Below are positions 1 to 64,000 of a DNA stretch of 64,000 nt, in pieces. Position numbers and translations under genes: made by a program. This stretch comes from Desulforamulus ferrireducens (GTDB lineage Bacteria > Bacillota > Desulfotomaculia > Desulfotomaculales > Desulfotomaculaceae), in NCBI RefSeq assembly GCF_002005145.1, contig NZ_CP019698.1, positions 620,001-684,000 of the forward strand. Reading direction: 5' to 3'. The notes beneath the pieces were generated by a model. The model was not told the DNA's origin. It made no database searches and saw nothing but the letters and a program-made list of their open reading frames with translations. Every line of letters begins with the position of its first letter. The stretch's first letter is position 1.

Positions 1-91
1 AACCAAGATTTTCTAATTTAGAATATGTGGGGAGAGGTCATGTTGCCACTATTTAGTAGCAAATAATTTAAAACTAGAAACAGGTGATACT

Positions 92-1006
92 TTGAACGGT
101 TTTTATTTAGGGGTTTTGCTGGTATTTCTTTCTGCTTCGGGATTTGGCTTAATTCCCATTTTTGCCCTGTATGCCTACGGGGGAGGGGCTTCGGTAACCA
201 CATTATTGTTTGGCAGGTTTACCTTGGCTGCCATTATCTTTTTTGGTTATATACTATATAAAGAAAAAAGAATTCCCGTTGAGCGTTCCCAACTGAAGTA
301 TCTCTTTTTATTGGGCGGTATCATCTACACCTTGCAGTCAAACCTTTATTTCTCGTCAGTTAAATATATTCCAGCCTCCTTAGCTGTGTTGTTGTTTTAC
401 ATTTATCCGGTTTTGGTGGCTTTGGCTTCAAGTTATTTAGATAAAGAAGTGTTGGATAAAAAAATTATCTTTTCTATTGTCCTGTCACTGTTGGGGCTTA
501 CCCTTGTGCTGGGGGTTTCCTTTGGCGGCATTAACCTTACCGGAGTAATGCTGGCCCTGGCTTCGGGTTTGGTCTATTCAGTCTATTTAGTATTGGGAAA
601 CCGGATTGTCAAGGAAACGCCGGCTTTGGTAACCAGTGCCTTTATCTGTCTGTTTGCGGCCTGCTCAATATTGGTGATTGGAGTTAGCAAAGGTGATTTG
701 GATTTTAACCTGACCGGGGAAGCCTGGTTAGCTATCCTGGGGGTAGCTCTCTGCTGTACGGTGCTAGCTATCTTTACTTTGTTCCGTGGCATTGAATTAA
801 TCGGCACCACCAGAGCTTCAATTTTAAGCATGATTGAACCGCTGATAACCATTGGTTTTTCGGCACTCTTATTTAATGAACGGTTATCCTTTTTACAGAT
901 GCTGGGGGGAGCGGCAGTTTTGCTAGGTTCAGTGCTGGTGATACTGGCCAGGGATAAAAGTAAAAACACCCCGGAACCAGCCAGGGCAAAAAGTGCGGAT
1001 TGTTAG
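92..1006 (+). CDS. EamA/DMT-superfamily membrane transporter
   Basis: A 304-residue, very hydrophobic protein with about ten predicted membrane helices arranged as two repeated EamA halves (roughly residues 1-140 and 150-285), the layout of drug/metabolite transporters. It probably exports a small metabolite; the substrate cannot be read from the sequence. The start is TTG, chosen because AGGTGAT lies just upstream and the membrane segment begins immediately. The C-terminus is a short charged cytoplasmic tail. It stands alone and is followed by a terminator. Confidence 0.85.
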   Translation: MNGFYLGVLLVFLSASGFGLIPIFALYAYGGGASVTTLLFGRFTLAAIIFFGYILYKEKRIPVERSQLKYLFLLGGIIYTLQSNLYFSSVKYIPASLAVLLFYIYPVLVALASSYLDKEVLDKKIIFSIVLSLLGLTLVLGVSFGGINLTGVMLALASGLVYSVYLVLGNRIVKETPALVTSAFICLFAACSILVIGVSKGDLDFNLTGEAWLAILGVALCCTVLAIFTLFRGIELIGTTRASILSMIEPLITIGFSALLFNERLSFLQMLGGAAVLLGSVLVILARDKSKNTPEPARAKSADC

Positions 1007-1057
1007 GGGAGCCGACGCTGTGTGAGCCTTCCTCCAAGGGAATAATAGATAAAATCC

Positions 1058-1085
1058 AAGAGCAGATAAAACTGCTCTTTTTTTG
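1058..1085 (+). terminator. Rho-independent terminator after the EamA gene
   Basis: AGAGCAG (1059-1065) pairs perfectly with CTGCTCT (1072-1078) and runs into a T-tract. Confidence 0.85.
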
Positions 1086-1266
1086 CCCATTCCGCCAGTG
1101 TCATTAGGGTCTTGGTGTAAGCAAGGCTTTTTCTACAAATTAAGACATAGAGAAGTTGTTAAAGAAATTTAGATATACACTACCAATAATTACAGAAACG
1201 TGTTAAAATCTCTGGCAAATTCATAGAATGTTACGTGGTGTTTTTTTAGATTAAAGGAGGGGTAAA

Positions 1267-3810
1267 ATGTATCCTTACCGTACAGTGTCTGTTATTCCTG
1301 AACTACCCGCACCCATTAGTCGTTTAAGTGAACTGGCTAGAAACCTTTGGTTTAGTTGGCACCCTCAGGCTCAACTGCTATATAGCAAACTGGATCCACT
1401 GCTTTGGGAGGAGGTTAACCATAACCCGATCAAGCAATTACTTTATGTGGAAGGCGCAGCATTAAAACGTGCCGCCGCTGACCCAGAGTATTTGGCCATC
1501 TATAATCGGGTAATTGCGGATTTGGATAGTTATATGGGGGGGGAAACCTGGTTTCAACGCACCTGCCCCAATTTAACTGATCAATTAGTTGCTTATTTTT
1601 CCGCTGAATTTGGAGTTCATGAATCCAACCCGGTTTACAGTGGTGGCTTAGGCCTACTGGCCGGGGACCATTGCAAATCCGCCAGCGATTTAGGCATTCC
1701 CTTTGTGGGGGTAGGTATTTTATATAAACAAGGGTATTTTTGTCAAAGAATCAATCGAGAAGGTTGGCAAGAAGCCCATTACACTTTTATGGACTTTAAT
1801 GAAATGACTGTTACACCGGCCCGGCGTCCTGATGGCGGAGAGGTGATTATTACCGTTCGTTTACCAGGCAGAGATGTATTTGTTAAGGTGTGGGAACTGC
1901 AGGTGGGCAGGGTGATTATTTACTTCCTGGATACTGATTTAAGTCAAAATAATAAAGAGGATCGCCAGCTCACCTCTAAACTATATGGTGGTAATCAGGA
2001 CACCCGTATCAGCCAGGAGATAATTTTGGGCATCGGGGGAACTAAAGCTCTGCGGGAAATGGGGATTTTCCCTACCGCTTGGCATATCAATGAAGGGCAT
2101 GCTGCCTTTATTATTCTAGAACGACTGAGGGAATTAATTAACCAGGGACTAACCCTTAGCACAGCCAGGGAGGTAGTAAGGGCCAGTACCATTTTTACCA
2201 CCCATACCCCGGTACCTGCTGGGCACGATGTATTTGATAGTGAAATGATCGATCGTTACCTGGGCTATCTCTACAACGAACTAAAAACTAACCGTGAAGA
2301 TTTTATGGCTTTGGGCTGGGACCAGGAGCGGCAGGGTTTTAATATGACCAGGCTGGCCCTTAACCATGCGGCTTTTACCAACGGGGTGAGTAAGCTGCAT
2401 GCCGAGGTAACTAAAAAAATGTTCCAAAACTTGTATTCCGGCATTCCACAGGAGGAAATACCCATTCATGCCGTGACCAACGGGGTTCACACTGAAACCT
2501 GGGTAGCGCCGGAGATGAGAGATCTCTTTGCCAAGTATATTGGCGAAGATTGGGTAGATAACATTTCCCATCAAGAGCAGTGGCAGCGGGTTTACAGTAT
2601 ACCGGATGAAGAACTATGGGAGACGCACCAAAAACTAAAGAGCCGTATGATAAAGTTTGTCCAGAATAATGTATATCGCCGTATGGAACGCAACTTTCAA
2701 CCTCTGGAATTGATTAGGGAATGTGCCGGCTATCTCAGTAAAAATGTGTTAACCATTGGTTTTGCCCGGCGTTTTGCTACTTATAAACGGGCTAACCTGC
2801 TCCTGCAGAATAAAGCACGCTTATCCCGTCTAGTAAATGATCCGGAAAAACCGGTACAAATTATTTTTGCCGGTAAGGCGCACCCGGCGGATCGCCCTGG
2901 TCAAGAGTTGATTAAGATGATTTACGATCTGAGCTTAGAGGAAGAATTCCGGGGCAAGATTGTATTAGTGGAGGATTATGATATTAATGTCTCCCGCCAC
3001 TTGTTGCAGGGGGTGGATGTTTGGTTAAATACTCCCCGCAGACCCCTTGAGGCTAGCGGCACCAGCGGGCAAAAAGCTGCCATTAATGGAGTGGTGAACT
3101 GCAGTATATTAGATGGTTGGTGGCCGGAAGCTTATAATGGGGAGAATGGTTTTGCCATTGGTACTGCCAAGGATTACCAAAGTGAAGAAGTGCAGGATCG
3201 GGAGGATGCCAGTTCGTTATTTGATTTATTGGAACAAATAATTATACCTTACTATTATCGTAGGGTGGACGGGATTCCCCGGGAGTGGATTCACTACATG
3301 AAGGATTCTCTGGCCACCATTCCCTGGCAGTTTAGTACCGAGCGAATGGTCAAGGAGTATACCCAGAGGTTTTACTTAAAAGCTGCTCTGCGGGGGAGAG
3401 AGTTTGCAGCCAATCATTTTCAACTGGCCGCACGGGTGGAGCAATTTAAGAGGCTGTTGGAGGAACATTGGCGTCATATTCGTTTTTGCTCCGTTGAAGT
3501 TGAGCAACCTCCGGTACTGAGTGTGGGTTCTGAACTATTACTGCGGGCAGAGGTGTTCCTGGGTGTTGTTAAACCACAGGATATTATTGTGGAAATTGTC
3601 TATGGTAGGGTTAGCGACCACGGCCTGGATCAAATGACCCTGGTACCCATGGAATTTATCCAGGAGAGCGGGGATAATAAGTACCGGTATAGTGCTAAAA
3701 TAACCCTGATGAGAGGAACTTCCGGCTATACTCTGCGTATTCGTCCAAATGATAAAGATTTTGCCCATCCCTTTGAGCTACCCTTAATTAAATGGGCAGA
3801 TGTATTTTAA
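1267..3810 (+). CDS. glgP: Alpha-glucan (glycogen/maltodextrin) phosphorylase
   Basis: An 847-residue GT35 phosphorylase of the shorter bacterial/archaeal subfamily, which starts with a DUF3417-type N-terminal region (first ~110 residues). It releases glucose-1-phosphate from alpha-1,4-glucans in the cytoplasm. Visible signatures are the sugar/phosphate region ADHCKSASDLGIPFVG and the pyridoxal-phosphate loop GTSGQKAAING near residues 597-607, with the cofactor lysine around 603. Length matches the subfamily. A strong AAAGGAGGGG precedes the ATG. No other glycogen gene is adjacent, so it appears monocistronic. Confidence 0.95.
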   Translation: MYPYRTVSVIPELPAPISRLSELARNLWFSWHPQAQLLYSKLDPLLWEEVNHNPIKQLLYVEGAALKRAAADPEYLAIYNRVIADLDSYMGGETWFQRTCPNLTDQLVAYFSAEFGVHESNPVYSGGLGLLAGDHCKSASDLGIPFVGVGILYKQGYFCQRINREGWQEAHYTFMDFNEMTVTPARRPDGGEVIITVRLPGRDVFVKVWELQVGRVIIYFLDTDLSQNNKEDRQLTSKLYGGNQDTRISQEIILGIGGTKALREMGIFPTAWHINEGHAAFIILERLRELINQGLTLSTAREVVRASTIFTTHTPVPAGHDVFDSEMIDRYLGYLYNELKTNREDFMALGWDQERQGFNMTRLALNHAAFTNGVSKLHAEVTKKMFQNLYSGIPQEEIPIHAVTNGVHTETWVAPEMRDLFAKYIGEDWVDNISHQEQWQRVYSIPDEELWETHQKLKSRMIKFVQNNVYRRMERNFQPLELIRECAGYLSKNVLTIGFARRFATYKRANLLLQNKARLSRLVNDPEKPVQIIFAGKAHPADRPGQELIKMIYDLSLEEEFRGKIVLVEDYDINVSRHLLQGVDVWLNTPRRPLEASGTSGQKAAINGVVNCSILDGWWPEAYNGENGFAIGTAKDYQSEEVQDREDASSLFDLLEQIIIPYYYRRVDGIPREWIHYMKDSLATIPWQFSTERMVKEYTQRFYLKAALRGREFAANHFQLAARVEQFKRLLEEHWRHIRFCSVEVEQPPVLSVGSELLLRAEVFLGVVKPQDIIVEIVYGRVSDHGLDQMTLVPMEFIQESGDNKYRYSAKITLMRGTSGYTLRIRPNDKDFAHPFELPLIKWADVF

Positions 3811-3952
3811 TGTTTGCATTTAGTGCTGTCTATGCCATATAATACCTTTGGTGAAAAAATTTAAGGTAGTCAGAGAGGCGATTTTGTAATAAAATAAGTA
3901 ACGTGTAGTATCTGACTGTGCTAATTTCACAGTAGCTAAAAGGAGATATGGT

Positions 3953-4294
3953 ATGGAAAAGCTGTTTGAAAAACTGAAAGAATACTTAAACATGGACACT
4001 GAAATTTCCTACGAAGAATTTGAGGCTTATTATCAAGATGTCATTAGCCTGCTCAATGCCCAGTACCAGGAACTTAACAAAGAAGAGACCATTCATGGTC
4101 GCTTTATCCTATCCATTATAATGTCTAACGCTGAAGAGCGTGCTAAAAACTATAAGAGCCTGGCCAAAAAGTATAAAAAGATCTACAACAAATGTCAAAT
4201 TTGGGCGGAAGCCCTTACCTTAAGACTCTTAAAAATGGGTATGACCAAGGACGAAATCATCCAGGCGGAAAAAGACCTACACGATTCTGTGTAA
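3953..4294 (+). CDS. Hypothetical helical protein, 113 aa
   Basis: Not recognised. It is a soluble, highly charged and lysine-rich helical protein without signal peptide, membrane segment or cysteine pairs. AAGGAGATATGGT gives a clear ribosome-binding site before the ATG. It lies alone between glgP and the convergent psd gene, with which it shares a terminator. Lengthy coding with a good ribosome-binding site supports a real gene; function unknown. Confidence 0.7.
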   Translation: MEKLFEKLKEYLNMDTEISYEEFEAYYQDVISLLNAQYQELNKEETIHGRFILSIIMSNAEERAKNYKSLAKKYKKIYNKCQIWAEALTLRLLKMGMTKDEIIQAEKDLHDSV

Positions 4295-4308
4295 TAATAA
4301 ATAGTAAC

Positions 4309-4342
4309 GGGAGTAAGCCCTTAGGCCTACTCCCTGTTTTTA
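4309..4342. terminator. Shared terminator hairpin between convergent genes
   Basis: GGGAGTAAGCC pairs with GGCCTACTCCC (one mismatch), followed on the plus strand by TGTTTTTATT. It sits exactly between the 113-aa gene and psd. Confidence 0.75.
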
Positions 4343-5119
4343 TTCCAGAAAACTACCGATTTTTTGTCCCATCTTAATTTGTTGGTTTGCTGCAAGATAT
4401 TTGGCTGGTTTAAACAGGTCTTTCTGAAAAATTAGGATTACCGTAGAACCAAACTCAAATCTACCAATCTCCCTGCCCTTGGTAATTTTCTCATGCGCCT
4501 GAAAGGAAGAGATGATCTTTCCTACCCCTAAAGCGCCTACCTTAATTAAAGCAAATTTTGAGCCTTCCTCTGTTTCAAAAATAGTACAGGTACGACGATT
4601 TTTAGCAAACAAATCTTTAATGGTATTAATACCTAATTTGTTAACTGGAAAAACCTGACCCGGCACATATTGGTGATGGATAATTTTAGCCGTAATGGGC
4701 ATATGTATGCGGTGATAGTTTTTAGGGCTTAAATATATATTGATGTAATATCCGCCCCGAAAACAGTCCACATCCGGCAAGGCCAGTAGTTCCGACAGGC
4801 AATAGGAGTTGTTTTTAGCTAATATAATTTGGTTTTCCTGAGCATAGCCCAAATCAACAATGGTTCCATCCACCGGACTAACTACTACGCTTCGTCCCTT
4901 GGCAATGGGACGTAGGCCCGGGTCTATATCTCGGACAAAGAAATCAGTAAGACTTTTGTAGGAACTGGGATGACGAATTTCCTTACGATCAACTTTATAT
5001 AAACGAATGTATGGTCTAATAAAAACCTTACTTAATCTGCTACGGCAGGCTATATTAAATGCTTTGCCCAGGGTTTTCCGGGAGATGGTATAGATGGCAG
5101 CTTTTCTTAGTATTTTCAC
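4340..5119 (-). CDS. psd: Phosphatidylserine decarboxylase proenzyme
   Basis: A 259-residue pyruvoyl-dependent enzyme that converts phosphatidylserine to phosphatidylethanolamine at the membrane. PVDGT with Asp84 and YHRIHMP with His136/His139 match the catalytic Asp and His of the family. FEFGST near residue 223 is the self-cleavage site: cleavage before Ser225 would leave a pyruvoyl group on the short alpha chain. The usual motif is LGST; here the preceding residue is Phe. The start is GTG with AGAAGGATGA upstream. No pssA gene is next to it. Confidence 0.9.
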   Translation of the reverse strand: MKILRKAAIYTISRKTLGKAFNIACRSRLSKVFIRPYIRLYKVDRKEIRHPSSYKSLTDFFVRDIDPGLRPIAKGRSVVVSPVDGTIVDLGYAQENQIILAKNNSYCLSELLALPDVDCFRGGYYINIYLSPKNYHRIHMPITAKIIHHQYVPGQVFPVNKLGINTIKDLFAKNRRTCTIFETEEGSKFALIKVGALGVGKIISSFQAHEKITKGREIGRFEFGSTVILIFQKDLFKPAKYLAANQQIKMGQKIGSFLE

Positions 5120-5254
5120 TGTGTCATCCTTCTTCTATATAAATTTCAAAAAACATTATATCACTTTTTTCAGAGAAATCTACCTACCTGCCATAAATAT
5201 ACTTTGACAGAGTAGTCTGATATGACTATAATATGGGTTTCGGGGGTGATATTA

Positions 5255-5710
5255 TTGTTGTACTTTGATGCGGAAATTTATTTGCGTATACTGGTTTCCA
5301 CAGTTGCGGGGCTCTTAATTGGTTTTGAAAGAACCATTTATAATAAACCGGCCGGTGTCCGGACCTTTTCTCTGGTTTGTCTGGGTTCCACTTTAATAAC
5401 CCTGGTGTCCATCTATGGCGCCGAAAAATTAGGTTATACAGGGGTATCTGATCCCCTGCGTATCACAGCGCAAATTGTCAGCGGTATTGGTTTCCTGGGT
5501 GCCGGGGTTATCTGGAACAGTAAAAACGGTGGAATGAAACACGGCGTTACCACTGCGGCTGAATTGTGGGTAACCTCCGCGGTGGGTATGGCCCTGGGAG
5601 TGGGCATGTATGACTTGGCCCTGCTGGTTATTGTCTGTATCTTTGTGAGCATATTCTTGGGACGCGTTTTGGATGACTATGTAACAAAAAACAGAAAGGT
5701 TGAGGAGTAA
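5255..5710 (+). CDS. MgtC/SapB family membrane protein
   Basis: A small polytopic membrane protein with the MgtC signature (GLLIGFERT near the N-terminus, GIGFLGAGVIW and TTAAELWVTSAVGMALG later). MgtC-family proteins are linked to magnesium limitation and modulation of ATP synthase in other bacteria; the role here is not shown. An upstream ATG at 5222 has no ribosome-binding site. GGGGGTGAT at 5242-5250 fits a TTG start at 5255 (or 5258), which I prefer. The protein lacks the long C-terminal domain of Salmonella MgtC, as is common in Firmicutes. Confidence 0.85.
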   Translation: MLYFDAEIYLRILVSTVAGLLIGFERTIYNKPAGVRTFSLVCLGSTLITLVSIYGAEKLGYTGVSDPLRITAQIVSGIGFLGAGVIWNSKNGGMKHGVTTAAELWVTSAVGMALGVGMYDLALLVIVCIFVSIFLGRVLDDYVTKNRKVEE

Positions 5711-5787
5711 AAGACAGAACCTGTGGCTTGTTGCTGGGTTGATGGCCAATAGTACGGCCCAAAACCGACAATGGCTGACGACAAATA

Positions 5788-5834
5788 GGGGAGGGTTGCA
5801 TAACTAGGGTAATAATGCGACCCTCCCTTTTTTA
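5788..5834 (+). terminator. Terminator after the mgtC-like gene
   Basis: GGGAGGGTTGCAT pairs with ATGCGACCCTCCC (one mismatch), followed by TTTTTT. Confidence 0.85.
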
Positions 5835-5843
5835 GGGCTCTCG

Positions 5844-6278
5844 CTAATGGATGGGTGAGGAGGGAACGGAGATACTGGACAGAGCTTCACCGGCTTCGTT
5901 TTGGTAAATGTTCTGGGTAGCCAGGTCGCCCAGAGCAACAATACCGGTCAATTGACCGTTTTCAACCACTGGCAGGCGGCGAATCTGTTGCTCAGCCATT
6001 AAGTGGGCGGCTTCATGAACATCCATTTCCGGGCTGGCGGTTACCACACCTGAACTCATCACACTGCCAACTGTAGTGCTTTGCGGGGAGTGACCTTGGG
6101 AAACAGCTCTTAAAGCAATATCCCTGTCGGTAATAATGCCAACACAATGACCATTTTTAACTACAGGGAGAGAGCCAATGTTTTGCTGACTCATAAGTTG
6201 GGCTGCTTCCTGGATGCTTTGTTCAGGGGTAACAGTGGTAACGTTTCGGGTCATAATCTCCTTAAGCTGTTGACTCAA
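5844..6278 (-). CDS. Tandem CBS-domain protein
   Basis: A 144-residue cytoplasmic protein made of two CBS domains (about residues 8-60 and 75-128), each with the signature of a strand, ADxNIGSLPVV or similar, and ITDRDIA. Such stand-alone pairs bind adenine nucleotides and act as energy sensors; no partner enzyme is fused. The start is TTG with GAGGAGGTAA upstream. It lies downstream of the carbonic anhydrase gene but a terminator separates them. Confidence 0.9.
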   Translation of the reverse strand: MSQQLKEIMTRNVTTVTPEQSIQEAAQLMSQQNIGSLPVVKNGHCVGIITDRDIALRAVSQGHSPQSTTVGSVMSSGVVTASPEMDVHEAAHLMAEQQIRRLPVVENGQLTGIVALGDLATQNIYQNEAGEALSSISVPSSPIH

Positions 6279-6364
6279 TGCTTATTACCTCCTCAATATT
6301 AAATTTGAGAACCCTTTTTAGGGTACCAGATTAGACAATCAATCATGCGGTAAAAAAGGTGTTA

Positions 6365-6397
6365 AAAAGTAAAAGAACTGGGTAAAAAAACCCAGCC
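6365..6397 (-). terminator. Terminator after the carbonic anhydrase gene
   Basis: On the minus strand CTGGGT pairs with ACCCAG around a T-rich loop and is followed by a T-rich tract. Confidence 0.6.
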
Positions 6398-6419
6398 TTT
6401 AATAATTAATTGATGTCCA

Positions 6420-6971
6420 TTAATCTTCTGTTAGTAAATAAAGACGATTGTCTTCTAACTTATACATCATGGGTGCAACCAAAACCTTGGGGTATCTGGC
6501 ACGGATTCTTTTGGCCTCCGTTAAAACAAAGTCTAATTCATTACCAATTTCATACATTGGTGCAAAGTGGTTGAAGTGATCTTCTGCTGCTTTGCGATCC
6601 CAGCCTACATCCACCAGACCGGCAATGAATTTCTCTTCTTTGGCTTTAAGGTTGGCCATGCCGCAGTTGTTGTGACCAATTAAAGCAATTGCCCTAACAC
6701 CGCCAACTGCAATGGCATAGGATACTTTAAATTCAGAGGCGCGCAGGTTACCGGCTCCCGTTCTCAGTACATAGGCAAATTTTTCAGGAATATTAAGGCG
6801 CTTACGGTTGTCCATACACATGCCTATTAATATTTCTGCATGTTCATATTTTTTATCGGTTTCAAAAAAGTGCTTGTTAAAGTTATGATATTCAATTAGG
6901 TCCCCGATGGGGGTATTTAAGTACTGGGGTAGAATATCTTCCCTTGTGTTTATTTTAACAAGCTGGGCCAT
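6420..6971 (-). CDS. Beta-class carbonic anhydrase
   Basis: A 183-residue protein with the beta carbonic anhydrase zinc signature: Cys52-x-Asp54-x-Arg56 (CMDNR) and His100-x-x-Cys103 (HNNC). It interconverts CO2 and bicarbonate in the cytoplasm and may supply bicarbonate to carboxylases or help autotrophic CO2 use. Start ATG with GGAGGGGTGACAA. The gene is monocistronic. All metal and Asp-Arg dyad residues are present, so it should be active. Confidence 0.9.
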   Translation of the reverse strand: MAQLVKINTREDILPQYLNTPIGDLIEYHNFNKHFFETDKKYEHAEILIGMCMDNRKRLNIPEKFAYVLRTGAGNLRASEFKVSYAIAVGGVRAIALIGHNNCGMANLKAKEEKFIAGLVDVGWDRKAAEDHFNHFAPMYEIGNELDFVLTEAKRIRARYPKVLVAPMMYKLEDNRLYLLTED

Positions 6972-7229
6972 TTGTCACCCCTCCTTTACTAAAGCTTATC
7001 TATAATTTAACAGAAAAATAAAACAATGTCCACAATTAGTTGTCATTACAGACAACTTGCGGGCGTGGAGAATGACAAAATTTCTTAAGATTTGCCCTTG
7101 GATTTGAAAAATTGCCAGAACCTGAACTAAGTCATTCTTAATAAAGATTTCCTTTCCTAGCTTCTTAGGAAAGGAAATCTAAGATGGGCAACGAATATAA
7201 ATAGGTACTTTAGAAAGTGGGGGCTATAT

Positions 7230-7667
7230 GTGAAGATAACTGCAATATCCGGTAACAAACAAAACTCTGGTCATGTAAAACCGCCCACCAGCCAAGGGGT
7301 TAAACAAAACCAATCTTTTTCAGGTGTTTTAGAAAGCACAGAAAAGGATCATACCCAAAGGGAATTAATGGAGATGGTGGAGAGGATTAAAGCCGCTGGG
7401 ACTAAGTTGAAATCAGCAGCCACAGAGGATAATATACGGGAATACAAGGATGTTATCAAGGAATATCTAACCTTTGTACTGAAAAATTATCATAAACTAA
7501 GACATGATCGTAGTATAAATTACAGTACTGTTTATACCAGGGTGGAAATCATCAGTAAAGAAGTGGAGGAATTAACCAATCGTTTGTTAACTGAGGAAAA
7601 AAATAACATAGATATTGTAGCCGAGGTAGATAAAATTACCGGGCTAATCATTGATGTGTTTAGTTAA
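7230..7667 (+). CDS. yaaR: YaaR family protein (DUF327)
   Basis: A 145-residue helical protein that fits the YaaR/DUF327 family: a disordered N-terminus, then a helical core ending in the region around YLTFVLKNYHKLRH and a C-terminal helix. The family is widespread in Firmicutes and its function is not established. The start is GTG preceded by a G-rich ribosome-binding site. Family members often lie near DNA polymerase III delta-prime genes, but not here. Confidence 0.75.
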   Translation: MKITAISGNKQNSGHVKPPTSQGVKQNQSFSGVLESTEKDHTQRELMEMVERIKAAGTKLKSAATEDNIREYKDVIKEYLTFVLKNYHKLRHDRSINYSTVYTRVEIISKEVEELTNRLLTEEKNNIDIVAEVDKITGLIIDVFS

Positions 7668-7791
7668 TGTTAGGCTTTGGGGTTTTGCTATTGGGTCTTG
7701 ACCGGGCCAGGGAGTTTTGCTCTGGGGTCCTGTCTGGGCTTTGGGGCGTTCCTTGAGGTCCTGGGGAAGGAACTTGGCATCAAAATAAAAG

Positions 7792-7836
7792 TGGCTTGAT
7801 TGTTGCCTTAGCAACGATCAAGCCATTTGTTTTTTA
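7792..7836. terminator. Strong bidirectional terminator
   Basis: TGGCTTGATTGTTGC pairs with GCAACGATCAAGCCA (one mismatch) around CTTA. T-rich tracts occur on both strands. It separates yaaR from the convergent RDD gene. Flanking sequence (7670-7780 and 7845-7900) is rich in GGGCTTTGGGG-like words. Confidence 0.85.
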
Positions 7837-7917
7837 TTAATCCCAGAACCCAAAGCCATTCCCTAAAGCCCAGAAAACACCTCAAAGGGCAGAAGAAATA
7901 CCCCTCGGTTGGAACTA

Positions 7918-8385
7918 CTATTGTGGACTATTATCCTCCTTAGTATCATCTTCCACAACAACGGCGTTGACTTTTACCACTTGGGTACGGGCAATATAAT
8001 CATGCAAGCCTCGACCGTACATCAAAATTAACACCATAGTGGTAAGCATCCAGAATAACCAGGCGGTTTGCACGAGGGTATTAGCTAGCAAATAAACAGG
8101 GTAAACAGTGAAAAACAATTCCCGCACCAGATAATGGGCGGCGGTGAGTTTAGTGGTACCGTTGGATTGTATCCTAATCTTCATAACTCGCTTACCTACG
8201 GTTTGGCCATCCCAGAGGACATTTAGTACTACAATGGCCACCAGCAATATACCGCCGCCTATGGCTTCAACCATTAGGTTGCTTTGTCCGCCAAACCAGA
8301 TAAAAACCGGCAGAGTGATAACAAATTTGTCAATGATTCTGGCAATCAATCGTTCAAAGGGAGTGGCATAGTTTACAGTTGTCAT
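7918..8385 (-). CDS. RDD family membrane protein
   Basis: A 155-residue membrane protein with the RDD signature: an Arg-containing first helix start (FERLIARIIDKFV), then WDGQTVGKRVMKIRI, and about four helices. RDD proteins are of uncertain function; some are ion antiporters. ATG start; AAGGAGATAAATT lies upstream on the minus strand. The C-terminal tail is acidic. Confidence 0.85.
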   Translation of the reverse strand: MTTVNYATPFERLIARIIDKFVITLPVFIWFGGQSNLMVEAIGGGILLVAIVVLNVLWDGQTVGKRVMKIRIQSNGTTKLTAAHYLVRELFFTVYPVYLLANTLVQTAWLFWMLTTMVLILMYGRGLHDYIARTQVVKVNAVVVEDDTKEDNSPQ

Positions 8386-8662
8386 AATTTATCTCCTTTG
8401 TCAGGTAGTAAAATTCATAATAACTAATTAGAATGTCTCAAAGGTAACAAATTCTTAAAATTAATGCAACTATTCATCCCAATTTTATTTAACATAAATC
8501 AAGGCTTTTCGTACCTTGATAAATATATAGGTGTCCAATAAGGACTTGCCTAATTAAGTTTTACTAACTTCGTTTTCTATTTTTAAGATATTATTCCTCC
8601 TTTTGTCAGGCTGATGTAAGAATTAATAGGTAGAATGAACAAAAAAACCGGGAGGGGTAAAG

Positions 8663-8821
8663 ATGAGTAAAGCTTTTGGTTCCTTATTAATGACGGTGTT
8701 TAAGAGAAAGTATAAAGCATGTTCACGGTGCCCTTACTGGTCATTGCAGTGCAGTAACGGAGTTAAACATTGCGCATCCCGCTCTCAAGCGGAAGGTGTG
8801 GTATGGCACCTGGGTAATTAA
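8663..8821 (+). CDS. Small cysteine-containing protein, 52 aa
   Basis: An ATG frame of 52 residues with an excellent ribosome-binding site (GGGAGGGG). It has four cysteines (CSRCPYW, then QCSNGVKHC), a spacing that could bind one metal ion. It is basic at the N-terminus. No family recognised. A terminator follows at once, so it is likely a single-gene transcript. Confidence 0.6.
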   Translation: MSKAFGSLLMTVFKRKYKACSRCPYWSLQCSNGVKHCASRSQAEGVVWHLGN

Positions 8822-8844
8822 TAATAAATAATAGTTTAAGCTAC

Positions 8845-8875
8845 TGCTCCTGAATTGTCAGGGGCATTTTATTTG
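8845..8875 (+). terminator. Terminator after the 52-aa gene
   Basis: TGCTCCTGA pairs with TCAGGGGCA (one G-U) before a T-rich stretch. Confidence 0.65.
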
Positions 8876-8936
8876 TTACAGTTTGTGATAAAATAGTGAA
8901 TTATGGCACATAGGTGCCTCCCCCAGAGGTGAAATT

Positions 8937-9134
8937 ATGTCTTTATCTGCCCAAGAATTAAAGGAAGCTATGTTCCAAACTCGCTTAGAAATCTTCGAGC
9001 TGATGTATCAACTACAGATCACTGAAGAACAACAGGAGAAAAAGGCGATTAATAGTAGGATTAAAACCTTACAAAGGCTGCACTATTGGCAATTTAGGCA
9101 ATTGAAGAACCTGGAAGAGCAGGGGCTACCTTAG
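8937..9134 (+). CDS. Small helical protein, 65 aa
   Basis: Unrecognised 65-residue protein, rich in Glu, Gln, Lys and Leu with heptad-like spacing, so probably a short coiled coil. CAGAGGTGAAATT precedes the ATG. It is about 110 bases upstream of the lipoprotein adaptor gene, but nothing shows that they are co-transcribed. Confidence 0.6.
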   Translation: MSLSAQELKEAMFQTRLEIFELMYQLQITEEQQEKKAINSRIKTLQRLHYWQFRQLKNLEEQGLP

Positions 9135-9244
9135 CACTCCTTATTATTTTGCATGCTAAAAATAATTATTATGACAAGGTAGGAAGGTTCAAAAAAATGG
9201 CGAATAATCTTACCGTTAGACAGAAATGAATGGGGGATAATCAA

Positions 9245-10108
9245 GTGCTGAGAAAGAAAAAACTGTTACTTGGTATATTAGTGCTGGCCATGCTATTGCT
9301 TACTGGTTGCAATGCGGGTACAGAAACAGGGGCGGATAGCAAGGAGAGCAAGACAGACAATATCGCTGAGGCAGAAACCTCCCCAAAGAGCCCGGGGACA
9401 GTGGTAATTAGTGGTAAAATTGAAGCGGTACAGATGGCTAACTTGGTGAGCAAAGTAGCCGGCAAGGTGGAAATGGTGCACGTAGACATTGGTACCCCTG
9501 TCAAAGCCGGTCAAGTGTTAATGAGTTTAGATGCGGGAGATAAAGCGGCGGAAATTGAGGTAGCGACTGCCCAGGTGAACAGTGCCCAGGTTGAATACGA
9601 ACTAGCCCAGAGCAATTATCAGCGGGGCCAAGAGCTATTGGCAGCCCAGGCTATTTCCCAAGCTGAATATGAAAAGACCTATGAAGGACCCTTTAAGCGA
9701 GCCGAGGCTCAACTGCAATCAGCTCAGGCCTCTTTAAAGAAACAACAAATTACCTACAATGATATGTTTATGAAAGCACCCTTTGACGGGGTGATAACAG
9801 CCCGCAATATTAATCCCGGAGAAATGGCCGGCACGCAAAATACTGTTTTTACACTGGTTAATTTAGACCAAGTGGTAATAAAGGGGATGGTTAACGAGAA
9901 TTTCATCAATCAGTTACAAAATGGCCAGGCAGTCAAGGTGAGGGTACCAGCGGCATCTGACCAAGAGTTTACCGGTGTTATTAACAACCTGGGCCTTTCG
10001 GCCGACCTCCAAGCCAAAGGTTATCCTGTCAAAATAAAGCTGGAAAACCCTGACCATATCCTCAAGCCCGGTATGTTTGCCGAGGTTATTCTCGAGGGCA
10101 AAAAATAG
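9245..10108 (+). CDS. Lipoprotein efflux adaptor (HlyD/RND membrane fusion family)
   Basis: A membrane-fusion-type adaptor. The N-terminus has a signal peptide ending in the lipobox LLTGC, so it should be a lipoprotein on the outer face of the membrane. Next come a biotinyl-lipoyl-like half-motif (VDIGTPVKAGQVLMSLD), a short coiled-coil hairpin, the second lipoyl half (FDGVITARNINPGEM) and a beta-barrel. An upstream in-frame ATG at 9230 is possible; GTG at 9245 is preferred because GGGGGAT precedes it. The next gene is a second adaptor, 25 bases away; no transporter gene follows. Confidence 0.85.
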   Translation: MLRKKKLLLGILVLAMLLLTGCNAGTETGADSKESKTDNIAEAETSPKSPGTVVISGKIEAVQMANLVSKVAGKVEMVHVDIGTPVKAGQVLMSLDAGDKAAEIEVATAQVNSAQVEYELAQSNYQRGQELLAAQAISQAEYEKTYEGPFKRAEAQLQSAQASLKKQQITYNDMFMKAPFDGVITARNINPGEMAGTQNTVFTLVNLDQVVIKGMVNENFINQLQNGQAVKVRVPAASDQEFTGVINNLGLSADLQAKGYPVKIKLENPDHILKPGMFAEVILEGKK

Positions 10109-10133
10109 ATTTGCTTACATATGGAGGATTATC

Positions 10134-10787
10134 ATGAAGAAGAAAAGTATCTACCTTGTTATATTGGCCATGGTGGTTACTATGGCAGGAGTTTCCTATT
10201 ACTACTGGTATCAAAATACTCACTATGTTTCTACAGAGGATGCCAGAGTGGATGGTCAGATTGTCAAAGTAAGTCCCCAGGTGTCGGGACAAATTATTGA
10301 TCTACCCATTGAAGAGAATCAAGATTTGACTGCCGGCGAATATATGGGTCGTTTGTCAGATGTTAATTTAGCGGCCAGTGCTAATTTGGATTTAACGGTT
10401 CTAAAGGCACCCATTAGCGGGACGGTGATTAAAAAAACCGCCCATGTGGGGGAGATGGCTACAGCTGGGGTAGCAGTGGCCATGATGGTAGATTTAAATG
10501 CTCTCTATATTACTGCCAATATTGAAGAAGGCGACCTCAATAAGGTCAAGATCGGGCAAAGGGTAAATTACACCATTGATACCTTCCCTGAAGAAAAATT
10601 TACAGGTCAGGTAATATCCATTGGTAATGCAGCCAACTCGGTATTTTCTCTGTTACCACAACAAAATACTAGTAACTCCTTTACTAAAGTAACCCAGCGG
10701 ATACCAGTAAAGATTAGCATTGATGACTATCATAATAAAAGGTTGCTGCCAGGCATGAACGCCATAGTTAAAATTAACATTAAATAG
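10134..10787 (+). CDS. EmrA/HlyD-like secretion adaptor with one N-terminal membrane helix
   Basis: A 217-residue protein with an N-terminal membrane anchor (residues ~5-25), then the EmrA-like opening YVSTEDARVDGQIVKVSPQV and a C-terminal beta-barrel region. The long coiled-coil hairpin of canonical EmrA is missing: the two lipoyl halves are joined directly around LSDVNLAASANLDLTVLKAP. ATG at 10134 is chosen because GGAGG lies 6 bases upstream. It probably pairs with the preceding lipoprotein adaptor; the efflux pump itself must be elsewhere. Confidence 0.8.
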   Translation: MKKKSIYLVILAMVVTMAGVSYYYWYQNTHYVSTEDARVDGQIVKVSPQVSGQIIDLPIEENQDLTAGEYMGRLSDVNLAASANLDLTVLKAPISGTVIKKTAHVGEMATAGVAVAMMVDLNALYITANIEEGDLNKVKIGQRVNYTIDTFPEEKFTGQVISIGNAANSVFSLLPQQNTSNSFTKVTQRIPVKISIDDYHNKRLLPGMNAIVKINIK

Positions 10788-10872
10788 TCAGTATTGTCAG
10801 TGGCTGGTAAACACTTTATATTCATATTAAATCTCCCGGAGGCATACCCATAAACTAAAAAACGGGGTGGTT

Positions 10873-11064
10873 ATGCTGATCGAGGAGATTAAACTTTTTT
10901 TGGAATTAAAAGCACATAAGGATGAGCCCGAGCGGCTGGTAGAGATCTTTTATCAAAATAGAGACACCTTACTTAAGTTAAAGGAAAAGCACCCGGAGTG
11001 GCGTACTTACTTAAAGCCTCAGGTGTTAGAGGCGTTAAGGGAAAAGGGTTTGCCGGTGGATTGA
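10873..11064 (+). CDS. Small hypothetical protein, 63 aa
   Basis: Unrecognised helical, charged protein. GGGGTGG lies directly before the ATG at 10873; an in-frame GTG at 10867 overlaps that site and is less likely. It ends in REKGLPVD, similar in style to the LEEQGLP end of the 65-aa protein at 8937, a weak resemblance only. Confidence 0.6.
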   Translation: MLIEEIKLFLELKAHKDEPERLVEIFYQNRDTLLKLKEKHPEWRTYLKPQVLEALREKGLPVD

Positions 11065-11137
11065 AACGGTTATATTTTAGCCTCCTTTGTGGCATGCTGG
11101 TAAATGGTAGTTACTAGCAACTAAGGAGGATTAATCC

Positions 11138-11458
11138 ATGAGATTTGAACCCATTGATGAAAATGCAGCAGCGGAATACTTCAGGATGTTGGATGATGCA
11201 CCTTCCATAAAGGAGATAATAAGTACCTACCCCGGCGTAGAAAACCTAATCCATGTGATGACTGCCCAGGTTTGTATGAGATTTATCTTGCCCTTTCTGG
11301 AAAACGAACTCTCTGTAGAAGACTTAACTGAAGCTGTTCGGAGATACTTAATTACTGCCCTGGCCTTTGGCATAGTTTTGCATAAGAGTGATGTAGCCAC
11401 CAACTATATTCTCGAAATGTTTAACAAAGGCGAACAAGGGGAGGAGAAGATTGGATAA
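11138..11458 (+). CDS. Hypothetical protein, 106 aa
   Basis: Unrecognised. An acidic N-terminal half followed by a helical region with hydrophobic faces (VRRYLITALAFGIVLHK), not hydrophobic enough for a sure membrane helix. AAGGAGGATTAATCC precedes the ATG. A terminator follows immediately. Confidence 0.65.
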   Translation: MRFEPIDENAAAEYFRMLDDAPSIKEIISTYPGVENLIHVMTAQVCMRFILPFLENELSVEDLTEAVRRYLITALAFGIVLHKSDVATNYILEMFNKGEQGEEKIG

Positions 11459-11460
11459 GC

Positions 11461-11490
11461 AAAGGAGTGTCTTTTTTGACACTCCTTTTT
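11461..11490. terminator. Terminator between convergent genes
   Basis: AAAGGAGTGTC pairs with GACACTCCTTT around TTTTT, followed by a T-tract; A-tract on the other side makes it usable from both directions. Confidence 0.85.
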
Positions 11491-11791
11491 AATGGTTTAA
11501 AATATTATTTTCAATCCAATCCCTGAGTTCCTGATTAATCATAAATAGTCCGTCTACGCTAGGGTCTATACACTGCTCACCCAGCACCTTTACCAACAAC
11601 TCCTTAGGTGGTTGTTGGTAAAGGTGCTCTGTATGACTACTGAAGGGGCCGACGCGATATAGTGCTAACCGAGGGGTAGCGGCAAATTGGTCGATCACAA
11701 AGGTATAACCGGTTTTTCTGGGGGTCTTGGAAAACTCCTGCTCCAGGGAAAAATCCCAGAGTAGATTATTTTTAATGTTCTGCACATGCAT
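11489..11791 (-). CDS. Hypothetical protein, 100 aa, containing a perfect inverted repeat
   Basis: Unrecognised soluble protein. ATG start with AAGGTGA upstream. The gene contains a perfect 18-bp inverted repeat (11583-11628) that encodes HLYQQ on one arm and LLVKVL on the other. It would fold into a strong hairpin in the mRNA, in the second half of the coding sequence. Confidence 0.6.
   Translation of the reverse strand: MHVQNIKNNLLWDFSLEQEFSKTPRKTGYTFVIDQFAATPRLALYRVGPFSSHTEHLYQQPPKELLVKVLGEQCIDPSVDGLFMINQELRDWIENNILNH
11583..11628. repeat. Perfect 18-bp inverted repeat inside a coding sequence
   Basis: AGCACCTTTACCAACAAC (11583-11600) is the exact reverse complement of GTTGTTGGTAAAGGTGCT (11611-11628); the spacer is 10 bases. 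No T-tract follows either arm, so it is not a plain terminator. Confidence 0.9.
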
Positions 11792-11926
11792 AGGAGTTCA
11801 CCTTCTACACAATTTTTTACCATTAATTGCTAGAATAACCTGATCCAGCTGATAGCATACAGGAAAATTAACATTTCTGGTGAACTACATATATAGGTAT
11901 AACCCTATGCCAAGGAGGGATAATTG

Positions 11927-12040
11927 ATGAAATGTATCTATGAAGATGTGCCGTGCAAATGCAATACCTCCTGCCAGGAAGAGTGCGAAGACTGCTACTG
12001 TATGAAATGTCCCTTAAAGGAAAAACCTCCACACTATTAA
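11927..12040 (+). CDS. Cysteine-rich mini-protein, 37 aa
   Basis: A 37-residue frame with eight cysteines (residues 3, 10, 12, 16, 20, 23, 25, 28), followed by a Lys/Pro tail. CCAAGGAGGG lies 7-8 bases before the ATG, a near-perfect ribosome-binding site, which supports translation. The CxC, CxxC and CxCxxC spacings suggest metal binding, metallothionein-like, or a redox role; this is inference. No export signal is seen. Confidence 0.65.
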   Translation: MKCIYEDVPCKCNTSCQEECEDCYCMKCPLKEKPPHY

Positions 12041-12061
12041 AATTAAAAGGATTAGGAAGTT

Positions 12062-12490
12062 ATGGAGTTAATTGTGGCCGCCACGGGTTGTGGACAGATG
12101 ACGGAAATTAAGAGGATTTTCAAGCGGTACGGGCAGGTGGTGCTGGGTACCCTGGACAAGCCTAAACTAAGCCCGCTGGTGAGCAAAATTAAGGCAGGGG
12201 AAATAATCCCCATTTATTTTTATGAAACGGGCTGAGACAACCAGCGTAAAGTAATTGCCGTGGGCAATTTGCTAGGTCTAATACCATTGGCAGATGAGAT
12301 AACTATGCGGGATCTATCAGAGCTGTTGGTGCAATCCTTTGCTGAAAACTGGCGGAGGATATTGCTTGGCACCATAGAACAACAGGTGCTGAACGATTGC
12401 CTTTTAGTGGTTAACAATCTAAGCTTTGCCCAGCAGGGGGTTTTGCTGTCAATGCTGCAGGGACATAGGTATAACATTATCATTAGTTAA
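12062..12490 (+). CDS. Hypothetical protein interrupted by one in-frame TGA (Sec candidate or nonsense mutation)
   Basis: ATG at 12062, with AGGA upstream, opens a frame of 57 codons to a TGA at 12233-12235. The same frame then continues for 84 more codons with protein-like composition to a TAA at 12490. The second part has no ribosome-binding site of its own before its first GTG (12260). A hairpin (12253-12269) sits 17 bases after the TGA. Read through, the product would be about 141 residues: N-terminal MELIVAATGCGQMTEIKRI, the TGA after YFYETG, and a C-terminal helical half. Selenocysteine insertion, a recent nonsense mutation or a sequencing error are all possible. The downstream gene starts 15 bases later. 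Confidence 0.5.
12253..12269 (+). other. SECIS-like hairpin downstream of in-frame TGA
   Basis: AATTGCC pairs perfectly with GGCAATT around loop GTG. The loop begins 25 bases after the TGA, within the distance range known for bacterial SECIS elements, and has a G first. A 3-nt loop and only 7 pairs are weak support. Confidence 0.3.
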
Positions 12491-12505
12491 AGGAGGCGGG
12501 GTAGG

Positions 12506-12871
12506 TTGGAAAGGGAAGCACCCAAGGTAAAACTGGATACTGTCATCAAGCTCTGCACCGAAGGGGTTGAGCTGCTTTCCCAAGGTAAAGTGGAGGAAAC
12601 CATCAATGGTTTGTTGCACACCCTGGATATGGCCAGACAAATGCTGGCGGTTCATCAGGGACGGGGTGACGTATGGGTAAAGGCAAAGGTCAAACTGGGT
12701 ACCATAGAGGCAGGAACCCGGGGGATGGTTATTCGTAACGATGAAACCGGTATGCTGGTACAGTGGGTGGTTCCCGACAGCAACCGCCCTCTGGTGGATC
12801 TTTTTCCCCGGGATCAATTCGAGGAATATGTTGAACTGGAAGGACAGTGCGGCCAGCACCAGACCAATTGA
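12506..12871 (+). CDS. Hypothetical protein, 121 aa
   Basis: Unrecognised. An N-terminal helical half (residues 1-50) and a C-terminal beta-rich half beginning near VWVKAKVKLGTIEAGTRGMV that resembles small SH3-like barrels of the kind that sense charge or pH; that resemblance is an impression. TTG start with AAAGGAGGCGGGG upstream. It lies 15 bases downstream of the TGA-interrupted gene and may be in one transcript with it. Confidence 0.65.
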   Translation: MEREAPKVKLDTVIKLCTEGVELLSQGKVEETINGLLHTLDMARQMLAVHQGRGDVWVKAKVKLGTIEAGTRGMVIRNDETGMLVQWVVPDSNRPLVDLFPRDQFEEYVELEGQCGQHQTN

Positions 12872-12914
12872 CTGGAGGGGCTGTTGCGCAAATAGGGAAT
12901 GGGCCGATGGCTTC

Positions 12915-12960
12915 AAAATGAGTGTCGCAAAAACATAGTTTTTACGACACTCATTTTGTT
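12915..12960 (+). terminator. Terminator before spoIIR
   Basis: ATGAGTGTCG pairs with CGACACTCAT, extended by AAAAA/TTTTT, then a TTTTG tract. Confidence 0.8.
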
Positions 12961-13032
12961 GTTTATGTATAAAAATGTCAAATACCTCCCATACTGTTAA
13001 TAGTTAATTAGCGTATAATGAGGTGTTTGACC

Positions 13033-13623
13033 ATGAAGCTTACTCTGAGAAGCGTGCTAACCATAATCATAGGCCTGGCACTCCTGGCCGGTGCCTGTTT
13101 TTTCTCCTACCGAACCTATATTCAGCATGAATTTGCCAGTGAGCTAATCCGTTTGCATGTGATTGCCCATAGTGACAGTTATGCCGACCAGGCACTAAAA
13201 TTACATGTCAGGGATGTCATTGTTAATGAAATGAAATCACGTTTCCGTCAGGCTAATAACAGGCAAGAGGCAGAAGAAATTATTCTCGCCAGTGTGGATG
13301 AAATCAAAGCCTTAGCGGAGCGGCAGATTGCAAGGGAGGGTAAGCAGTACCCGGTGGAGGTTAAACTGGGGGATTATGCTTTTCCTACCAAAACCTATGG
13401 TAATATCACCCTGCCCGCAGGCAATTATCACGCTGTGAGAGTAATCATTGGAGATGGGCAAGGGAAAAATTGGTGGTGCGTATTGTTTCCGCCCCTGTGT
13501 TTTGTTGATAGTGTGGAATCCCTCCAGGAAGATGAGAAAGCCAAAGGAATGAAAGTCTTTGAAAAGGATAATGTGGAGTTTCGTCTCAAATGCATTGATG
13601 TACTAAAAATATTTTGCAGATAA
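13033..13623 (+). CDS. spoIIR: Stage II sporulation protein R
   Basis: A 196-residue secreted signalling protein made in the forespore that triggers pro-sigma-E processing by SpoIIGA in the mother cell. It has an N-terminal membrane/signal segment, then the family core LIRLHVIAHSDSYADQALKL and the C-terminal region KNWWCVLFPPLCFVD. ATG at 13033 is preferred over ATG 13018 because AGGTG (13021-13025) is 7 bases upstream. A weak sigma-F-like pair (GTATA at 12967, ATACT at 12991) lies upstream, as expected for spoIIR, but is not convincing alone. Confidence 0.93.
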   Translation: MKLTLRSVLTIIIGLALLAGACFFSYRTYIQHEFASELIRLHVIAHSDSYADQALKLHVRDVIVNEMKSRFRQANNRQEAEEIILASVDEIKALAERQIAREGKQYPVEVKLGDYAFPTKTYGNITLPAGNYHAVRVIIGDGQGKNWWCVLFPPLCFVDSVESLQEDEKAKGMKVFEKDNVEFRLKCIDVLKIFCR

Positions 13624-13760
13624 CATTCTAAAAAATATTATTTAGTTTATCGATAAAGGGTACACTAAATAATGTGATTGTAGTAAAATATAGCCATGCA
13701 TACGAATGGTTCGCAGGTGATTTAATATAAGCACCTAGAATTAAAGAAGGGACGAAGGAA

Positions 13761-14018
13761 TTGGCCAAGCAGAAGAAGCAAACAGGTGCAACAAAGGGTA
13801 AAAATCAAAGGGGTAATTACTTTGTATTTGTTGTCTTAATCATATATGTGATGCTTGCCAGCCAAGCAGTGAAGGGTTACAACCAATACTTACAGTCACT
13901 GCAACTTGCTCCGGGAACCCATTTTGCCCTGGCTCTTGGTGGAATAATCCTGTTAGGGTCGGGTTTGATTATTTTAAATAACCTGGTGCAAAAATGGCTG
14001 TCTAAAAAAATGCAATAA
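13761..14018 (+). CDS. Small membrane protein, 85 aa
   Basis: Lys/Gln-rich N-terminus followed by two membrane helices (about residues 20-40 and 55-78) and a basic C-terminus. Not recognised. The TTG start is supported by GAAGGGACGAAGG upstream. The gene is close to the next one (26 bases) and may share a transcript. Confidence 0.6.
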   Translation: MAKQKKQTGATKGKNQRGNYFVFVVLIIYVMLASQAVKGYNQYLQSLQLAPGTHFALALGGIILLGSGLIILNNLVQKWLSKKMQ

Positions 14019-14044
14019 ATTAGATATTAATGGAGGTAAGAAAC

Positions 14045-14326
14045 GTGCAGCACCCAACCAACACAAGAATTATTTTTGCGGATAATCCAGAAGAAGCTAA
14101 GGAAAAGTACCTGGCCCTCGGTATCAAAACTAAAGATCCTAATCCTGGTGTGGAAGTTCTCAAGCCCCTGGAAGACGAAGAATTTGACATTGATTCGGAT
14201 ATTAACCTCATTGGTGAGGTTTCCGTTGGACCTTCCATCATGGAAGAGATTCGTAAGGATGCCGCCCGGGCTTATGTTGTATATTTCTTGGAAGACCCCC
14301 AAAATTTTGCGGAATCAGCATCCTAA
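14045..14326 (+). CDS. Hypothetical acidic protein, 93 aa
   Basis: Unrecognised soluble, acidic protein ending in a helical segment. GTG at 14045 is chosen: GGAGGT (14032-14037) is 7 bases upstream, whereas the in-frame ATG at 14030 overlaps that site. It follows the 85-aa membrane protein and ends in a terminator. Confidence 0.6.
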   Translation: MQHPTNTRIIFADNPEEAKEKYLALGIKTKDPNPGVEVLKPLEDEEFDIDSDINLIGEVSVGPSIMEEIRKDAARAYVVYFLEDPQNFAESAS

Positions 14327-14328
14327 GC

Positions 14329-14362
14329 TCAAAACCCTGCATCTTTGATGTGGGGTTTTGTT
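14329..14362 (+). terminator. Terminator after the 93-aa gene
   Basis: CAAAACCC pairs with GGGTTTTG with an imperfect inner stem, followed by TTTTTT. Confidence 0.65.
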
Positions 14363-14372
14363 TTTTCTCCGG

Positions 14373-14388
14373 TGTGATCTATATCATA
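14373..14388. promoter_or_regulatory. CRP/FNR-family-like half-palindrome
   Basis: TGTGAT-CTAT-ATCATA: arms match the TGTGA/TCACA type with one mismatch. It lies between convergent genes, with no clear downstream target on either strand, so function is doubtful. Confidence 0.25.
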
Positions 14389-14435
14389 GCACGAATCAGG
14401 ATACGGTATTAACATATTAGAAAGCGTTGAGAATT

Positions 14436-14503
14436 GTTCTAAAAGGGAACGAGTGTACAAACGCAAAACGCCACTTTGGTCACCTTTTGTTCTGAAATGG
14501 AAC
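14436..14503. repeat. Two copies of a GTTC-N7-GAAC palindrome
   Basis: GTTCTAAAAGGGAAC at 14436-14450 and GTTCTGAAATGGAAC at 14489-14503, start-to-start 53 bases (about five helical turns). The sequence between 14365 and 14580 holds no gene. Confidence 0.5.
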
Positions 14504-14582
14504 ATTAGACGTAAATAGCTTAGTACAAGCCCATATTTACTCTATGGCATAGTTATTGCAATAAATAAAAATGGCCTACAAA

Positions 14583-14615
14583 ATAAAAAAAGAAAACCCG
14601 ACTAGGCCTCGGGTT
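14583..14615 (-). terminator. Terminator of the hydrogenase operon
   Basis: On the minus strand AACCCGA pairs with TCGGGTT and is followed by TTCTTTTTTTATTTT. It is about 100 bases past the stop codon of the NrfD-like gene. Confidence 0.75.
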
Positions 14616-14650
14616 ACACGGAAAATGCAAGCGCGATTTATTGTTTTTTT

Positions 14651-14688
14651 AAGGAGGGCGGGGGATCCTTGGATCTTCCGCCCTCCTT
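14651..14688. other. GC-rich hairpin just after the NrfD-like gene
   Basis: AAGGAGGGCGG pairs with CCGCCCTCCTT around a GGGATCC-type loop. No T-tract follows on the minus strand, so it may stabilise the 3' end of the operon mRNA rather than terminate it. Confidence 0.5.
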
Positions 14689-14710
14689 ACCTAGCATAGT
14701 AATTAAAGTG

Positions 14711-15877
14711 TTAAGCAGCATGGCCATGATCTTCGTGTTCGAGAATTCTAAAGTTCTCTACAACGAAGCAGTAGGCCAGCACACCCATAGCCACCAAACC
14801 GGCGCTAACAATAAATTCTCCCGCAGAAGGAATATAGGATACGCCGGTGGAGCGAATCATACCGGTGATGACCACGTTCATACGGTTTAATACAACACCC
14901 AAGCTTACCAGTAAACCAAAGGTTAACAGACCACTGCGGGAATTGCTGAAACCGCTGAAGGCGATAATAATGGGTATGATAACACCAAAAATCATTTCAA
15001 TCAAGAACCAATTTGCTTCAAAGGTGCCGGAGAAGGCTAGACCCAATACTCCGCGGTTGGTTAAGTCAACGATCTTTAAGATTAGATAAAGAATCATAGC
15101 ATAAGCAGAAATTCTTACCAGCTTGCGCAAAATTGGAATGGGGATCCAATGATCATATGCTTTACCGGCTAAAGTGGTTTCCACACATATCATCGCAGGT
15201 CCTACAAAGAAAGAGGAGATCAGGAAGAACAGGAAGATAATGGGAGACCACCACAAGGGATAAAGCTTATCTACCATTAACAGGTACAGACCACCCAGGG
15301 AAGACTGGTGCAAGGTTGGGAAAATAATACCAACAATCATTAAAACAGGCAGAGCCTTTTTGAAAATGTTATGGAATTTCTTGCCCACACGTTCAGTGGC
15401 AATCTCACCAAATTCTAAAATCTGAACGGTGGTATAACAGGATACACACCAGAAAACTTCAAACAGCACAGAGCTGTGACCCCAGGATACGAAGGGACGC
15501 CAGAAGTTGAACCACTGACCGATGTCTAGGAACAAGCCAGCCATAACTAACAGATAACCGATTAAGGATGTCAGCATGGCACTACGGGCGATAGGGGCAA
15601 AATAGTCTCTATGCAGTACATGTACAATGAGTGCTGTGCCATAACCGCCACCGGCCAGAGCAACACCGCAGAGTACGTCGAAACCAATCCAGAGACCCCA
15701 AGGCCATTCATCGCTTAAGTTTGTAACAGTGCCCAGACCAGTAACCAGACGAAAGACGATTACACCGATGGCCACTAGTGATAAGAGCATTAATAAGACA
15801 CGTATTGGAGTAATTCTAAAACTCCACTTTTGGGCTTCTTGGGCGTGAGACGCCATAATTATCCCCCCAGTTCTCAA
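14711..15877 (-). CDS. NrfD/HybB-like membrane subunit of the hydrogenase complex
   Basis: A 388-residue integral membrane protein with about ten helices, matching the NrfD/PsrC/HybB family, which carries electrons between an extracytoplasmic iron-sulfur subunit and the menaquinone pool. It is the last gene of the operon hydA - ferredoxin - nrfD, 15 bases after the ferredoxin gene. The start ATG is close behind GGGGGGATAATT. The C-terminal tail is His-rich (HEDHGHAA). Role by family and context: quinone-reactive anchor of an uptake hydrogenase. Confidence 0.9.
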   Translation of the reverse strand: MRTGGIIMASHAQEAQKWSFRITPIRVLLMLLSLVAIGVIVFRLVTGLGTVTNLSDEWPWGLWIGFDVLCGVALAGGGYGTALIVHVLHRDYFAPIARSAMLTSLIGYLLVMAGLFLDIGQWFNFWRPFVSWGHSSVLFEVFWCVSCYTTVQILEFGEIATERVGKKFHNIFKKALPVLMIVGIIFPTLHQSSLGGLYLLMVDKLYPLWWSPIIFLFFLISSFFVGPAMICVETTLAGKAYDHWIPIPILRKLVRISAYAMILYLILKIVDLTNRGVLGLAFSGTFEANWFLIEMIFGVIIPIIIAFSGFSNSRSGLLTFGLLVSLGVVLNRMNVVITGMIRSTGVSYIPSAGEFIVSAGLVAMGVLAYCFVVENFRILEHEDHGHAA

Positions 15878-15892
15878 AAATATCGCGGCGTG

Positions 15893-16687
15893 TTAAGCCT
15901 TAAAGTTCTTGTTGTTTTCTTTGCTAATCTGGTTACGGCGTTTGGTATAGTGGTATAAACCAGTTAGAATAACGCCCCAGGTAATACCCACAAAGGGAGT
16001 GGCATGCATATAGGCTTCGGTATAGCTGGGCATAGCACGCTTGGTTACGTTAGTCTTAAAGCCTAACTGTTCAAAGGGTATGTCAGAAATGTAAATCCAT
16101 TCGGTGCCGCCCACTTCTTCTTCACCAAAGATGTGTTTTACATATTTAGAATCCTTGGCAATGATGTCCTTGGCCTCTTGCAGCAGGGCATCGCGGTCAC
16201 CATATTTAAAGACATCCGCAGGACATACGGAAACGCAGGCAGGGGCTTCGCCCTTTTCTACTTTACCACTGCACATCATGCACTTGGTAACCAGCGGGAA
16301 TGCCTTTTCCCATTCGTATTTGGGAATATTAAAGGGACAGGCTACCATGCAATAACGGCAACCAACGCACAGGTGAGGATAATAAATTACCGGGCCTGCT
16401 TCAGTTTTTTGGAATGCCTTGGCAAAACATGCGGAAGCGCAGGCGGGTTCTTTACAATGTAAACATTGTTGCTTAACAAAGCGCCAAACAGGTTGATTAT
16501 TGCTGTCTTTAACTTCATGGAATTGTACTACGGTCCAGTTTTTGCCGTTAAGTTTAGCATCAGGTCCCATAGTAGGAGTAGTATCATCCCACTCATTGCC
16601 GTTATATAACTTGCAGGCTACGGTGCAACTACCACAACCTACGCATTTTGTAAGATCAACTAGAACACCTTTTGACATGTGTTTCAC
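15893..16687 (-). CDS. 4Fe-4S electron-transfer subunit (DmsB/HybA-like) of the hydrogenase
   Basis: A 264-residue ferredoxin-like protein with four cysteine clusters: CVGCGSCTVAC near the N-terminus, CLHCKEPACASAC, CVGCRYCMVACPF and CMMCSG...CVSVCP, the pattern of DmsB/HybA/HmcB proteins with four [4Fe-4S] clusters. It has no signal peptide of its own and ends in a single membrane helix (FVGITWGVILTGLYH) and a basic tail, so it is probably exported together with the Tat substrate HydA and anchored at the membrane. It is 16 bases downstream of hydA. Confidence 0.9.
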   Translation of the reverse strand: MKHMSKGVLVDLTKCVGCGSCTVACKLYNGNEWDDTTPTMGPDAKLNGKNWTVVQFHEVKDSNNQPVWRFVKQQCLHCKEPACASACFAKAFQKTEAGPVIYYPHLCVGCRYCMVACPFNIPKYEWEKAFPLVTKCMMCSGKVEKGEAPACVSVCPADVFKYGDRDALLQEAKDIIAKDSKYVKHIFGEEEVGGTEWIYISDIPFEQLGFKTNVTKRAMPSYTEAYMHATPFVGITWGVILTGLYHYTKRRNQISKENNKNFKA

Positions 16688-16703
16688 CTCCTAGGGTATA
16701 AGG

Positions 16704-18260
16704 TTAAGCATTCTTTTTAACGGTTAGGTGCTTGCTGCGGTCTTCATAATGGGTGTGCAGCAGTTCATGGGCAATATGGCTGTTGGGTGTTTCCAGGAAT
16801 TTCTCATAAAGGGCCAATACTTCCTGGTTCTCATGGCTCTTACGTTTGGCATAAATATGGGCATCGGCGTTGTAGATGCTGTTAATGCGGGCCTGACGAA
16901 CATCATCAGAAGGTGGTAAGGAAGTACGAGGTTGACCACCGCCGCTAATGCAGCCGCCGGGACAGCACATAAACTCGATAAAGTGGTAAGGAGCTTCTCC
17001 CTTACGTACAGCTTCCAGAATAGGACGAGCGTTGCTTAAACCATGTACAACTGCTACCCTAACATCACCTACACCGGGAATATTAACTGTGGCTTCCTTA
17101 CAACCCTGGAGACCACGAATGGGAGTGAGGTTTAATAAAGCTTCCGGTGGTTCTTGTTTGGTAATTAAGAAATAAGCAGAACGAATGGCTGCTTCCATAA
17201 CGCCGCCGGTGGCACCAAAAATCAAGCCGGCACTGGTGCTCTCGCCCATTAGGGTATCGTATTTTTCGTTTTCCAGTTGTGTTAAATCGATACCTTTCAT
17301 CTTGATTAAGCGAGCCAGTTCACGGGTGGTTAAAACAACATCAACGTCTCTTATTTCAGGCTTACCGATGTGCTTACCAGCACTATTCATTTCCGGACGG
17401 GAAGCCTCAAATTTTTTAGCGGTGCAGGGCATGATGGATACAGAGAAAATCTTCTCCGGGCTAATGCCCTTTTCCTTAGCATAGTAAGTCTTAACCAAAG
17501 CACCTAGCATTTGCTGTGGTGATTTGCAAGTGGACATATGGTGCAACAGGTCGGGATAGTAGTATTCACAGAACTTAACCCAACCAGGGCTGCAGGAGGT
17601 GAACTGTGGCAGTGGCTCATCGATGGCGCCGGTAACCCTCTTAATTAACTCGGTACCTTCTTCAAAAATGGTCAAGTCAGCAGAAAAGTTGGTATCGAAA
17701 ACTGCATCGAAACCAAGTTTTTTGAGGGCTGCCACTTGTTGTCCTTCCACGAAGGAACCGGGGGCCATACCAAACTCTTCTCCCAGACCCACCCTGGTGG
17801 CAGGAGCTGTTTGCACGACCACATGAATGTCTTTGTCCTCCAGAGCTTTGACAACTTTATCAATGTCGTCACGCTCGGTGATGGCTGCAGTGGGACACCA
17901 CAGGGTGCACTGCCCGCAGTTTACGCAGATAATGTCATCCTTAATGGGTAGTTCGTAGTAACCGTAAACGGTTTGAACCCTCTGACAAACCTCCACGCAC
18001 TGGCCACACAAAATACATTTCTTGTCATCCCGGGTAATGGACGGGTTGGTGGGGTCAATGGGAATACGACCCTTTACCTGAACCGGGAATGAGCTGGCAA
18101 CCTGGTACTGTTGAGGCATCCAGCCCTTGCCGCCGGCGGGATCTGTACTACATCCTGCAATGGTTGCAGTGATGCCTGTCAGACCAATACCCCCCATCAG
18201 TTTGAGGAAGCCACGCCTGGTCAACTGCCTTTCCTTTTCTTTGTCCGCTTGGTTCTGCAT
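16704..18260 (-). CDS. hydA: Tat-exported [FeFe] hydrogenase catalytic subunit
   Basis: A 518-residue [FeFe] hydrogenase that carries both large and small subunit domains. The N-terminus has a Tat motif TRRGFLK (Arg15-Arg16) and a lipobox-like TIAGC with Cys37. Two [4Fe-4S] motifs follow (CILCGQCVEVC at 82, CVNCGQCTLWC at 112). H-cluster motifs are L1 TSCSPGW (221-227), L2 MPCTAKKFE (277-285) and L3 FMCCPGGCISGGGQP (430-444). In L1 the proton-transfer cysteine next to the cluster ligand is Ser224. The small-subunit region (SHENQEVLALYEKFL) is fused at the C-terminus. Expected role: H2 oxidation outside the membrane, with electrons passed to the ferredoxin and NrfD subunits. ATG start with AAAGGGGGAAAACC. 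Confidence 0.95.
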   Translation of the reverse strand: MQNQADKEKERQLTRRGFLKLMGGIGLTGITATIAGCSTDPAGGKGWMPQQYQVASSFPVQVKGRIPIDPTNPSITRDDKKCILCGQCVEVCQRVQTVYGYYELPIKDDIICVNCGQCTLWCPTAAITERDDIDKVVKALEDKDIHVVVQTAPATRVGLGEEFGMAPGSFVEGQQVAALKKLGFDAVFDTNFSADLTIFEEGTELIKRVTGAIDEPLPQFTSCSPGWVKFCEYYYPDLLHHMSTCKSPQQMLGALVKTYYAKEKGISPEKIFSVSIMPCTAKKFEASRPEMNSAGKHIGKPEIRDVDVVLTTRELARLIKMKGIDLTQLENEKYDTLMGESTSAGLIFGATGGVMEAAIRSAYFLITKQEPPEALLNLTPIRGLQGCKEATVNIPGVGDVRVAVVHGLSNARPILEAVRKGEAPYHFIEFMCCPGGCISGGGQPRTSLPPSDDVRQARINSIYNADAHIYAKRKSHENQEVLALYEKFLETPNSHIAHELLHTHYEDRSKHLTVKKNA

Positions 18261-18563
18261 AGGTTTTCCCCCTTTGCTTAAAGCTGCATTTTACATATGC
18301 ATACTAACGATTCTGCAATATAAATTATAGCTGCAGTTTCGCTAGTTAAACACCTAATTTTTTCGACAAGTATCCTCTATGCATCTATTTGTCACAAAAT
18401 TTAAAAAACCTCTTTTTTAAAGAAAAATAATAACCATGAAATTTGAAATAGCACCATATAACATCGGGATATATAACAAAAAATTAGGAAAATAAATAAA
18501 ATTTTGTCTAATTAAATTATAGTTATATTATTTAAGCAGAAAAATAATTTGCCGGATTAACAT

Positions 18564-18710
18564 AAAAAAACCGCACGCCTGTGCGGTCAGAGGCATAACA
18601 AATAAATTACCATCCTTTCCGCACGGGAGGCCTACCCGTTTCCAGGTAAACCCTATCGGCCAAGTAACCATAATCTAACATTACAGGTTACATGGCTCGG
18701 AGGTAACACT
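18564..18710 (-). ncRNA. Candidate structured RNA or riboswitch-like leader ending in a terminator
   Basis: On the minus strand this region can fold into a closed multi-stem structure. P1 is GTTACCTCC (18707-18699) with GGATGGTAAT (18615-18606); P2 is GCCATGTAACC with GGTTACTTGGC (10 of 11 pairs); P3 is TACC-loop-GGTA around TGGAAACG. An intrinsic terminator follows: CCGCAC-AGGC-GTGCGG then seven T. It lies about 300 bases upstream of hydA on the same strand. No known riboswitch consensus was recognised. It may be a regulated leader or an independent small RNA. Confidence 0.45.
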
Positions 18711-18715
18711 ATAAT

Positions 18716-18743
18716 TGTTATTCTACATCTGTTATTCTACATC
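18716..18743. repeat. Two perfect tandem 14-bp repeats
   Basis: TGTTATTCTACATC occurs twice head to tail (18716-18729 and 18730-18743), directly upstream (minus strand) of the structured RNA candidate, where promoter or operator elements would be expected. Confidence 0.8.
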
Positions 18744-18939
18744 CGCCTGGAAAATCCTTTAATCAGCTTAAATTTATGGTTTTACTGTCAGCAACAGTAA
18801 ATAATATAATATTTTTTTCATAGATTGTAAATAATGAATTATTAGGGTTGTCTTAAGGGCGATTTTACTAAGGCCGGGAGGATTTTTTCTACCCGGTAGG
18901 GAATTTAAAAGTAAAACTATCCAAAAGGGGGGAGTACCC

Positions 18940-19533
18940 ATAATACCTGAACAAATAAAGACAAGGAAATACGGTGATTACTTTATTTTTTACCTTGACG
19001 GCGTAAAGGTCTTAAGAATTAAATGCGAGTTGGGTCCCCCGGAACATGTTGCTAATCTCAATGAAGGGCGTCCAGTAAGCTCTTTAGGACAGAAGCGTAT
19101 CAGAGAATTCTTTGAGGGAACGGGTTTTGAGAAGGGTAATGTAGCCAACTGCGAGGTACACTACTATAAAGAAGGAAAATCTCTGTTTAATGCCCTGGCC
19201 GAGGGAGAACGTAATAAATTTTATGATTTCTGCATGGAAACTGCCTTGCAAGAGGTATTGGGGGAATTAAATGACATAGTTAGTTATTTCAGTGGACTGG
19301 AGAAACAATTTAATGCCTCCATAGAGGAGGGGGCGGATATTTTTTGCTCGGAAGAGTTTGAAGAAAAATACGACATTAGAGAGATGCTTGCCGAGGTATC
19401 TCAGGAATTAGCCAGAATATATAAAAGTAAACCCAATCCTAAAGTTGTTCAATGGGCGGAGATATTGCTGCATAACCTGCTGAAGGATATATTCAGTCTG
19501 GGTTATGCCATTGGCAAGGAAGATATAGAATAA
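18940..19533 (+). CDS. Hypothetical protein, ~197 aa, possible AUA start
   Basis: The frame is open from 18838 to the stop at 19533, but the first ATG/GTG/TTG is a TTG at 19030 without ribosome-binding site. The 30 codons upstream of it look coding (IPEQIKTRKYGDYFIFYL). A strong AGGGGGGAG at 18926-18934 is followed by ATA at 18940 and 18943, so a rare AUA start is the most economical reading; a sequence error is the alternative. The protein is soluble and acidic with a helical C-terminal half; no family recognised. Confidence 0.55.
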   Translation: MIPEQIKTRKYGDYFIFYLDGVKVLRIKCELGPPEHVANLNEGRPVSSLGQKRIREFFEGTGFEKGNVANCEVHYYKEGKSLFNALAEGERNKFYDFCMETALQEVLGELNDIVSYFSGLEKQFNASIEEGADIFCSEEFEEKYDIREMLAEVSQELARIYKSKPNPKVVQWAEILLHNLLKDIFSLGYAIGKEDIE

Positions 19534-19569
19534 TCTCTTAAGTACGGCTAAGAAAAGGTGTTGGTATTT

Positions 19570-19797
19570 ATGGGGGAGAGGGAAAAGGCAAACATCAAGG
19601 GGAAAGTAGTCCCATTTACACCTAGAAAAAAACCTAGATTAAAGAAGTTAGATTATGTCGATCCAGAACAAAAAAGGTTAAGACAACTAAGGGAAAAGCA
19701 AAGAGCGGATCGGCGGGTGCGTAGTACTGTGATACGCAATGTCGGTATTTTTATAGTTGTTTGCCTGTTGGCTTATCTATTGAAGGAAATCTTTTAA
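19570..19797 (+). CDS. Small basic membrane-anchored protein, 75 aa
   Basis: A very basic, Lys/Arg-rich N-terminal 50 residues and one C-terminal membrane helix (NVGIFIVVCLLAYLL). The positively charged part should face the cytoplasm and could contact nucleic acid, ribosome or membrane lipid; this is inference. ATG at 19570 with AAAAGGTG nine bases upstream. It lies 36 bases after the previous gene and is probably co-transcribed. Confidence 0.6.
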   Translation: MGEREKANIKGKVVPFTPRKKPRLKKLDYVDPEQKRLRQLREKQRADRRVRSTVIRNVGIFIVVCLLAYLLKEIF

Positions 19798-19835
19798 AAA
19801 TTTATATAGAAAAAGAAGTCAATAGTTTACCCGCT

Positions 19836-20096
19836 TCAGGGTGTACCATTGGCTTCTTTGCTCTTTAATGCAAGGGATTGGCGGTGTAGTTTTAAAACAT
19901 CAAAAACCCTTTTACAGCCCCAGAACAGGATGACAATATCATCAGCCTTACCGGTAATCGGGATAAAGTCTGGTACAAAATCTATGGGACTAATGAAATA
20001 TAACAAGCAAGCACCCATCTCGTATTTCATACGGGAGGGTACCGCCGGGTTTAACAAAGCCTGGATAAAAAACAGGATTTTTTTAAAAACTGTCAT
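19836..20096 (-). CDS. YkvA family protein (DUF1232)
   Basis: An 86-residue protein with the DUF1232 core: LLYFISPIDFVPDFIPITGKADD, where the Asp-Pro-rich turn between two hydrophobic helices is diagnostic. Function of the family is not established. It ends in a charged tail. ATG start with AGAGAGGGGCGATTGAA upstream. Confidence 0.85.
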   Translation of the reverse strand: MTVFKKILFFIQALLNPAVPSRMKYEMGACLLYFISPIDFVPDFIPITGKADDIVILFWGCKRVFDVLKLHRQSLALKSKEANGTP

Positions 20097-20221
20097 TTCA
20101 ATCGCCCCTCTCTAATAAGGTTATTCTCCAAGTTAAAGGCTAAATCCTTTGTCCTTACTTAAGGACATTTTTTTTACTACTGGTGGGACAATAAAAATAA
20201 TGATATTGGTGGAGGACTAAG

Positions 20222-20488
20222 ATGGAACCTACAGCTGCAGCTAAAATCATGGTTTATTTAAGGTTATTGTTAGCTATTATTTCCCTGGTTGCTGTGTATC
20301 TTATGCTTAAATATCCTACTGTGGAAGCCGGTTTGCGGATTAATGCGGTCTTATCCCTGACCAATCCAACCATACTGCTGCTCATCAACCTGGTAGGCAT
20401 TAGCGGTCTGGCCGGTAAGGTATCGTTCATGAAGCTTGGTTTTATTATTGTTGGTGCCATTTTTATTATGCTGGGGACCATGAAGTAA
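20222..20488 (+). CDS. Small membrane protein, 88 aa
   Basis: Unrecognised. About three hydrophobic helices and almost no charged loop. GGTGGAGGACTAAG precedes the ATG, and a strong terminator follows, so it is a single-gene unit. Confidence 0.65.
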   Translation: MEPTAAAKIMVYLRLLLAIISLVAVYLMLKYPTVEAGLRINAVLSLTNPTILLLINLVGISGLAGKVSFMKLGFIIVGAIFIMLGTMK

Positions 20489-20515
20489 CAAGCTCACCTC
20501 TCAGTGGTTAGTTAT

Positions 20516-20556
20516 AAAAAAGCTAGGGCTTTAAGCTTCAGGCCCTAGCTTTTTTA
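20516..20556 (+). terminator. Strong intrinsic terminator
   Basis: AAAAAGCTAGGGC pairs with GCCCTAGCTTTTT, followed by T residues. Confidence 0.9.
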
Positions 20557-20730
20557 TGCCCTGGTTGGAGTTGGACATAAAAGCAACTCCCCTCACACTT
20601 CCCCTTTTAACTAACTAATTTGCCTGAATGGAAAAATGTAACAATAAAGTGCTTTTTCTATTCCCATCTAACATGCATAAAATTCACTATTAGCAGGGGG
20701 ATGGGCGCCACAAAGGGGAGGTGGGGTTTA

Positions 20731-22191
20731 TTGCTTGATAGGAAAATCATGGTGCTGATACCGGTTGCGTTATTTATACTTTTGGCTGCAACCATTGGTA
20801 GCCTAAAGGAGGAGACTTCAAATACTACCAAGTTAGCAAAGAATGCAGAACCTGCTGTGGTGTTGGTTCAGGCAACCTTTGCCGCGGATATTGAGGTTGC
20901 CACCCCCTATTTAGACAAGACAAAATTAAATTACACCCTTAATAAAATTATTGAGCAAGTTATGCAGGGATTTATACCCGCAGAAGAATCTGCCATGTGG
21001 AGGGTACTGGCCGATGAAATGCGGGCTAAACCACTGGATTTTCTGCAGAAAAGCGGTCAAAAAAAAGTAATTCATAACGGTTATCGAGCAGTGGCCAGCG
21101 GTTTCCTGGTCACTCCCGATGGCTATCTGGTGACCGATGCACAGGTGGTTTCGCCTGACGAAAAACTTCTCAAGCAACAATTGAGTGCTCCCATCCTGGA
21201 GGAAGCTGTTACGCTCTTAATGGGTGAAATTGCTGCCAAAGCAGCAGGTATTCCTGCTGATGCCAGAGATTATGTCCTAACAGCTATTGACGATATGGTT
21301 GTTACTTACTATGTGGAAAATATTAAGGTTAAGAATCTGCAGAAAACCTATGATATCGGTATGGGTGTGCAGATACCCGGCGTACATCTCTTCCAGAAAG
21401 GGCTAAAGGCAGAAGTGGTTCAGATGGGAGTTTCCCCCAAAGATGTGGCGATATTAAAAATGAAAGGTCATAATAATCTCCCCACAGTGTCCATGGGAGA
21501 TGCCACTGACTTAACCCCAGGAAGTAAAATATTTGTTCTGGGTTACTCCGGAGTAGCTACTTTCCATCCCTTATATGCCGAAATTAATCAGACCCAACCC
21601 AACTTAACGGAAGGTGTTATCAGCGCTCAAAAAACCAAGGAGGGTGGTTGGGGTATCTTCCAGACCAATGCTGATCTGACCTCCGGTATCTCCGGTGGCC
21701 CGGTGTTTAATGAACAGGGAGAAGTTGTGGGCTTAGCGACCTTTGACTCCCAGGGACTAAATGCAGGGCAATTTGTGGTGCCCATTTTAGTGATTAAAGA
21801 GTGCTTAGAGAAAGCTAATGTAAAACCAACGGAAGGTCTGGTCACCAAGACCTATCGGGAAGCCATTGATCTTTATTATCAACAACACTATAAGAAGGCT
21901 TTAATAAAGTTTCAGGAAGTGGCCACCCTATACCCCGGTCATGCCTATGTGCAAGACTTTATCGCCGCCAGCCAAAAGGCTATTAATGAAGGAAAGGATA
22001 AGTCCATTCCTGGGTGGGTATTAATTGGGATACCCGTTGCCACGATAATGTTGGTTATGGTGGTGGTTGTGATAATATATCAAAGGGAAAAGGCTCCACC
22101 CGCCACTGTGGCATCTGCCGACACGCCTGTGGAAGCAGCTGTGAGCGTAGAACAGAAAGACCAAGAGAATAAAGTAAGGGATACCGAGTAG
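20731..22191 (+). CDS. S1C trypsin-like protease homologue with catalytic His replaced by Gln
   Basis: A 486-residue protein with an N-terminal membrane helix, a HtrA/DegP-like trypsin fold outside the membrane, a TPR-like segment (YREAIDLYYQQHYKKALIKF) and a second membrane helix near residue 435, then a short cytoplasmic tail. The expected NNHVV histidine motif reads TDAQVV (Gln138). Asp238 (DVAIL) and Ser321 (SGISGGPV) are present. The protease domain has an insertion of about 70 residues after the His region and no PDZ domain. TTG at 20731 is chosen because GGGGAGGTGG precedes it. It may be a non-catalytic sensor or binding protein. Confidence 0.8.
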   Translation: MLDRKIMVLIPVALFILLAATIGSLKEETSNTTKLAKNAEPAVVLVQATFAADIEVATPYLDKTKLNYTLNKIIEQVMQGFIPAEESAMWRVLADEMRAKPLDFLQKSGQKKVIHNGYRAVASGFLVTPDGYLVTDAQVVSPDEKLLKQQLSAPILEEAVTLLMGEIAAKAAGIPADARDYVLTAIDDMVVTYYVENIKVKNLQKTYDIGMGVQIPGVHLFQKGLKAEVVQMGVSPKDVAILKMKGHNNLPTVSMGDATDLTPGSKIFVLGYSGVATFHPLYAEINQTQPNLTEGVISAQKTKEGGWGIFQTNADLTSGISGGPVFNEQGEVVGLATFDSQGLNAGQFVVPILVIKECLEKANVKPTEGLVTKTYREAIDLYYQQHYKKALIKFQEVATLYPGHAYVQDFIAASQKAINEGKDKSIPGWVLIGIPVATIMLVMVVVVIIYQREKAPPATVASADTPVEAAVSVEQKDQENKVRDTE

Positions 22192-22271
22192 GGGTTATTA
22201 CTAAAGAGGGTGTAGTTGCTTAATAGGGTACTAATAATAAAACATTACAGTAAAACAAATAATAAAATGAA

Positions 22272-22343
22272 CAACGGGAGAGCAGCACTCTCCCGTTGTG
22301 ATGGGGGCTCAACTGGTGCCTAGCTCAAAGGATGCACCAGTTG
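22272..22343 (-). terminator. Pair of hairpins after the spore protein gene
   Basis: CAACGGGAGAG/CTCTCCCGTTG (22272-22298, perfect 11 bp) and CAACTGGTGC/GCACCAGTTG (22310-22343, perfect 10 bp). The first is followed on the minus strand by a T-rich stretch. Confidence 0.65.
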
Positions 22344-22362
22344 CCCTTCCGTTTACTTTCAT

Positions 22363-22617
22363 TTATTTAATTTGTTCGGTAGGAGCAGATTGAGCAACTT
22401 GACCAATATTGCCGCTCATCAGAGCTTGCTCAGCGAAGGCAACCATTTTCTTAGTCATGTTACCGCCAACATAACCGTTAACACGGCTGGGTAGAGCACC
22501 TTTGTCGATTTGCTGATAGTTTGAGATACCCAGTTCACTGGCGATTTCATACTTCATTTGATCTAAAGCACTGGCAGCACCACGGGTTACAGGTTCGTTA
22601 GAATTACGGCTGGTCAT
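22363..22617 (-). CDS. Alpha/beta-type small acid-soluble spore protein
   Basis: An 84-residue SASP that coats and protects DNA in the dormant spore. It has the conserved alpha/beta motifs: ALDQMKYEIASELGI, including the EIA site cut by the GPR germination protease, and GYVGGNMTKKMV. GAGGGAACTAAAAC precedes the ATG. Expression late in the forespore is expected and a sigma-G-like promoter is present. Confidence 0.95.
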   Translation of the reverse strand: MTSRNSNEPVTRGAASALDQMKYEIASELGISNYQQIDKGALPSRVNGYVGGNMTKKMVAFAEQALMSGNIGQVAQSAPTEQIK

Positions 22618-22665
22618 GTTTTAGTTCCCTCCTTGAAATTTGTTTTTTGATTGTGGGTCTATCTT

Positions 22666-22694
22666 TATTATGGTCAAAGAGGGTTATTAAATAC
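22666..22694 (-). promoter_or_regulatory. Sigma-G-like promoter of the spore protein gene
   Basis: On the minus strand GTATT at the -35 position, 17 bases, then CATAATA at -10, which matches the forespore sigma-G consensus CATNNTA well. Confidence 0.5.
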
Positions 22695-22806
22695 GAGATA
22701 AATTTTGTAAGTAATTATAGTATTAGGGAGGTTTTCCAATAGATAAACATTAATAGATAATTCTAAATAGTATAAAAATGTATAAATTATATTTACATTA
22801 TAGAGA

Positions 22807-23148
22807 TTATTTGTTATTAAAGATTAGATTTAGTATCCAACTTGTAATGCCTGTGACAATGGCCCCTGTAAAGGCACCACCAAAGCTGTAAACATGGAAT
22901 CCGGGAATTAGCCAGGAGACTAGAGCAAAGGTAATGGCATTAAGTACTAAAATAAAGAGTCCCAAAGATAAAACCGTGAGGGGGAAAGTAAGAAATACCA
23001 GGATGGGACGGATAAAGGTATTGACAAACCCTAACAGCAGAGCAGCTAGCAAGGCTGAAATTAATCCATTAATTTGAATACTGTCGATAAAATAGTCTGC
23101 CACCAATAAAGCCGCACTGTTAAGCAACAAAGTAAGTAACCAACTCAC
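22807..23148 (-). CDS. Phage-holin-family 4 membrane protein (YvlD-like)
   Basis: A 113-residue protein with four membrane helices and the family signature GFVNTFIRPILVFLTFPLTV. The family name comes from a phage holin, but chromosomal copies like B. subtilis YvlD are single genes linked to envelope stress; no phage genes are nearby, so this is not evidence of a prophage. Confidence 0.85.
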   Translation of the reverse strand: MSWLLTLLLNSAALLVADYFIDSIQINGLISALLAALLLGFVNTFIRPILVFLTFPLTVLSLGLFILVLNAITFALVSWLIPGFHVYSFGGAFTGAIVTGITSWILNLIFNNK

Positions 23149-23290
23149 TAAAACTCACCTCCACCTTCATCATATTAAGTGTATAAAGTAGTGTCAATGT
23201 ATTTATCTTTAAGGTATAGAGAAGGATAATGTCATTTTCATCTCGAAACAATATTTTGGAAAAATCCCATTGGAAGGAGGAACTTATTCT

Positions 23291-23485
23291 TTGGCTTCAT
23301 TACAGGAATGTTTAAAAGAATGGGAGAAAAGCACCATAATTTATTTACATTATATTCAAGGAATGTCTTCCAATGAGTATAACAGTGGTTTTGCCGACGG
23401 GCTGGAAATGGCCCTTAAATCCTTTCGGGAACACGTAAAAAATTGCCCAGATTATGAGAGTATTAAGGAGGTTGACAGCCAATGA
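23291..23485 (+). CDS. Small hypothetical protein, 64 aa
   Basis: Unrecognised soluble protein. TTG at 23291 is preferred because GGAAGGAGG (23272-23280) lies upstream, whereas the longer frame begins inside that site. Its stop overlaps the start of the next gene (ATGA), indicating translational coupling. Confidence 0.6.
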   Translation: MASLQECLKEWEKSTIIYLHYIQGMSSNEYNSGFADGLEMALKSFREHVKNCPDYESIKEVDSQ

Positions 23486-23691
23486 ATTTGAACATTTATT
23501 CAGTGGTAAAGGTACTAAACGGACAATGTGATGAAATATCTTGTTTTGACACAGAAGAAGCAGCAACAGCCTATGCCGAACAAACAGTGAAGAATGAACC
23601 CTATGACGTGGTATCCCTGTTTCGGGTTATTCTCAATAATCCTAATGTACAGTTAACCATTAGAGAATACCGCAAGAGCTGTGGGTGTTAG
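23482..23691 (+). CDS. Small hypothetical protein, 69 aa
   Basis: Unrecognised. Overlaps the preceding gene by four bases and has AAGGAGG upstream inside it. It ends in CGC, a C-terminal cysteine pair. Composition suggests a small alpha/beta fold. Confidence 0.6.
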   Translation: MNLNIYSVVKVLNGQCDEISCFDTEEAATAYAEQTVKNEPYDVVSLFRVILNNPNVQLTIREYRKSCGC

Positions 23692-23726
23692 TCAAAGGTA
23701 TTTAAGCGGAAGGGGAGGGGTAGTAC

Positions 23727-24074
23727 ATGGCAGCCATAGTGGATTTAATTACAGATGATATGGAGCAGCGGGGTAGTCTGGAATTTACCCTGGAGGACAG
23801 TGAACTTTTGAATACAGAGTTAAAGGAATATACCGTTTTTTATAAAATTGTCGGTGAGTCCCGCATGAAGCTTTTTAGAAACAACAAACTGGAATTGATA
23901 TTTGTCCGTTTAAACGACGATTGGATGCGCCAGGGCAAAATAGACTTAAACGGAGCCTCCTTACCCGTTCAAGTAAGGCTTACCTGGGACAACAATGGGG
24001 TGGACAAGCTGGCTGTAAAACATGCCGGTCAAACAGAGTTCCAGGAAATCACCAGCCAACAAATTGATAATTAA
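23727..24074 (+). CDS. Hypothetical protein, 115 aa
   Basis: Unrecognised acidic, beta-rich protein with no cysteine. GGAAGGGGAGGGG precedes the ATG. It lies 35 bases after the previous gene and probably belongs to the same small operon. Confidence 0.6.
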   Translation: MAAIVDLITDDMEQRGSLEFTLEDSELLNTELKEYTVFYKIVGESRMKLFRNNKLELIFVRLNDDWMRQGKIDLNGASLPVQVRLTWDNNGVDKLAVKHAGQTEFQEITSQQIDN

Positions 24075-24165
24075 AAAACTACCAAATTTCAGGATTCTTT
24101 GAAGGAATTTGGAATTCTATGCCGAAAAAAGTAGAGGGCAAGATATTGGGGAGTGAGTATGGTTT

Positions 24166-24339
24166 ATGAAAAAATACCTTTTTCCTCTACTGGGTGCTGT
24201 GTATCTTGGGCTAAGCACCATTGGCAACAAGGTCTACCGCCTGCTCTATGAAGAAGAGACTAAACAAGGCATAAACATTGAGATCTGCCGCCCCTGGGAG
24301 CGCCGTCGAGGTTATCCCCATCATTATACTTCACGTTAA
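24166..24339 (+). CDS. Small protein with N-terminal hydrophobic segment, 57 aa
   Basis: Frame of 57 codons: short basic N-terminus, hydrophobic segment (residues 4-19), and an Arg/His/Tyr-rich tail. GGGGAGTGAG is upstream, with the ATG about 13 bases away. It is followed directly by a terminator. Not recognised. Confidence 0.45.
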   Translation: MKKYLFPLLGAVYLGLSTIGNKVYRLLYEEETKQGINIEICRPWERRRGYPHHYTSR

Positions 24340-24344
24340 ATAAT

Positions 24345-24374
24345 TTGCAGCCGTTTTGGCTGCTTTCTTATTTT
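24345..24374 (+). terminator. Terminator before typA
   Basis: GCAGCC-GTTTT-GGCTGC followed by TTTCTTATTTT. Confidence 0.75.
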
Positions 24375-24484
24375 AGGCCAAAATTTCCTCAAAAAAATAT
24401 AACTTTCATACATACATTTGAGTCAAGGTGTACTATAATTTATTTTCGGGGAAAATATTCTTACTGCCCCTAGAGGAGGAAAGT

Positions 24485-26323
24485 ATGACAGCCATTAATG
24501 AACTGCGTAATATTGCCATTATTGCCCACGTAGACCACGGTAAAACCACCCTGGTGGATGGGATGTTAAAACAAAGTGGTATCTTTAGGGAAAATCAAGT
24601 GGTCCAGGAAAGGGTAATGGACTCAAATGAATTGGAAAAGGAACGGGGTATTACCATTTTGGCCAAAAATACCTCTGTCCGTTACCAGGGCTATAAAATT
24701 AACATTGTAGATACACCCGGACACTCAGACTTTGGTGGTGAAGTGGAACGGGTTTTGAAAATGGTTGACGGTGTACTATTGCTGGTAGATGCCTCGGAAG
24801 GTCCGATGCCACAGACCCGCTTTGTTTTGCGTAAGGCGCTGGAATTAAATTTAGTGCCGGTGGTAGTGGTAAATAAGATTGACCGACCGGATTCCCGTAT
24901 TAATGAAGTGCTTGATGAAATATATGAGCTGTTCTTTGAGCTGGGTGCCAGTGATGAACAACTGGACTTTCCGGTGGTGTATGCCGTGGCCCGGGCTGGT
25001 ATTGCAACCCTGGATCCGGATGTTCCCGGTACTGATCTAAAACCCCTGTTTGAAACCATTATTAAAAGCTTCCCGGCGCCCCAGGGTGATCCCGAGGGAC
25101 CGCTGCAAATGCTGGTGAATAATACCGAATACGATAATTATATTGGCCGTATTGCTGTGGGCAGAATTTACCAGGGTAGTATTGCCGCTGGCATGAATGT
25201 GCTGGTCTCCGACCACCAAGGCAATTTAAAGAGCCACCGTATCGGCAGAGTTTATGTTTTTGAAGGGCTGGAAAGGGTGGAAGTGCCCCGGGCATCCTGT
25301 GGGGAAATTGTCGTGGTTTCCGGTTTGGAAGATATTAAAATTGGCGAAACCATTACAGATAAGGATAACCCTGCTCCCTTACCACCCATTACCGTGGATG
25401 AACCTACCCTGGAAATGACCTTTATGGTCAATGACAGTCCCTTTGCCGGTCAAGAAGGGGAGCATGTTACCTCCCGTAAATTGAAAGCCCGGCTGTATAA
25501 GGAAATGGAAAGGAATGTGAGCTTGCGAGTGCAAGACACCGACTCGCCGGACGCCTGGAAGGTAGCAGGACGGGGAGAATTGCACCTGTCTATTCTCATA
25601 GAAACCATGCGTCGGGAAGGTTACGAACTGCAGGTATCCAAGCCAGAGGTGATTTACAAGCGGGGAGACAACGGGGAACTGTTGGAACCAATGGAAATGT
25701 TGTTGGTGGATATACCCGAAGATAAAATGGGACCGGTTATGGAGATGCTGGGTAACCGTAAGGGTGAAATGCTTAATATGGGTCCCAACGGGCCGGGACA
25801 GTTACGCCTGGAGTTTAAGGTGCCTGCCCGGGGACTTATTGGTTTTCGCTCCCAACTGCTTTCTGAAACCCGCGGCTTGGCTATCATGAATCATACCTTC
25901 CTGGGTTATGAACCCTTTAAAGGTGAGATTAAGCGTCGCTACCAGGGTGTACTCATAGCCTTTGAATCTGGCGAAGCCACCTTTTATGGACTTAATTCGG
26001 TGCAGGATCGGGGGACACTTTTTGTCACACCTGGCACCAAGGTTTACGAAGGTATGGTGGTAGGGGAGCACGTGCGGGAACAAGATATTGAAGTGAACAT
26101 CTGCAAAAAGAAACAGCTTACCAACCACCGTGCCAGCACCGCCGAGGCCACAGTAAAGCTGGAGGAACCCCGGGTGATGAGCTTGGAAGAAGCTCTGGAG
26201 TATCTTAATGATGATGAACTATTAGAGGTAACCCCTCGGAGCTTACGCATAAGGAAAAAATACCTGGACAAAAATGAAAGAGCAAGGGCCAAAAAGTACG
26301 CAGCCCAAGCATCTGTAGTGTAA
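24485..26323 (+). CDS. typA: Ribosome-associated GTPase TypA/BipA
   Basis: A 612-residue translational GTPase. G1 AHVDHGKTT, G3 DTPGHSDFGG and G4 NKID are intact, followed by the EF-G-like domains and the BipA-specific C-terminal domain. It binds the 70S ribosome and supports large-subunit assembly and stress growth. ATG at 24485 follows GAGGAGGAAAGT; the 19 codons of frame upstream have no ribosome-binding site. Single-gene unit. Confidence 0.96.
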   Translation: MTAINELRNIAIIAHVDHGKTTLVDGMLKQSGIFRENQVVQERVMDSNELEKERGITILAKNTSVRYQGYKINIVDTPGHSDFGGEVERVLKMVDGVLLLVDASEGPMPQTRFVLRKALELNLVPVVVVNKIDRPDSRINEVLDEIYELFFELGASDEQLDFPVVYAVARAGIATLDPDVPGTDLKPLFETIIKSFPAPQGDPEGPLQMLVNNTEYDNYIGRIAVGRIYQGSIAAGMNVLVSDHQGNLKSHRIGRVYVFEGLERVEVPRASCGEIVVVSGLEDIKIGETITDKDNPAPLPPITVDEPTLEMTFMVNDSPFAGQEGEHVTSRKLKARLYKEMERNVSLRVQDTDSPDAWKVAGRGELHLSILIETMRREGYELQVSKPEVIYKRGDNGELLEPMEMLLVDIPEDKMGPVMEMLGNRKGEMLNMGPNGPGQLRLEFKVPARGLIGFRSQLLSETRGLAIMNHTFLGYEPFKGEIKRRYQGVLIAFESGEATFYGLNSVQDRGTLFVTPGTKVYEGMVVGEHVREQDIEVNICKKKQLTNHRASTAEATVKLEEPRVMSLEEALEYLNDDELLEVTPRSLRIRKKYLDKNERARAKKYAAQASVV

Positions 26324-26332
26324 TAAGATATC

Positions 26333-26366
26333 ACAAAGGGTAGCCTTGCTTATAGGCTACCCTTTG
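26333..26366. terminator. Terminator-like hairpin after typA
   Basis: CAAAGGGTAGCC pairs perfectly with GGCTACCCTTTG; the T-tract is weak. Confidence 0.6.
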
Positions 26367-26471
26367 TTAGTTGTCAGCGACTGAAAGAATTTCCCCGAAA
26401 AACGAGGTAATATGGCTGGCTTGTAGAATATTGGCATATAAGGATAGAAGAGACATCAGGGGGGTTGGGGC

Positions 26472-27509
26472 ATGCGCAGTAACCGAAAACTGGAACACAT
26501 AGAATTTTCCCTTCGCCAAAAAGACCGTCAGGGAGCCAACGGCTTTAACGATATAACACTGATACATAATTCTTTACCTGAATTAAATTGGCAGGAGGTT
26601 GATTTAACCTGTAAATTTTTGGGACAAACCCTTAAGGCACCATTATTAATCAATGCCATGACCGGTGGGCATCCTCAATTAGAGGAAATTAATTACCACT
26701 TAGCCAGGGCAGCGGCAGTTTCCGGGGTGGCCATAGCGGTTGGCTCCCAGCGGGCAGCTTTGGAAGATGCAGCAGCCCGTCGGAGTTTTACCGTTGTTAG
26801 GGAAGCTTATCCTCAGGGAGTGGTACTGGCAAACCTGGGGGCGGATTGTACTCTGGAGGAGGCCAAGGAAGCCGTTGCCATGATCCGTGCCAATGCACTG
26901 CAATTGCATCTTAATGCCCCTCAGGAATTGGCCATGGCCGAGGGTGATCGGGATTTCCGTGGTATCTTAGAAAACATTGCCTCCCTGGTTAAACAGCTGG
27001 AGGTTCCTGTGGTGGTTAAAGAAGTGGGCTTTGGTATGTCCCGGGAAAGTGTCAAGCGTTTAATGGCCGCCGGGGTCTCCTATATTGACATCGGTGGTGC
27101 CGGAGGTACTGATTTTATGGCCATTGAACAAAGCCGTTCCGGTAAAAGCATGGCCTGGAACTGGGGCATCCCTACGGCCACCAGTTTGTTGGAGGGGCTG
27201 AGCGTAGGAGGTGAAAACCTCATTGCTTCCGGGGGTATAGAACATGCCCTGGACTGCATTAAAGCCCTTTCTTTAGGCTGTTGTCTGGTGGGGATGGCGC
27301 GACCTTTATTAAGGGTACTGGTTAATGGTTCCCCGCAGCAGCTCACCTCTTCCTTGGCAGCACTGATTGATGATATGCGCCGTATTATGTTAATGCTGGG
27401 AGCCAGTGACCTGCAACAACTGAAAAAAGTACCTGTGGTTATCAGTGGAGCAACCTTTCACTGGGTAAATCAGCGGGGTATTTCCGTGGAGCATTATGCC
27501 AGACGGTAA
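26472..27509 (+). CDS. fni: Type 2 isopentenyl-diphosphate delta-isomerase
   Basis: A 345-residue FMN- and NAD(P)H-dependent TIM-barrel enzyme that interconverts IPP and DMAPP in isoprenoid synthesis. Motifs: INAMTGG near residue 59, AVGSQRAAL, VVVKEVGFGMS, the FMN phosphate region DIGGAGGTDF and SGGIEHALD. AGGGGGGTTGGGGC precedes the ATG. It stands next to a membrane-anchored protein of unknown function; no other isoprenoid gene is near. Confidence 0.93.
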   Translation: MRSNRKLEHIEFSLRQKDRQGANGFNDITLIHNSLPELNWQEVDLTCKFLGQTLKAPLLINAMTGGHPQLEEINYHLARAAAVSGVAIAVGSQRAALEDAAARRSFTVVREAYPQGVVLANLGADCTLEEAKEAVAMIRANALQLHLNAPQELAMAEGDRDFRGILENIASLVKQLEVPVVVKEVGFGMSRESVKRLMAAGVSYIDIGGAGGTDFMAIEQSRSGKSMAWNWGIPTATSLLEGLSVGGENLIASGGIEHALDCIKALSLGCCLVGMARPLLRVLVNGSPQQLTSSLAALIDDMRRIMLMLGASDLQQLKKVPVVISGATFHWVNQRGISVEHYARR

Positions 27510-27573
27510 AAAACCTGCATAAATAAGCCGGTCAGCCATATTATTTGTTAGAAGAAATATGGGGGACTGGCCT

Positions 27574-28521
27574 GTGAAAAACTCCGTTGTGATATTTTTC
27601 AAGCCCAAGCAACTGCTTAAATTGTTGCTTGTCCTGGCTTGTCTGATCACACTGTTTAGTGTGGTGCGGGACAACATAAAACCACCTGAGGTTAGCCCTT
27701 TACCGCACAGTGTACCGCCAGAGATTGAACGGGGAGAATTTCTAAGCTGGGAAGAAGTGGACCAAATTTTTCGTCGCTACACCAATGCAACGGTGATCGA
27801 TGTTGATACCGGCCTCAGTTTTCAGGTGCAGCGTCGGGGTGGTACTTATCATGCCGATGTTCAACCACTGACAGCTCAGGACACAGCCATTATGAAAATT
27901 ATTTACAATGGCACCTGGAGTTGGCAGCGTAAGGCGGTGGTAGTGCAAATAGGTAACCGGCGCATTGCCGCCTCCATGAACGGGATGCCCCACGGTTCTG
28001 GTGCCATACGCGGCAATAACTTTAACGGACATTTTTGTATTCATTTTCGTGACAGCAAAGTGCACCAGTCAGGCAAAGAAAACCTGGCTCATCAAATGAT
28101 GATTTGGAAGGCTGCGGGCAAGTTTCAACAAATGATTACTGCTATGGGTCCGGAAGAGGTTATTGAAGTGCTGATCAACGCACTGGATCAGCGGGATATT
28201 AATTTAGCTCTGAAGACACTGCATCAACCTGGCGAGAAGCAACGGTCGGATTTAAACGCTATCCTGCAACAAATAGATCGCATTAAGGTGCAGCGGATTC
28301 GTTCCGAGGGTGGTAATCCAGAAACCTTCTGGGTCTATCTCACCTTACGGTACCAGGGCAGCCACAAGGATATGGAAAAAAAGATTGAATTACAAGCGGT
28401 GGATCAAGGGGAAAAGGGTTGGCGGATTATTAGCGATGGCTTGCAAGAGATTTTAAACCGGCAAGCCTTGGTGGAAATATTTGATGTGCGCATTTTTGAT
28501 GATGGTGACAGGTGTGATTAG
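27574..28521 (+). CDS. Membrane-anchored extracytoplasmic protein with HFCIHF motif
   Basis: A 315-residue protein with an N-terminal membrane helix. Residues ~60-170 form a conserved block seen in many Clostridia exported proteins: TGLSFQVQRRGG, MKIIYNGTWSW, SMNGMPHGSG and NGHFCIHF...H...HQ. The ordered His/Cys residues suggest an enzyme or metal site at the cell surface; no activity is established that I know of. The C-terminal half is a different, soluble region. GTG at 27574 is chosen because GGGGG (27561-27565) is 8 bases upstream. Confidence 0.6.
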   Translation: MKNSVVIFFKPKQLLKLLLVLACLITLFSVVRDNIKPPEVSPLPHSVPPEIERGEFLSWEEVDQIFRRYTNATVIDVDTGLSFQVQRRGGTYHADVQPLTAQDTAIMKIIYNGTWSWQRKAVVVQIGNRRIAASMNGMPHGSGAIRGNNFNGHFCIHFRDSKVHQSGKENLAHQMMIWKAAGKFQQMITAMGPEEVIEVLINALDQRDINLALKTLHQPGEKQRSDLNAILQQIDRIKVQRIRSEGGNPETFWVYLTLRYQGSHKDMEKKIELQAVDQGEKGWRIISDGLQEILNRQALVEIFDVRIFDDGDRCD

Positions 28522-28635
28522 CTTACTATGGATGCATTTCTGACCAGTATTACCACCATTTTCATAAAGGTCAAATACCAACTGTGTTGAATACACTTAA
28601 GGTAAGCTAAGAACAGGAAAGGAGTTTCATCTTCA

Positions 28636-28926
28636 GTGCGATCTCATCTTTATCCCGCCTTCACCATGGAATCCGAAGATTTTGAACGGGCTTTGCCCGT
28701 GGCCATTAAGTTTTCTAAAAGTCACGAAATTCCTTGCCGAGTATTACAGGAAGGTGACCTTTATGCCATCTGCTTTGAGGATGTAGCGGTTCCCCGAGGT
28801 ATCGTTTATGGACACCAACACGAAAAAGAATTAGAGAAAAAATTAGGTAAATATGCTATTCATGATGTAGTATATCTTTCCAGGGAACAGTTTGAACAAG
28901 GTATTTGCTGTGACCAGTCTGAGTAA
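28636..28926 (+). CDS. Hypothetical protein, 96 aa
   Basis: Unrecognised small alpha/beta protein ending in a cysteine pair (GICCDQSE). The start is GTG with AGGAAAGGAG about 11 bases upstream. A terminator follows. Confidence 0.6.
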   Translation: MRSHLYPAFTMESEDFERALPVAIKFSKSHEIPCRVLQEGDLYAICFEDVAVPRGIVYGHQHEKELEKKLGKYAIHDVVYLSREQFEQGICCDQSE

Positions 28927-28956
28927 ACAGTACTTATAGTTTTATTTTGTTATGAT

Positions 28957-28988
28957 AAACCAGGTTGCGGTAACAGCCTGGTTTTTCT
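28957..28988 (+). terminator. Terminator after the 96-aa gene
   Basis: AACCAGG pairs with CCTGGTT, followed by TTTCTC. Confidence 0.7.
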
Positions 28989-28991
28989 CGT

Positions 28992-29022
28992 CAAAATAAT
29001 CACAACCAAAATGGTTGGGATT
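28992..29022 (-). terminator. Terminator after the 97-aa minus-strand gene
   Basis: Minus strand: AATCCCAACC and GGTTGTGATT form a stem (one mismatch), followed by ATTTTG. Confidence 0.6.
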
Positions 29023-29025
29023 ATT

Positions 29026-29319
29026 TTATAATTGGATATAGATGCTTTTGTCCTCTTCATTAAAGGTAGCAGGAAATTTACCTTTACTTTCGATGCCAAA
29101 GTATTGTAAGAAACCTTTGGCGCCAATACGTGTTTTGTTAAGAATTAAGCCGCTGTCTGGAGAGGCTGCGGAAACTCGAATAATTTTTGCATCTCTATCA
29201 TATGCAAGTTGAACATGATCGGCGTTTAACTTAGCTACTAGGTTTCTGTTGAGGGTAATATGGTTTTTTGATACAGCTACAAAATTTTCGGAGCGAGGAT
29301 AGTACACTTCAAAGGCCAT
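29026..29319 (-). CDS. Hypothetical protein, 97 aa
   Basis: Unrecognised, beta-rich soluble protein (VYYPRSENFVAVSKNHITLN). The strong ribosome-binding site AGGAGGTTAAACAT overlaps the ATG context. It may be a small DNA- or ligand-binding domain, but no motif supports this. Single gene. Confidence 0.6.
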   Translation of the reverse strand: MAFEVYYPRSENFVAVSKNHITLNRNLVAKLNADHVQLAYDRDAKIIRVSAASPDSGLILNKTRIGAKGFLQYFGIESKGKFPATFNEEDKSIYIQL

Positions 29320-29542
29320 ATGTTTAACCTCCTGTTATCTTTTTGTTGATTATACTGTGATTAGCAGAAAATGTCAAATAGAAGTTTGTCGTCATTTGTA
29401 GCTAAAATATAAAACAAAATGTTAATTAACATTTTGCTTAAGTTATGTTTAAGGTTTGGTTTAAAATAATTTGCAACAAAATCTAGACGGTGATTGCCTG
29501 CCAAAATGCTGTGCTTTAGAATGAGAGAAGGGAGGGTGGCGC

Positions 29543-30628
29543 ATGATGTCTGTATACAGGTATGGTGTAGGAATAATCGTATTAATGATATTCTTGCAAT
29601 GCTTTTTTCCTGCGGCTGCCAGTGAGAATGTATTGGAGACCCATGAAAAACTTAAACAAAGAGAGCAGGAAATTGTTGCCGAACTAATTCAGACAGAATT
29701 ACTCCTGGACCGGACCAATAGGGAGTACCACCAGGTATTAACCACCCTCAACCAAACCAGGGCTCAACTGCCGGCTATGCAGGAAAAGTTGGCGCTTTCC
29801 CAAGAGCAGCTTAACACTTCCCGGCAAAAATTAAGCCTTTGGCTAAGGCACTTTTATATGGAAGGGCAGACAGGTTATTTATATATCCTGCTAGGGGCTG
29901 TTGACCTGAGGGACTTTATCAACCGCGTAGCCCTGGTGGGAATTCTCGTCTCCCAGGGAATTAAGAACTATTATGATACGATGGCGGCCTTCGATGAGGT
30001 AAAACAAAGGACCACCGAACTGGGGAAGTTGGAACAAACATTAGTTGACCAGCAAAAATTCCTGGCCAATAAAAAGGAGCAAATCGCCCAACTACAACAA
30101 AGTAAGCAAAATCTTTTAACCAGAACCCGTCAAGAACTGGGTGAAAGCCAGGGGCGGGTATTACTGGTAGTAGAAAGGTTACATAGCGTCCTCCTGCCCA
30201 TGGATACTTTATTGGCAAGATTTGAACATGCTCCCTGGGAAGAGTACCGTCCGGATCAAATCCATTGGTTGGGCAGCAAAGTAAAGGTGGTCTATAAGGA
30301 TAGCACCCTCACCAGACTGCTTTTTAGCGGTGTAGAGCAGCGCTACGCTGCCCGAGCTAGTTTTGCCAAACAGCAGTTAGTTATTCAGGGTCAGGGTGAG
30401 GATAATATTCCCTTTACCATTGCCGGGCAACTTCAGGTCAGCGGGGAAAATGTTCGGTACAATATACAATCCATCAAAATTGGTGAATATACCTTGGATG
30501 CCGACCTGGTTCGTATGGTGGGCGGAGACGATGGTATAGTCTACCCCCTGGGCAAAATAATGGGCTGGCGCCTGCAACATATTCAGATAGATGAGGGTAA
30601 AGCTACTCTGGAGCTTGTCCCAACATAA
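29543..30628 (+). CDS. Secreted coiled-coil protein, PcsB-like N-terminal domain
   Basis: A 361-residue protein with a signal peptide (residues 1-27) and a long coiled coil (about 30-215) that contains the PcsB-type insertion LWLRHFYMEGQTGYLYILLG...DFINRVALVGIL. In PcsB and related proteins this domain docks on FtsEX and controls a wall hydrolase. The C-terminal domain is beta-rich and is not a CHAP or M23 hydrolase, so this protein is likely a regulator or wall-binding protein rather than an enzyme. GGGAGGGTGG precedes two possible ATGs (29543/29546). Confidence 0.7.
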   Translation: MMSVYRYGVGIIVLMIFLQCFFPAAASENVLETHEKLKQREQEIVAELIQTELLLDRTNREYHQVLTTLNQTRAQLPAMQEKLALSQEQLNTSRQKLSLWLRHFYMEGQTGYLYILLGAVDLRDFINRVALVGILVSQGIKNYYDTMAAFDEVKQRTTELGKLEQTLVDQQKFLANKKEQIAQLQQSKQNLLTRTRQELGESQGRVLLVVERLHSVLLPMDTLLARFEHAPWEEYRPDQIHWLGSKVKVVYKDSTLTRLLFSGVEQRYAARASFAKQQLVIQGQGEDNIPFTIAGQLQVSGENVRYNIQSIKIGEYTLDADLVRMVGGDDGIVYPLGKIMGWRLQHIQIDEGKATLELVPT

Positions 30629-30656
30629 GAACCCCTGCGGTACCTGGCAGGGGTTA
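30629..30656. terminator. Hairpin between convergent genes
   Basis: AACCCCTGC pairs perfectly with GCAGGGGTT; no strong T-tract. Confidence 0.55.
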
Positions 30657-30661
30657 CTGCG

Positions 30662-30901
30662 TTAGGAAATTTTTTGGATAGTCTCCACTGATTTACGCCT
30701 GGTGGACTGTTCGTCGGCATAATCGCTGGAAATTAAGTAAAGGCTAACCCATAGTTCGTGTTCGGTAGGCTTGCCCTCCAGTTCTTTGGCCACATCCTTG
30801 AATTTTTTTTCCACACGATCTTTAAAACCAGAGAATTCAACTAGCATATCGATAACGTCCCGCTGGTTATATGCAGCCCCCTCTTTGAGCACCTTTGCCA
30901 A
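30662..30901 (-). CDS. Hypothetical protein, 79 aa
   Basis: Unrecognised helical, charged protein. TTG start preceded by GGGGGTGTAAATT. Short single gene. Confidence 0.6.
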   Translation of the reverse strand: MAKVLKEGAAYNQRDVIDMLVEFSGFKDRVEKKFKDVAKELEGKPTEHELWVSLYLISSDYADEQSTRRKSVETIQKIS

Positions 30902-31009
30902 AATTTACACCCCCTGTAAATAAATACCGTTGCGTGTAGTATTATTATACTTCTGATAAGTTATCTCTGTTAAGGGGTGTAAATTGTCTAATAATTTTAG
31001 AAAAAGTGC

Positions 31010-31046
31010 TTAAAAAAAGAATGACCCAGTAAGGGCCATTCTTTTT
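31010..31046 (-). terminator. Terminator after the Gln-rich gene
   Basis: AAAGAATGACCC and GGGCCATTCTTT form a stem with T-tracts on both strands. Confidence 0.8.
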
Positions 31047-31053
31047 TGCTAAA

Positions 31054-31626
31054 TTAGGATTGGTATTGAGAGTAGGGCTGTTGTTGGTTATATCTATTAC
31101 CTACATAGTTGGCTTGAGCTGAACTAAGGCCATAGGTGCTGTACTGGTTTTGATTACCTTGACCTTGCATGAATTGTTGACCATATTGCTGGTTATATTG
31201 TTGACCATATTGTTGTCCGTATTGACCCATATTGCTAATAGCATTTAGGGACTGTTGATTAGTGGCGGCATAATTTTGTTGTCCAAAGTTTTGATAGCTT
31301 TGGGGAGTGGTATACTGTTGTTGGCTGGGCTGATAAGTAGCTGCATTAATAAAGCTGCTGGCACGATTGCTGAATTGGTTAGGTTGATTCATCATATTCT
31401 GGTAGGAAGCCACTTGACTAATTTCCTGGCTCATGTGCTGGGCAGTTTGATTTACCCTTTGCAGTTGCTGAGCAGCATTGGCTTCCCGCTGGGACATTTG
31501 TTGCAATTGCTGGCTATTTTGCTGTTCCGATTGCTGCAGTTGGCTGCAAATCTGCTGGATTTGACTGAGATCGTTTTGCAGGTGATTGATACGTTCTTGT
31601 AGTTGTTGAATGCTTGCGTTATACAT
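31054..31626 (-). CDS. Gln/Asn/Tyr-rich low-complexity protein with N-terminal coiled coil
   Basis: A 190-residue protein. Residues 1-75 are a Gln-rich heptad coiled coil (IQQLQERINHLQNDLSQIQQ). From about residue 80 to the end the sequence is almost only Gln, Asn, Tyr, Ser, Gly, with repeats of YGQQYGQQYNQQYGQQ. There is no signal peptide. Composition resembles prion-like domains and some spore-coat or exosporium proteins. Function unknown; the organism sporulates, so a spore-coat role is plausible. GAGGGGGAAAAAGA precedes the ATG. Confidence 0.75.
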   Translation of the reverse strand: MYNASIQQLQERINHLQNDLSQIQQICSQLQQSEQQNSQQLQQMSQREANAAQQLQRVNQTAQHMSQEISQVASYQNMMNQPNQFSNRASSFINAATYQPSQQQYTTPQSYQNFGQQNYAATNQQSLNAISNMGQYGQQYGQQYNQQYGQQFMQGQGNQNQYSTYGLSSAQANYVGNRYNQQQPYSQYQS

Positions 31627-31790
31627 TCTTTTTCCCCCTCTGAATATTTTGGCTATCGCCTACCCATATTCTTTTCAGAAGAAGAAATACTATACACTTT
31701 TTTTTGGAAAAAAGCCCAGAATTAAGCGGAATTATTGAAGGTTAAGCTGGCACCCATCGACACTACTTGGTCTCTGCCTGACCAACTCTT

Positions 31791-33356
31791 TTAACTCTTA
31801 AAATGAGCTTTGGTTAGCAGTGGGATACCATAAAGATTAAATTCCACACCTGTTAACTCCTGACGGCAGGCAATGTTGGTCTGGGCGTAATTGAGAAAGA
31901 CCATGGGAGTGTCCTGTAGCATGATTTGCTGGGCATGATAATAAAGTCTCAAACGAATTTTCTCGTCCACTTCCTTTTGCGCCGCACTGATTAGACGGTT
32001 TACTTCACTATTCTTATAGAAAGTTAGATTGGTTACTTCGTCGGCAGCCAGCAGGGTATAAAGAAAATTATCCGGATCCAAATTATCCCCTACCCAACCA
32101 AATAAAAAGGCATCCCCCTCCTGGTTCCGCAAAGCTGTTTTAAATTCGTGCCAGGGGTAGGTTTTTACCTTAACCCTAATCCCTGCCGGAGCTAATTGCT
32201 CTTTAATAAGCTCAGCCAGTTCCTCACCCCCCAGGGGATTATAAGGACGGGAACTGCGATAAGTGATTAAGGTGATATCAATGCCCTCCGGGTAGCCGCA
32301 TTCCTTTAACATAGCCTTGGCTTTGGCCGCACCGCCTGTGTAAGGCTTCAGGTTTTGGTTGTAACCCAGAAAGCCCGGGGGTAAAATACTGTTAGCGGCC
32401 AGGGAAGGACTGCCAAATAATTTACGGGATATTTCTTCCCTGTTTACGGCTATACACACCGCACGCCTGACCCGGGAATTATTAAAGGGAGACTTATTGT
32501 TATATAATCCCAGGTAACCCAGGGAGGCGGTGGGTTGTTTTAATAGTTTTATGTCGGGAGTATCTTTAGTTTTCAGACCATCCATGTCGCAAAGGGTAAT
32601 AGTGCCGTCTTGCAGTTTAGTCCTTCGCTGTTCCGGCGATAGGTGGGAGAAGGCTAAGGAATTGAATGATGCCTGATTACCCCAGTAATCCTTAAAGGCA
32701 ACCAGTACAACTCCTTCCTTGTCCCACTTGGCCAATTGAAAGGGACCGGTACCCACCGGATGCTGACCAACTTCATCTCCATATTTGGCTACAGAATTAG
32801 GGCTGATGATGGGGGCCGCCCAGGGCATGGCTAAGTTCCTAATAAAGGGGGCATAGGGGGAGCGAAGGACAAACCTGACAGTGTAATCATCAATGACTTC
32901 CACAGCTTCTACCATGCCAAAGGTAAAGCTGCCATAGAGCATACTATCCTTTTTTTGCGGTGGTAATTGTCTTTCTACGGAAAATTTTACGGCTGCCGCA
33001 TTAAAGGGGGTTTGATCATGGAATTTAACGTCCTGCCGTAGGTGGAAGGTCCAAACCTTGCCCCCTTGGTCTACCTCCCAGGTTGTGGCCAGGCAAGGTT
33101 CGATCTCGGTGGAATTTGGCTTATAACGAACCAAACCTTCAAATATATTACTGATAACCTTAGCTTCGGCTAAATTGCTCGCTCTGGCTGGGTCCAGGGT
33201 TTGGATAGGTTCAGCCAAAGCATAGGTGAGGTCGATTTTATCTGGCACAGGAACACTGGTAGGAAGAGCATGATTATCTCGTTGAAAGTTTATGACAACA
33301 GAAAAGCAGCATAGGAACAAGAAAAGAAAAATAATTTGGTAAAGCTTACTGCGCAT
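31791..33356 (-). CDS. Oligopeptide/nickel-type ABC substrate-binding protein
   Basis: A 521-residue family 5 extracellular solute-binding protein (OppA/DppA/NikA). It has an N-terminal hydrophobic segment that looks like an uncleaved anchor or signal peptide but no clear lipobox, then the family signature AKVISNIFEGLVRY and the ligand-lobe region around WDKEGVVLVAFKDYWG. No permease or ATPase gene is adjacent, so it must work with a transporter encoded elsewhere or act in sensing. AGGTTGTTGA upstream of ATG. Confidence 0.88.
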   Translation of the reverse strand: MRSKLYQIIFLFLFLCCFSVVINFQRDNHALPTSVPVPDKIDLTYALAEPIQTLDPARASNLAEAKVISNIFEGLVRYKPNSTEIEPCLATTWEVDQGGKVWTFHLRQDVKFHDQTPFNAAAVKFSVERQLPPQKKDSMLYGSFTFGMVEAVEVIDDYTVRFVLRSPYAPFIRNLAMPWAAPIISPNSVAKYGDEVGQHPVGTGPFQLAKWDKEGVVLVAFKDYWGNQASFNSLAFSHLSPEQRRTKLQDGTITLCDMDGLKTKDTPDIKLLKQPTASLGYLGLYNNKSPFNNSRVRRAVCIAVNREEISRKLFGSPSLAANSILPPGFLGYNQNLKPYTGGAAKAKAMLKECGYPEGIDITLITYRSSRPYNPLGGEELAELIKEQLAPAGIRVKVKTYPWHEFKTALRNQEGDAFLFGWVGDNLDPDNFLYTLLAADEVTNLTFYKNSEVNRLISAAQKEVDEKIRLRLYYHAQQIMLQDTPMVFLNYAQTNIACRQELTGVEFNLYGIPLLTKAHFKS

Positions 33357-33482
33357 TCAACAACCTCCATTCAAAAAAAATAAAGCCCACTGAAAATATT
33401 CTTCCAATAATTGTAAAATCCTTCCATTAGTTGGATGTAAGTGTGAGTTTGTCCAAGAAAATTACTATAAAGGAGATTTTAG

Positions 33483-34343
33483 ATGAGTATTCGCTTTGGA
33501 TCCGCTGGGGCTCCGGAAGCCTTTTACCAGCAGGGGCATAAAAGCTCCCTGGAGATGCCCGCCTGGCTGGCAAACATGGGTTTAAATGCCTACGAGTATC
33601 AATGCAGTCGTGGAGTAAAAATAAAAGAAGCAATGGCCAGAGAATTAGGGGAGCGAGCTCGGCTACACGATATTGCCCTATCTATTCACGCACCTTACTA
33701 TATAAATTTGAGTACTGAGGAAGAGGAGAAAAAGCAAAAAACTAAGGGTTATATTCTGGACTCCCTGCGGGCGGCCCGTTGGATGGGAGCTACCACTGTG
33801 GTGTTTCATCCCGGTGGTGGTCCGGGTAAGGATCGTCGCAGCACCATGGACAGGGCCAAGGCCTTGTTTGCGGAGATTCTGCAAGAGGTGGCCGCAGAAG
33901 GATTGGATGATATTTTACTTGCCCCGGAAACTATGGGTAAAATCAATCAGATGGGTTCCTTGGAGGAAGTGTTAGAGTTATGTGAGCTGGCGCCCCAGGT
34001 GGTTCCTTGCGTGGATTTTGGTCACTTAAATGCGGTAACTCAGGGTAGCCTAACAACTAAGGAAAGCTACGCAGAGATTTTGGATAAGATAGCCTCGGCA
34101 TTGGGACAGGACGCCTTAACCCATTTGCATATCCACTTTAGCCCTATCGAATTTACCAAGGCGGGGGAAAAGAAGCACTGGACACTAAAGGAGGCTCATC
34201 TCTATGGTCCCCCCTTTGAACCTCTGGCTGAGCTTCTTTGGGAAAGAAAATTGGAACCGGTAATTATCTGTGAATCCGCTGGCACCCAGGCCGAAGATGC
34301 CCTGGTTTTTAAACAAATGTATGAAGCTGTCAGAGGAAGGTAG
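33483..34343 (+). CDS. nfo: Endonuclease IV (AP endonuclease, family 2)
   Basis: A 286-residue TIM-barrel metalloenzyme that cuts DNA 5' of abasic sites in base-excision repair. Candidate zinc ligands line up with the family: His69 (IHAPYYINL), His109 (VFHPGG), Glu149 (APET), Asp178 and His181 (VDFGHLNA), His218 (IHFS), His232 and Glu264 (ICES). AAAGGAGATTTTAG precedes the ATG. It is divergent from the OppA-like gene. Confidence 0.92.
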   Translation: MSIRFGSAGAPEAFYQQGHKSSLEMPAWLANMGLNAYEYQCSRGVKIKEAMARELGERARLHDIALSIHAPYYINLSTEEEEKKQKTKGYILDSLRAARWMGATTVVFHPGGGPGKDRRSTMDRAKALFAEILQEVAAEGLDDILLAPETMGKINQMGSLEEVLELCELAPQVVPCVDFGHLNAVTQGSLTTKESYAEILDKIASALGQDALTHLHIHFSPIEFTKAGEKKHWTLKEAHLYGPPFEPLAELLWERKLEPVIICESAGTQAEDALVFKQMYEAVRGR

Positions 34344-34357
34344 AGGGGTACTTTATA

Positions 34358-34396
34358 GGATGTCGCAAAATTAAGGTAATGCGACACTTCTCTTTT
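34358..34396 (+). terminator. Terminator after nfo
   Basis: TGTCGCA (34361-34367) pairs with TGCGACA (34380-34386), followed by CTTCTCTTTTT. Confidence 0.75.
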
Positions 34397-34720
34397 TAGG
34401 CCGTCAGCCCTCGGCCTTCGGCTTTTTGGCCTTAGGCCATAGGCCGTAAGCTTTAGGCTTTTGGCCTTTAGCCTTTGGCCTTTTTGAGAACCTCACCGAT
34501 GGAGGGAGTTGGGTATAAACCCTTGCCAAACTCCCTCTGTCGCTTTGCACCAACCCCCATAGCGTGGAGGCTCAAATAATTCTCCAGGGGAATGTGCCAC
34601 GAGTACCATGTTTAATCCAACAAAGCCAATGGCTAACGGCCAAAGGCCAATGGCCAATTTTTGCCGAAGGCTGATGGCCGATGGCTGATGACCGACGGCC
34701 AGTTGCACACTATCACCTAA
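34396..34720. repeat. Degenerate GGCC-rich intergenic repeat block
   Basis: About 330 bases with many imperfect words such as TTTGGCCT, TTAGGCCATAGGCC, GGCCAAAGGCCAATGGCC and GATGGCCGATGGC. Words in the left part are complementary to words in the right part, so the block could fold back on itself. No coding frame is credible here. Confidence 0.6.
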
Positions 34721-34745
34721 TTGTGCAACAGCCCCGGAAGAAATA

Positions 34746-34784
34746 TAAAATTAAAGACGCCACGTGGACGTCTTTAATTTTGGA
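34746..34784 (-). terminator. Terminator after the stress-protein gene
   Basis: AAATTAAAGACG pairs perfectly with CGTCTTTAATTT; usable in both directions. Confidence 0.75.
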
Positions 34785-34786
34785 GA

Positions 34787-35263
34787 TTAGTGGATTTCCA
34801 CATTTTCCCCGCCGGCCTGGCGAAGTATCTGGGAAGCCTGGTCGGCTTTGCTGTCATCGGCTTTTACCGATACCAACATTTTGCCTTGCTTAATCCGGTC
34901 TTCAAATTCCCGCCCTTTTTCGGCAGGGATACCGTAGTCGACCAATCCACCGGCTATACCACCTGTGGCAGCTCCTGATAGCAGCGCAGCAATGGGGCCT
35001 GCAGCAACCAGAGGACCAAGGCCAGGAATGGCTAAGGCACCGACACCCACAGCCAAGCCAGCCATACCACCTATGGCAGCACCGCTGGTGGCACCATCGG
35101 CAACAGAGTCCCCACCGGTAAAGTTGCTGGTTCTGGAGCTAGCTTTTTGATTTTGGTCCTTGGCTACCAAGGAGATATCCTTATCAAAACCCTGGTTACG
35201 CAACTCGGTAATGGCTCTCTCGGCTCTTTCTTGGGAGGAGAAAAATCCGGTAATTGTTTTCAT
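34787..35263 (-). CDS. General stress protein with YflT-like domain and Gly-rich segment
   Basis: A 158-residue protein. Residues 1-40 match the start of YflT/heat-induced stress proteins (ITGFFSSQERAERAITELRNQGF). The centre is a long Gly/Ala-rich hydrophobic stretch (about 55-110) that may insert into the membrane as a glycine zipper. The C-terminus returns to a ferredoxin-like strand (GKMLVSVKADDSKADQASQIL). GGAGGCGGTTGC precedes the ATG. Confidence 0.75.
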   Translation of the reverse strand: MKTITGFFSSQERAERAITELRNQGFDKDISLVAKDQNQKASSRTSNFTGGDSVADGATSGAAIGGMAGLAVGVGALAIPGLGPLVAAGPIAALLSGAATGGIAGGLVDYGIPAEKGREFEDRIKQGKMLVSVKADDSKADQASQILRQAGGENVEIH

Positions 35264-35380
35264 GCAACCGCCTCCTTTTGGTTGATTGGTCGTACAACAT
35301 TAGATTTCCCAGGTTGAGTATTTTCAGCCCATGATAAAACTACATTGGTTTCATAAATTTCTTTTGGTTGGCAAAAAACA

Positions 35381-35409
35381 GTTTATTTTCCAGCGGACTT
35401 TGGTATAAT
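35381..35409 (+). promoter_or_regulatory. Candidate promoter of the polyamine operon
   Basis: TATAAT at 35404-35409 is a perfect -10; the -35 at the right distance (GTTTAT) is weak. Confidence 0.4.
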
Positions 35410-35469
35410 ATGTTTTGTGTTTAGGGAGAATGGATAAAAAAGTGCTCAAAAAAGAAAGGAGAACTGAGC

Positions 35470-35931
35470 ATGCTACCTACTCCCAAGAAATATTTCGTAA
35501 CCGCCGCCTCCTCTGAAGGGAGAAGCGAATTAACAGCATTTGACAACGCATTATTAAAAGCACGCATTGGTAATGTAAACCTGATAAGAGTTTCCAGTAT
35601 TCTCCCTCCAGGCTGTCAGCACGATCCGGAGCTTAAATTACCGGAGGGATCTTTGGTGCCCACAGCCTATGGCTATATTATCAGTGACAAACCCGGAGAA
35701 ATAATCTCTGCCTGTGTAGGTGTAGGGGTTAACGCCAGTGATACCTTTGGGGTAATTATGGAGTTTTCGGGTAAATGCAGCAAACAAGTGGCTGAGGAAA
35801 ATATTCGCAACATGGTACAAGAGGCCTTTGAGGCGCGTGGTATGGAATTAAAAGAGGTGAAAATTGCCTCTGTGGAGCATAGGGTAGAAAAGATCGGCTG
35901 TGCTCTGGCCGCAGTTCCCCTTTGGTATTAA
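35470..35931 (+). CDS. pdaD: Pyruvoyl-dependent arginine decarboxylase
   Basis: A 153-residue proenzyme of the PvlArgDC family, which makes agmatine from arginine. The self-cleavage site is RVSSILPPG: cleavage between Ser42 and Ser43 creates the pyruvoyl cofactor on the larger chain. Other family features are [11 protein letters not shown] and [23 protein letters not shown] precedes the ATG. It is the first gene of a tight operon with speE (20 bases) and speB (15 bases). Confidence 0.93.
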
Positions 35932-35951
35932 AGAAAAGGAGGTTGCTGTAT

Positions 35952-36785
35952 ATGGAATTATGGTATACAGAGAGAGGTATTGTACCTGGGCTGGGATTAA
36001 GCGTGCAAGTTACTAAGGTATTGCATGAGGAACAAACTGAATTCCAGCATCTAGCCATTGTGGATACCAAAATCTTTGGTCGTATGCTTTGGTTGGACAA
36101 CATTATTATGACTAGCATTAAAGATGAATTTGTTTACCATGAAATGATTAGCCATGTGGCATTAAATACACACCCCAATCCCAAGAAGGTCCTGGTTATT
36201 GGTGGTGGTGATGGTGGCGTGATTCGGGAAGTTATTAAACACCCCAGCGTTGAAAAGGCTATTCTGGTGGAAATTGACCGTCGGGTGGTGGAAACCAGCA
36301 AGCAATACCTGCCCGAAATCGCCTGCGGTTTAGACGATCCAAGGGTGGAAGTGCTCTTTGAGGATGGCATTAAATATGCACAAGAACACAAAAACGAATT
36401 TGACATTATTATCACCGATTCAACCGACCCCATTGGTCCTGCGGTAGGTTTATTTGAAGGTAGCTTCTATAAGAGTTGTTATGAAGCTCTGAAGGAAGAT
36501 GGTATCTTTGTGGCGCAAACCGAATCACCCTACCATGACGCAGAGTTGATACCTAAGATACAGAAAAATATCCGTTCCCTGTATCCTATTACTAAGGTCT
36601 ATCTGGCTCATATTCCCACCTATCCTGGTGGCTGCTGGACCTTTACCATGGGTTCTAAAAAGTATGACCCGGAAGCAGTGGACTTAAGTAACAAACCTAC
36701 CTTCGACACTCGTTACTATAACCACGAAATACACAAGGCTGCCTTTGTGTTGCCCAATTTCGTGCGGGAATTAATTAATAAGTAA
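35952..36785 (+). CDS. speE: Spermidine synthase
   Basis: A 277-residue aminopropyltransferase that makes spermidine from putrescine and decarboxylated S-adenosylmethionine. Motifs: [14 protein letters not shown] (nucleoside binding), [22 protein letters not shown] with the catalytic Asp, and [13 protein letters not shown] at 35952 with AAAGGAGGTTGC; the upstream 10 codons overlap the previous gene and are not needed. Decarboxylated SAM requires a speD gene, which is not in the window. Confidence 0.95.
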
Positions 36786-36800
36786 AGCGGAGGTTCAGGC

Positions 36801-37682
36801 ATGTTCCACCTGCTGGATCAATATGCTGGTTTTATCGGCAGTTCCCCGGATTACCAAAGCTCTCGTTTGGTATTGGTGGGAGCACCCATGGATTTTACCG
36901 TCAGTTTTCGAGCTGGTACCCGCCAGGGACCACAAAGCATTAGACAGGTATCTGTTGGCCTGGAAGAATACAGCGTTATGCTGGATCGTGACTTGGCCGA
37001 TTATACCTATTACGATGCTGGGGATATAGTTCTTCCCTTTGGCCATGTAGCTGAAAGTCTGGCGAGAATTGGTATGGTGGTAGAACAAATTCTAAGGGAC
37101 GATAAATTCCCATTGGTCTTGGGCGGTGAGCATCTTATTAGTTTGCCCGTGATCCAGCAGGTGGCAGCCAAATACCCCGGGTTAAAACTGCTGCACTTTG
37201 ATGCCCATGCAGATTTAAGGGAGGATTACATGGGACAAACCCTGTCCCATGCCTCCGTTATTAGGCGGGCAGTGGACTTGGTGGGTGGCCGCAATGTTTA
37301 CCAATTTGGTATTCGCTCCGGCGCTAGGGAAGAATTTGCCTTTGCCAAACAAAATACCAACCTGTTTGTGGGCAAGGTATTGGAACCACTCAAAAAAGTA
37401 TTGCCGGAATTGGCCGGGCATCCGGTACATATTACCCTGGATATAGATGTGGTGGACCCGGCCTACGCACCTGGTACCGGCACTGCCGAACCGGGAGGTT
37501 GTTCAGCGGCAGAGATTTTGGAAGCTATTTATTTAATGAAGGATCTTAATGTTGTAGGCTTTGACCTGGTGGAAATCAGCCCCGTTTATGATCATTCCGA
37601 AAGAACAGCGATTTTAGGTTCTAAACTGGTGCGGGAGGCAATTTTGGCCTTTGGACCCAAGGACTGTAAAGAACAAGGCTAA
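36801..37682 (+). CDS. speB: Agmatinase
   Basis: A 293-residue ureohydrolase that hydrolyses agmatine to putrescine and urea. Mn-binding motifs are complete: GGEHLIS, FDAHADLREDY and DIDVVDPAYAPGTGTAEPGG. GCGGAGGTTCAGGC precedes the ATG. With the two genes upstream it completes a route from arginine to spermidine. Confidence 0.95.
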   Translation: MFHLLDQYAGFIGSSPDYQSSRLVLVGAPMDFTVSFRAGTRQGPQSIRQVSVGLEEYSVMLDRDLADYTYYDAGDIVLPFGHVAESLARIGMVVEQILRDDKFPLVLGGEHLISLPVIQQVAAKYPGLKLLHFDAHADLREDYMGQTLSHASVIRRAVDLVGGRNVYQFGIRSGAREEFAFAKQNTNLFVGKVLEPLKKVLPELAGHPVHITLDIDVVDPAYAPGTGTAEPGGCSAAEILEAIYLMKDLNVVGFDLVEISPVYDHSERTAILGSKLVREAILAFGPKDCKEQG

Positions 37683-37711
37683 ATTTTCCTGATTAAGGCT
37701 TAAAATTTTAT

Positions 37712-37740
37712 TTGACTTATGATGTTACTTTTTGTATACT
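37712..37740 (+). promoter_or_regulatory. Promoter of tRNA cluster 1
   Basis: TTGACT (37712-37717), 17-base spacer, TATACT (37735-37740); tRNA-Asp begins 34 bases later. Confidence 0.8.
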
Positions 37741-37773
37741 TATCAATGTCGGCGGCGAGAGTTGCTGATAAAT

Positions 37774-37850
37774 GGAGCTGTGGTGTAGAGGCCTAACATG
37801 CCTGCCTGTCACGCAGGAGATCGCGGGTTCGACTCCCGTCAGCTCCGCCA
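37774..37850 (+). tRNA. tRNA-Asp (GTC)
   Basis: Full cloverleaf with 7-bp acceptor GGAGCTG/CAGCTCC, anticodon loop CTGTCAC and encoded CCA. Confidence 0.95.
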
Positions 37851-37853
37851 AGC

Positions 37854-37929
<76 letters not shown>

Positions 37930-37938
37930 TATTATTAA

Positions 37939-38013
37939 GCGGAAGTGGCTCAGTGGTAGAGCATCGCCTTGCCAAGGCGAGGGTCGCGGGTTCGAATCCC
38001 GTCTTCCGCTCCA
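37939..38013 (+). tRNA. tRNA-Gly (GCC), copy 1
   Basis: Acceptor GCGGAAG pairs with CTTCCGC; anticodon loop TTGCCAA; T-arm GCGGGTTCGAATCCCGT; CCA encoded. It is followed directly by an array of repeats derived from its own 3' part. Confidence 0.95.
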
Positions 38014-39008
38014 TTTTTATATTTAGCACTTTTACGGGGTATAGTTATAAAGGCGAGTGTCGGAGGGTTCGAAGCCCCTCCCCGTCTTCCGCTCCATTTT
38101 TATATTTAGCACTTTTACGGGGTATAGTTATAAAGGCGAGTGTCGGAGGGTTCGAAGCCCCTCCCCGTCTTCCGCTCCATTTTTATATTTAGCACTTTTA
38201 CGGGGTATAGTTATAAAGGCGAGGGCCGGAGGGTTCGAAGCCCCTCCCCGTCTTCCGCTCCATTTTTATATATGGCACTATTGTGGGTATGGTTATAAAG
38301 GCGAGGGCCGGAGGGTTCGAAGCCCCTCCCCGTCTTCCGCTCCATTTTTATATATGGCACTATTGTGGGTATGGTTATAAAGGCGAGTGTCGGAGGGTTC
38401 GAAGCCCCTCCCCATCTTCCGCTCCGTTTTTATATTTGGCACTATTACGGGGTATAGTTATAAAGGCGAGGGCCGGAGGGTTCGAAGCCCCTCCCCATCT
38501 TCCGCTCCATTTTTATATTTAGCACTTTTACGGGGTATAGTTATAAAGGCGAGGGCCGGAGGGTTCGAAGCCCCTCCCCGTCTTCCGCTCCATTTTTATA
38601 TTTAGCACTTTTACGGGGTATAGTTATAAAGGCGAGGGCCGGAGGGTTCGAAGCCCCTCCCCATCTTCCGCTCCATTTTTATATTTAGCACTTTTACGGG
38701 GTATAGTTATAAAGGCGAGGGCCGGAGGGTTCGAAGCCCCTCCCCGTCTTCCGCTCCATTTTTATATTTAGCACTTTTACGGGGTATAGTTATAAAGGCG
38801 AGGGCCGGAGGGTTCGAAGCCCCTCCCCATCTTCCGCTCCATTTTTATATTTAGCACTTTTACGGGGTATAGTTATAAAGGCGAGGGCCGGAGGGTTCGA
38901 AGTCCCCTCCCCATCTTCCGCTCCGTTTTTATATTTGGCACTATTGTGGGTATGGTTATAAAGGCGAGGGCCGGAGGGTTCGAAATCCCCTCCCCATCTA
39001 CCGCTTCA
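38014..39008 (+). repeat. Tandem array of 12 tRNA-Gly 3'-end-derived units (82-84 bp)
   Basis: Twelve head-to-tail units (ends near 38096, 38179, 38262, 38344, 38426, 38509, 38592, 38675, 38758, 38841, 38925, 39008). Each unit has an AT-rich leader (TTTTTATATTTAGCACTTTT or variant TATGGCACTATTGTGGG), then GTATAGTTATAAAGGCGAGG, a T-arm-like hairpin GGAGGG-TTCGAAG-CCCCTCC and the acceptor 3' strand CTTCCGCTCCA. The 5' half of a tRNA is absent. Units differ by a few substitutions; the hairpin arms and the TTCGAA loop are kept in all. Confidence 0.95.
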
Positions 39009-39014
39009 TTATCC

Positions 39015-39089
39015 GGCGGCATGGCCAAGTGGTAAGGCAGAGGACTGCAAATCCTTTATTCCCCAGTTCGAATCTGGGTGCCGCCTCCA
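39015..39089 (+). tRNA. tRNA-Cys (GCA)
   Basis: Acceptor GGCGGCA pairs with TGCCGCC; anticodon loop CTGCAAA; encoded CCA (TCCA end). It begins 6 bases after the repeat array. Confidence 0.95.
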
Positions 39090-39092
39090 ATA

Positions 39093-39126
39093 AAAAACCT
39101 GAACGAGCAAATCGTTCAGGTTTTAG
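39093..39126 (+). terminator. Terminator of tRNA cluster 1
   Basis: AAAACCTGAACGA pairs perfectly with TCGTTCAGGTTTT. Confidence 0.85.
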
Positions 39127-39210
39127 TATTTATAACCCCTCTTTGAGGGACCGGGTGGCGAGAAGGGGTGTTACTTACTATATGCAAAATTCGATAAGGG
39201 GTCATATTTT

Positions 39211-39876
39211 CTAGGCGGCATCTTGATGAAAAGCTAAAGCTTTTCGATTGCAGGTTACGGTGCAACTACCGCATTTAATACAGTCGGAGTCAGTTAAAAC
39301 ACCATCTTCTTTACCTGCGTGGGGAGTTAGACCCATGGGGCAGGCTTTTGTACATAAATTACAACTGGTGCATTTAGTGCTAATATACAGCGGTTTTTTG
39401 CCCTTGCCAAGCAAACTGGCTAAGGTACCCATGGGACAAATATGGCACCAGCTTCTGGGGTGCACCAGCAGGGCTAAAACAATGCCCACCATGGTGGTAA
39501 TGGTCAGTAGGCGCACGAAGGCCATACCCATACCGTTTAAATCTCCCCAGGATAAATAAAGTTGCGTGCCAAGCACCACAAAAATAAGAACTAGCATAAA
39601 ATATCGGAGCTTAGAGGAACGTAACCAGGTAGGCACTGTCTTTCCTAGGCCGGGTTTTTGGAAAAAGAGATCAAAAAATGCACCCCGAGGACACATCCAA
39701 TCGCACCAGGATCTACCGCTAAAGAAGGATAGACCAACTGCACCTAACATACAAAGCAAAAGCAAAAAGCCTGCCGGGGGATAAACCCAGCCGGTGACAA
39801 TGACAGCGGGTAGTGCTACCCAGGTAAGTGCTTGTTTACGGTAGCGATTAAAAATTAATGTGTTTTTCATTTTCAT
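39211..39876 (-). CDS. NapH/MauN-like membrane 4Fe-4S protein
   Basis: A 221-residue protein with about four membrane helices, two cytoplasm-facing CxxxCP motifs (WCDWMCPRG and WCHICPMG) and two C-terminal [4Fe-4S] motifs (CTSCNLCTKACPMG and CIKCGSCTVTCNRK). This is the layout of NapH/NosR-type electron-transfer proteins, which move electrons between the quinone pool or ferredoxin and extracytoplasmic enzymes. No partner oxidoreductase gene is adjacent. ATG start with GAAGGGAAGATG upstream. Confidence 0.88.
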   Translation of the reverse strand: MKMKNTLIFNRYRKQALTWVALPAVIVTGWVYPPAGFLLLLCMLGAVGLSFFSGRSWCDWMCPRGAFFDLFFQKPGLGKTVPTWLRSSKLRYFMLVLIFVVLGTQLYLSWGDLNGMGMAFVRLLTITTMVGIVLALLVHPRSWCHICPMGTLASLLGKGKKPLYISTKCTSCNLCTKACPMGLTPHAGKEDGVLTDSDCIKCGSCTVTCNRKALAFHQDAA

Positions 39877-40020
39877 CTTCCCTTCTGATTAAACCTGATG
39901 ACGTTACCTAGTATAATTTATAAATATTTCGCTGTCAATTAAATTTAGAATAAGAGTATCTGTATTTTTCATGACAAAATTATTAAATTCGAGAAGGGAA
40001 AATTACCCTTGTATGTCGAA

Positions 40021-40034
40021 GTGATAAATATCAC
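40021..40034. promoter_or_regulatory. CRP/FNR-family-like operator
   Basis: GTGAT-AAAT-ATCAC has perfect 5-bp inverted arms, between the divergent NapH-like and dUTPase genes. Either could be the target; a redox-controlled NapH-like gene is the natural guess. Confidence 0.4.
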
Positions 40035-40058
40035 AAATTCACTTTAGGGGTGTTGAGG

Positions 40059-40628
40059 GTGTTAGAGACCTGTAAGCGGTGTAGGTATGGGGTAGAGATA
40101 ATCCGCGGGGATTATAAATGTGAAAAGCAAGAAATAAAAATACAAAGAGATGAGGCACTGTATCCCTTTCGTCGGTGCTCTCATTTTGTTTTTAAAAATT
40201 GTTTAATTAAGATAAAACGGCTGCATAGTAATGCCGAAATACCCCGCCGTGCCACTCCGGAAAGCGCAGGATTTGACCTGCATAGTATTGATAATATCAC
40301 CATCAACCCGGGCGAACATAAGCCAGTCCGGACTGGTTTGGCCTTTGAAATTCCTCCGGGATATGCGATGTTTATTTACCCCCGCAGCGGTTTGGCCAAA
40401 AATCATGGACTTACCCTGAGTAATGCGGTGGGGGTTGTTGATTCAGATTACCGAGGTGAGGTTGTGGTACTGCTGCACAATGCAGGGGAACACCAGGTAT
40501 CCTTTCAAATCGGAGATCGTGTTGCCCAAGCGATTATTCATAGATTACCGGATATTGAGCTGGTGGAATGCGAGGAATTAACCGAAACCGAAAGAGGCAG
40601 AGGCGGTTTTGGTAGTACGGGATTATAA
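40059..40628 (+). CDS. dut: dUTP diphosphatase with cysteine-rich N-terminal extension
   Basis: The last ~140 residues are a trimeric dUTPase with all five motifs: SAGFDLHS, PRSGLA, GVVDSDYRG, GDRVAQ and RGRGGFGSTG. It cleaves dUTP to dUMP and keeps uracil out of DNA. The first ~48 residues are an extra domain with CKRC, CEK and CSH cysteines, likely one zinc site, in the same frame without a stop and without a good internal start. The start is one of several GTG/TTG codons; GTG at 40059 with AGGGG upstream is chosen. Confidence 0.88.
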   Translation: MLETCKRCRYGVEIIRGDYKCEKQEIKIQRDEALYPFRRCSHFVFKNCLIKIKRLHSNAEIPRRATPESAGFDLHSIDNITINPGEHKPVRTGLAFEIPPGYAMFIYPRSGLAKNHGLTLSNAVGVVDSDYRGEVVVLLHNAGEHQVSFQIGDRVAQAIIHRLPDIELVECEELTETERGRGGFGSTGL

Positions 40629-40650
40629 TTAACAATTTTCTTGAAAGTAC

Positions 40651-40679
40651 TTGAAAAATAGAAAAAGTTATGCTATATT
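40651..40679 (+). promoter_or_regulatory. Promoter of tRNA cluster 2
   Basis: TTGAAA, 17 bases, TATATT, 15 bases before tRNA-Phe. Confidence 0.65.
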
Positions 40680-40693
40680 TTATAAATGTCAGT

Positions 40694-40769
<76 letters not shown>

Positions 40770-40777
40770 TATTATCT

Positions 40778-40852
40778 GCGGAAGTGGCTCAGTGGTAGAG
40801 CATCGCCTTGCCAAGGCGAGGGTCGCGGGTTCGAATCCCGTCTTCCGCTCCA
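40778..40852 (+). tRNA. tRNA-Gly (GCC), copy 2
   Basis: Same sequence as copy 1; followed by two 3'-end-derived units. Confidence 0.95.
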
Positions 40853-41016
40853 TTTCCTAACTATAGTAGTATTGCCAAGGCTTGGTTATAAAGGCGAGGG
40901 TCGAAGGGTTCGAAGCCCCTCCCCGTCTTCCGCTTCTTGTTTTTAGATATTTTTTGAGGTTTGGTCATTAAGGCGAGGGCCAGAGGGTTCAAAGCCCCTC
41001 CTCATCTTCCGCTCCA
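40853..41016 (+). repeat. Two diverged tRNA-Gly 3'-end-derived units
   Basis: Unit a (40853-40936) contains TATTGCCAAGGCTTGG, a remnant of the anticodon arm, then AAGGCGAGGGTCG and the T-arm/acceptor block ending CTTCCGCTTC. Unit b (40937-41016) is more diverged (GGGTTCAAAGCCCC) and ends CTTCCGCTCCA. Same plan as the 12-unit array. Confidence 0.88.
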
Positions 41017-41019
41017 TAT

Positions 41020-41094
41020 GGCGGCATAGCCAAGTGGTAAGGCAGAGGACTGCAAATCCTTTATTCCCCAGTTCGAATCTGGGTGCCGCCTCCA
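41020..41094 (+). tRNA. tRNA-Cys (GCA), copy 2
   Basis: As at 39015 with one D-arm change (CATAGCC for CATGGCC). Confidence 0.95.
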
Positions 41095-41110
41095 ATAGTG
41101 ATATTTTATT

Positions 41111-41138
41111 AACCACCCAGCAGGGTGGTTTTGTTTTT
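41111..41138 (+). terminator. Terminator of tRNA cluster 2
   Basis: AACCACCC-AGCA-GGGTGGTT followed by TTGTTTTT. Confidence 0.85.
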
Positions 41139-41157
41139 ATTGGCTTGCTGAAAAAGC

Positions 41158-41184
41158 TGAAAACTCGGTGGGTTTTCACCGAGT
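41158..41184 (-). terminator. Terminator after the 207-aa gene
   Basis: Minus strand: CTCGGTG pairs with CACCGAG around AAAACC, followed by TTTTCAGCTTTTT. Confidence 0.7.
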
Positions 41185-41185
41185 C

Positions 41186-41809
41186 CTAACGTTTTTTCTT
41201 CTTGGACGTTTTTGTTTTTTGGGTGACAATTCTTGGTGGGTTAAATACCTCGCTGGAAAAGGTGGGTGCAGCCGCCAGCAAAGAATCATTGATTTCTTCT
41301 ATAACCTTGTTTACTATTTTCTCCTGTTCAGAGATTTCTACCATATCAATAGTGGACTGGATAGGAGGCAGGTAAATCTTTTTCTGAGATGCAGTTTGTA
41401 CCGGGAGGATATTTGGCTTTGGTTCGGGATTCTCTGACTCTTGGGGTGAGGTATCTGTACCCTTATTACCAGAATAATTAGCTAAGGTAAGGGAAGCGAT
41501 CTGACTATTTAATAGAGAAGCCTGGGCTAGAGTGTCTTCCAGGGCCAGCACCTCATCGGGAGTCCCGTCCACACCGAGGGCCTTAATGGCATCTTCTTTC
41601 ATTAGGTTAACCCACTCAGTTACCACATCCAGACCTTCTTGCAGTTCTTTAAAAATACCTTGGATTTGTTGACCAAGGGCTTTTTCAATTTCCTCTTGCC
41701 GAATGGAAAGGTTTAAAACCTCATTGCGTTCATATTTAGTCAAAGAGGACAAGGGCTTGTCCAGGGAGTTGATCCTGGAAATAATATCGCGATATTCCTT
41801 AAATAACAT
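41186..41809 (-). CDS. Hypothetical helical protein, ~207 aa
   Basis: Unrecognised. N-terminal helical region (residues 1-110) resembling flagellar or secretion chaperone-like helical bundles in style only, then a Pro/Ser/Glu-rich linker and a very basic C-terminus (TSKKKKR). The ATG at 41809 is preferred over 41872 because GGGGG lies about 10 bases upstream. No neighbours give a clue. Confidence 0.6.
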   Translation of the reverse strand: MLFKEYRDIISRINSLDKPLSSLTKYERNEVLNLSIRQEEIEKALGQQIQGIFKELQEGLDVVTEWVNLMKEDAIKALGVDGTPDEVLALEDTLAQASLLNSQIASLTLANYSGNKGTDTSPQESENPEPKPNILPVQTASQKKIYLPPIQSTIDMVEISEQEKIVNKVIEEINDSLLAAAPTFSSEVFNPPRIVTQKTKTSKKKKR

Positions 41810-41989
41810 CTGATAGTACCCCCTACGTTGTTTTATAAAAATATTCGTGGGCAAAAAGGAAATTCCTTCCAAGTAATTAAAAATTAGTAAATAATTTCCA
41901 AATATGAGCGTATGCTATAGGTTATTCTTTTATAGTAGTGGGAGAAGTGGTATACTCCAGTAAAAGGTGATTTCAAGGGAGTGATTATA

Positions 41990-42112
41990 TTGGAAGCTAT
42001 GCTGGAGTTTTATAGTGGCCTGTCCCAAAGAGAGATGCTTCTAATGCTTCTTGGCGTAACAGCAGCCTTAGCTTTGCTGATTATTGGTTCTAAGCGAAAA
42101 TACGGTGGTTAA
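41990..42112 (+). CDS. Small membrane protein, 40 aa
   Basis: TTG frame of 40 codons with AAGGGAGTGA upstream. One membrane helix (MLLMLLGVTAALALLIIG) followed by a basic tail SKRKYGG. The stop codon lies within the direct repeat that borders the IS30 element. Not recognised. Confidence 0.5.
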   Translation: MEAMLEFYSGLSQREMLLMLLGVTAALALLIIGSKRKYGG

Positions 42113-42202
42113 ATATCTATGGTTCATTGTAAAATTAAATGCAACGGGTGAAATGCTTTTAAAAAAGTAAACAACCATAGTGAGAAATCATGTATGATTT
42201 AG

Positions 42203-45006
<2,804 letters not shown>

Positions 45007-45227
45007 TAACTGTCAATTTTCCAAAAGGTTGAAAGGGCTACGCCTTTTGGGGCTCCGCCCCAAACCCCGGGGGATTTTTATGGGATCCAGGTCCCGAGGG
45101 TGGCTTTGAAACAAGTTAATACAAAATGTCTTCCATTAAATGTTATTAAGGATTTCTCGCTTTAAATGTTGCATTTAATATTGCAATCTATGGTTAAATA
45201 TCTATTAAATAAACCACAACTTGGATG

Positions 45228-45257
45228 TTGACTTGTCCGGTTAAGGTGTGTTATATT
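45228..45257 (+). promoter_or_regulatory. Promoter of tRNA-Gly copy 3
   Basis: TTGACT, 18 bases, TATATT, 23 bases before the tRNA; the IS30 element ends about 35 bases upstream. Confidence 0.6.
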
Positions 45258-45280
45258 AATATTCGTCGGTGAAACGATAT

Positions 45281-45355
45281 GCGGAAGTGGCTCAGTGGTA
45301 GAGCATCGCCTTGCCAAGGCGAGGGTCGCGGGTTCGAATCCCGTCTTCCGCTCCA
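45281..45355 (+). tRNA. tRNA-Gly (GCC), copy 3
   Basis: Identical to copies 1 and 2. Confidence 0.95.
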
Positions 45356-45440
45356 TTTCCTAACTATAGTAGTATTGCCAAGGCTTGGTTATAAAGGCGA
45401 GGGTCGAAGGGTTCGAAGCCCCTCCCCGTCTTCCGCTCCA
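45356..45440 (+). repeat. One tRNA-Gly 3'-end-derived unit
   Basis: Same sequence as unit a at 40853-40936 (TTTCCTAACTATAGTAGTAT...), but ending CTTCCGCTCCA. The tRNA plus unit block of ~160 bp is duplicated between the two loci. Confidence 0.92.
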
Positions 45441-45481
45441 TTTTTCTAGCATACAGTTGTTTTCTGCTCTAGACTTCTTTT

Positions 45482-45558
45482 GGAGCTGTGGTGTAGAGGC
45501 CTAACATGCCTGCCTGTCACGCAGGAGAACGCGGGTTCGACTCCCGTCAGCTCCGCCA
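45482..45558 (+). tRNA. tRNA-Asp (GTC), copy 2
   Basis: One base differs from the copy at 37774 (GAGAACGCGGG for GAGATCGCGGG). Confidence 0.95.
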
Positions 45559-45573
45559 TATAGTACTTGATGG

Positions 45574-45603
45574 TTGACAAGAACGGCGAGTAGTTGGTAT
45601 ACT
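45574..45603 (+). promoter_or_regulatory. Promoter of tRNA-Leu
   Basis: TTGACA (45574-45579), 18 bases, TATACT (45598-45603). Confidence 0.8.
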
Positions 45604-45625
45604 GAGTAAGCTGAATATGTCACAC

Positions 45626-45714
45626 GCCCGGGTGGCGGAATAGGCAGACGCACAGGACTTAAAATCCTGCGGGTAGCGATACCCGTGCCGGTTCGACCCC
45701 GGCTCCGGGCACCA
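45626..45714 (+). tRNA. tRNA-Leu (TAA)
   Basis: Class II tRNA with a long variable arm (GGGTAGCGATACCC); acceptor GCCCGGG; anticodon loop CTTAAAA; CCA encoded. Confidence 0.95.
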
Positions 45715-45717
45715 AAA

Positions 45718-45752
45718 TAAAGGGATTAGGCACTTTGCCTAATCCCTTTTAC
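45718..45752 (+). terminator. Terminator after tRNA-Leu
   Basis: AAGGGATTAGGC pairs perfectly with GCCTAATCCCTT, then T residues. Confidence 0.88.
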
Positions 45753-45998
45753 TATTGCCTCACCGTCAACTGACGGTTATTTTGACGGCTTAATATGCTA
45801 TTTAGTTTGTCTGATTTTTTGGGGTTACCTTGGAAATCGGCCGCATAGCCTTCGTTGCACAAGTGTTTTCATCTCATGGTTGGCATATGCCTGAAAATTT
45901 TATACACGGTTGTTTGCCTTATCTGACTACATTTAATGGTCTTAGAAACTTGTTTAAAAAATTTTTGTGACAATGTTATAATAAGCAAGGGTGATTTT

Positions 45999-46835
45999 AT
46001 GAAAAATAATCCATTAGTCGCTCCCGTTGTAAAATGGGTAGGAGGAAAACGACAACTGCTACAAGATATTTTAAAACATATACCAGATAAATTTCCTACC
46101 TATTATGAGCCTTTTTTGGGCGGTGGGGCAGTTTTATTTCACCTGCAGCCTAATAGGGCTGTGGTTAATGATATAAATGAAGAGTTAATTAACGTTTATA
46201 CTGTAATCCGGGATAATCTTGAAGAGCTAATTGAAGACTTAAAAGAACATAAGAATGAAGCAGAGTATTTTTATGAAATAAGAGAATTAGATAGGGATAA
46301 AAAGAAGTATAACCAGTTAAGTAATGTTAAAAGAGCATCGAGAATTATCTATCTTAATAAAACCTGTTACAATGGATTGTTTAGAGTAAATCAGCAAGGG
46401 GAGTTCAATGCTCCATTTGGTAGATATAAAAATCCCAACATTGTGAACGAGACTACTTTAAGGGCAGTTAGTAATTATTTCAACAAAGCAAAAATAACCT
46501 TCAAATGTGGAGATTTTGAAGAAGCAGTAAGCGGTATAAGAAAAGGTAGTTTTGTGTATTTTGACCCACCCTATGATCCAGTTTCAGACAGTGCTAATTT
46601 TACAGGATATGACAAAGGTGGCTTCGACAGGGAGGAGCAGATTAGGCTTAAAAAATTATGTGATAAATTAGACGCTAAAGGTGTAAAGTTTTTACTCTCT
46701 AACTCTGCTACAGAATTCATTTTAGAACTATACAAAGATTATAATATAACAATTGTTCAAGCAAACAGGGCAATCAATTCAAGAGGGGACAAAAGAGGAA
46801 AAGTTGATGAGGTCTTGGTGAAGAATTATGAGTGA
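45999..46835 (+). CDS. Dam-family adenine-N6 DNA methyltransferase
   Basis: A 278-residue alpha-class (D12) methylase: VVKWVGGKRQLL and EPFLGGGAVLF form the AdoMet site, DPPYDPVSDSANFTGY is the catalytic motif, with the family end INSRGDKRGKVDEVLV. It probably protects sites cut by the nuclease encoded next. ATG at 45999 with AAGGGTGAT. The downstream gene overlaps it by 8 bases. The recognition sequence cannot be read from the protein with confidence; GATC is typical for the family. Confidence 0.92.
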   Translation: MKNNPLVAPVVKWVGGKRQLLQDILKHIPDKFPTYYEPFLGGGAVLFHLQPNRAVVNDINEELINVYTVIRDNLEELIEDLKEHKNEAEYFYEIRELDRDKKKYNQLSNVKRASRIIYLNKTCYNGLFRVNQQGEFNAPFGRYKNPNIVNETTLRAVSNYFNKAKITFKCGDFEEAVSGIRKGSFVYFDPPYDPVSDSANFTGYDKGGFDREEQIRLKKLCDKLDAKGVKFLLSNSATEFILELYKDYNITIVQANRAINSRGDKRGKVDEVLVKNYE

Positions 46836-48129
46836 TACAAAAAATGAAGCCGCATGGATGCGGCTTTTTGAAAAACATAAGATATTAGAAAAAATAGAAA
46901 AGCATGGCATGTTTGAAATTACCTCAAGGCAGATAAATGAATTTAGAGAAGCAAGATTAATGACGAAGTTTGATTATCGCAAGAACTTGCCAGAAGTTTT
47001 TAAAAAAAACAAGCTTGCTATTTTGCCTATTACTAGAGGAAGTTATTTAATTTCTCAATTTGAAGCTTATAAGGACTTTGAAGAAACAGATAACGAAATT
47101 ATTAAAGTACCATTTCCATCCAATATTGAGAGCATAGATTATGAAAACATAACAAGCGAATCAACGGCCCTTAATTGTGCTTATGTTTCGGGTATATTAG
47201 CCGATTTTATAGAAGATGAAGAGATATTACCAACAGTCAGTGGCAGGATGAGTTCAGAGGCCTTTAACTTTTTAATTAAAACGCATTCTGGTTCAGATGT
47301 TCGAGTAAATGTAATTAATTCCCAAATTGAGATTGATGGAGGATATGAAGGAGTAGAAACATTTTCTTTAATAGAAGCCAAGAACTCTCTTTCGGATGAT
47401 TTCTTGATACGGCAATTATACTATCCTTATCGACTGTGGAGGAATAAAGTTAGTAAAAAAGTTAAGCCACTATTCTTAGTATACTCAAATGGTATATTCA
47501 CTTTTTATGAATATGAGTTCCAGGAACCAGAGAATTACAACTCTCTTACCTTGGTTAAACAAAAGAGATATAGCATAGAGGAAACAGAAATAAGCCTTGA
47601 GGATATTTTAGAGGTGGTAAACAGAATTAGAATTGTTAATGAACCAGAAGTTCCATTCCCACAAGCAGACTCATTTAGGCGGATCATCAATTTATGTGAA
47701 CTTTTAAATGAAACAGAGCTCACTAGGGATGAAATTACAGCAAACTATGACTTTGACCCACGACAAACTAATTATTATACAGATGCGGGGAGATATTTAG
47801 GTTTAATAAATAAGCGTAAAGAGGGCGGGCAGATAATATTCTCACTAACCGATGAAGGACTAAGGTTATTGCGACTAAAATATAAGCCAAGACAGTTGAG
47901 GTTAGTAGAGTTAATTTTATCGCATAAGGTGTTTAACGAAACTTTTAAATTGTGTTTAAGCCAAGGTGCTATGCCTTCTAAAGATGAAATTGTAAATATT
48001 ATGAAACATAGCAATTTATATAATGTAAAGTCCAAAGATACTTATTACAGGCGGGCTTCAACTATTTCAGGGTGGATTAATTGGATATTAGAGTTAACGA
48101 GATTATCAATACATGATAGCGGCAAATAG
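46828..48129 (+). CDS. Probable type II restriction endonuclease
   Basis: A 433-residue protein overlapping the methylase gene, the usual arrangement for a restriction-modification pair. A PD-(D/E)xK-like core is visible: EIDGGYEG followed by FSLIEAKNSL, giving Asp...Glu-Ala-Lys, then a helix DFLIRQLYYPYRLW. The C-terminal third looks like a winged-helix DNA-binding region (ITANYDFDPRQTNYYTDAGR, FSLTDEGLRLLRL). Context carries much of this call; specificity is unknown. Confidence 0.75.
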   Translation: MSDTKNEAAWMRLFEKHKILEKIEKHGMFEITSRQINEFREARLMTKFDYRKNLPEVFKKNKLAILPITRGSYLISQFEAYKDFEETDNEIIKVPFPSNIESIDYENITSESTALNCAYVSGILADFIEDEEILPTVSGRMSSEAFNFLIKTHSGSDVRVNVINSQIEIDGGYEGVETFSLIEAKNSLSDDFLIRQLYYPYRLWRNKVSKKVKPLFLVYSNGIFTFYEYEFQEPENYNSLTLVKQKRYSIEETEISLEDILEVVNRIRIVNEPEVPFPQADSFRRIINLCELLNETELTRDEITANYDFDPRQTNYYTDAGRYLGLINKRKEGGQIIFSLTDEGLRLLRLKYKPRQLRLVELILSHKVFNETFKLCLSQGAMPSKDEIVNIMKHSNLYNVKSKDTYYRRASTISGWINWILELTRLSIHDSGK

Positions 48130-48385
48130 GGCCGTTTAAGCATTGAAGCTAAAAAGAGATATTGTACAGGAATATGATAAAACAAAAAAATTATTTTTTA
48201 CCGGCTACAAGAATAAGCTATTAAATGGGGGAATATATTATGACTACAAGTGATATGAGCATTTTGCATAATGAACACATCCAGAATTCTCAAGGGTTTA
48301 TTTTAGGATAAAAAAGGACTTCACCCCAACATTGGAGAAAAATTCAAGTGACTAAACAAGAATTTCCCAAAGGAGTGAAGTCACT

Positions 48386-49585
48386 TTGTATATTCTCCAA
48401 CAAACCCTATTTTCCTTCGAAGAATTGATGGAACTTGAATTAAAAGAACGATTGCATCTATTTTTTTCAAACTTATCCCTGGAACCATATACTGTCAAAC
48501 TAAGAAGTCGATTACCCCAAGGAGCTAAAGGTTTTAGAAGAGATGCCATCTTGAGGGCATTGCTGGCAGCTCCCCTTGTTGGTATTAGCACATTTACCGG
48601 CTTGGTAGACCGTTTGAAATCTGATATACGGTTTCGTTATCAATGCGGATTTGGCGTAGGCAGTGTACCTTCCATAGCCACATTCAGCCGGGTATTTCAG
48701 AAGATAACAACCTTAAATTTGGCAGAAGAACTTTTCCTGGCCTTGGTGAAAGAGTGCCGCGAAAAAGGCGTTATCAGCGGCGAAGTGATTGCTATAGATA
48801 GTACGGCTATTAACGCTTACGAACAAAAACAAGCACGCCATAAAAGCAAGAATACAGGCAATGGCGATTGGGGAGCTAAAAAAGACTCCTTTGGCAATAC
48901 CGTAACCTGGTTTGGCTACAAACTTCATCTGGCTGTGGATACCGAAAGCGAATTGCCTATAGCATTTGAAGTTACTCCTGCTAATGTGAATGATGGTGAT
49001 CTTGGCCCGGTATTAATAGAAAAAGTTAGTTCATCTGTTCCTGAGAATGAAAAACCCAAGTTTTATGTTATGGACGCAGGCTATGACCAACTAAAGAACT
49101 ATGAAGCAGCTCACAAAAATTCAGCCCAGGCCATTATTCCCTTAAACCTTCGTAACGAGAAAGAACCCCCTGCTGGAATGACATCCAATGGCACTCCGGT
49201 TTGCTCCATGGGTTATGAGATGGTCTACTGGGGAGCAGATAAGAACATTTTAAAATTTCGTTGCCCCCACATTCTCGGCAAGGTAGACTGTCCATTTGGT
49301 TCTGCCTGGTGTTCCGCTTCAAATTACGGGCTGGTCAAAAAAGTCAATATTAAAGAAGATCTGCGTCGTTACTCCAGTCCTCATCGAAACACCAGAAAAT
49401 GGGAAGAGTTGTATGACCAGAGAACAGCCGTCGAGAGAGTAAATTCAAGACTAAAAGTTCATCTTACAGCCAATCGGTTGCATGTTTGGGGAATCAAAAA
49501 AGTTAAAACTCATCTGTTGCTAAACATGATTGTTTTATTGGTCGGCGCTTTGGCTTGTAAGCAATCACTACAAAAAGCAGCATAA
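48386..49585 (+). CDS. DDE transposase (IS4/IS5 superfamily, IS1182-like)
   Basis: A 399-residue transposase: N-terminal DUF772-like region (FRRDAILRALLAAPLVGIST), catalytic Asp in IAIDSTAINAYE, second Asp in YVMDAGYD and Glu in QRTAVERVNSRLKV. Intact frame from a TTG start with AAAGGAGTGAAG upstream. An inverted repeat (48317-48327 with 48372-48382, 10 of 11 pairs) would cover the ribosome-binding site. I could not fix the element ends. Confidence 0.85.
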   Translation: MYILQQTLFSFEELMELELKERLHLFFSNLSLEPYTVKLRSRLPQGAKGFRRDAILRALLAAPLVGISTFTGLVDRLKSDIRFRYQCGFGVGSVPSIATFSRVFQKITTLNLAEELFLALVKECREKGVISGEVIAIDSTAINAYEQKQARHKSKNTGNGDWGAKKDSFGNTVTWFGYKLHLAVDTESELPIAFEVTPANVNDGDLGPVLIEKVSSSVPENEKPKFYVMDAGYDQLKNYEAAHKNSAQAIIPLNLRNEKEPPAGMTSNGTPVCSMGYEMVYWGADKNILKFRCPHILGKVDCPFGSAWCSASNYGLVKKVNIKEDLRRYSSPHRNTRKWEELYDQRTAVERVNSRLKVHLTANRLHVWGIKKVKTHLLLNMIVLLVGALACKQSLQKAA

Positions 49586-50016
49586 GGTCTCTTGCTTTTA
49601 AGCACTATCGTATTTTTTAGGCAACGCTAAAAATTCTGCCCTTGTCTTCTTTTTTAGTAATTAAGCTGTCAAAAGTGTGGTTTTTTTAAAATTTACCAAT
49701 TGGATGCTTTGAGTAATCTGTTGATCTTTCAAAAAAACTTATTTTGCAAAATGCTCGATATACAAAAGACCCCCCGGATACTGCAAATCCCATGCTAATA
49801 TAATTATTGATTTGTATAACAAGGTAAAGTGCAACCCCAAATTATATGGGGATTTAAAGACGCATTATATAACTTTTCCTTAAATAAAAATATTGATCCC
49901 CTAAGTGGAGCAAAGTTGTTATAAGAATATAGTCCCAGAAGTTCCGCCAAAGACGAAAAGCTTATTAGTAAGGCCAACAATATCCATAGGACAGGAACTA
50001 AGTGTATTTGCTAGAA
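49586..50016. other. Non-coding stretch between transposase and IS21
   Basis: About 430 AT-rich bases with no credible frame or hairpin; probably the right end of the preceding element plus remnants. Confidence 0.4.
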
Positions 50017-50126
50017 TAAAAATTGACCACCAGAAAAGAAAATGCTAAAGAAAAAGTTGACCACCCTGACCATCAAACCTGCTATGCTGGAGTTGACAAG
50101 ACAACAGCAAAGGCAGGTAGAAAAGG

Positions 50127-51653
50127 ATGATCAAGGTGGACACTTATAAGTATATCAAAGATCTTCACATCAAGGAACGCAAATCAATAAGACAAATTTC
50201 TAGAGAAACTGGTCTTGCCCGGCAGACCATCCGCAAAATACTTTATGGTTCTGTGGAAGAGGTCACACGTTACAAACGAAAAGTTTCCCCACCCGCACCG
50301 CTTAAGGAACAGTTTTTACCAATTATCCGCGAATGGATAGTTGAAAACCTTAATGCTCCACCCAAACAACGTTACACCGCCAGCCGTATCTTTGAACGCC
50401 TTCAAGAAGAGAAAGGCTTTATCGGCTGTGATTCAACCGTCCGGGGCTGGGTCAGGGAAATTAAGCAACAACTGAATATCGAACGTGCCGAAACATATGT
50501 TCCCCTGGAACATGATCCGGTTGGCCGTGCCCAATGTGATTGGACTCCTGGCACGGTTAAAATCAACGGCCGGGATATTAACGGCGATGTATTTCTAATA
50601 CGCTTCAGCAACAGCAAAGCTTTCTACGTCAGATTTTATCCACATCAGAGGCAAGAAGCATTTTTCGATGCTCACGAAAAGGCGTTTGCATTTTTCAATG
50701 GGGTCCCGCAAAGCATTCTTTATGATAATCTAAAGACCGCCGTTAAACGTATGCTGGTAGGTCGTAAACGGGAAGAACAGGATGCTTTTATCAAGTTTCG
50801 CGCCCATCATGGTTTTGACAGTGACTTTTGTAACCGTGCCAAGGGTAATGAAAAAGGCGGCGTTGAGAGCTTGGCTCGCTATGTTAAGTGGCACATTTTT
50901 ACACCGGTACCTGAATTTCCTACGATAGATGCCCTTAACAACTGGATCGAGGGACGCTGCCGGAAACTTAACACAAAACCAAGGGGCCGCAATCGGCAAA
51001 GTTTCTGGGAAGCCTTTACACTTGAACAGGACAAGCTGTTACCCCTCTCTGTTCATACATTTGACTGCTGCACTAGAAAAGAGGCAAAAGTAAACCGCTT
51101 TAGCCTGGTGCAGTTTGACCGAAACCAGTATTCTGTGCCCACTGAGTACACAGGTAAAATGGTTACCGTCAAAGGCTATGTAGATAAAATTGAAATCTAC
51201 TATCAACAAACCAAGCTGGCTACCCATGAACGATGTTACGAGGCAGGCAAACAAAAGTTCCGGCTGGAACATTACCTAAAACTACTAGAAAGAAAACCTC
51301 GCTCTGTTGGCCAAGCCAAACCGGTACGGCAGGCTAATCTTCCCGCCCCCTTTGCCCAGTACCATCAGGCTGTACAGCGAATTGACCCGGCAGAAGGCGA
51401 CCGGCGTTTTGTAAATGTATTGTTACTGCTGCGCCGCTATCCTGTCCACATATTAAGCAGCGCCTTAATTATGGCACTGGAACAAAGCAGGCTGTTGCCG
51501 GCAGAGGTAGAACAATTGGCGGATATTATCGACAGGCCACCTTCAAAACCGGAAAGCATTGCCCGAACACCGGTAAGCATAACGCCAAGTCAAATAGCCC
51601 CTACCCAGCTGCACCGTTATGCCAGCTTGCTTAAAGGTGGTGTTGGGGCATGA
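50127..51653 (+). CDS. istA: IS21 transposase IstA
   Basis: A 508-residue IstA: helix-turn-helix (ERKSIRQISRETGLARQTIRK), integrase-type DDE core with Asp in AQCDWTPGTVKINGR, Asp in ILYDNLKTAVKRM and Glu in NEKGGVESLARYVK, and a C-terminal Mu-like beta domain (KVNRFSLVQFDRNQYSVPTE). Intact. ATG start; upstream site AAAAGGATGATCAAGG. Confidence 0.95.
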   Translation: MIKVDTYKYIKDLHIKERKSIRQISRETGLARQTIRKILYGSVEEVTRYKRKVSPPAPLKEQFLPIIREWIVENLNAPPKQRYTASRIFERLQEEKGFIGCDSTVRGWVREIKQQLNIERAETYVPLEHDPVGRAQCDWTPGTVKINGRDINGDVFLIRFSNSKAFYVRFYPHQRQEAFFDAHEKAFAFFNGVPQSILYDNLKTAVKRMLVGRKREEQDAFIKFRAHHGFDSDFCNRAKGNEKGGVESLARYVKWHIFTPVPEFPTIDALNNWIEGRCRKLNTKPRGRNRQSFWEAFTLEQDKLLPLSVHTFDCCTRKEAKVNRFSLVQFDRNQYSVPTEYTGKMVTVKGYVDKIEIYYQQTKLATHERCYEAGKQKFRLEHYLKLLERKPRSVGQAKPVRQANLPAPFAQYHQAVQRIDPAEGDRRFVNVLLLLRRYPVHILSSALIMALEQSRLLPAEVEQLADIIDRPPSKPESIARTPVSITPSQIAPTQLHRYASLLKGGVGA

Positions 51654-52426
51654 ACATAATGACGGTTTCCCATTATCTAAAGGAGTTAAGACTGCCGGCA
51701 GCAGCCAAGGCACTGTCCGATCTGCTGCGGGAAACACAGGACAGGGATTTTAACCACTTGGAATTTTTAAGTGTTTTACTGCGATATGAACTAGACCAGC
51801 GAGAAGAAAACACCGTAGCCCGCAGGATAAAGCAGGCACGTTTTCCACAGGTTAAAAACCTGGAAACCTTTGACTTCAGTCTGATACCCAGTGTTAGCAA
51901 AACCCGTATATTGGCTTTAACCCAGGGCCAATACATAGAAGAAAAACGTCACATAATTTTCATGGGTAATTCCGGAACAGGAAAGACTCATTTAGCCACT
52001 GCCCTTGGCTTGGCTGCTTGTCAGCAAGGCCGCAAGGTAAGATTTTATCAAGCCGCCCGCTGGGTGGAGGAGTTAGTAACCGCCCGCGAAGAACACCGTT
52101 TACTAAAGCTGGAAAAGGAGTGGATGCGTGACGAACTGGTAATATTGGATGAACTTGGCTATATTCCATTTAGTAAAACCGGTGCTGAACTATTATTTCA
52201 GTTTTGCTCAACCAGGCATGAGCTTGGCAGCATCATTGTTACAACCAACCTGGACTTTGAAAAGTGGCCCGAGGTTTTTGGAGATGTGCGCATGACCGAG
52301 GCCTTGATTGATCGTTTAACCCACAGGGCTGATATCCATCTAATGAACGGCGAAAGCTATCGTTTTCGTGAAACCCTGCAGCAAAGATCCATAGCAAACA
52401 CATCTCAACAACTTAATAATGAATAA
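51650..52426 (+). CDS. istB: IS21 ATP-binding protein IstB
   Basis: A 258-residue AAA+ helper: Walker A GNSGTGKTH, Walker B LVILDELGYIPF, and sensor TTNLDF. It controls target choice for IstA. Its ATG overlaps the istA stop, so translation is coupled. Confidence 0.95.
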   Translation: MNIMTVSHYLKELRLPAAAKALSDLLRETQDRDFNHLEFLSVLLRYELDQREENTVARRIKQARFPQVKNLETFDFSLIPSVSKTRILALTQGQYIEEKRHIIFMGNSGTGKTHLATALGLAACQQGRKVRFYQAARWVEELVTAREEHRLLKLEKEWMRDELVILDELGYIPFSKTGAELLFQFCSTRHELGSIIVTTNLDFEKWPEVFGDVRMTEALIDRLTHRADIHLMNGESYRFRETLQQRSIANTSQQLNNE

Positions 52427-52526
52427 TGATAAGTGCTATTGTAGGCAGAATTATCTGTCACTTTACCATTTAATATCGGGGCCGGTCAACTTTTACTTTA
52501 TCACAAGTGGTCAACTTTTGTGTTGA

Positions 52527-53132
52527 CAAAACCACTGAGGCACTGTCAACAACCTTTCTTACCCCCTAACCGTCATTGTGTGGCAACTTTAACGGTAGGG
52601 TAAGAATATGCTGTTGGCAAGTGTCTATTTTATTACTGCTGATGGCAATCACTCTAAAGTTTTTGGTTGCCAAACTCTATATTTTTATTATGCCAAATAC
52701 ACCCCTTACCAAAAGAGGCTAACACGGGCATTCTTTATGTCAAGGGCCGACGATTCGCTCTGATGAACGACTACCTTACTTTTCCAAACCTATACAAATC
52801 AATATGAGAATGGCTTTCTGTTCTCTCAGATTATTTAAGCTAGCTAAAATGGAAAATTTCCAGCTTTTTTATTTGAAAATCTACACTTATGAGAAGCATC
52901 TCGTTAAATACTCTGTACTGCCCGAGCCAAACCTAATTTTAAGTATCCACAGCAAACACTAAGCCCCCCGAAAAGCTCGGAGGGCTTCTAATCAGAAGAG
53001 AACATTGGTAGGACGGCGTACCCTACATCTCTTTAAGGACCGCTATAAAAGCGGCGTGGCAGCTGCCTTTCTGCCCTCAATCTTCTCCTCTCATATATTC
53101 TATTTAATTCAATTTTAAAATATACCATACCA
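52527..53132. other. Non-coding stretch with terminator-like hairpins
   Basis: Hairpin AAGCCCCCCGA/TCGGAGGGCTT at about 52961-52988 (one mismatch) and a short palindrome TGGAAAATTTCCA followed by T residues near 52850. No frame with a good ribosome-binding site. Confidence 0.45.
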
Positions 53133-53480
53133 TTAGTCAAGGGGTGTGGTACATTTAATAACGTACCCTTTGTTGATGTAATAATCAAGTTTGGCTTGTG
53201 TAATTGGATAAGCAGATCTTACCCACAGTTTGTCTTTTCCGGTAAGCCTTACAGCTACTAACATATGCTCATCAATCTTCTTAATAAACCGGATACTATC
53301 TCTGTCAGAATGTAAACCTACATAATCAGGATTTTGAATAATTTCAGGAAGGGATTCTATGTGCTTTCTAAAGTCATCTTCAGAATTAAAATCTCTCTTG
53401 TGTTTTTCAATATATTTTATACGATCTCTACCCAACAGTATTTCCGATCTAGAACATGAAATGCCAAGTAGTTTTATTAT

Positions 53481-55199
53481 CCTGAAATATTCATATAAAA
53501 AATCTGTTGAGCTTTAAAACCTTAGTGCAATAAGAATTAATAAGCCTTTAGCATATCACCCATTAAGTGAAATGAAAGCATGGAAAAAGAGCCCAAACTT
53601 TGGTATTGTAATGGTGTTGTGCAAACCAACCTTTACCAAAGGAGGACTCTTCTTATGAAAAGTGTACAGGAATATAGCATGAACTTCAACTCCCGAATAA
53701 AAGTTAATTTTAATGGTGGCGACCTAACTTCAGATGCAGGGTTGTTATTGTATAAGGAATTTGATTATAAACTCGGCCTTTCAGAAACTGTTGAAAAAAT
53801 GCTGGTAGTTGATGACCCTGTTATGCACCGAGATCATCCTAATAGTGATGTGGTTATCCAAAAGCTTTATCAACATCTTGCTGGTTATCACGCTGATGAT
53901 CATGCGGATGACTTAAGCGAAGAACCCCTACTCACCGCTATACTGGGAAAAAAGCGCTTGGCCTCGCAGCCAACAATCTCCCGGTTCAATGAAAAAGCAA
54001 ATATTGCAACTGCAAAATCATTGGAACATATTAATGAGATCTTACAAAAGCGAGTATATATGCTTAAACCCCAAGACCAGTTTGTTATGGATCTTGATTC
54101 TTCCGGCTTTACTGCTTACGGTAATCAATATGGAGCAAACTTCAATTCTCATTATCAAGAGCGGGGGTTTCACCCTCTATTTTGTTTTGACGGACTGACA
54201 GGTGATTGCCTTAAAGCCGAGCTTCGTGCTGGCAACGTATATACTTCTCGTCAGGTGGTGCGATTTGTCGGTCCACTCCTTAAAAGGTATGAGACTTGGG
54301 TTAGCAATCCTTTAATTGTTTTGCGCGCAGATAGTGGTTTTGCCGTTCCGGAACTCTTTAAACTAGTAGAAAACAAGGGTCATAAATATGTAATTCGCTT
54401 AAAAGCCAATGCTCGTCTTCAATCTGTTGCACATTCCATGGCGGACCAAGTATTAAACCCTGAAAGACTACATGAAAGGCAAGTCCACTACCGGGAATTT
54501 CTGTATCAAGCCAGTAGTTGGGATCGTGCCCGCCGCGTTGTTGTCAAAATGGAACGGCCTGCTGGACAATTGTTCTTTGAATTCACGTTTATCGTGACAA
54601 ACATGGAACTACAACCGCGTAATATCGTTCGTTTTTACTGTCAACGTGGGCATATGGAAAACTTTATTAAGGAAGCCAAAAATGGATTCGCTTGTCACAA
54701 AATGAGCAGCACTAACTTTGAATCCAATGCAGTAAAACTGCAGTTATCCATGTTGGCATACAACTTTAACAACTGGTTTCGCAGGTTGTGCTTGCCTGAA
54801 CCAATGAAACCAAACCGAATGGAGACACTGCGGTTGAAATTAATCAAAATTGCAGGGAAACTGGTACGTTCCGCTCGCTACTGGACCTGGAAGTTATGCA
54901 GCTCTTATATATACCAAAATTCATTTATACAAACCTTGCAAAATATAAGCAGCTTGCCTTGTTTTTCGTAAATAAATAAATTACTAAAAAAACTAGTTTT
55001 AAGCCGTAATTAAGAAACAAGGGGCAGCTATAGCTTCAAATCATCCAGTTTTATGCATCTCTTACATCGTATACCATGTCAATGCCTTGTGCGTGTTTTT
55101 TACAACAGGTTACAGGGCCAACATGAGAAAGCAAGATATATCTTAACACCATTTTGTTACAAAATTTCCATGGCCTATTATGGCTATGAATATTTCAGG
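53481..55199 (+). mobile_element. IS1380-family element, copy 2 (1719 bp)
   Basis: Same terminal inverted repeats as copy 1, target duplication ATTAT (53476-53480 and 55200-55204). Confidence 0.95.
53655..54971 (+). CDS. IS1380-family transposase, copy 2
   Basis: The encoded 438-residue protein is identical to copy 1, so both copies are probably active or only recently transposed. Confidence 0.92.
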   Translation: MKSVQEYSMNFNSRIKVNFNGGDLTSDAGLLLYKEFDYKLGLSETVEKMLVVDDPVMHRDHPNSDVVIQKLYQHLAGYHADDHADDLSEEPLLTAILGKKRLASQPTISRFNEKANIATAKSLEHINEILQKRVYMLKPQDQFVMDLDSSGFTAYGNQYGANFNSHYQERGFHPLFCFDGLTGDCLKAELRAGNVYTSRQVVRFVGPLLKRYETWVSNPLIVLRADSGFAVPELFKLVENKGHKYVIRLKANARLQSVAHSMADQVLNPERLHERQVHYREFLYQASSWDRARRVVVKMERPAGQLFFEFTFIVTNMELQPRNIVRFYCQRGHMENFIKEAKNGFACHKMSSTNFESNAVKLQLSMLAYNFNNWFRRLCLPEPMKPNRMETLRLKLIKIAGKLVRSARYWTWKLCSSYIYQNSFIQTLQNISSLPCFS

Positions 55200-55273
55200 A
55201 TTATGTGTGTTTCAAGAAAACCAATGCGATATACTTTTGTTCCTAGTTCATCTAACTTAATTCGGTTTACCAT

Positions 55274-55706
55274 ATTATCACCTTAAATGAAACTATTTTA
55301 GTGGCTATTGGATGAACTACTATGCTCAATCACCATCCATTTTACTAACCAAATAAATATTCTATTTGAATTATAATAACCCTGTAGATATTGCATAAAA
55401 TATTGAGTTTATCTCTATGAAAATGCTCTTGGGGGTGGTAGACACCGGTGGCGGGGTTGCCGGTTGGTGATAATGCAAAGAGCTATATCCCCCGCTTTTA
55501 GTGTTGCTAGCTTTGGAGTCTTGTGTTTTTCACGGGTACGGTGGCTGTCAAGGCTTCCTGAAATTTTAGGGGTGATACTAAAATAGGTTTACTCTTCCAA
55601 AGTGTTAGCCTTACTTACGGGTATGGCCGCCGGCAAAGTGCTGGCTTTGCTTGCAGTTTCCGGTAACGTGACTAATTTGGGATCAGCCATATGGGGGTCT
55701 TTCCCT
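55274..55706. other. Non-coding or decayed stretch
   Basis: No frame with ribosome-binding site. Fragments such as GGTGGCGGGGTTGCCGG and GTATGGCCGCCGGC look like decayed coding sequence, but I could not assign it. Confidence 0.35.
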
Positions 55707-56013
55707 AGGATGATTAAATGAATGCAGCGGGGCTGGAATATACGCTGCAGCAAGAGGGTTTTTCCACGGTGCTTTGTCTGGATGTGGTCGCCACGAAAAG
55801 GGTGTTAACAGAGAAATTGGAGCAATTCTATATGTTTGTTTGCTCTAGCGTTGCCCGATGGCATTGACTATGAATTATGAAGGCTAGTCAAGGAGCGCAG
55901 CGATATTCCTGTAATACTATTAACGGCTGTGGATGATGAGGTAAATGTGGTGATAGGTCTCGACATGGGGGCGAATGATTATATAACCAAGCCCTTTCGT
56001 ATTCGTGAACTCC
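55707..56013 (+). pseudogene. Decayed duplicate of the response-regulator gene
   Basis: Closely matches the first ~330 bases of the intact regulator at 57577 (shared words GCAGCGGGGCTGGA, ACGCTGCAGCAAGAGGG, GTCAAGGAGCGCAGCGATAT, ATATAACCAAGCCCTTTCG). The start region is deleted, frameshifts and substitutions have accumulated, and similarity stops after GAACTCCTC, at the end of the receiver domain. No DNA-binding domain remains. Confidence 0.85.
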
Positions 56014-56287
56014 TCATCCCACGCGGTTCCAGGCAAAAATACTCTATAGCATTTGCTATATATACAGGCAACCCGCTCATGGTAACACCTCCCTGGGGCT
56101 CTATATACAATTACTATTTTTGTAATTTCAGTTACTGTACAGCTAATAATGTAAATTAGAAAATCACCTGTATTTTCATGAATTCCAGGTGATGGGCAGA
56201 TTAGATTCTGCTATGTTTGGAAGGCCGATGTCAAAGGAATGTTTTTCTTACACTGGTTTTTGATATTGGATAATTAGTTATGATTAA

Positions 56288-57184
56288 TTAATTTATCAAA
56301 CCCCGTTTTTCGCCCTTTGAATTAATTAATCTTTTAGCCTTTTCAGTATAAATATTGTAGCCTTTATAAAGCTCTTCAAAGAAAGTATCATTTGCATTTA
56401 CGTTTTGGGGGTCGGAATTACTTAGCATTAAGAAGGCCCCTTTTTTACTTGCAGTATCATAAAACCTTGCAAGCTCGATTTGTTTGTCGTCATTAAATTC
56501 AAATTCACAATAAGAAGTAAAACTTGAGGTAGTATTTAAGGGCCTGTAAGGAGGGTCAAAGTATACCAGGGTGTTTTCATCTATCAAATTTAGACACTCT
56601 CTGTAATCACCTTGTGCAATTGAGACATTTGTTAATGCCTTGCTGACGGCTCTTAGGTTGGATTCATCGCATATGGTGGGGTTCTTATAGTTACCCATAG
56701 GGACATTGAAATGACCTTGTTTATTGACACGAAATAATCCATTATAACAAGTACGGTTGAGAAAAATAAATTGACTAGCCCGCTCGATTGTTTTCTCACT
56801 GTAATTCTGGAAATCAAAATTCTGCTTGTTCTGATTAAACTGGCTTCGAATCTCGTAATATAATTGTTTTCTACCACTTTTATCCAAGGAGAGATATTTT
56901 TTTTCTAGATCCTTGAGAGATTCAATTAGTGTTTCTACGTCTTTTTTTATGACCAGATAATTAATAATTAGTTCTGGGTTTATATCCAAAATGTGGAATT
57001 CGTCGATATCATAGTTTTGTATTAGTTCAAATAGTACAGCACCGCTTCCCACAAATGGTTCTATATATCTTTTTATTCTACCTTCAAATAACTCAGTTGG
57101 GTAATATTTTCTGAAGATAGAAAGTAGTTGTGTCTTTCCTCCTGCCCACTTTAAAAATGGTTTAGCGTATAGATTCTGGCCCAC
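56288..57184 (-). CDS. Dam-family adenine-N6 DNA methyltransferase, second copy, C-terminus shortened
   Basis: A 298-residue D12-class methylase (KPFLKWAGGKTQLL, EPFVGSGAVLFEL, DPPYRPLNTTSSFTSY). Similar in type to the enzyme at 45999 but clearly a different lineage. The family usually ends INSxGxKRGxxxEVLVxNY; here the frame stops after INSKGEKRGLIN, losing the last strand, so activity is uncertain. GTG start with GGGGGAAAAATTAA. No endonuclease gene is adjacent; it may be an orphan or the remnant of a second restriction-modification system. Confidence 0.85.
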   Translation of the reverse strand: MGQNLYAKPFLKWAGGKTQLLSIFRKYYPTELFEGRIKRYIEPFVGSGAVLFELIQNYDIDEFHILDINPELIINYLVIKKDVETLIESLKDLEKKYLSLDKSGRKQLYYEIRSQFNQNKQNFDFQNYSEKTIERASQFIFLNRTCYNGLFRVNKQGHFNVPMGNYKNPTICDESNLRAVSKALTNVSIAQGDYRECLNLIDENTLVYFDPPYRPLNTTSSFTSYCEFEFNDDKQIELARFYDTASKKGAFLMLSNSDPQNVNANDTFFEELYKGYNIYTEKAKRLINSKGEKRGLIN

Positions 57185-57536
57185 TTAATTTTTCCCCCAA
57201 CTCATTTTTAGAGACACATTAATTTTAACAGTTCTAAGGGTATTTTAACAAAGTTTCACTATAAGATAAGTGAAACCTTGAAGTTTGAAGTAATATAATT
57301 TAAATGAATTGTTCGAGGTATTGCACATGAAATGTTAGCGACATAAATAAATTAATCAGAATTGCAGACTTGAGTAATCAATTGGTTTATCTCAACAATA
57401 TTAGCGGACAAAGTTGGTATTATTAAAAGAGTGTTTTATTAATGTTGATCCAAATAATAATATACATATCAAACAGCCTCTTTTATATAGTTTTAGCACA
57501 TAAATTTAAACAGGGAGCTTTAGGTGGTAACTCTGT

Positions 57537-57542
57537 TATAAT
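57537..57542 (+). promoter_or_regulatory. Likely -10 of the two-component operon
   Basis: TATAAT 35 bases before the ATG of the response regulator; no good -35 seen. The rest of 57185-57536 is AT-rich without a gene. Confidence 0.45.
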
Positions 57543-57576
57543 ATACGGACAGTAATAAAGATAAGGATGATTGGAA

Positions 57577-58260
57577 ATGAAGATTTTGTTGGTGGAAGAT
57601 GATAAAACCATTGCAGCGGGGCTGGAGTATACGCTGCAGCAAGAGGGTTTTGCCACGGTGCTTTGCCTGGATGTGGCATCTGCAAAAAAGGTGATAGCAG
57701 AGGAGTTGGAGCAATTTGCTTTATGTTTGTTTGATCTGGCGCTGCCCGATGGCAGTGGTTATGAATTGTGTAAGCTAGTCAAGGAGCGCAGCGATATTCC
57801 CGTGATATTTTTAACAGCTGTGGATGATGAGGTTAATGTGGTGATGGGCCTTGATATGGGAGCGGATGATTATATAACCAAGCCCTTTCGTATTCGTGAA
57901 CTCCTTTCCCGGATTAAGTCGGTTTTGCGGCGATATAATAAGCAGGCGCAGCCTAAAACAGTGCTGGAGATAGAGAACATCCGCATTAATACCCAGGAGG
58001 GCAAGGTTTATAAAAATGGCCAGGAGGTGCTGCTAACTGCTTTGGAATACCGCCTATTACTAATCTTTGCCAACCATGTGGGACAAGTCCTCTCCAGAAG
58101 TCAACTGTTAGAGCAGATTTGGGATGTGGCCGGGGATTTTGTAAACGATAATACCTTGACTGTTTATATCAAGAGGTTGCGTGAAAAATTAGAGGATAAC
58201 CCACAGAACCCGACCATTATCAAAACAGTGCGGGGTTTAGGCTACAAGGTTGGTGATTAG
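57577..58260 (+). CDS. OmpR-family response regulator
   Basis: A 227-residue regulator: receiver domain with acidic pocket Asp8-Asp9, phosphoacceptor Asp53 (LFDLALPDG), Thr80 and Lys102 (KPFRIREL), then an OmpR winged helix (LEYRLLLIFANHVGQVLSR, NDNTLTVYIKRLREKLED, IKTVRGLGYKV). ATG at 57577 with AAGGATGA. First gene of a module with kinase, ABC ATPase and permease, the arrangement of antimicrobial-peptide sensing and detoxification systems. Confidence 0.93.
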   Translation: MKILLVEDDKTIAAGLEYTLQQEGFATVLCLDVASAKKVIAEELEQFALCLFDLALPDGSGYELCKLVKERSDIPVIFLTAVDDEVNVVMGLDMGADDYITKPFRIRELLSRIKSVLRRYNKQAQPKTVLEIENIRINTQEGKVYKNGQEVLLTALEYRLLLIFANHVGQVLSRSQLLEQIWDVAGDFVNDNTLTVYIKRLREKLEDNPQNPTIIKTVRGLGYKVGD

Positions 58261-58261
58261 T

Positions 58262-59263
58262 ATGCTGCGTAATCCTGAAATAAAGCTTTTCCTGCTAATC
58301 ATGTGCGCCATCAGCTTGGTGGCCGTGGCTGTGGTCGCGGCTTTCTCACTCTCCGCGGCAGTACTTACTTTCTTTACCACCACTTTGCTCATTGGATGCA
58401 GTTTGCTTTTTACCCGCTGGCGGTATCGGGAAATAGCAAAGCTTTCTGGTTATTTGCGCAAGATTAGCAGCGGTGATTATACCCTGGATGTCCGTGATAA
58501 CCGGGAAGGTGAGCTGAGTATTTTAAAAAATGATATTTATAAAGTGACGTTGTTGTTGGCAGAGCAGGGGGCCCAATTACAACGGGATAAAATCAAGCTC
58601 ACAGAAGCCATTGCGGATATCTCCCATCAGTTGAAAACCCCGTTAACTTCCATGCTGGTGATGGCAGACTTATTGAGTGATGGCCGTCTTGCTGAAAACA
58701 AAAGAACAGAATTCATCCGCAATATCCGTGTACAACTGGAACGCATTGAATGGCTGGTCTCTTCCTTATTAAAGCTATCTAAAATTGACGCGGGAACCGC
58801 CCAGTTCAAAAGGGAGGCCGTCCCAGTCAAAAAGCTTATTCAAAAGGCCCTCGAACCGGTTCTTATTCCCATGGATATCAAAGAACAAACCCTTACCATT
58901 AAAGGAGAGGATACCGTCTCTTTACTGGGCGATTTAAACTGGACCGCAGAGGCGTTGCTCAATATTATCAAAAATTGTGTGGAGCATACTCCCGAGGGTG
59001 GGGTAATCTCCATTTCTTTTTCTGAAAACCCCTTGTTTACAGAGATTGTCATTGCAGATAACGGCCCAGGAATTCCTCGGGAGGATCTACCTTATATTTT
59101 TAAGCGTTTTTACAAAGGAAAGAATGCCGCTGAAGATAGCGTTGGTATTGGCCTTGCTATGGCCCACAGCATTATCACCAAGCAAGCTGGGGATATTGAA
59201 GTTAAGAGTAAGCCGGGCAGGGGTACTCAATTTCTAATTAAGTTTTATAAGCAAATTATCTAA
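58262..59263 (+). CDS. Sensor histidine kinase
   Basis: A 333-residue kinase with two close N-terminal membrane helices (about 8-28 and 33-52) and almost no extracellular loop, so it is an intramembrane-sensing type that likely reads its signal through the ABC transporter. His122 (DISHQLKTPLT) is the phosphorylated residue; N, G1 and G2 boxes are NIIKNCVEHTP, DNGPGIP and GIGLAMA. ATG at 58262 with GGTTGGTGATT; two bases after the regulator stop. Confidence 0.92.
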   Translation: MLRNPEIKLFLLIMCAISLVAVAVVAAFSLSAAVLTFFTTTLLIGCSLLFTRWRYREIAKLSGYLRKISSGDYTLDVRDNREGELSILKNDIYKVTLLLAEQGAQLQRDKIKLTEAIADISHQLKTPLTSMLVMADLLSDGRLAENKRTEFIRNIRVQLERIEWLVSSLLKLSKIDAGTAQFKREAVPVKKLIQKALEPVLIPMDIKEQTLTIKGEDTVSLLGDLNWTAEALLNIIKNCVEHTPEGGVISISFSENPLFTEIVIADNGPGIPREDLPYIFKRFYKGKNAAEDSVGIGLAMAHSIITKQAGDIEVKSKPGRGTQFLIKFYKQII

Positions 59264-59318
59264 GTGACAATATTGTCACCTGGGGAGTCACGGAGAAGTC
59301 ATTTTAGGCAGATATACT
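59264..59318 (+). promoter_or_regulatory. Palindromic operator and promoter in front of the ABC genes
   Basis: GTGACAATATTGTCAC (59264-59279) is a perfect 16-bp palindrome starting directly after the kinase stop codon. Two AGTCA words 11 bases apart follow (59286, 59297), the spacing used by OmpR-type dimers, then TATACT (59313-59318). The -35 is poor, as expected for an activated promoter. Confidence 0.55.
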
Positions 59319-59350
59319 GAAACCAACATCACAAGTAATGGAGGTTTACC

Positions 59351-60034
59351 ATGGAAATATTAAAAATCGAACATCTGTCTAAAATATATGGGCAGGGCGA
59401 AACAGCAGTCAAAGCCCTGGATGATGTCTCCTTCTCTGTCAAGAAAGGCGAATTTATTGCTATCATCGGTCCCTCCGGTTCCGGAAAATCCACGCTTTTG
59501 CATCTGCTGGGGGGCGTGGACCGGCCCACCAGTGGCAAGGTGCTGGTGGACAACACCGATATTTATCAGCTGGACGAAACGCAACTGGCAATCTTCAGGC
59601 GCAGACAAATCGGCCTGATTTATCAGTTTTACAATTTGATTCCGGTGTTAACGGTTGAAGAAAATATCACTCTGCCTTTGTTGCTGGATGAACAGCAGGT
59701 GGATAAAAAACAATTGGCTGAACTGGTGAGCATCTTAAACCTGGAAAATCGCCTCACCCATTTGCCCAATCAGCTATCCGGTGGGCAACAACAAAGGGTC
59801 TCCATCGGTAGAGCGTTAATCAGCCGGCCGGCCTTGATGCTGGCCGATGAGCCAACGGGTAATTTAGATAGTAAAAACAGCAGAGAGATTATCGACCTCT
59901 TAAAAATGTTCAATAAGAACTATAAGCAAACACTCATTGTAATTACCCACGATGAACGAATTGCCTTGCAAGCGGATCGTGTCATTGCCATAGAAGATGG
60001 CAGAATTGCCAAGGATGAGGTGATTCGTCCATGA
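59351..60034 (+). CDS. ABC transporter ATP-binding protein (MacB/BceA type)
   Basis: A 227-residue ATPase: Walker [10 protein letters not shown]-loop YQFYNLIP, signature LSGGQQQR, Walker [14 protein letters not shown] and H-loop THD. It drives the FtsX-type permease encoded next (ATGA overlap). GGAGGTTTACC precedes the ATG. Confidence 0.95.
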
Positions 60035-62628
60035 ACATTGTTAATAAGCTAACCATCCGGCACCTAAAAGAAAACAAGAGACGAACCCTGGTCACCATCA
60101 TAGGTGTCATTATTTCCGTCGCTATGGTAACCGCTGTGGCCACCCTTGGTGTATCCTTTATGGATTTATTACAAAGGCAGGCCATTGAAAGAGATGGAGA
60201 ATGGCATGTCCTTTACAAAGATGTGAACAAAGCTCAACTGAAAGCCATTGAGCAGGATGAGGAAACAAAGGCAGTGGTTCTCTCCAGGGAGCGTGGCTAT
60301 GCTCTCTTGGATGGCTCACAAAATATTAACAAGCCCTATCTATTTATCAAAGAGTATAATGCCCAGGGCTTTCAACAGTTTCCCATAGAATTAAGTACCG
60401 GGCGACTGCCCCAGGCAGCCCACGAAGTTGTGATTTCCGAAGAAATTATCAGCGGTGCCAAGGTGGAATACCGGCTTGGTGACCAAATACAATTGGCGGT
60501 GGGTCAACGCCAACTGATTGATGGGGGCAGTCAAGTCCTTCAGCAAGGTCAGCCCCTGGTCAGGGAGGCTGGGCAAGTTAAAGAAACACTAATCAATACA
60601 AGGGCTATGAGTTACACCGTTGTGGGAACCATTAAACGTCCCAGTTGGGAACCTACCTGGGCGCCGGGCTATACCATCATTGGCTATGTGGATGAAGAAC
60701 TGCTTAGCACAAAGGATGCCGTGGATGCTCTGGTCGTGTTGAAAAAAGTGAAGGGTTCCTTATTTGCCCAGGCAGAGGAATTGGCCAGGGCAAATAAGAT
60801 AGAAAAGGTAGAATTTAATAATGCTTTGTTGCGCTTTTATGGGGTAGTTAAGGACGATCAATTGCGGAGTACCTTGTATTCCTTTTTGACCACCATTATG
60901 GCGGTTATTGTGATTGGCTCAGTTTCACTAATCTACAATTCCTTTGCCATTTCCGTCTCGGAGCGCGCTCGCCATTTGGGGATGTTATCCAGTGTGGGGG
61001 CCACCAGAAGGCAAAAGAGAAACTCTGTGTTTTTTGAAGGTGCTGTCATAGGTCTCATCAGTATTCCCATAGGAATTCTTTGTGGTCTGGGGGGGCTTAG
61101 CGTCACCTTTTGGTTAATTAACCCCATTTTCGAAGGGGCCTTGGGAATCACCCAAAGGCTAACTGTGGTTGTAACCCCCCTATCGATTCTGGCAGCCTGT
61201 GCCATCTCTATCCTGACAATCTTTATCTCAACCTATCTACCAGCCCAAAGGGCTTCGAAAATTTCTGCCATCGATGCCATTCGGCAGACAACTGATATTA
61301 AGCTGACAGGGAAAGCTGTGCAAACCTCTAAATTTATTCGGCGGCTATTTGGCATCGAAGCAGAAATTGGCTTGAAAAACCTGAAAAGAAACAGGCGCAG
61401 GTACCAAGCGACGCTGTTTTCACTGATAATTAGCACTGTCTTGTTTCTGGCTGTATCCTTTTTTACTGCCAGTTTACAAAAATCCATTGAGCTTTCACAG
61501 GATGGTATAAATTTCGATATTCAAGTATCCAGTAGTAATGTGGCAAGCGAAAGGGAAGAGCAGTTGCTGAAAGCCATTGCATCATTGGATGATGTAACGG
61601 AATCAAGCATCAAAAGAGAGGTAGAGCTGACCACCTGGTTAGAAGAGGAAGCCATAGCCAAAGAATTACGGGAGCAGCTAGGGCAGGATAGTGGCCTAGT
61701 GGAGAATGGAAAATATGCCTATTATGTCAATTTGCATGCTCTGGATGAGGCAAGCCTCCAGCGATATGCCAGGGAGGTAGGGGTAGATTACCAGGAGCTA
61801 CAAGATCCGTCAAGGCTATCCTGTATTGTTATTGATACCATTAACTATAAGGATGAGCAAGCAAAGAAGTATGTTGAAACAAAAGCCATCCATACAGAAA
61901 TTGGTCAATCCATTGATTTATTCTTTACCAATCCGGAAACCCAGGGAGAGACACATTTGCACCCTTTGGCCATCGTCGCCTTAACCAAGCAATACCCCAT
62001 GGGGGTTATGCCAGCGGGGTTAAGCGGGCTGAATATCATTGTCTCTGAGCAGGTCATGGATCGCTTGTTGGAGGACCATAAGATAACCGGCGTTCAAACA
62101 CAGCTCTTCTTAAAAAGTACTGACCCCATGAAAACACAGCAGCAAATCGAGGAGATGAAAGAGAGCCAGTTGATGATTTACAATGTCTACCGCTCTAGAC
62201 AACAGGAAGAGCAAATGCTCTTAATATTGTCGGTGTTTACCTATGGCTTTATCTCACTCATTACGGCCATATCTATCGCTAATATTTTCAATACCATCTC
62301 CACCAGCATTGCTCTGCGCAAGCGGGAATTTGCCATGCTAAAGTCCGTGGGCATGACACCAAAGGGTTTTAATAAAATGCTCAACTACGAGAGTATCTTT
62401 TATGGCATTAAGACGTTGCTCTATGGCCTGCCACTCAGTATATTGGTGATGTATCTCATCCACCGGTCCTTGATGAACAGCTTTAGCTTTGGTTTCGTCC
62501 TGCCTTGGGCCAGTATGTTCTATGTGATTGCTGCTGTGTTTGTCATCGTTACTTCTGCTATGCTGTATTCCAGTGCTAGAGTAAAAAGGGAAAATATTAT
62601 AGATGTTTTAAAGCAAGAGAGTATCTAG
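60031..62628 (+). CDS. FtsX-family ABC permease
   Basis: An 865-residue permease: an N-terminal helix, a first extracellular MacB-like domain (about 45-270), three helices with the FtsX region (AISVSERARHLGMLSSVGAT), an internal helix near 475, a second extracellular domain (about 490-720) and three C-terminal helices (SIALRKREFAMLKSVGMT). Such permeases move or sense peptides and lipids in the envelope rather than pump across the membrane. With the upstream kinase it likely forms a sensor complex. Confidence 0.9.
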   Translation: MNIVNKLTIRHLKENKRRTLVTIIGVIISVAMVTAVATLGVSFMDLLQRQAIERDGEWHVLYKDVNKAQLKAIEQDEETKAVVLSRERGYALLDGSQNINKPYLFIKEYNAQGFQQFPIELSTGRLPQAAHEVVISEEIISGAKVEYRLGDQIQLAVGQRQLIDGGSQVLQQGQPLVREAGQVKETLINTRAMSYTVVGTIKRPSWEPTWAPGYTIIGYVDEELLSTKDAVDALVVLKKVKGSLFAQAEELARANKIEKVEFNNALLRFYGVVKDDQLRSTLYSFLTTIMAVIVIGSVSLIYNSFAISVSERARHLGMLSSVGATRRQKRNSVFFEGAVIGLISIPIGILCGLGGLSVTFWLINPIFEGALGITQRLTVVVTPLSILAACAISILTIFISTYLPAQRASKISAIDAIRQTTDIKLTGKAVQTSKFIRRLFGIEAEIGLKNLKRNRRRYQATLFSLIISTVLFLAVSFFTASLQKSIELSQDGINFDIQVSSSNVASEREEQLLKAIASLDDVTESSIKREVELTTWLEEEAIAKELREQLGQDSGLVENGKYAYYVNLHALDEASLQRYAREVGVDYQELQDPSRLSCIVIDTINYKDEQAKKYVETKAIHTEIGQSIDLFFTNPETQGETHLHPLAIVALTKQYPMGVMPAGLSGLNIIVSEQVMDRLLEDHKITGVQTQLFLKSTDPMKTQQQIEEMKESQLMIYNVYRSRQQEEQMLLILSVFTYGFISLITAISIANIFNTISTSIALRKREFAMLKSVGMTPKGFNKMLNYESIFYGIKTLLYGLPLSILVMYLIHRSLMNSFSFGFVLPWASMFYVIAAVFVIVTSAMLYSSARVKRENIIDVLKQESI

Positions 62629-62639
62629 GATGTGGATAC

Positions 62640-62674
62640 GAGAGGCGGGTGTTTATGCCCGCCTCAATTTTTTT
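62640..62674 (+). terminator. Terminator of the ABC module
   Basis: GAGGCGGG pairs perfectly with CCCGCCTC, followed by AATTTTTTT. The stretch 62675-62958 holds no credible gene. Confidence 0.9.
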
Positions 62675-62958
62675 CAGCAACAACAGAAAAGACAAAGCAA
62701 TTTGTAAAAAGACATTATTCCAATGGAATCTTATAATTAGTTCACCATATAAAAGCTTTAATTTGCTAAATATTAGAAACAGGTTAGGCCAAGACAAAAT
62801 TTTTATAGCCATAACAAAAAAATTTATACCCTACTGACATACAGTTGTCGTACCCAATTGCTAACATAAATTTAGAAAATAAAAAAGGAACTGGTTAACC
62901 AAAAACCTTTGCGTTTTATGTGGTGAAAACTTTAGGTTTGCGAAAGTGAGGTAGCCGC

Positions 62959-64000
62959 ATGTATTCAAAAATCTGTCCTGCTTGTAGTAACAAATCCTAC
63001 AGTGCTTCGGATAAACAGTGGTTTTGCCCCTATTGTGGCTGTGATTTACAAAAGGAGCCCTGTCAGCCAATTGAATCCCCCAAAACGAGGAGGTTAGCTC
63101 AAATGGAACAAATAAAAATTGATCTGGCTCTGGATAAAACCTATCTGTTGCCTGGCAATAAACAAGTGGCTTATCTGATGGTCAAGCTTACGGCACCGGA
63201 ACAGGTGGACAAGGAAAGGCCGGTGCAGAATTTATCCTTCGTCATCGACCGCAGCGGCAGCATGTCCGGGGAAAAGCTGGACTACACCAAAAGGGCGGTG
63301 GCCTTTGCCGTGAATCATCTTAACTCACAGGATTATTGTTCTGTGGTGGCCTTTGATGACATGGTAACAATGGTAGCCCCGGCCAACAAAGTGGATAATA
63401 AAGATGCCCTAAAGATGGCGGTGGAAAGTATCTATCCCGGCGGCAGTACCAACTTAAGCGGTGGCATGCTGTTAGGCTTAAGGGAGATTAAACTTAATCA
63501 TCAAGCCAATCAGATTAACCGGGTGCTGTTACTGACGGATGGTATGGCCAATGTGGGGGTAAGAGATCACCAGGCTCTGGTGGAAAAAGCCAGAGAAATG
63601 GCAGCGGGCGGAGTTAATCTTTCTACCTTTGGTTTGGGCGAGGATTTTGAGGAGGATTTATTGCAGGCCATGGCGGAGGCCGGTGGGGGGAACTTTTATT
63701 ATATAGAGACACCGGATCAAATTCCGGGTATCTTTGAACAGGAACTCACCGGTTTACTCAATATCGTTGCCCAAAATCTGTCCGTGAGAGTAAAACCGGG
63801 GCAGGGGGTAGCTGTAACCGGGGTGCTGGGTTATCCCTTTACTTCTGGCGAAGGGGTTAGCGTCAATCTGCCAGATATTTATAGCGGGGAAACAAAGATA
63901 CTACTGCTGGAGTTAGTTATATCACCACTGGCTGTGGGTGAACAGCGGCTGCTCAGTGTAGAAGTGGATTATGCAGATGTGCGGGAAAACCTGGCTCTGG
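62959..64000 (+). CDS. von Willebrand factor A protein with N-terminal zinc ribbon (partial)
   Basis: Open frame to the window edge. Residues 6-26 form a zinc ribbon (CPAC...CPYCG). The vWA domain follows with a complete metal-adhesion site: DRSGSMSG, GGSTNLSGG and LLTDGMAN. Metal-dependent protein binding is expected; partner unknown. GTGAGGTAGCCGC precedes the ATG at 62959. A second start, ATG at 63103 (Met49) with AGGAGG nine bases upstream, could give a form without the zinc ribbon. Confidence 0.85.
   Translation, partial: MYSKICPACSNKSYSASDKQWFCPYCGCDLQKEPCQPIESPKTRRLAQMEQIKIDLALDKTYLLPGNKQVAYLMVKLTAPEQVDKERPVQNLSFVIDRSGSMSGEKLDYTKRAVAFAVNHLNSQDYCSVVAFDDMVTMVAPANKVDNKDALKMAVESIYPGGSTNLSGGMLLGLREIKLNHQANQINRVLLLTDGMANVGVRDHQALVEKAREMAAGGVNLSTFGLGEDFEEDLLQAMAEAGGGNFYYIETPDQIPGIFEQELTGLLNIVAQNLSVRVKPGQGVAVTGVLGYPFTSGEGVSVNLPDIYSGETKILLLELVISPLAVGEQRLLSVEVDYADVRENLAL

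Follow-up and report, generated by a model that had tools for sequence, protein, structure and literature searches.

The rtT RNA of E. coli has been reported as an RNA freed during maturation of the flanking tRNAs, and RtT elements have been described mainly from enterobacteria and Pasteurellaceae; to our knowledge, neither a function nor an origin of RtT is settled. A repeated tRNA-derived sequence also lies within a tRNA operon of Photobacterium phosphoreum, in the tRNA-Pro/tRNA-His cluster, the report of which was not found by our literature search. In a Salmonella comparison, rtT RNA is listed as a 175-bp VNTR (PMC2658671). In E. coli K-12, the last 19 nt of the units at tyrT and tyrV, AATCCTTCCCCCACCACCA, reproduce the end of tRNA-Tyr exactly, and the same kind of core is followed at tRNA-Arg(ACG) and tRNA-Lys by exact 18-19 nt copies of those tails. 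Of the K-12 units, those at Tyr and Lys are recognised by the Rfam model RF00391 (up to 137.5 bits); the argQ-argZ-argY-argV spacers (L214) carry an RtT-like core with an exact tRNA-Arg tail that scores below the gathering threshold of RF00391. Among 5426 E. coli genomes, 4680 are matched by an RtT query at 1-9 places each, and strain SK1144 has no RtT units at its tRNA-Tyr pair.

The genome under study is that of Desulforamulus ferrireducens (G000), a member of the Bacillota (NCBI family Peptococcaceae); G001, G002, G005, G006 and G008 designate other Desulforamulus species. In the 64,000-nt stretch that was analysed (the window), TRF reported a single array (37998-39010, period 83, 12.2 copies, 95% match), and cutting at the tRNA-like 3' ends likewise yielded the 12 tandem units of 82-84 bp that the earlier note had placed between tRNA-Gly(GCC) and tRNA-Cys, in the operon order Asp-Phe-Gly-[12 units]-Cys (Table 1, array A). 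The sequence GGAGGGTTCGAA occurs 12 times in the array and, when one mismatch is allowed, 14 times in the window compared to 0.2 expected. The units of array A keep a AAGGCGAG-like sequence, the TTCGAA T-loop and a CTTCCGCTCCA end, and their 3' end is a copy of the last ~16 nt of tRNA-Gly, CCA included, in agreement with the proposed derivation from the tRNA-Gly 3' end. This tail is common to the units, but their supposed uniformity does not extend to unit 12, which is degenerate (CTACCGCTTCA) and the most divergent of the 12. Identical sequences were found for units 1-2, for units 3, 7 and 9 and for units 8 and 10; since unit 7 equals unit 9 and unit 8 equals unit 10, the pairs 7-8 and 9-10 appear to stem from a duplication of two units together. 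None of the units reached the ARAGORN or Rfam RF00005 threshold for a full cloverleaf; only the real tRNAs were called. A coding function was rejected for the array, as its ORFs do not exceed 107 aa and the frame shifts at every 83-bp unit. A promoter-like site precedes the operon and a terminator-like hairpin is found only after tRNA-Cys, none lying within the array; with this predicted placement the units would be co-transcribed with the tRNAs, as anticipated earlier. Elsewhere in the window, Rfam recognised a skipping-rope RNA (53000-53085, minus strand, 67.7 bits) and a Moco/tungsten-cofactor riboswitch (18595-18714, minus strand, 72 bits).

Table 1. Features of the three tRNA-Gly(GCC) regions of the window (window coordinates)
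Feature	Position	Strand	Basis
Promoter-like TTGACT-17-TATACT upstream of the tRNA operon	37712..37740	+	consensus scan, 10/12; predicted
tRNA-Asp(GTC) and tRNA-Phe(GAA), upstream operon members	37774..37929	+	ARAGORN, Rfam
tRNA-Gly(GCC) no. 1, from which the tail derives	37939..38013	+	ARAGORN, Rfam 74.6 bits
Array A, 12 tandem tRNA-Gly-tail units	38014..39008	+	TRF, motif count, unit cutting
tRNA-Cys(GCA), downstream operon member	39015..39089	+	ARAGORN, Rfam
Terminator-like hairpin closing the operon	39094..39124	+	13 pairs, 5 G-C
Second cluster: tRNA-Phe and tRNA-Gly(GCC) no. 2	40694..40852	+	ARAGORN, Rfam
Array B, a pair of diverged units preceding the tRNA-Cys at 41020	40853..41016	+	sequence, genome search matches
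tRNA-Gly(GCC) no. 3	45281..45355	+	ARAGORN, Rfam
Array C, one unit, then tRNA-Asp and tRNA-Leu; within the 158-nt tract identical to the Gly no. 2 locus	45356..45440	+	sequence, genome search matches

The count of 12 units was correct for array A, but further units had been missed: those of arrays B and C, those of a fourth tRNA-Gly(GCC) and those of tRNA-Glu loci. Behind the fourth tRNA-Gly(GCC) (G000:C1:2238232-2238306) stand three units that belong to another subtype and run from 2238231 downwards, the last one truncated. At the Glu-Tyr locus, tRNA-Tyr is preceded by four units of ~43 bp and of the type TTTTTGTAACACTGTTCGAAGCCCCTCCCCATAGGGG(T/G)CACCA, of which the fourth has a deletion; at the Glu-Val locus, a single 81-bp unit precedes tRNA-Val. 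In total, tail units were found at 4/4 tRNA-Gly(GCC) and 2/3 tRNA-Glu(TTC) loci of D. ferrireducens. When each tRNA of the fetched D. ferrireducens tRNA loci was compared, with gaps, to its own downstream sequence, 3'-tail copies were found at no other tRNA type. Over the Gly and Glu loci, unit size ranges from 43 to 85 bp and copy number per locus from 0 to 12. Transposase-like ORFs occupy the interval that separates tRNA clusters 2 and 3 (window 42203-45009), and a start region resembling that of the window ORF at 43005 recurs upstream of the fourth tRNA-Gly.

Each unit consists of four parts: (i) an AT-rich, locus-specific stretch, which duplicates the local spacer at several Glu loci; (ii) sequence of the resident tRNA, starting at the 3' side of the anticodon stem or in the variable region; (iii) a non-native T-arm block, GTTCGAAGCCCCTCCC(C)RT, common to Gly and Glu units; and (iv) the acceptor 3' strand and CCA of the resident tRNA. 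Where both resident tRNAs have GGGTTCGAATCCCGT, Gly and Glu units have GTTCGAAGCCCCTCCCCRT in common, and the flanks of the shared block match, on both sides, the resident tRNA of each unit. The T-arm had been described as altered in both arms; the alteration is rather an insertion of GCCCC after TTCGAA together with changes on the 5' side, and no compensated two-sided swap was seen across loci. The inserted GCCCCT equals nucleotides 2-7 of tRNA-Glu, and the unit of G008 has GGCCCCT, nucleotides 1-7. This short match only suggests that the block could have arisen at Glu and moved to Gly via a T-arm stretch identical in both tRNAs. Regarding the AT-rich part of the Gly units, alignments with the spacer and the start of tRNA-Cys were suggestive, but P against shuffles ranged from 0.05 to 0.94.

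The earlier note had also held that pairing is kept while the sequence changes, and had argued from this for selection on an RNA hairpin or on a recombination site. The comparison of units led to a different picture. The T-arm pair GGAGGG/CCCTCC shows no variation within array A but is disrupted at other loci (77.4% of cells paired), and no compensatory change was detected in this pair across the Gly units. The folding energies of 11 units lay within about 1.3 sd of those of shuffles, with the exception of one G002 unit (z -2.6), and consensus folds were weak in both the Gly and the Glu sets. The common stem of the Gly set contained no pair changed on both sides, and that of the Glu set one compensated pair compared to several broken cells. 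Duplex energies between the AT-rich part and the acceptor strand or tail were no better than those of shuffles. With no compensatory changes and mostly ordinary folding energies, the units give no direct indication that an RNA fold is under selection.

Gly loci 2 and 3, which are 4.5 kb apart, carry one and the same 158-nt tract that spans tRNA-Gly and 82 nt of unit; its edges are abrupt on both sides, which points to recombination or gene conversion. Decayed unit copies were found at several loci, and in most arrays the most decayed unit is the last one. At the Glu-Tyr and Glu-Val loci of D. aeronauticus (G006), the AT-rich start of every unit is a copy of the local spacer, and at the Glu-Tyr locus of D. 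ferrireducens the spacer ATTTAATAT, known from G001, resumes after the array. The simplest account of copy-number gain and loss would be recombination between the tail repeats. The unit copies are accounted for by ordinary recombination; the part that is not ordinary is the shared block, which stands behind two different tRNAs and is kept across species.

Units are present in 4/9 Desulforamulus species, namely D. ferrireducens, G002, D. aeronauticus (contig G006:C23 corresponds to NZ_FRAR01000009.1 of strain DSM 10349) and G008. Homologous units lie at the same loci in G002 and D. aeronauticus, and G008 has one unit; their presence beside tRNA-Gly in related genomes, one of the checks proposed in the earlier note, indicates that the array is not a one-off duplication. 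In an rpoB tree, D. ferrireducens, G002 and D. aeronauticus form one clade, and G008, the assembly of which is of low quality, is placed elsewhere, with G005. In the five unit-free species the spacers are short, measuring 4-61 bases at the Glu loci and no more than a few at the Gly loci. At the Gly-Leu locus of G008 (G008:C37, L061), the tRNA-Asp located between Gly and Leu in relatives is missing, and a truncated unit-like piece, TTAAGGCGA, occupies its position. Outside the genus, neither the block in tRNA context nor closely spaced tRNA-Gly tails were found in 104 genomes of the order. A search with the Gly-type pattern over the genomes of 84,980 species, a set that possibly does not cover the record of the window itself, returned only D. 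aeronauticus and one match outside tRNA context. The Microvirga pattern match, those in L102-L105 and five order-level matches (L130-L132, L136, L137) were discarded, as no tRNA adjoins them. Our literature search found no report of such repeats in Desulforamulus or Desulfotomaculum.

Conservation of the block was compared with that of neutral sites. Between D. ferrireducens and D. aeronauticus, 4-fold degenerate sites are 47% identical (159/339) in four genes near the array and 45% identical in rpoB, and the AT-rich parts of the units align no better than by chance. The shared block is unchanged between these species at Gly and Glu loci. Conversion from the resident tRNAs cannot renew the block, as these lack the insertion. 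The tRNA-Gly(GCC) T-stem of G002 (G002:C16) and D. aeronauticus (G006:C23) has itself changed to GCGAG/CTCGT, compared to GCGGG/CCCGT, a compensated change in a real tRNA, and the units did not follow. Since the block has persisted between species despite extensive turnover of neutral sites, selection probably acts on at least some copies. This argument, which is post hoc and assumes vertical descent, hints at constraint on at least some copies of the block; transfer between species, or a mutational mechanism that recurs, would be compatible with an unchanged block as well.

We consider it probable that these units form an RtT-like family of tRNA-tail repeats, made of tail and spacer sequence by recombination, transcribed within the pre-tRNA and freed as CCA-ended RNAs. 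The direct repeats of the tRNA tail would allow units to duplicate, to be deleted and to convert one another by recombination; the units would be transcribed as part of the pre-tRNA, and maturation of the flanking tRNAs would release them as CCA-ended spacer RNAs, as reported for rtT of E. coli. At least some block copies are probably kept by selection; any function of the RNA is putative. The main competing explanation, which we regard as possible but on balance doubtful, is neutral tandem duplication, the units being functionless partial tRNA duplicates that are amplified by unequal crossing-over, are homogenised by gene conversion and then decay. The identical units and divergent last unit of array A and the 158-nt tract are the same recombination evidence for both explanations, and the decay of the last unit in most arrays, the five species without units, the lack of covariation and the mostly ordinary folding all speak for neutrality; the last three of these, and the decayed copies at several loci, also weigh against the RtT-like reading. 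However, a neutral origin sits poorly with a block that is common to Gly and Glu units and that, although not renewable from the tRNA, is unchanged at a neutral identity as low as that measured here.

A more ambitious proposal, for which we see a rather small chance, is that the units constitute a second, independently evolved regulatory RNA system of RtT type outside the Gammaproteobacteria, in which multicopy CCA-ended RNAs from tRNA-Gly and tRNA-Glu transcripts would pair through their C-rich block with G-rich targets and couple tRNA output to translation. The C-rich block contains CCUCC, which resembles the anti-Shine-Dalgarno sequence.

It is improbable that the units are CCA-ended acceptor-stem mimics (minihelices) under structural selection that act as decoys for tRNA enzymes. 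A stem between the GGCGAGGG-type sequence and the acceptor 3' strand can be formed in 92.9% of cells over 11 Gly units, and several Glu units, in which the insert itself matches tRNA-Glu, have a 6-bp GCCCCU...AGGGGU hairpin ending in CACCA. The Gly stem, however, is built of native tRNA sequence and is therefore expected without selection, it shows no compensatory change, the block is unpaired with the Gly tail, and the single compensated pair of the Glu set is set against its several broken ones. The acceptor pairing of two D. aeronauticus units and one G002 unit appeared compensated by eye; this comparison, of three sequences including one with a mismatch, was not used as evidence.

That the units are attachment sites stacked in a row, or scars left by integrative elements using the tRNA-Gly 3' end, is very improbable: tRNA 3' ends are common integration sites and every unit carries a copy of one at its end, but the units measure only 43-85 bp and contain no cargo, those at Glu loci copy the local spacer, no unit matched the phage, plasmid and viral collections, and no PF00589 (phage-integrase) domain lies within about 80 kb of the Gly(GCC) or Glu loci of D. 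ferrireducens. In this genome PF00589 matches are at 1.02, 1.12 (weak), 2.02, 2.32-2.33 and 2.41 Mb, the Gly loci at 0.658-0.665 and 2.238 Mb and the Glu loci at 0.095, 2.188 and 2.600 Mb. A separate locus (G000:C1:2411192-2412174, L086), where tRNA-Leu (2411375-2411458) adjoins a phage-integrase domain (2411587-2412174) and a weak tRNA-like match of 18.3 bits starts at 2411192, is a likely site at which another element has integrated. The Desulforamulus units also show that a repeated tRNA 3' end, taken alone, is no evidence of integrative elements.

Among known systems, genomic islands and prophages bordered by tRNA 3'-end repeats share with the Desulforamulus units the duplicated tRNA 3' end, but the Desulforamulus repeats enclose no element, integrase or cargo. 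The 3'ETS-leuZ of the K-12 glyW-cysT-leuZ operon, a small regulatory RNA by annotation, is likewise a non-tRNA part of a tRNA transcript; it differs in being one non-tandem copy of 67 nt, annotated directly after leuZ and not ending in a copy of a tRNA tail. The earlier note knew of no named family with the plan of these units; that plan is found in RtT (RF00391, rttR, tyrT repeats). In both systems, repeats within tRNA operons combine a common core with a copy of the 3' tail of the resident tRNA, CCA included, at several tRNA species (Tyr, Arg and Lys in E. coli, Gly and Glu in Desulforamulus), and copy number varies, among E. coli strains and from one Desulforamulus locus to another. By contrast, the Desulforamulus core is unrelated: RF00391 had no match in array A up to an E value of 1 and none in D. 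ferrireducens, G002 and D. aeronauticus. The E. coli units are also longer (178-bp period at tyrT) and have a 5' arm that, read by eye, complements the tail, whereas the Desulforamulus units have no such arm beyond shuffles. Moreover, the Desulforamulus units belong to tRNA-Gly and tRNA-Glu in Bacillota, and their RNA product is putative. The Desulforamulus units are built like RtT units and yet are not members of RtT. The four species with units and the five without constitute a natural comparison, and finding the same plan, with an unrelated core, in so remote a phylum would point to a process or role that recurs at tRNA 3' ends.
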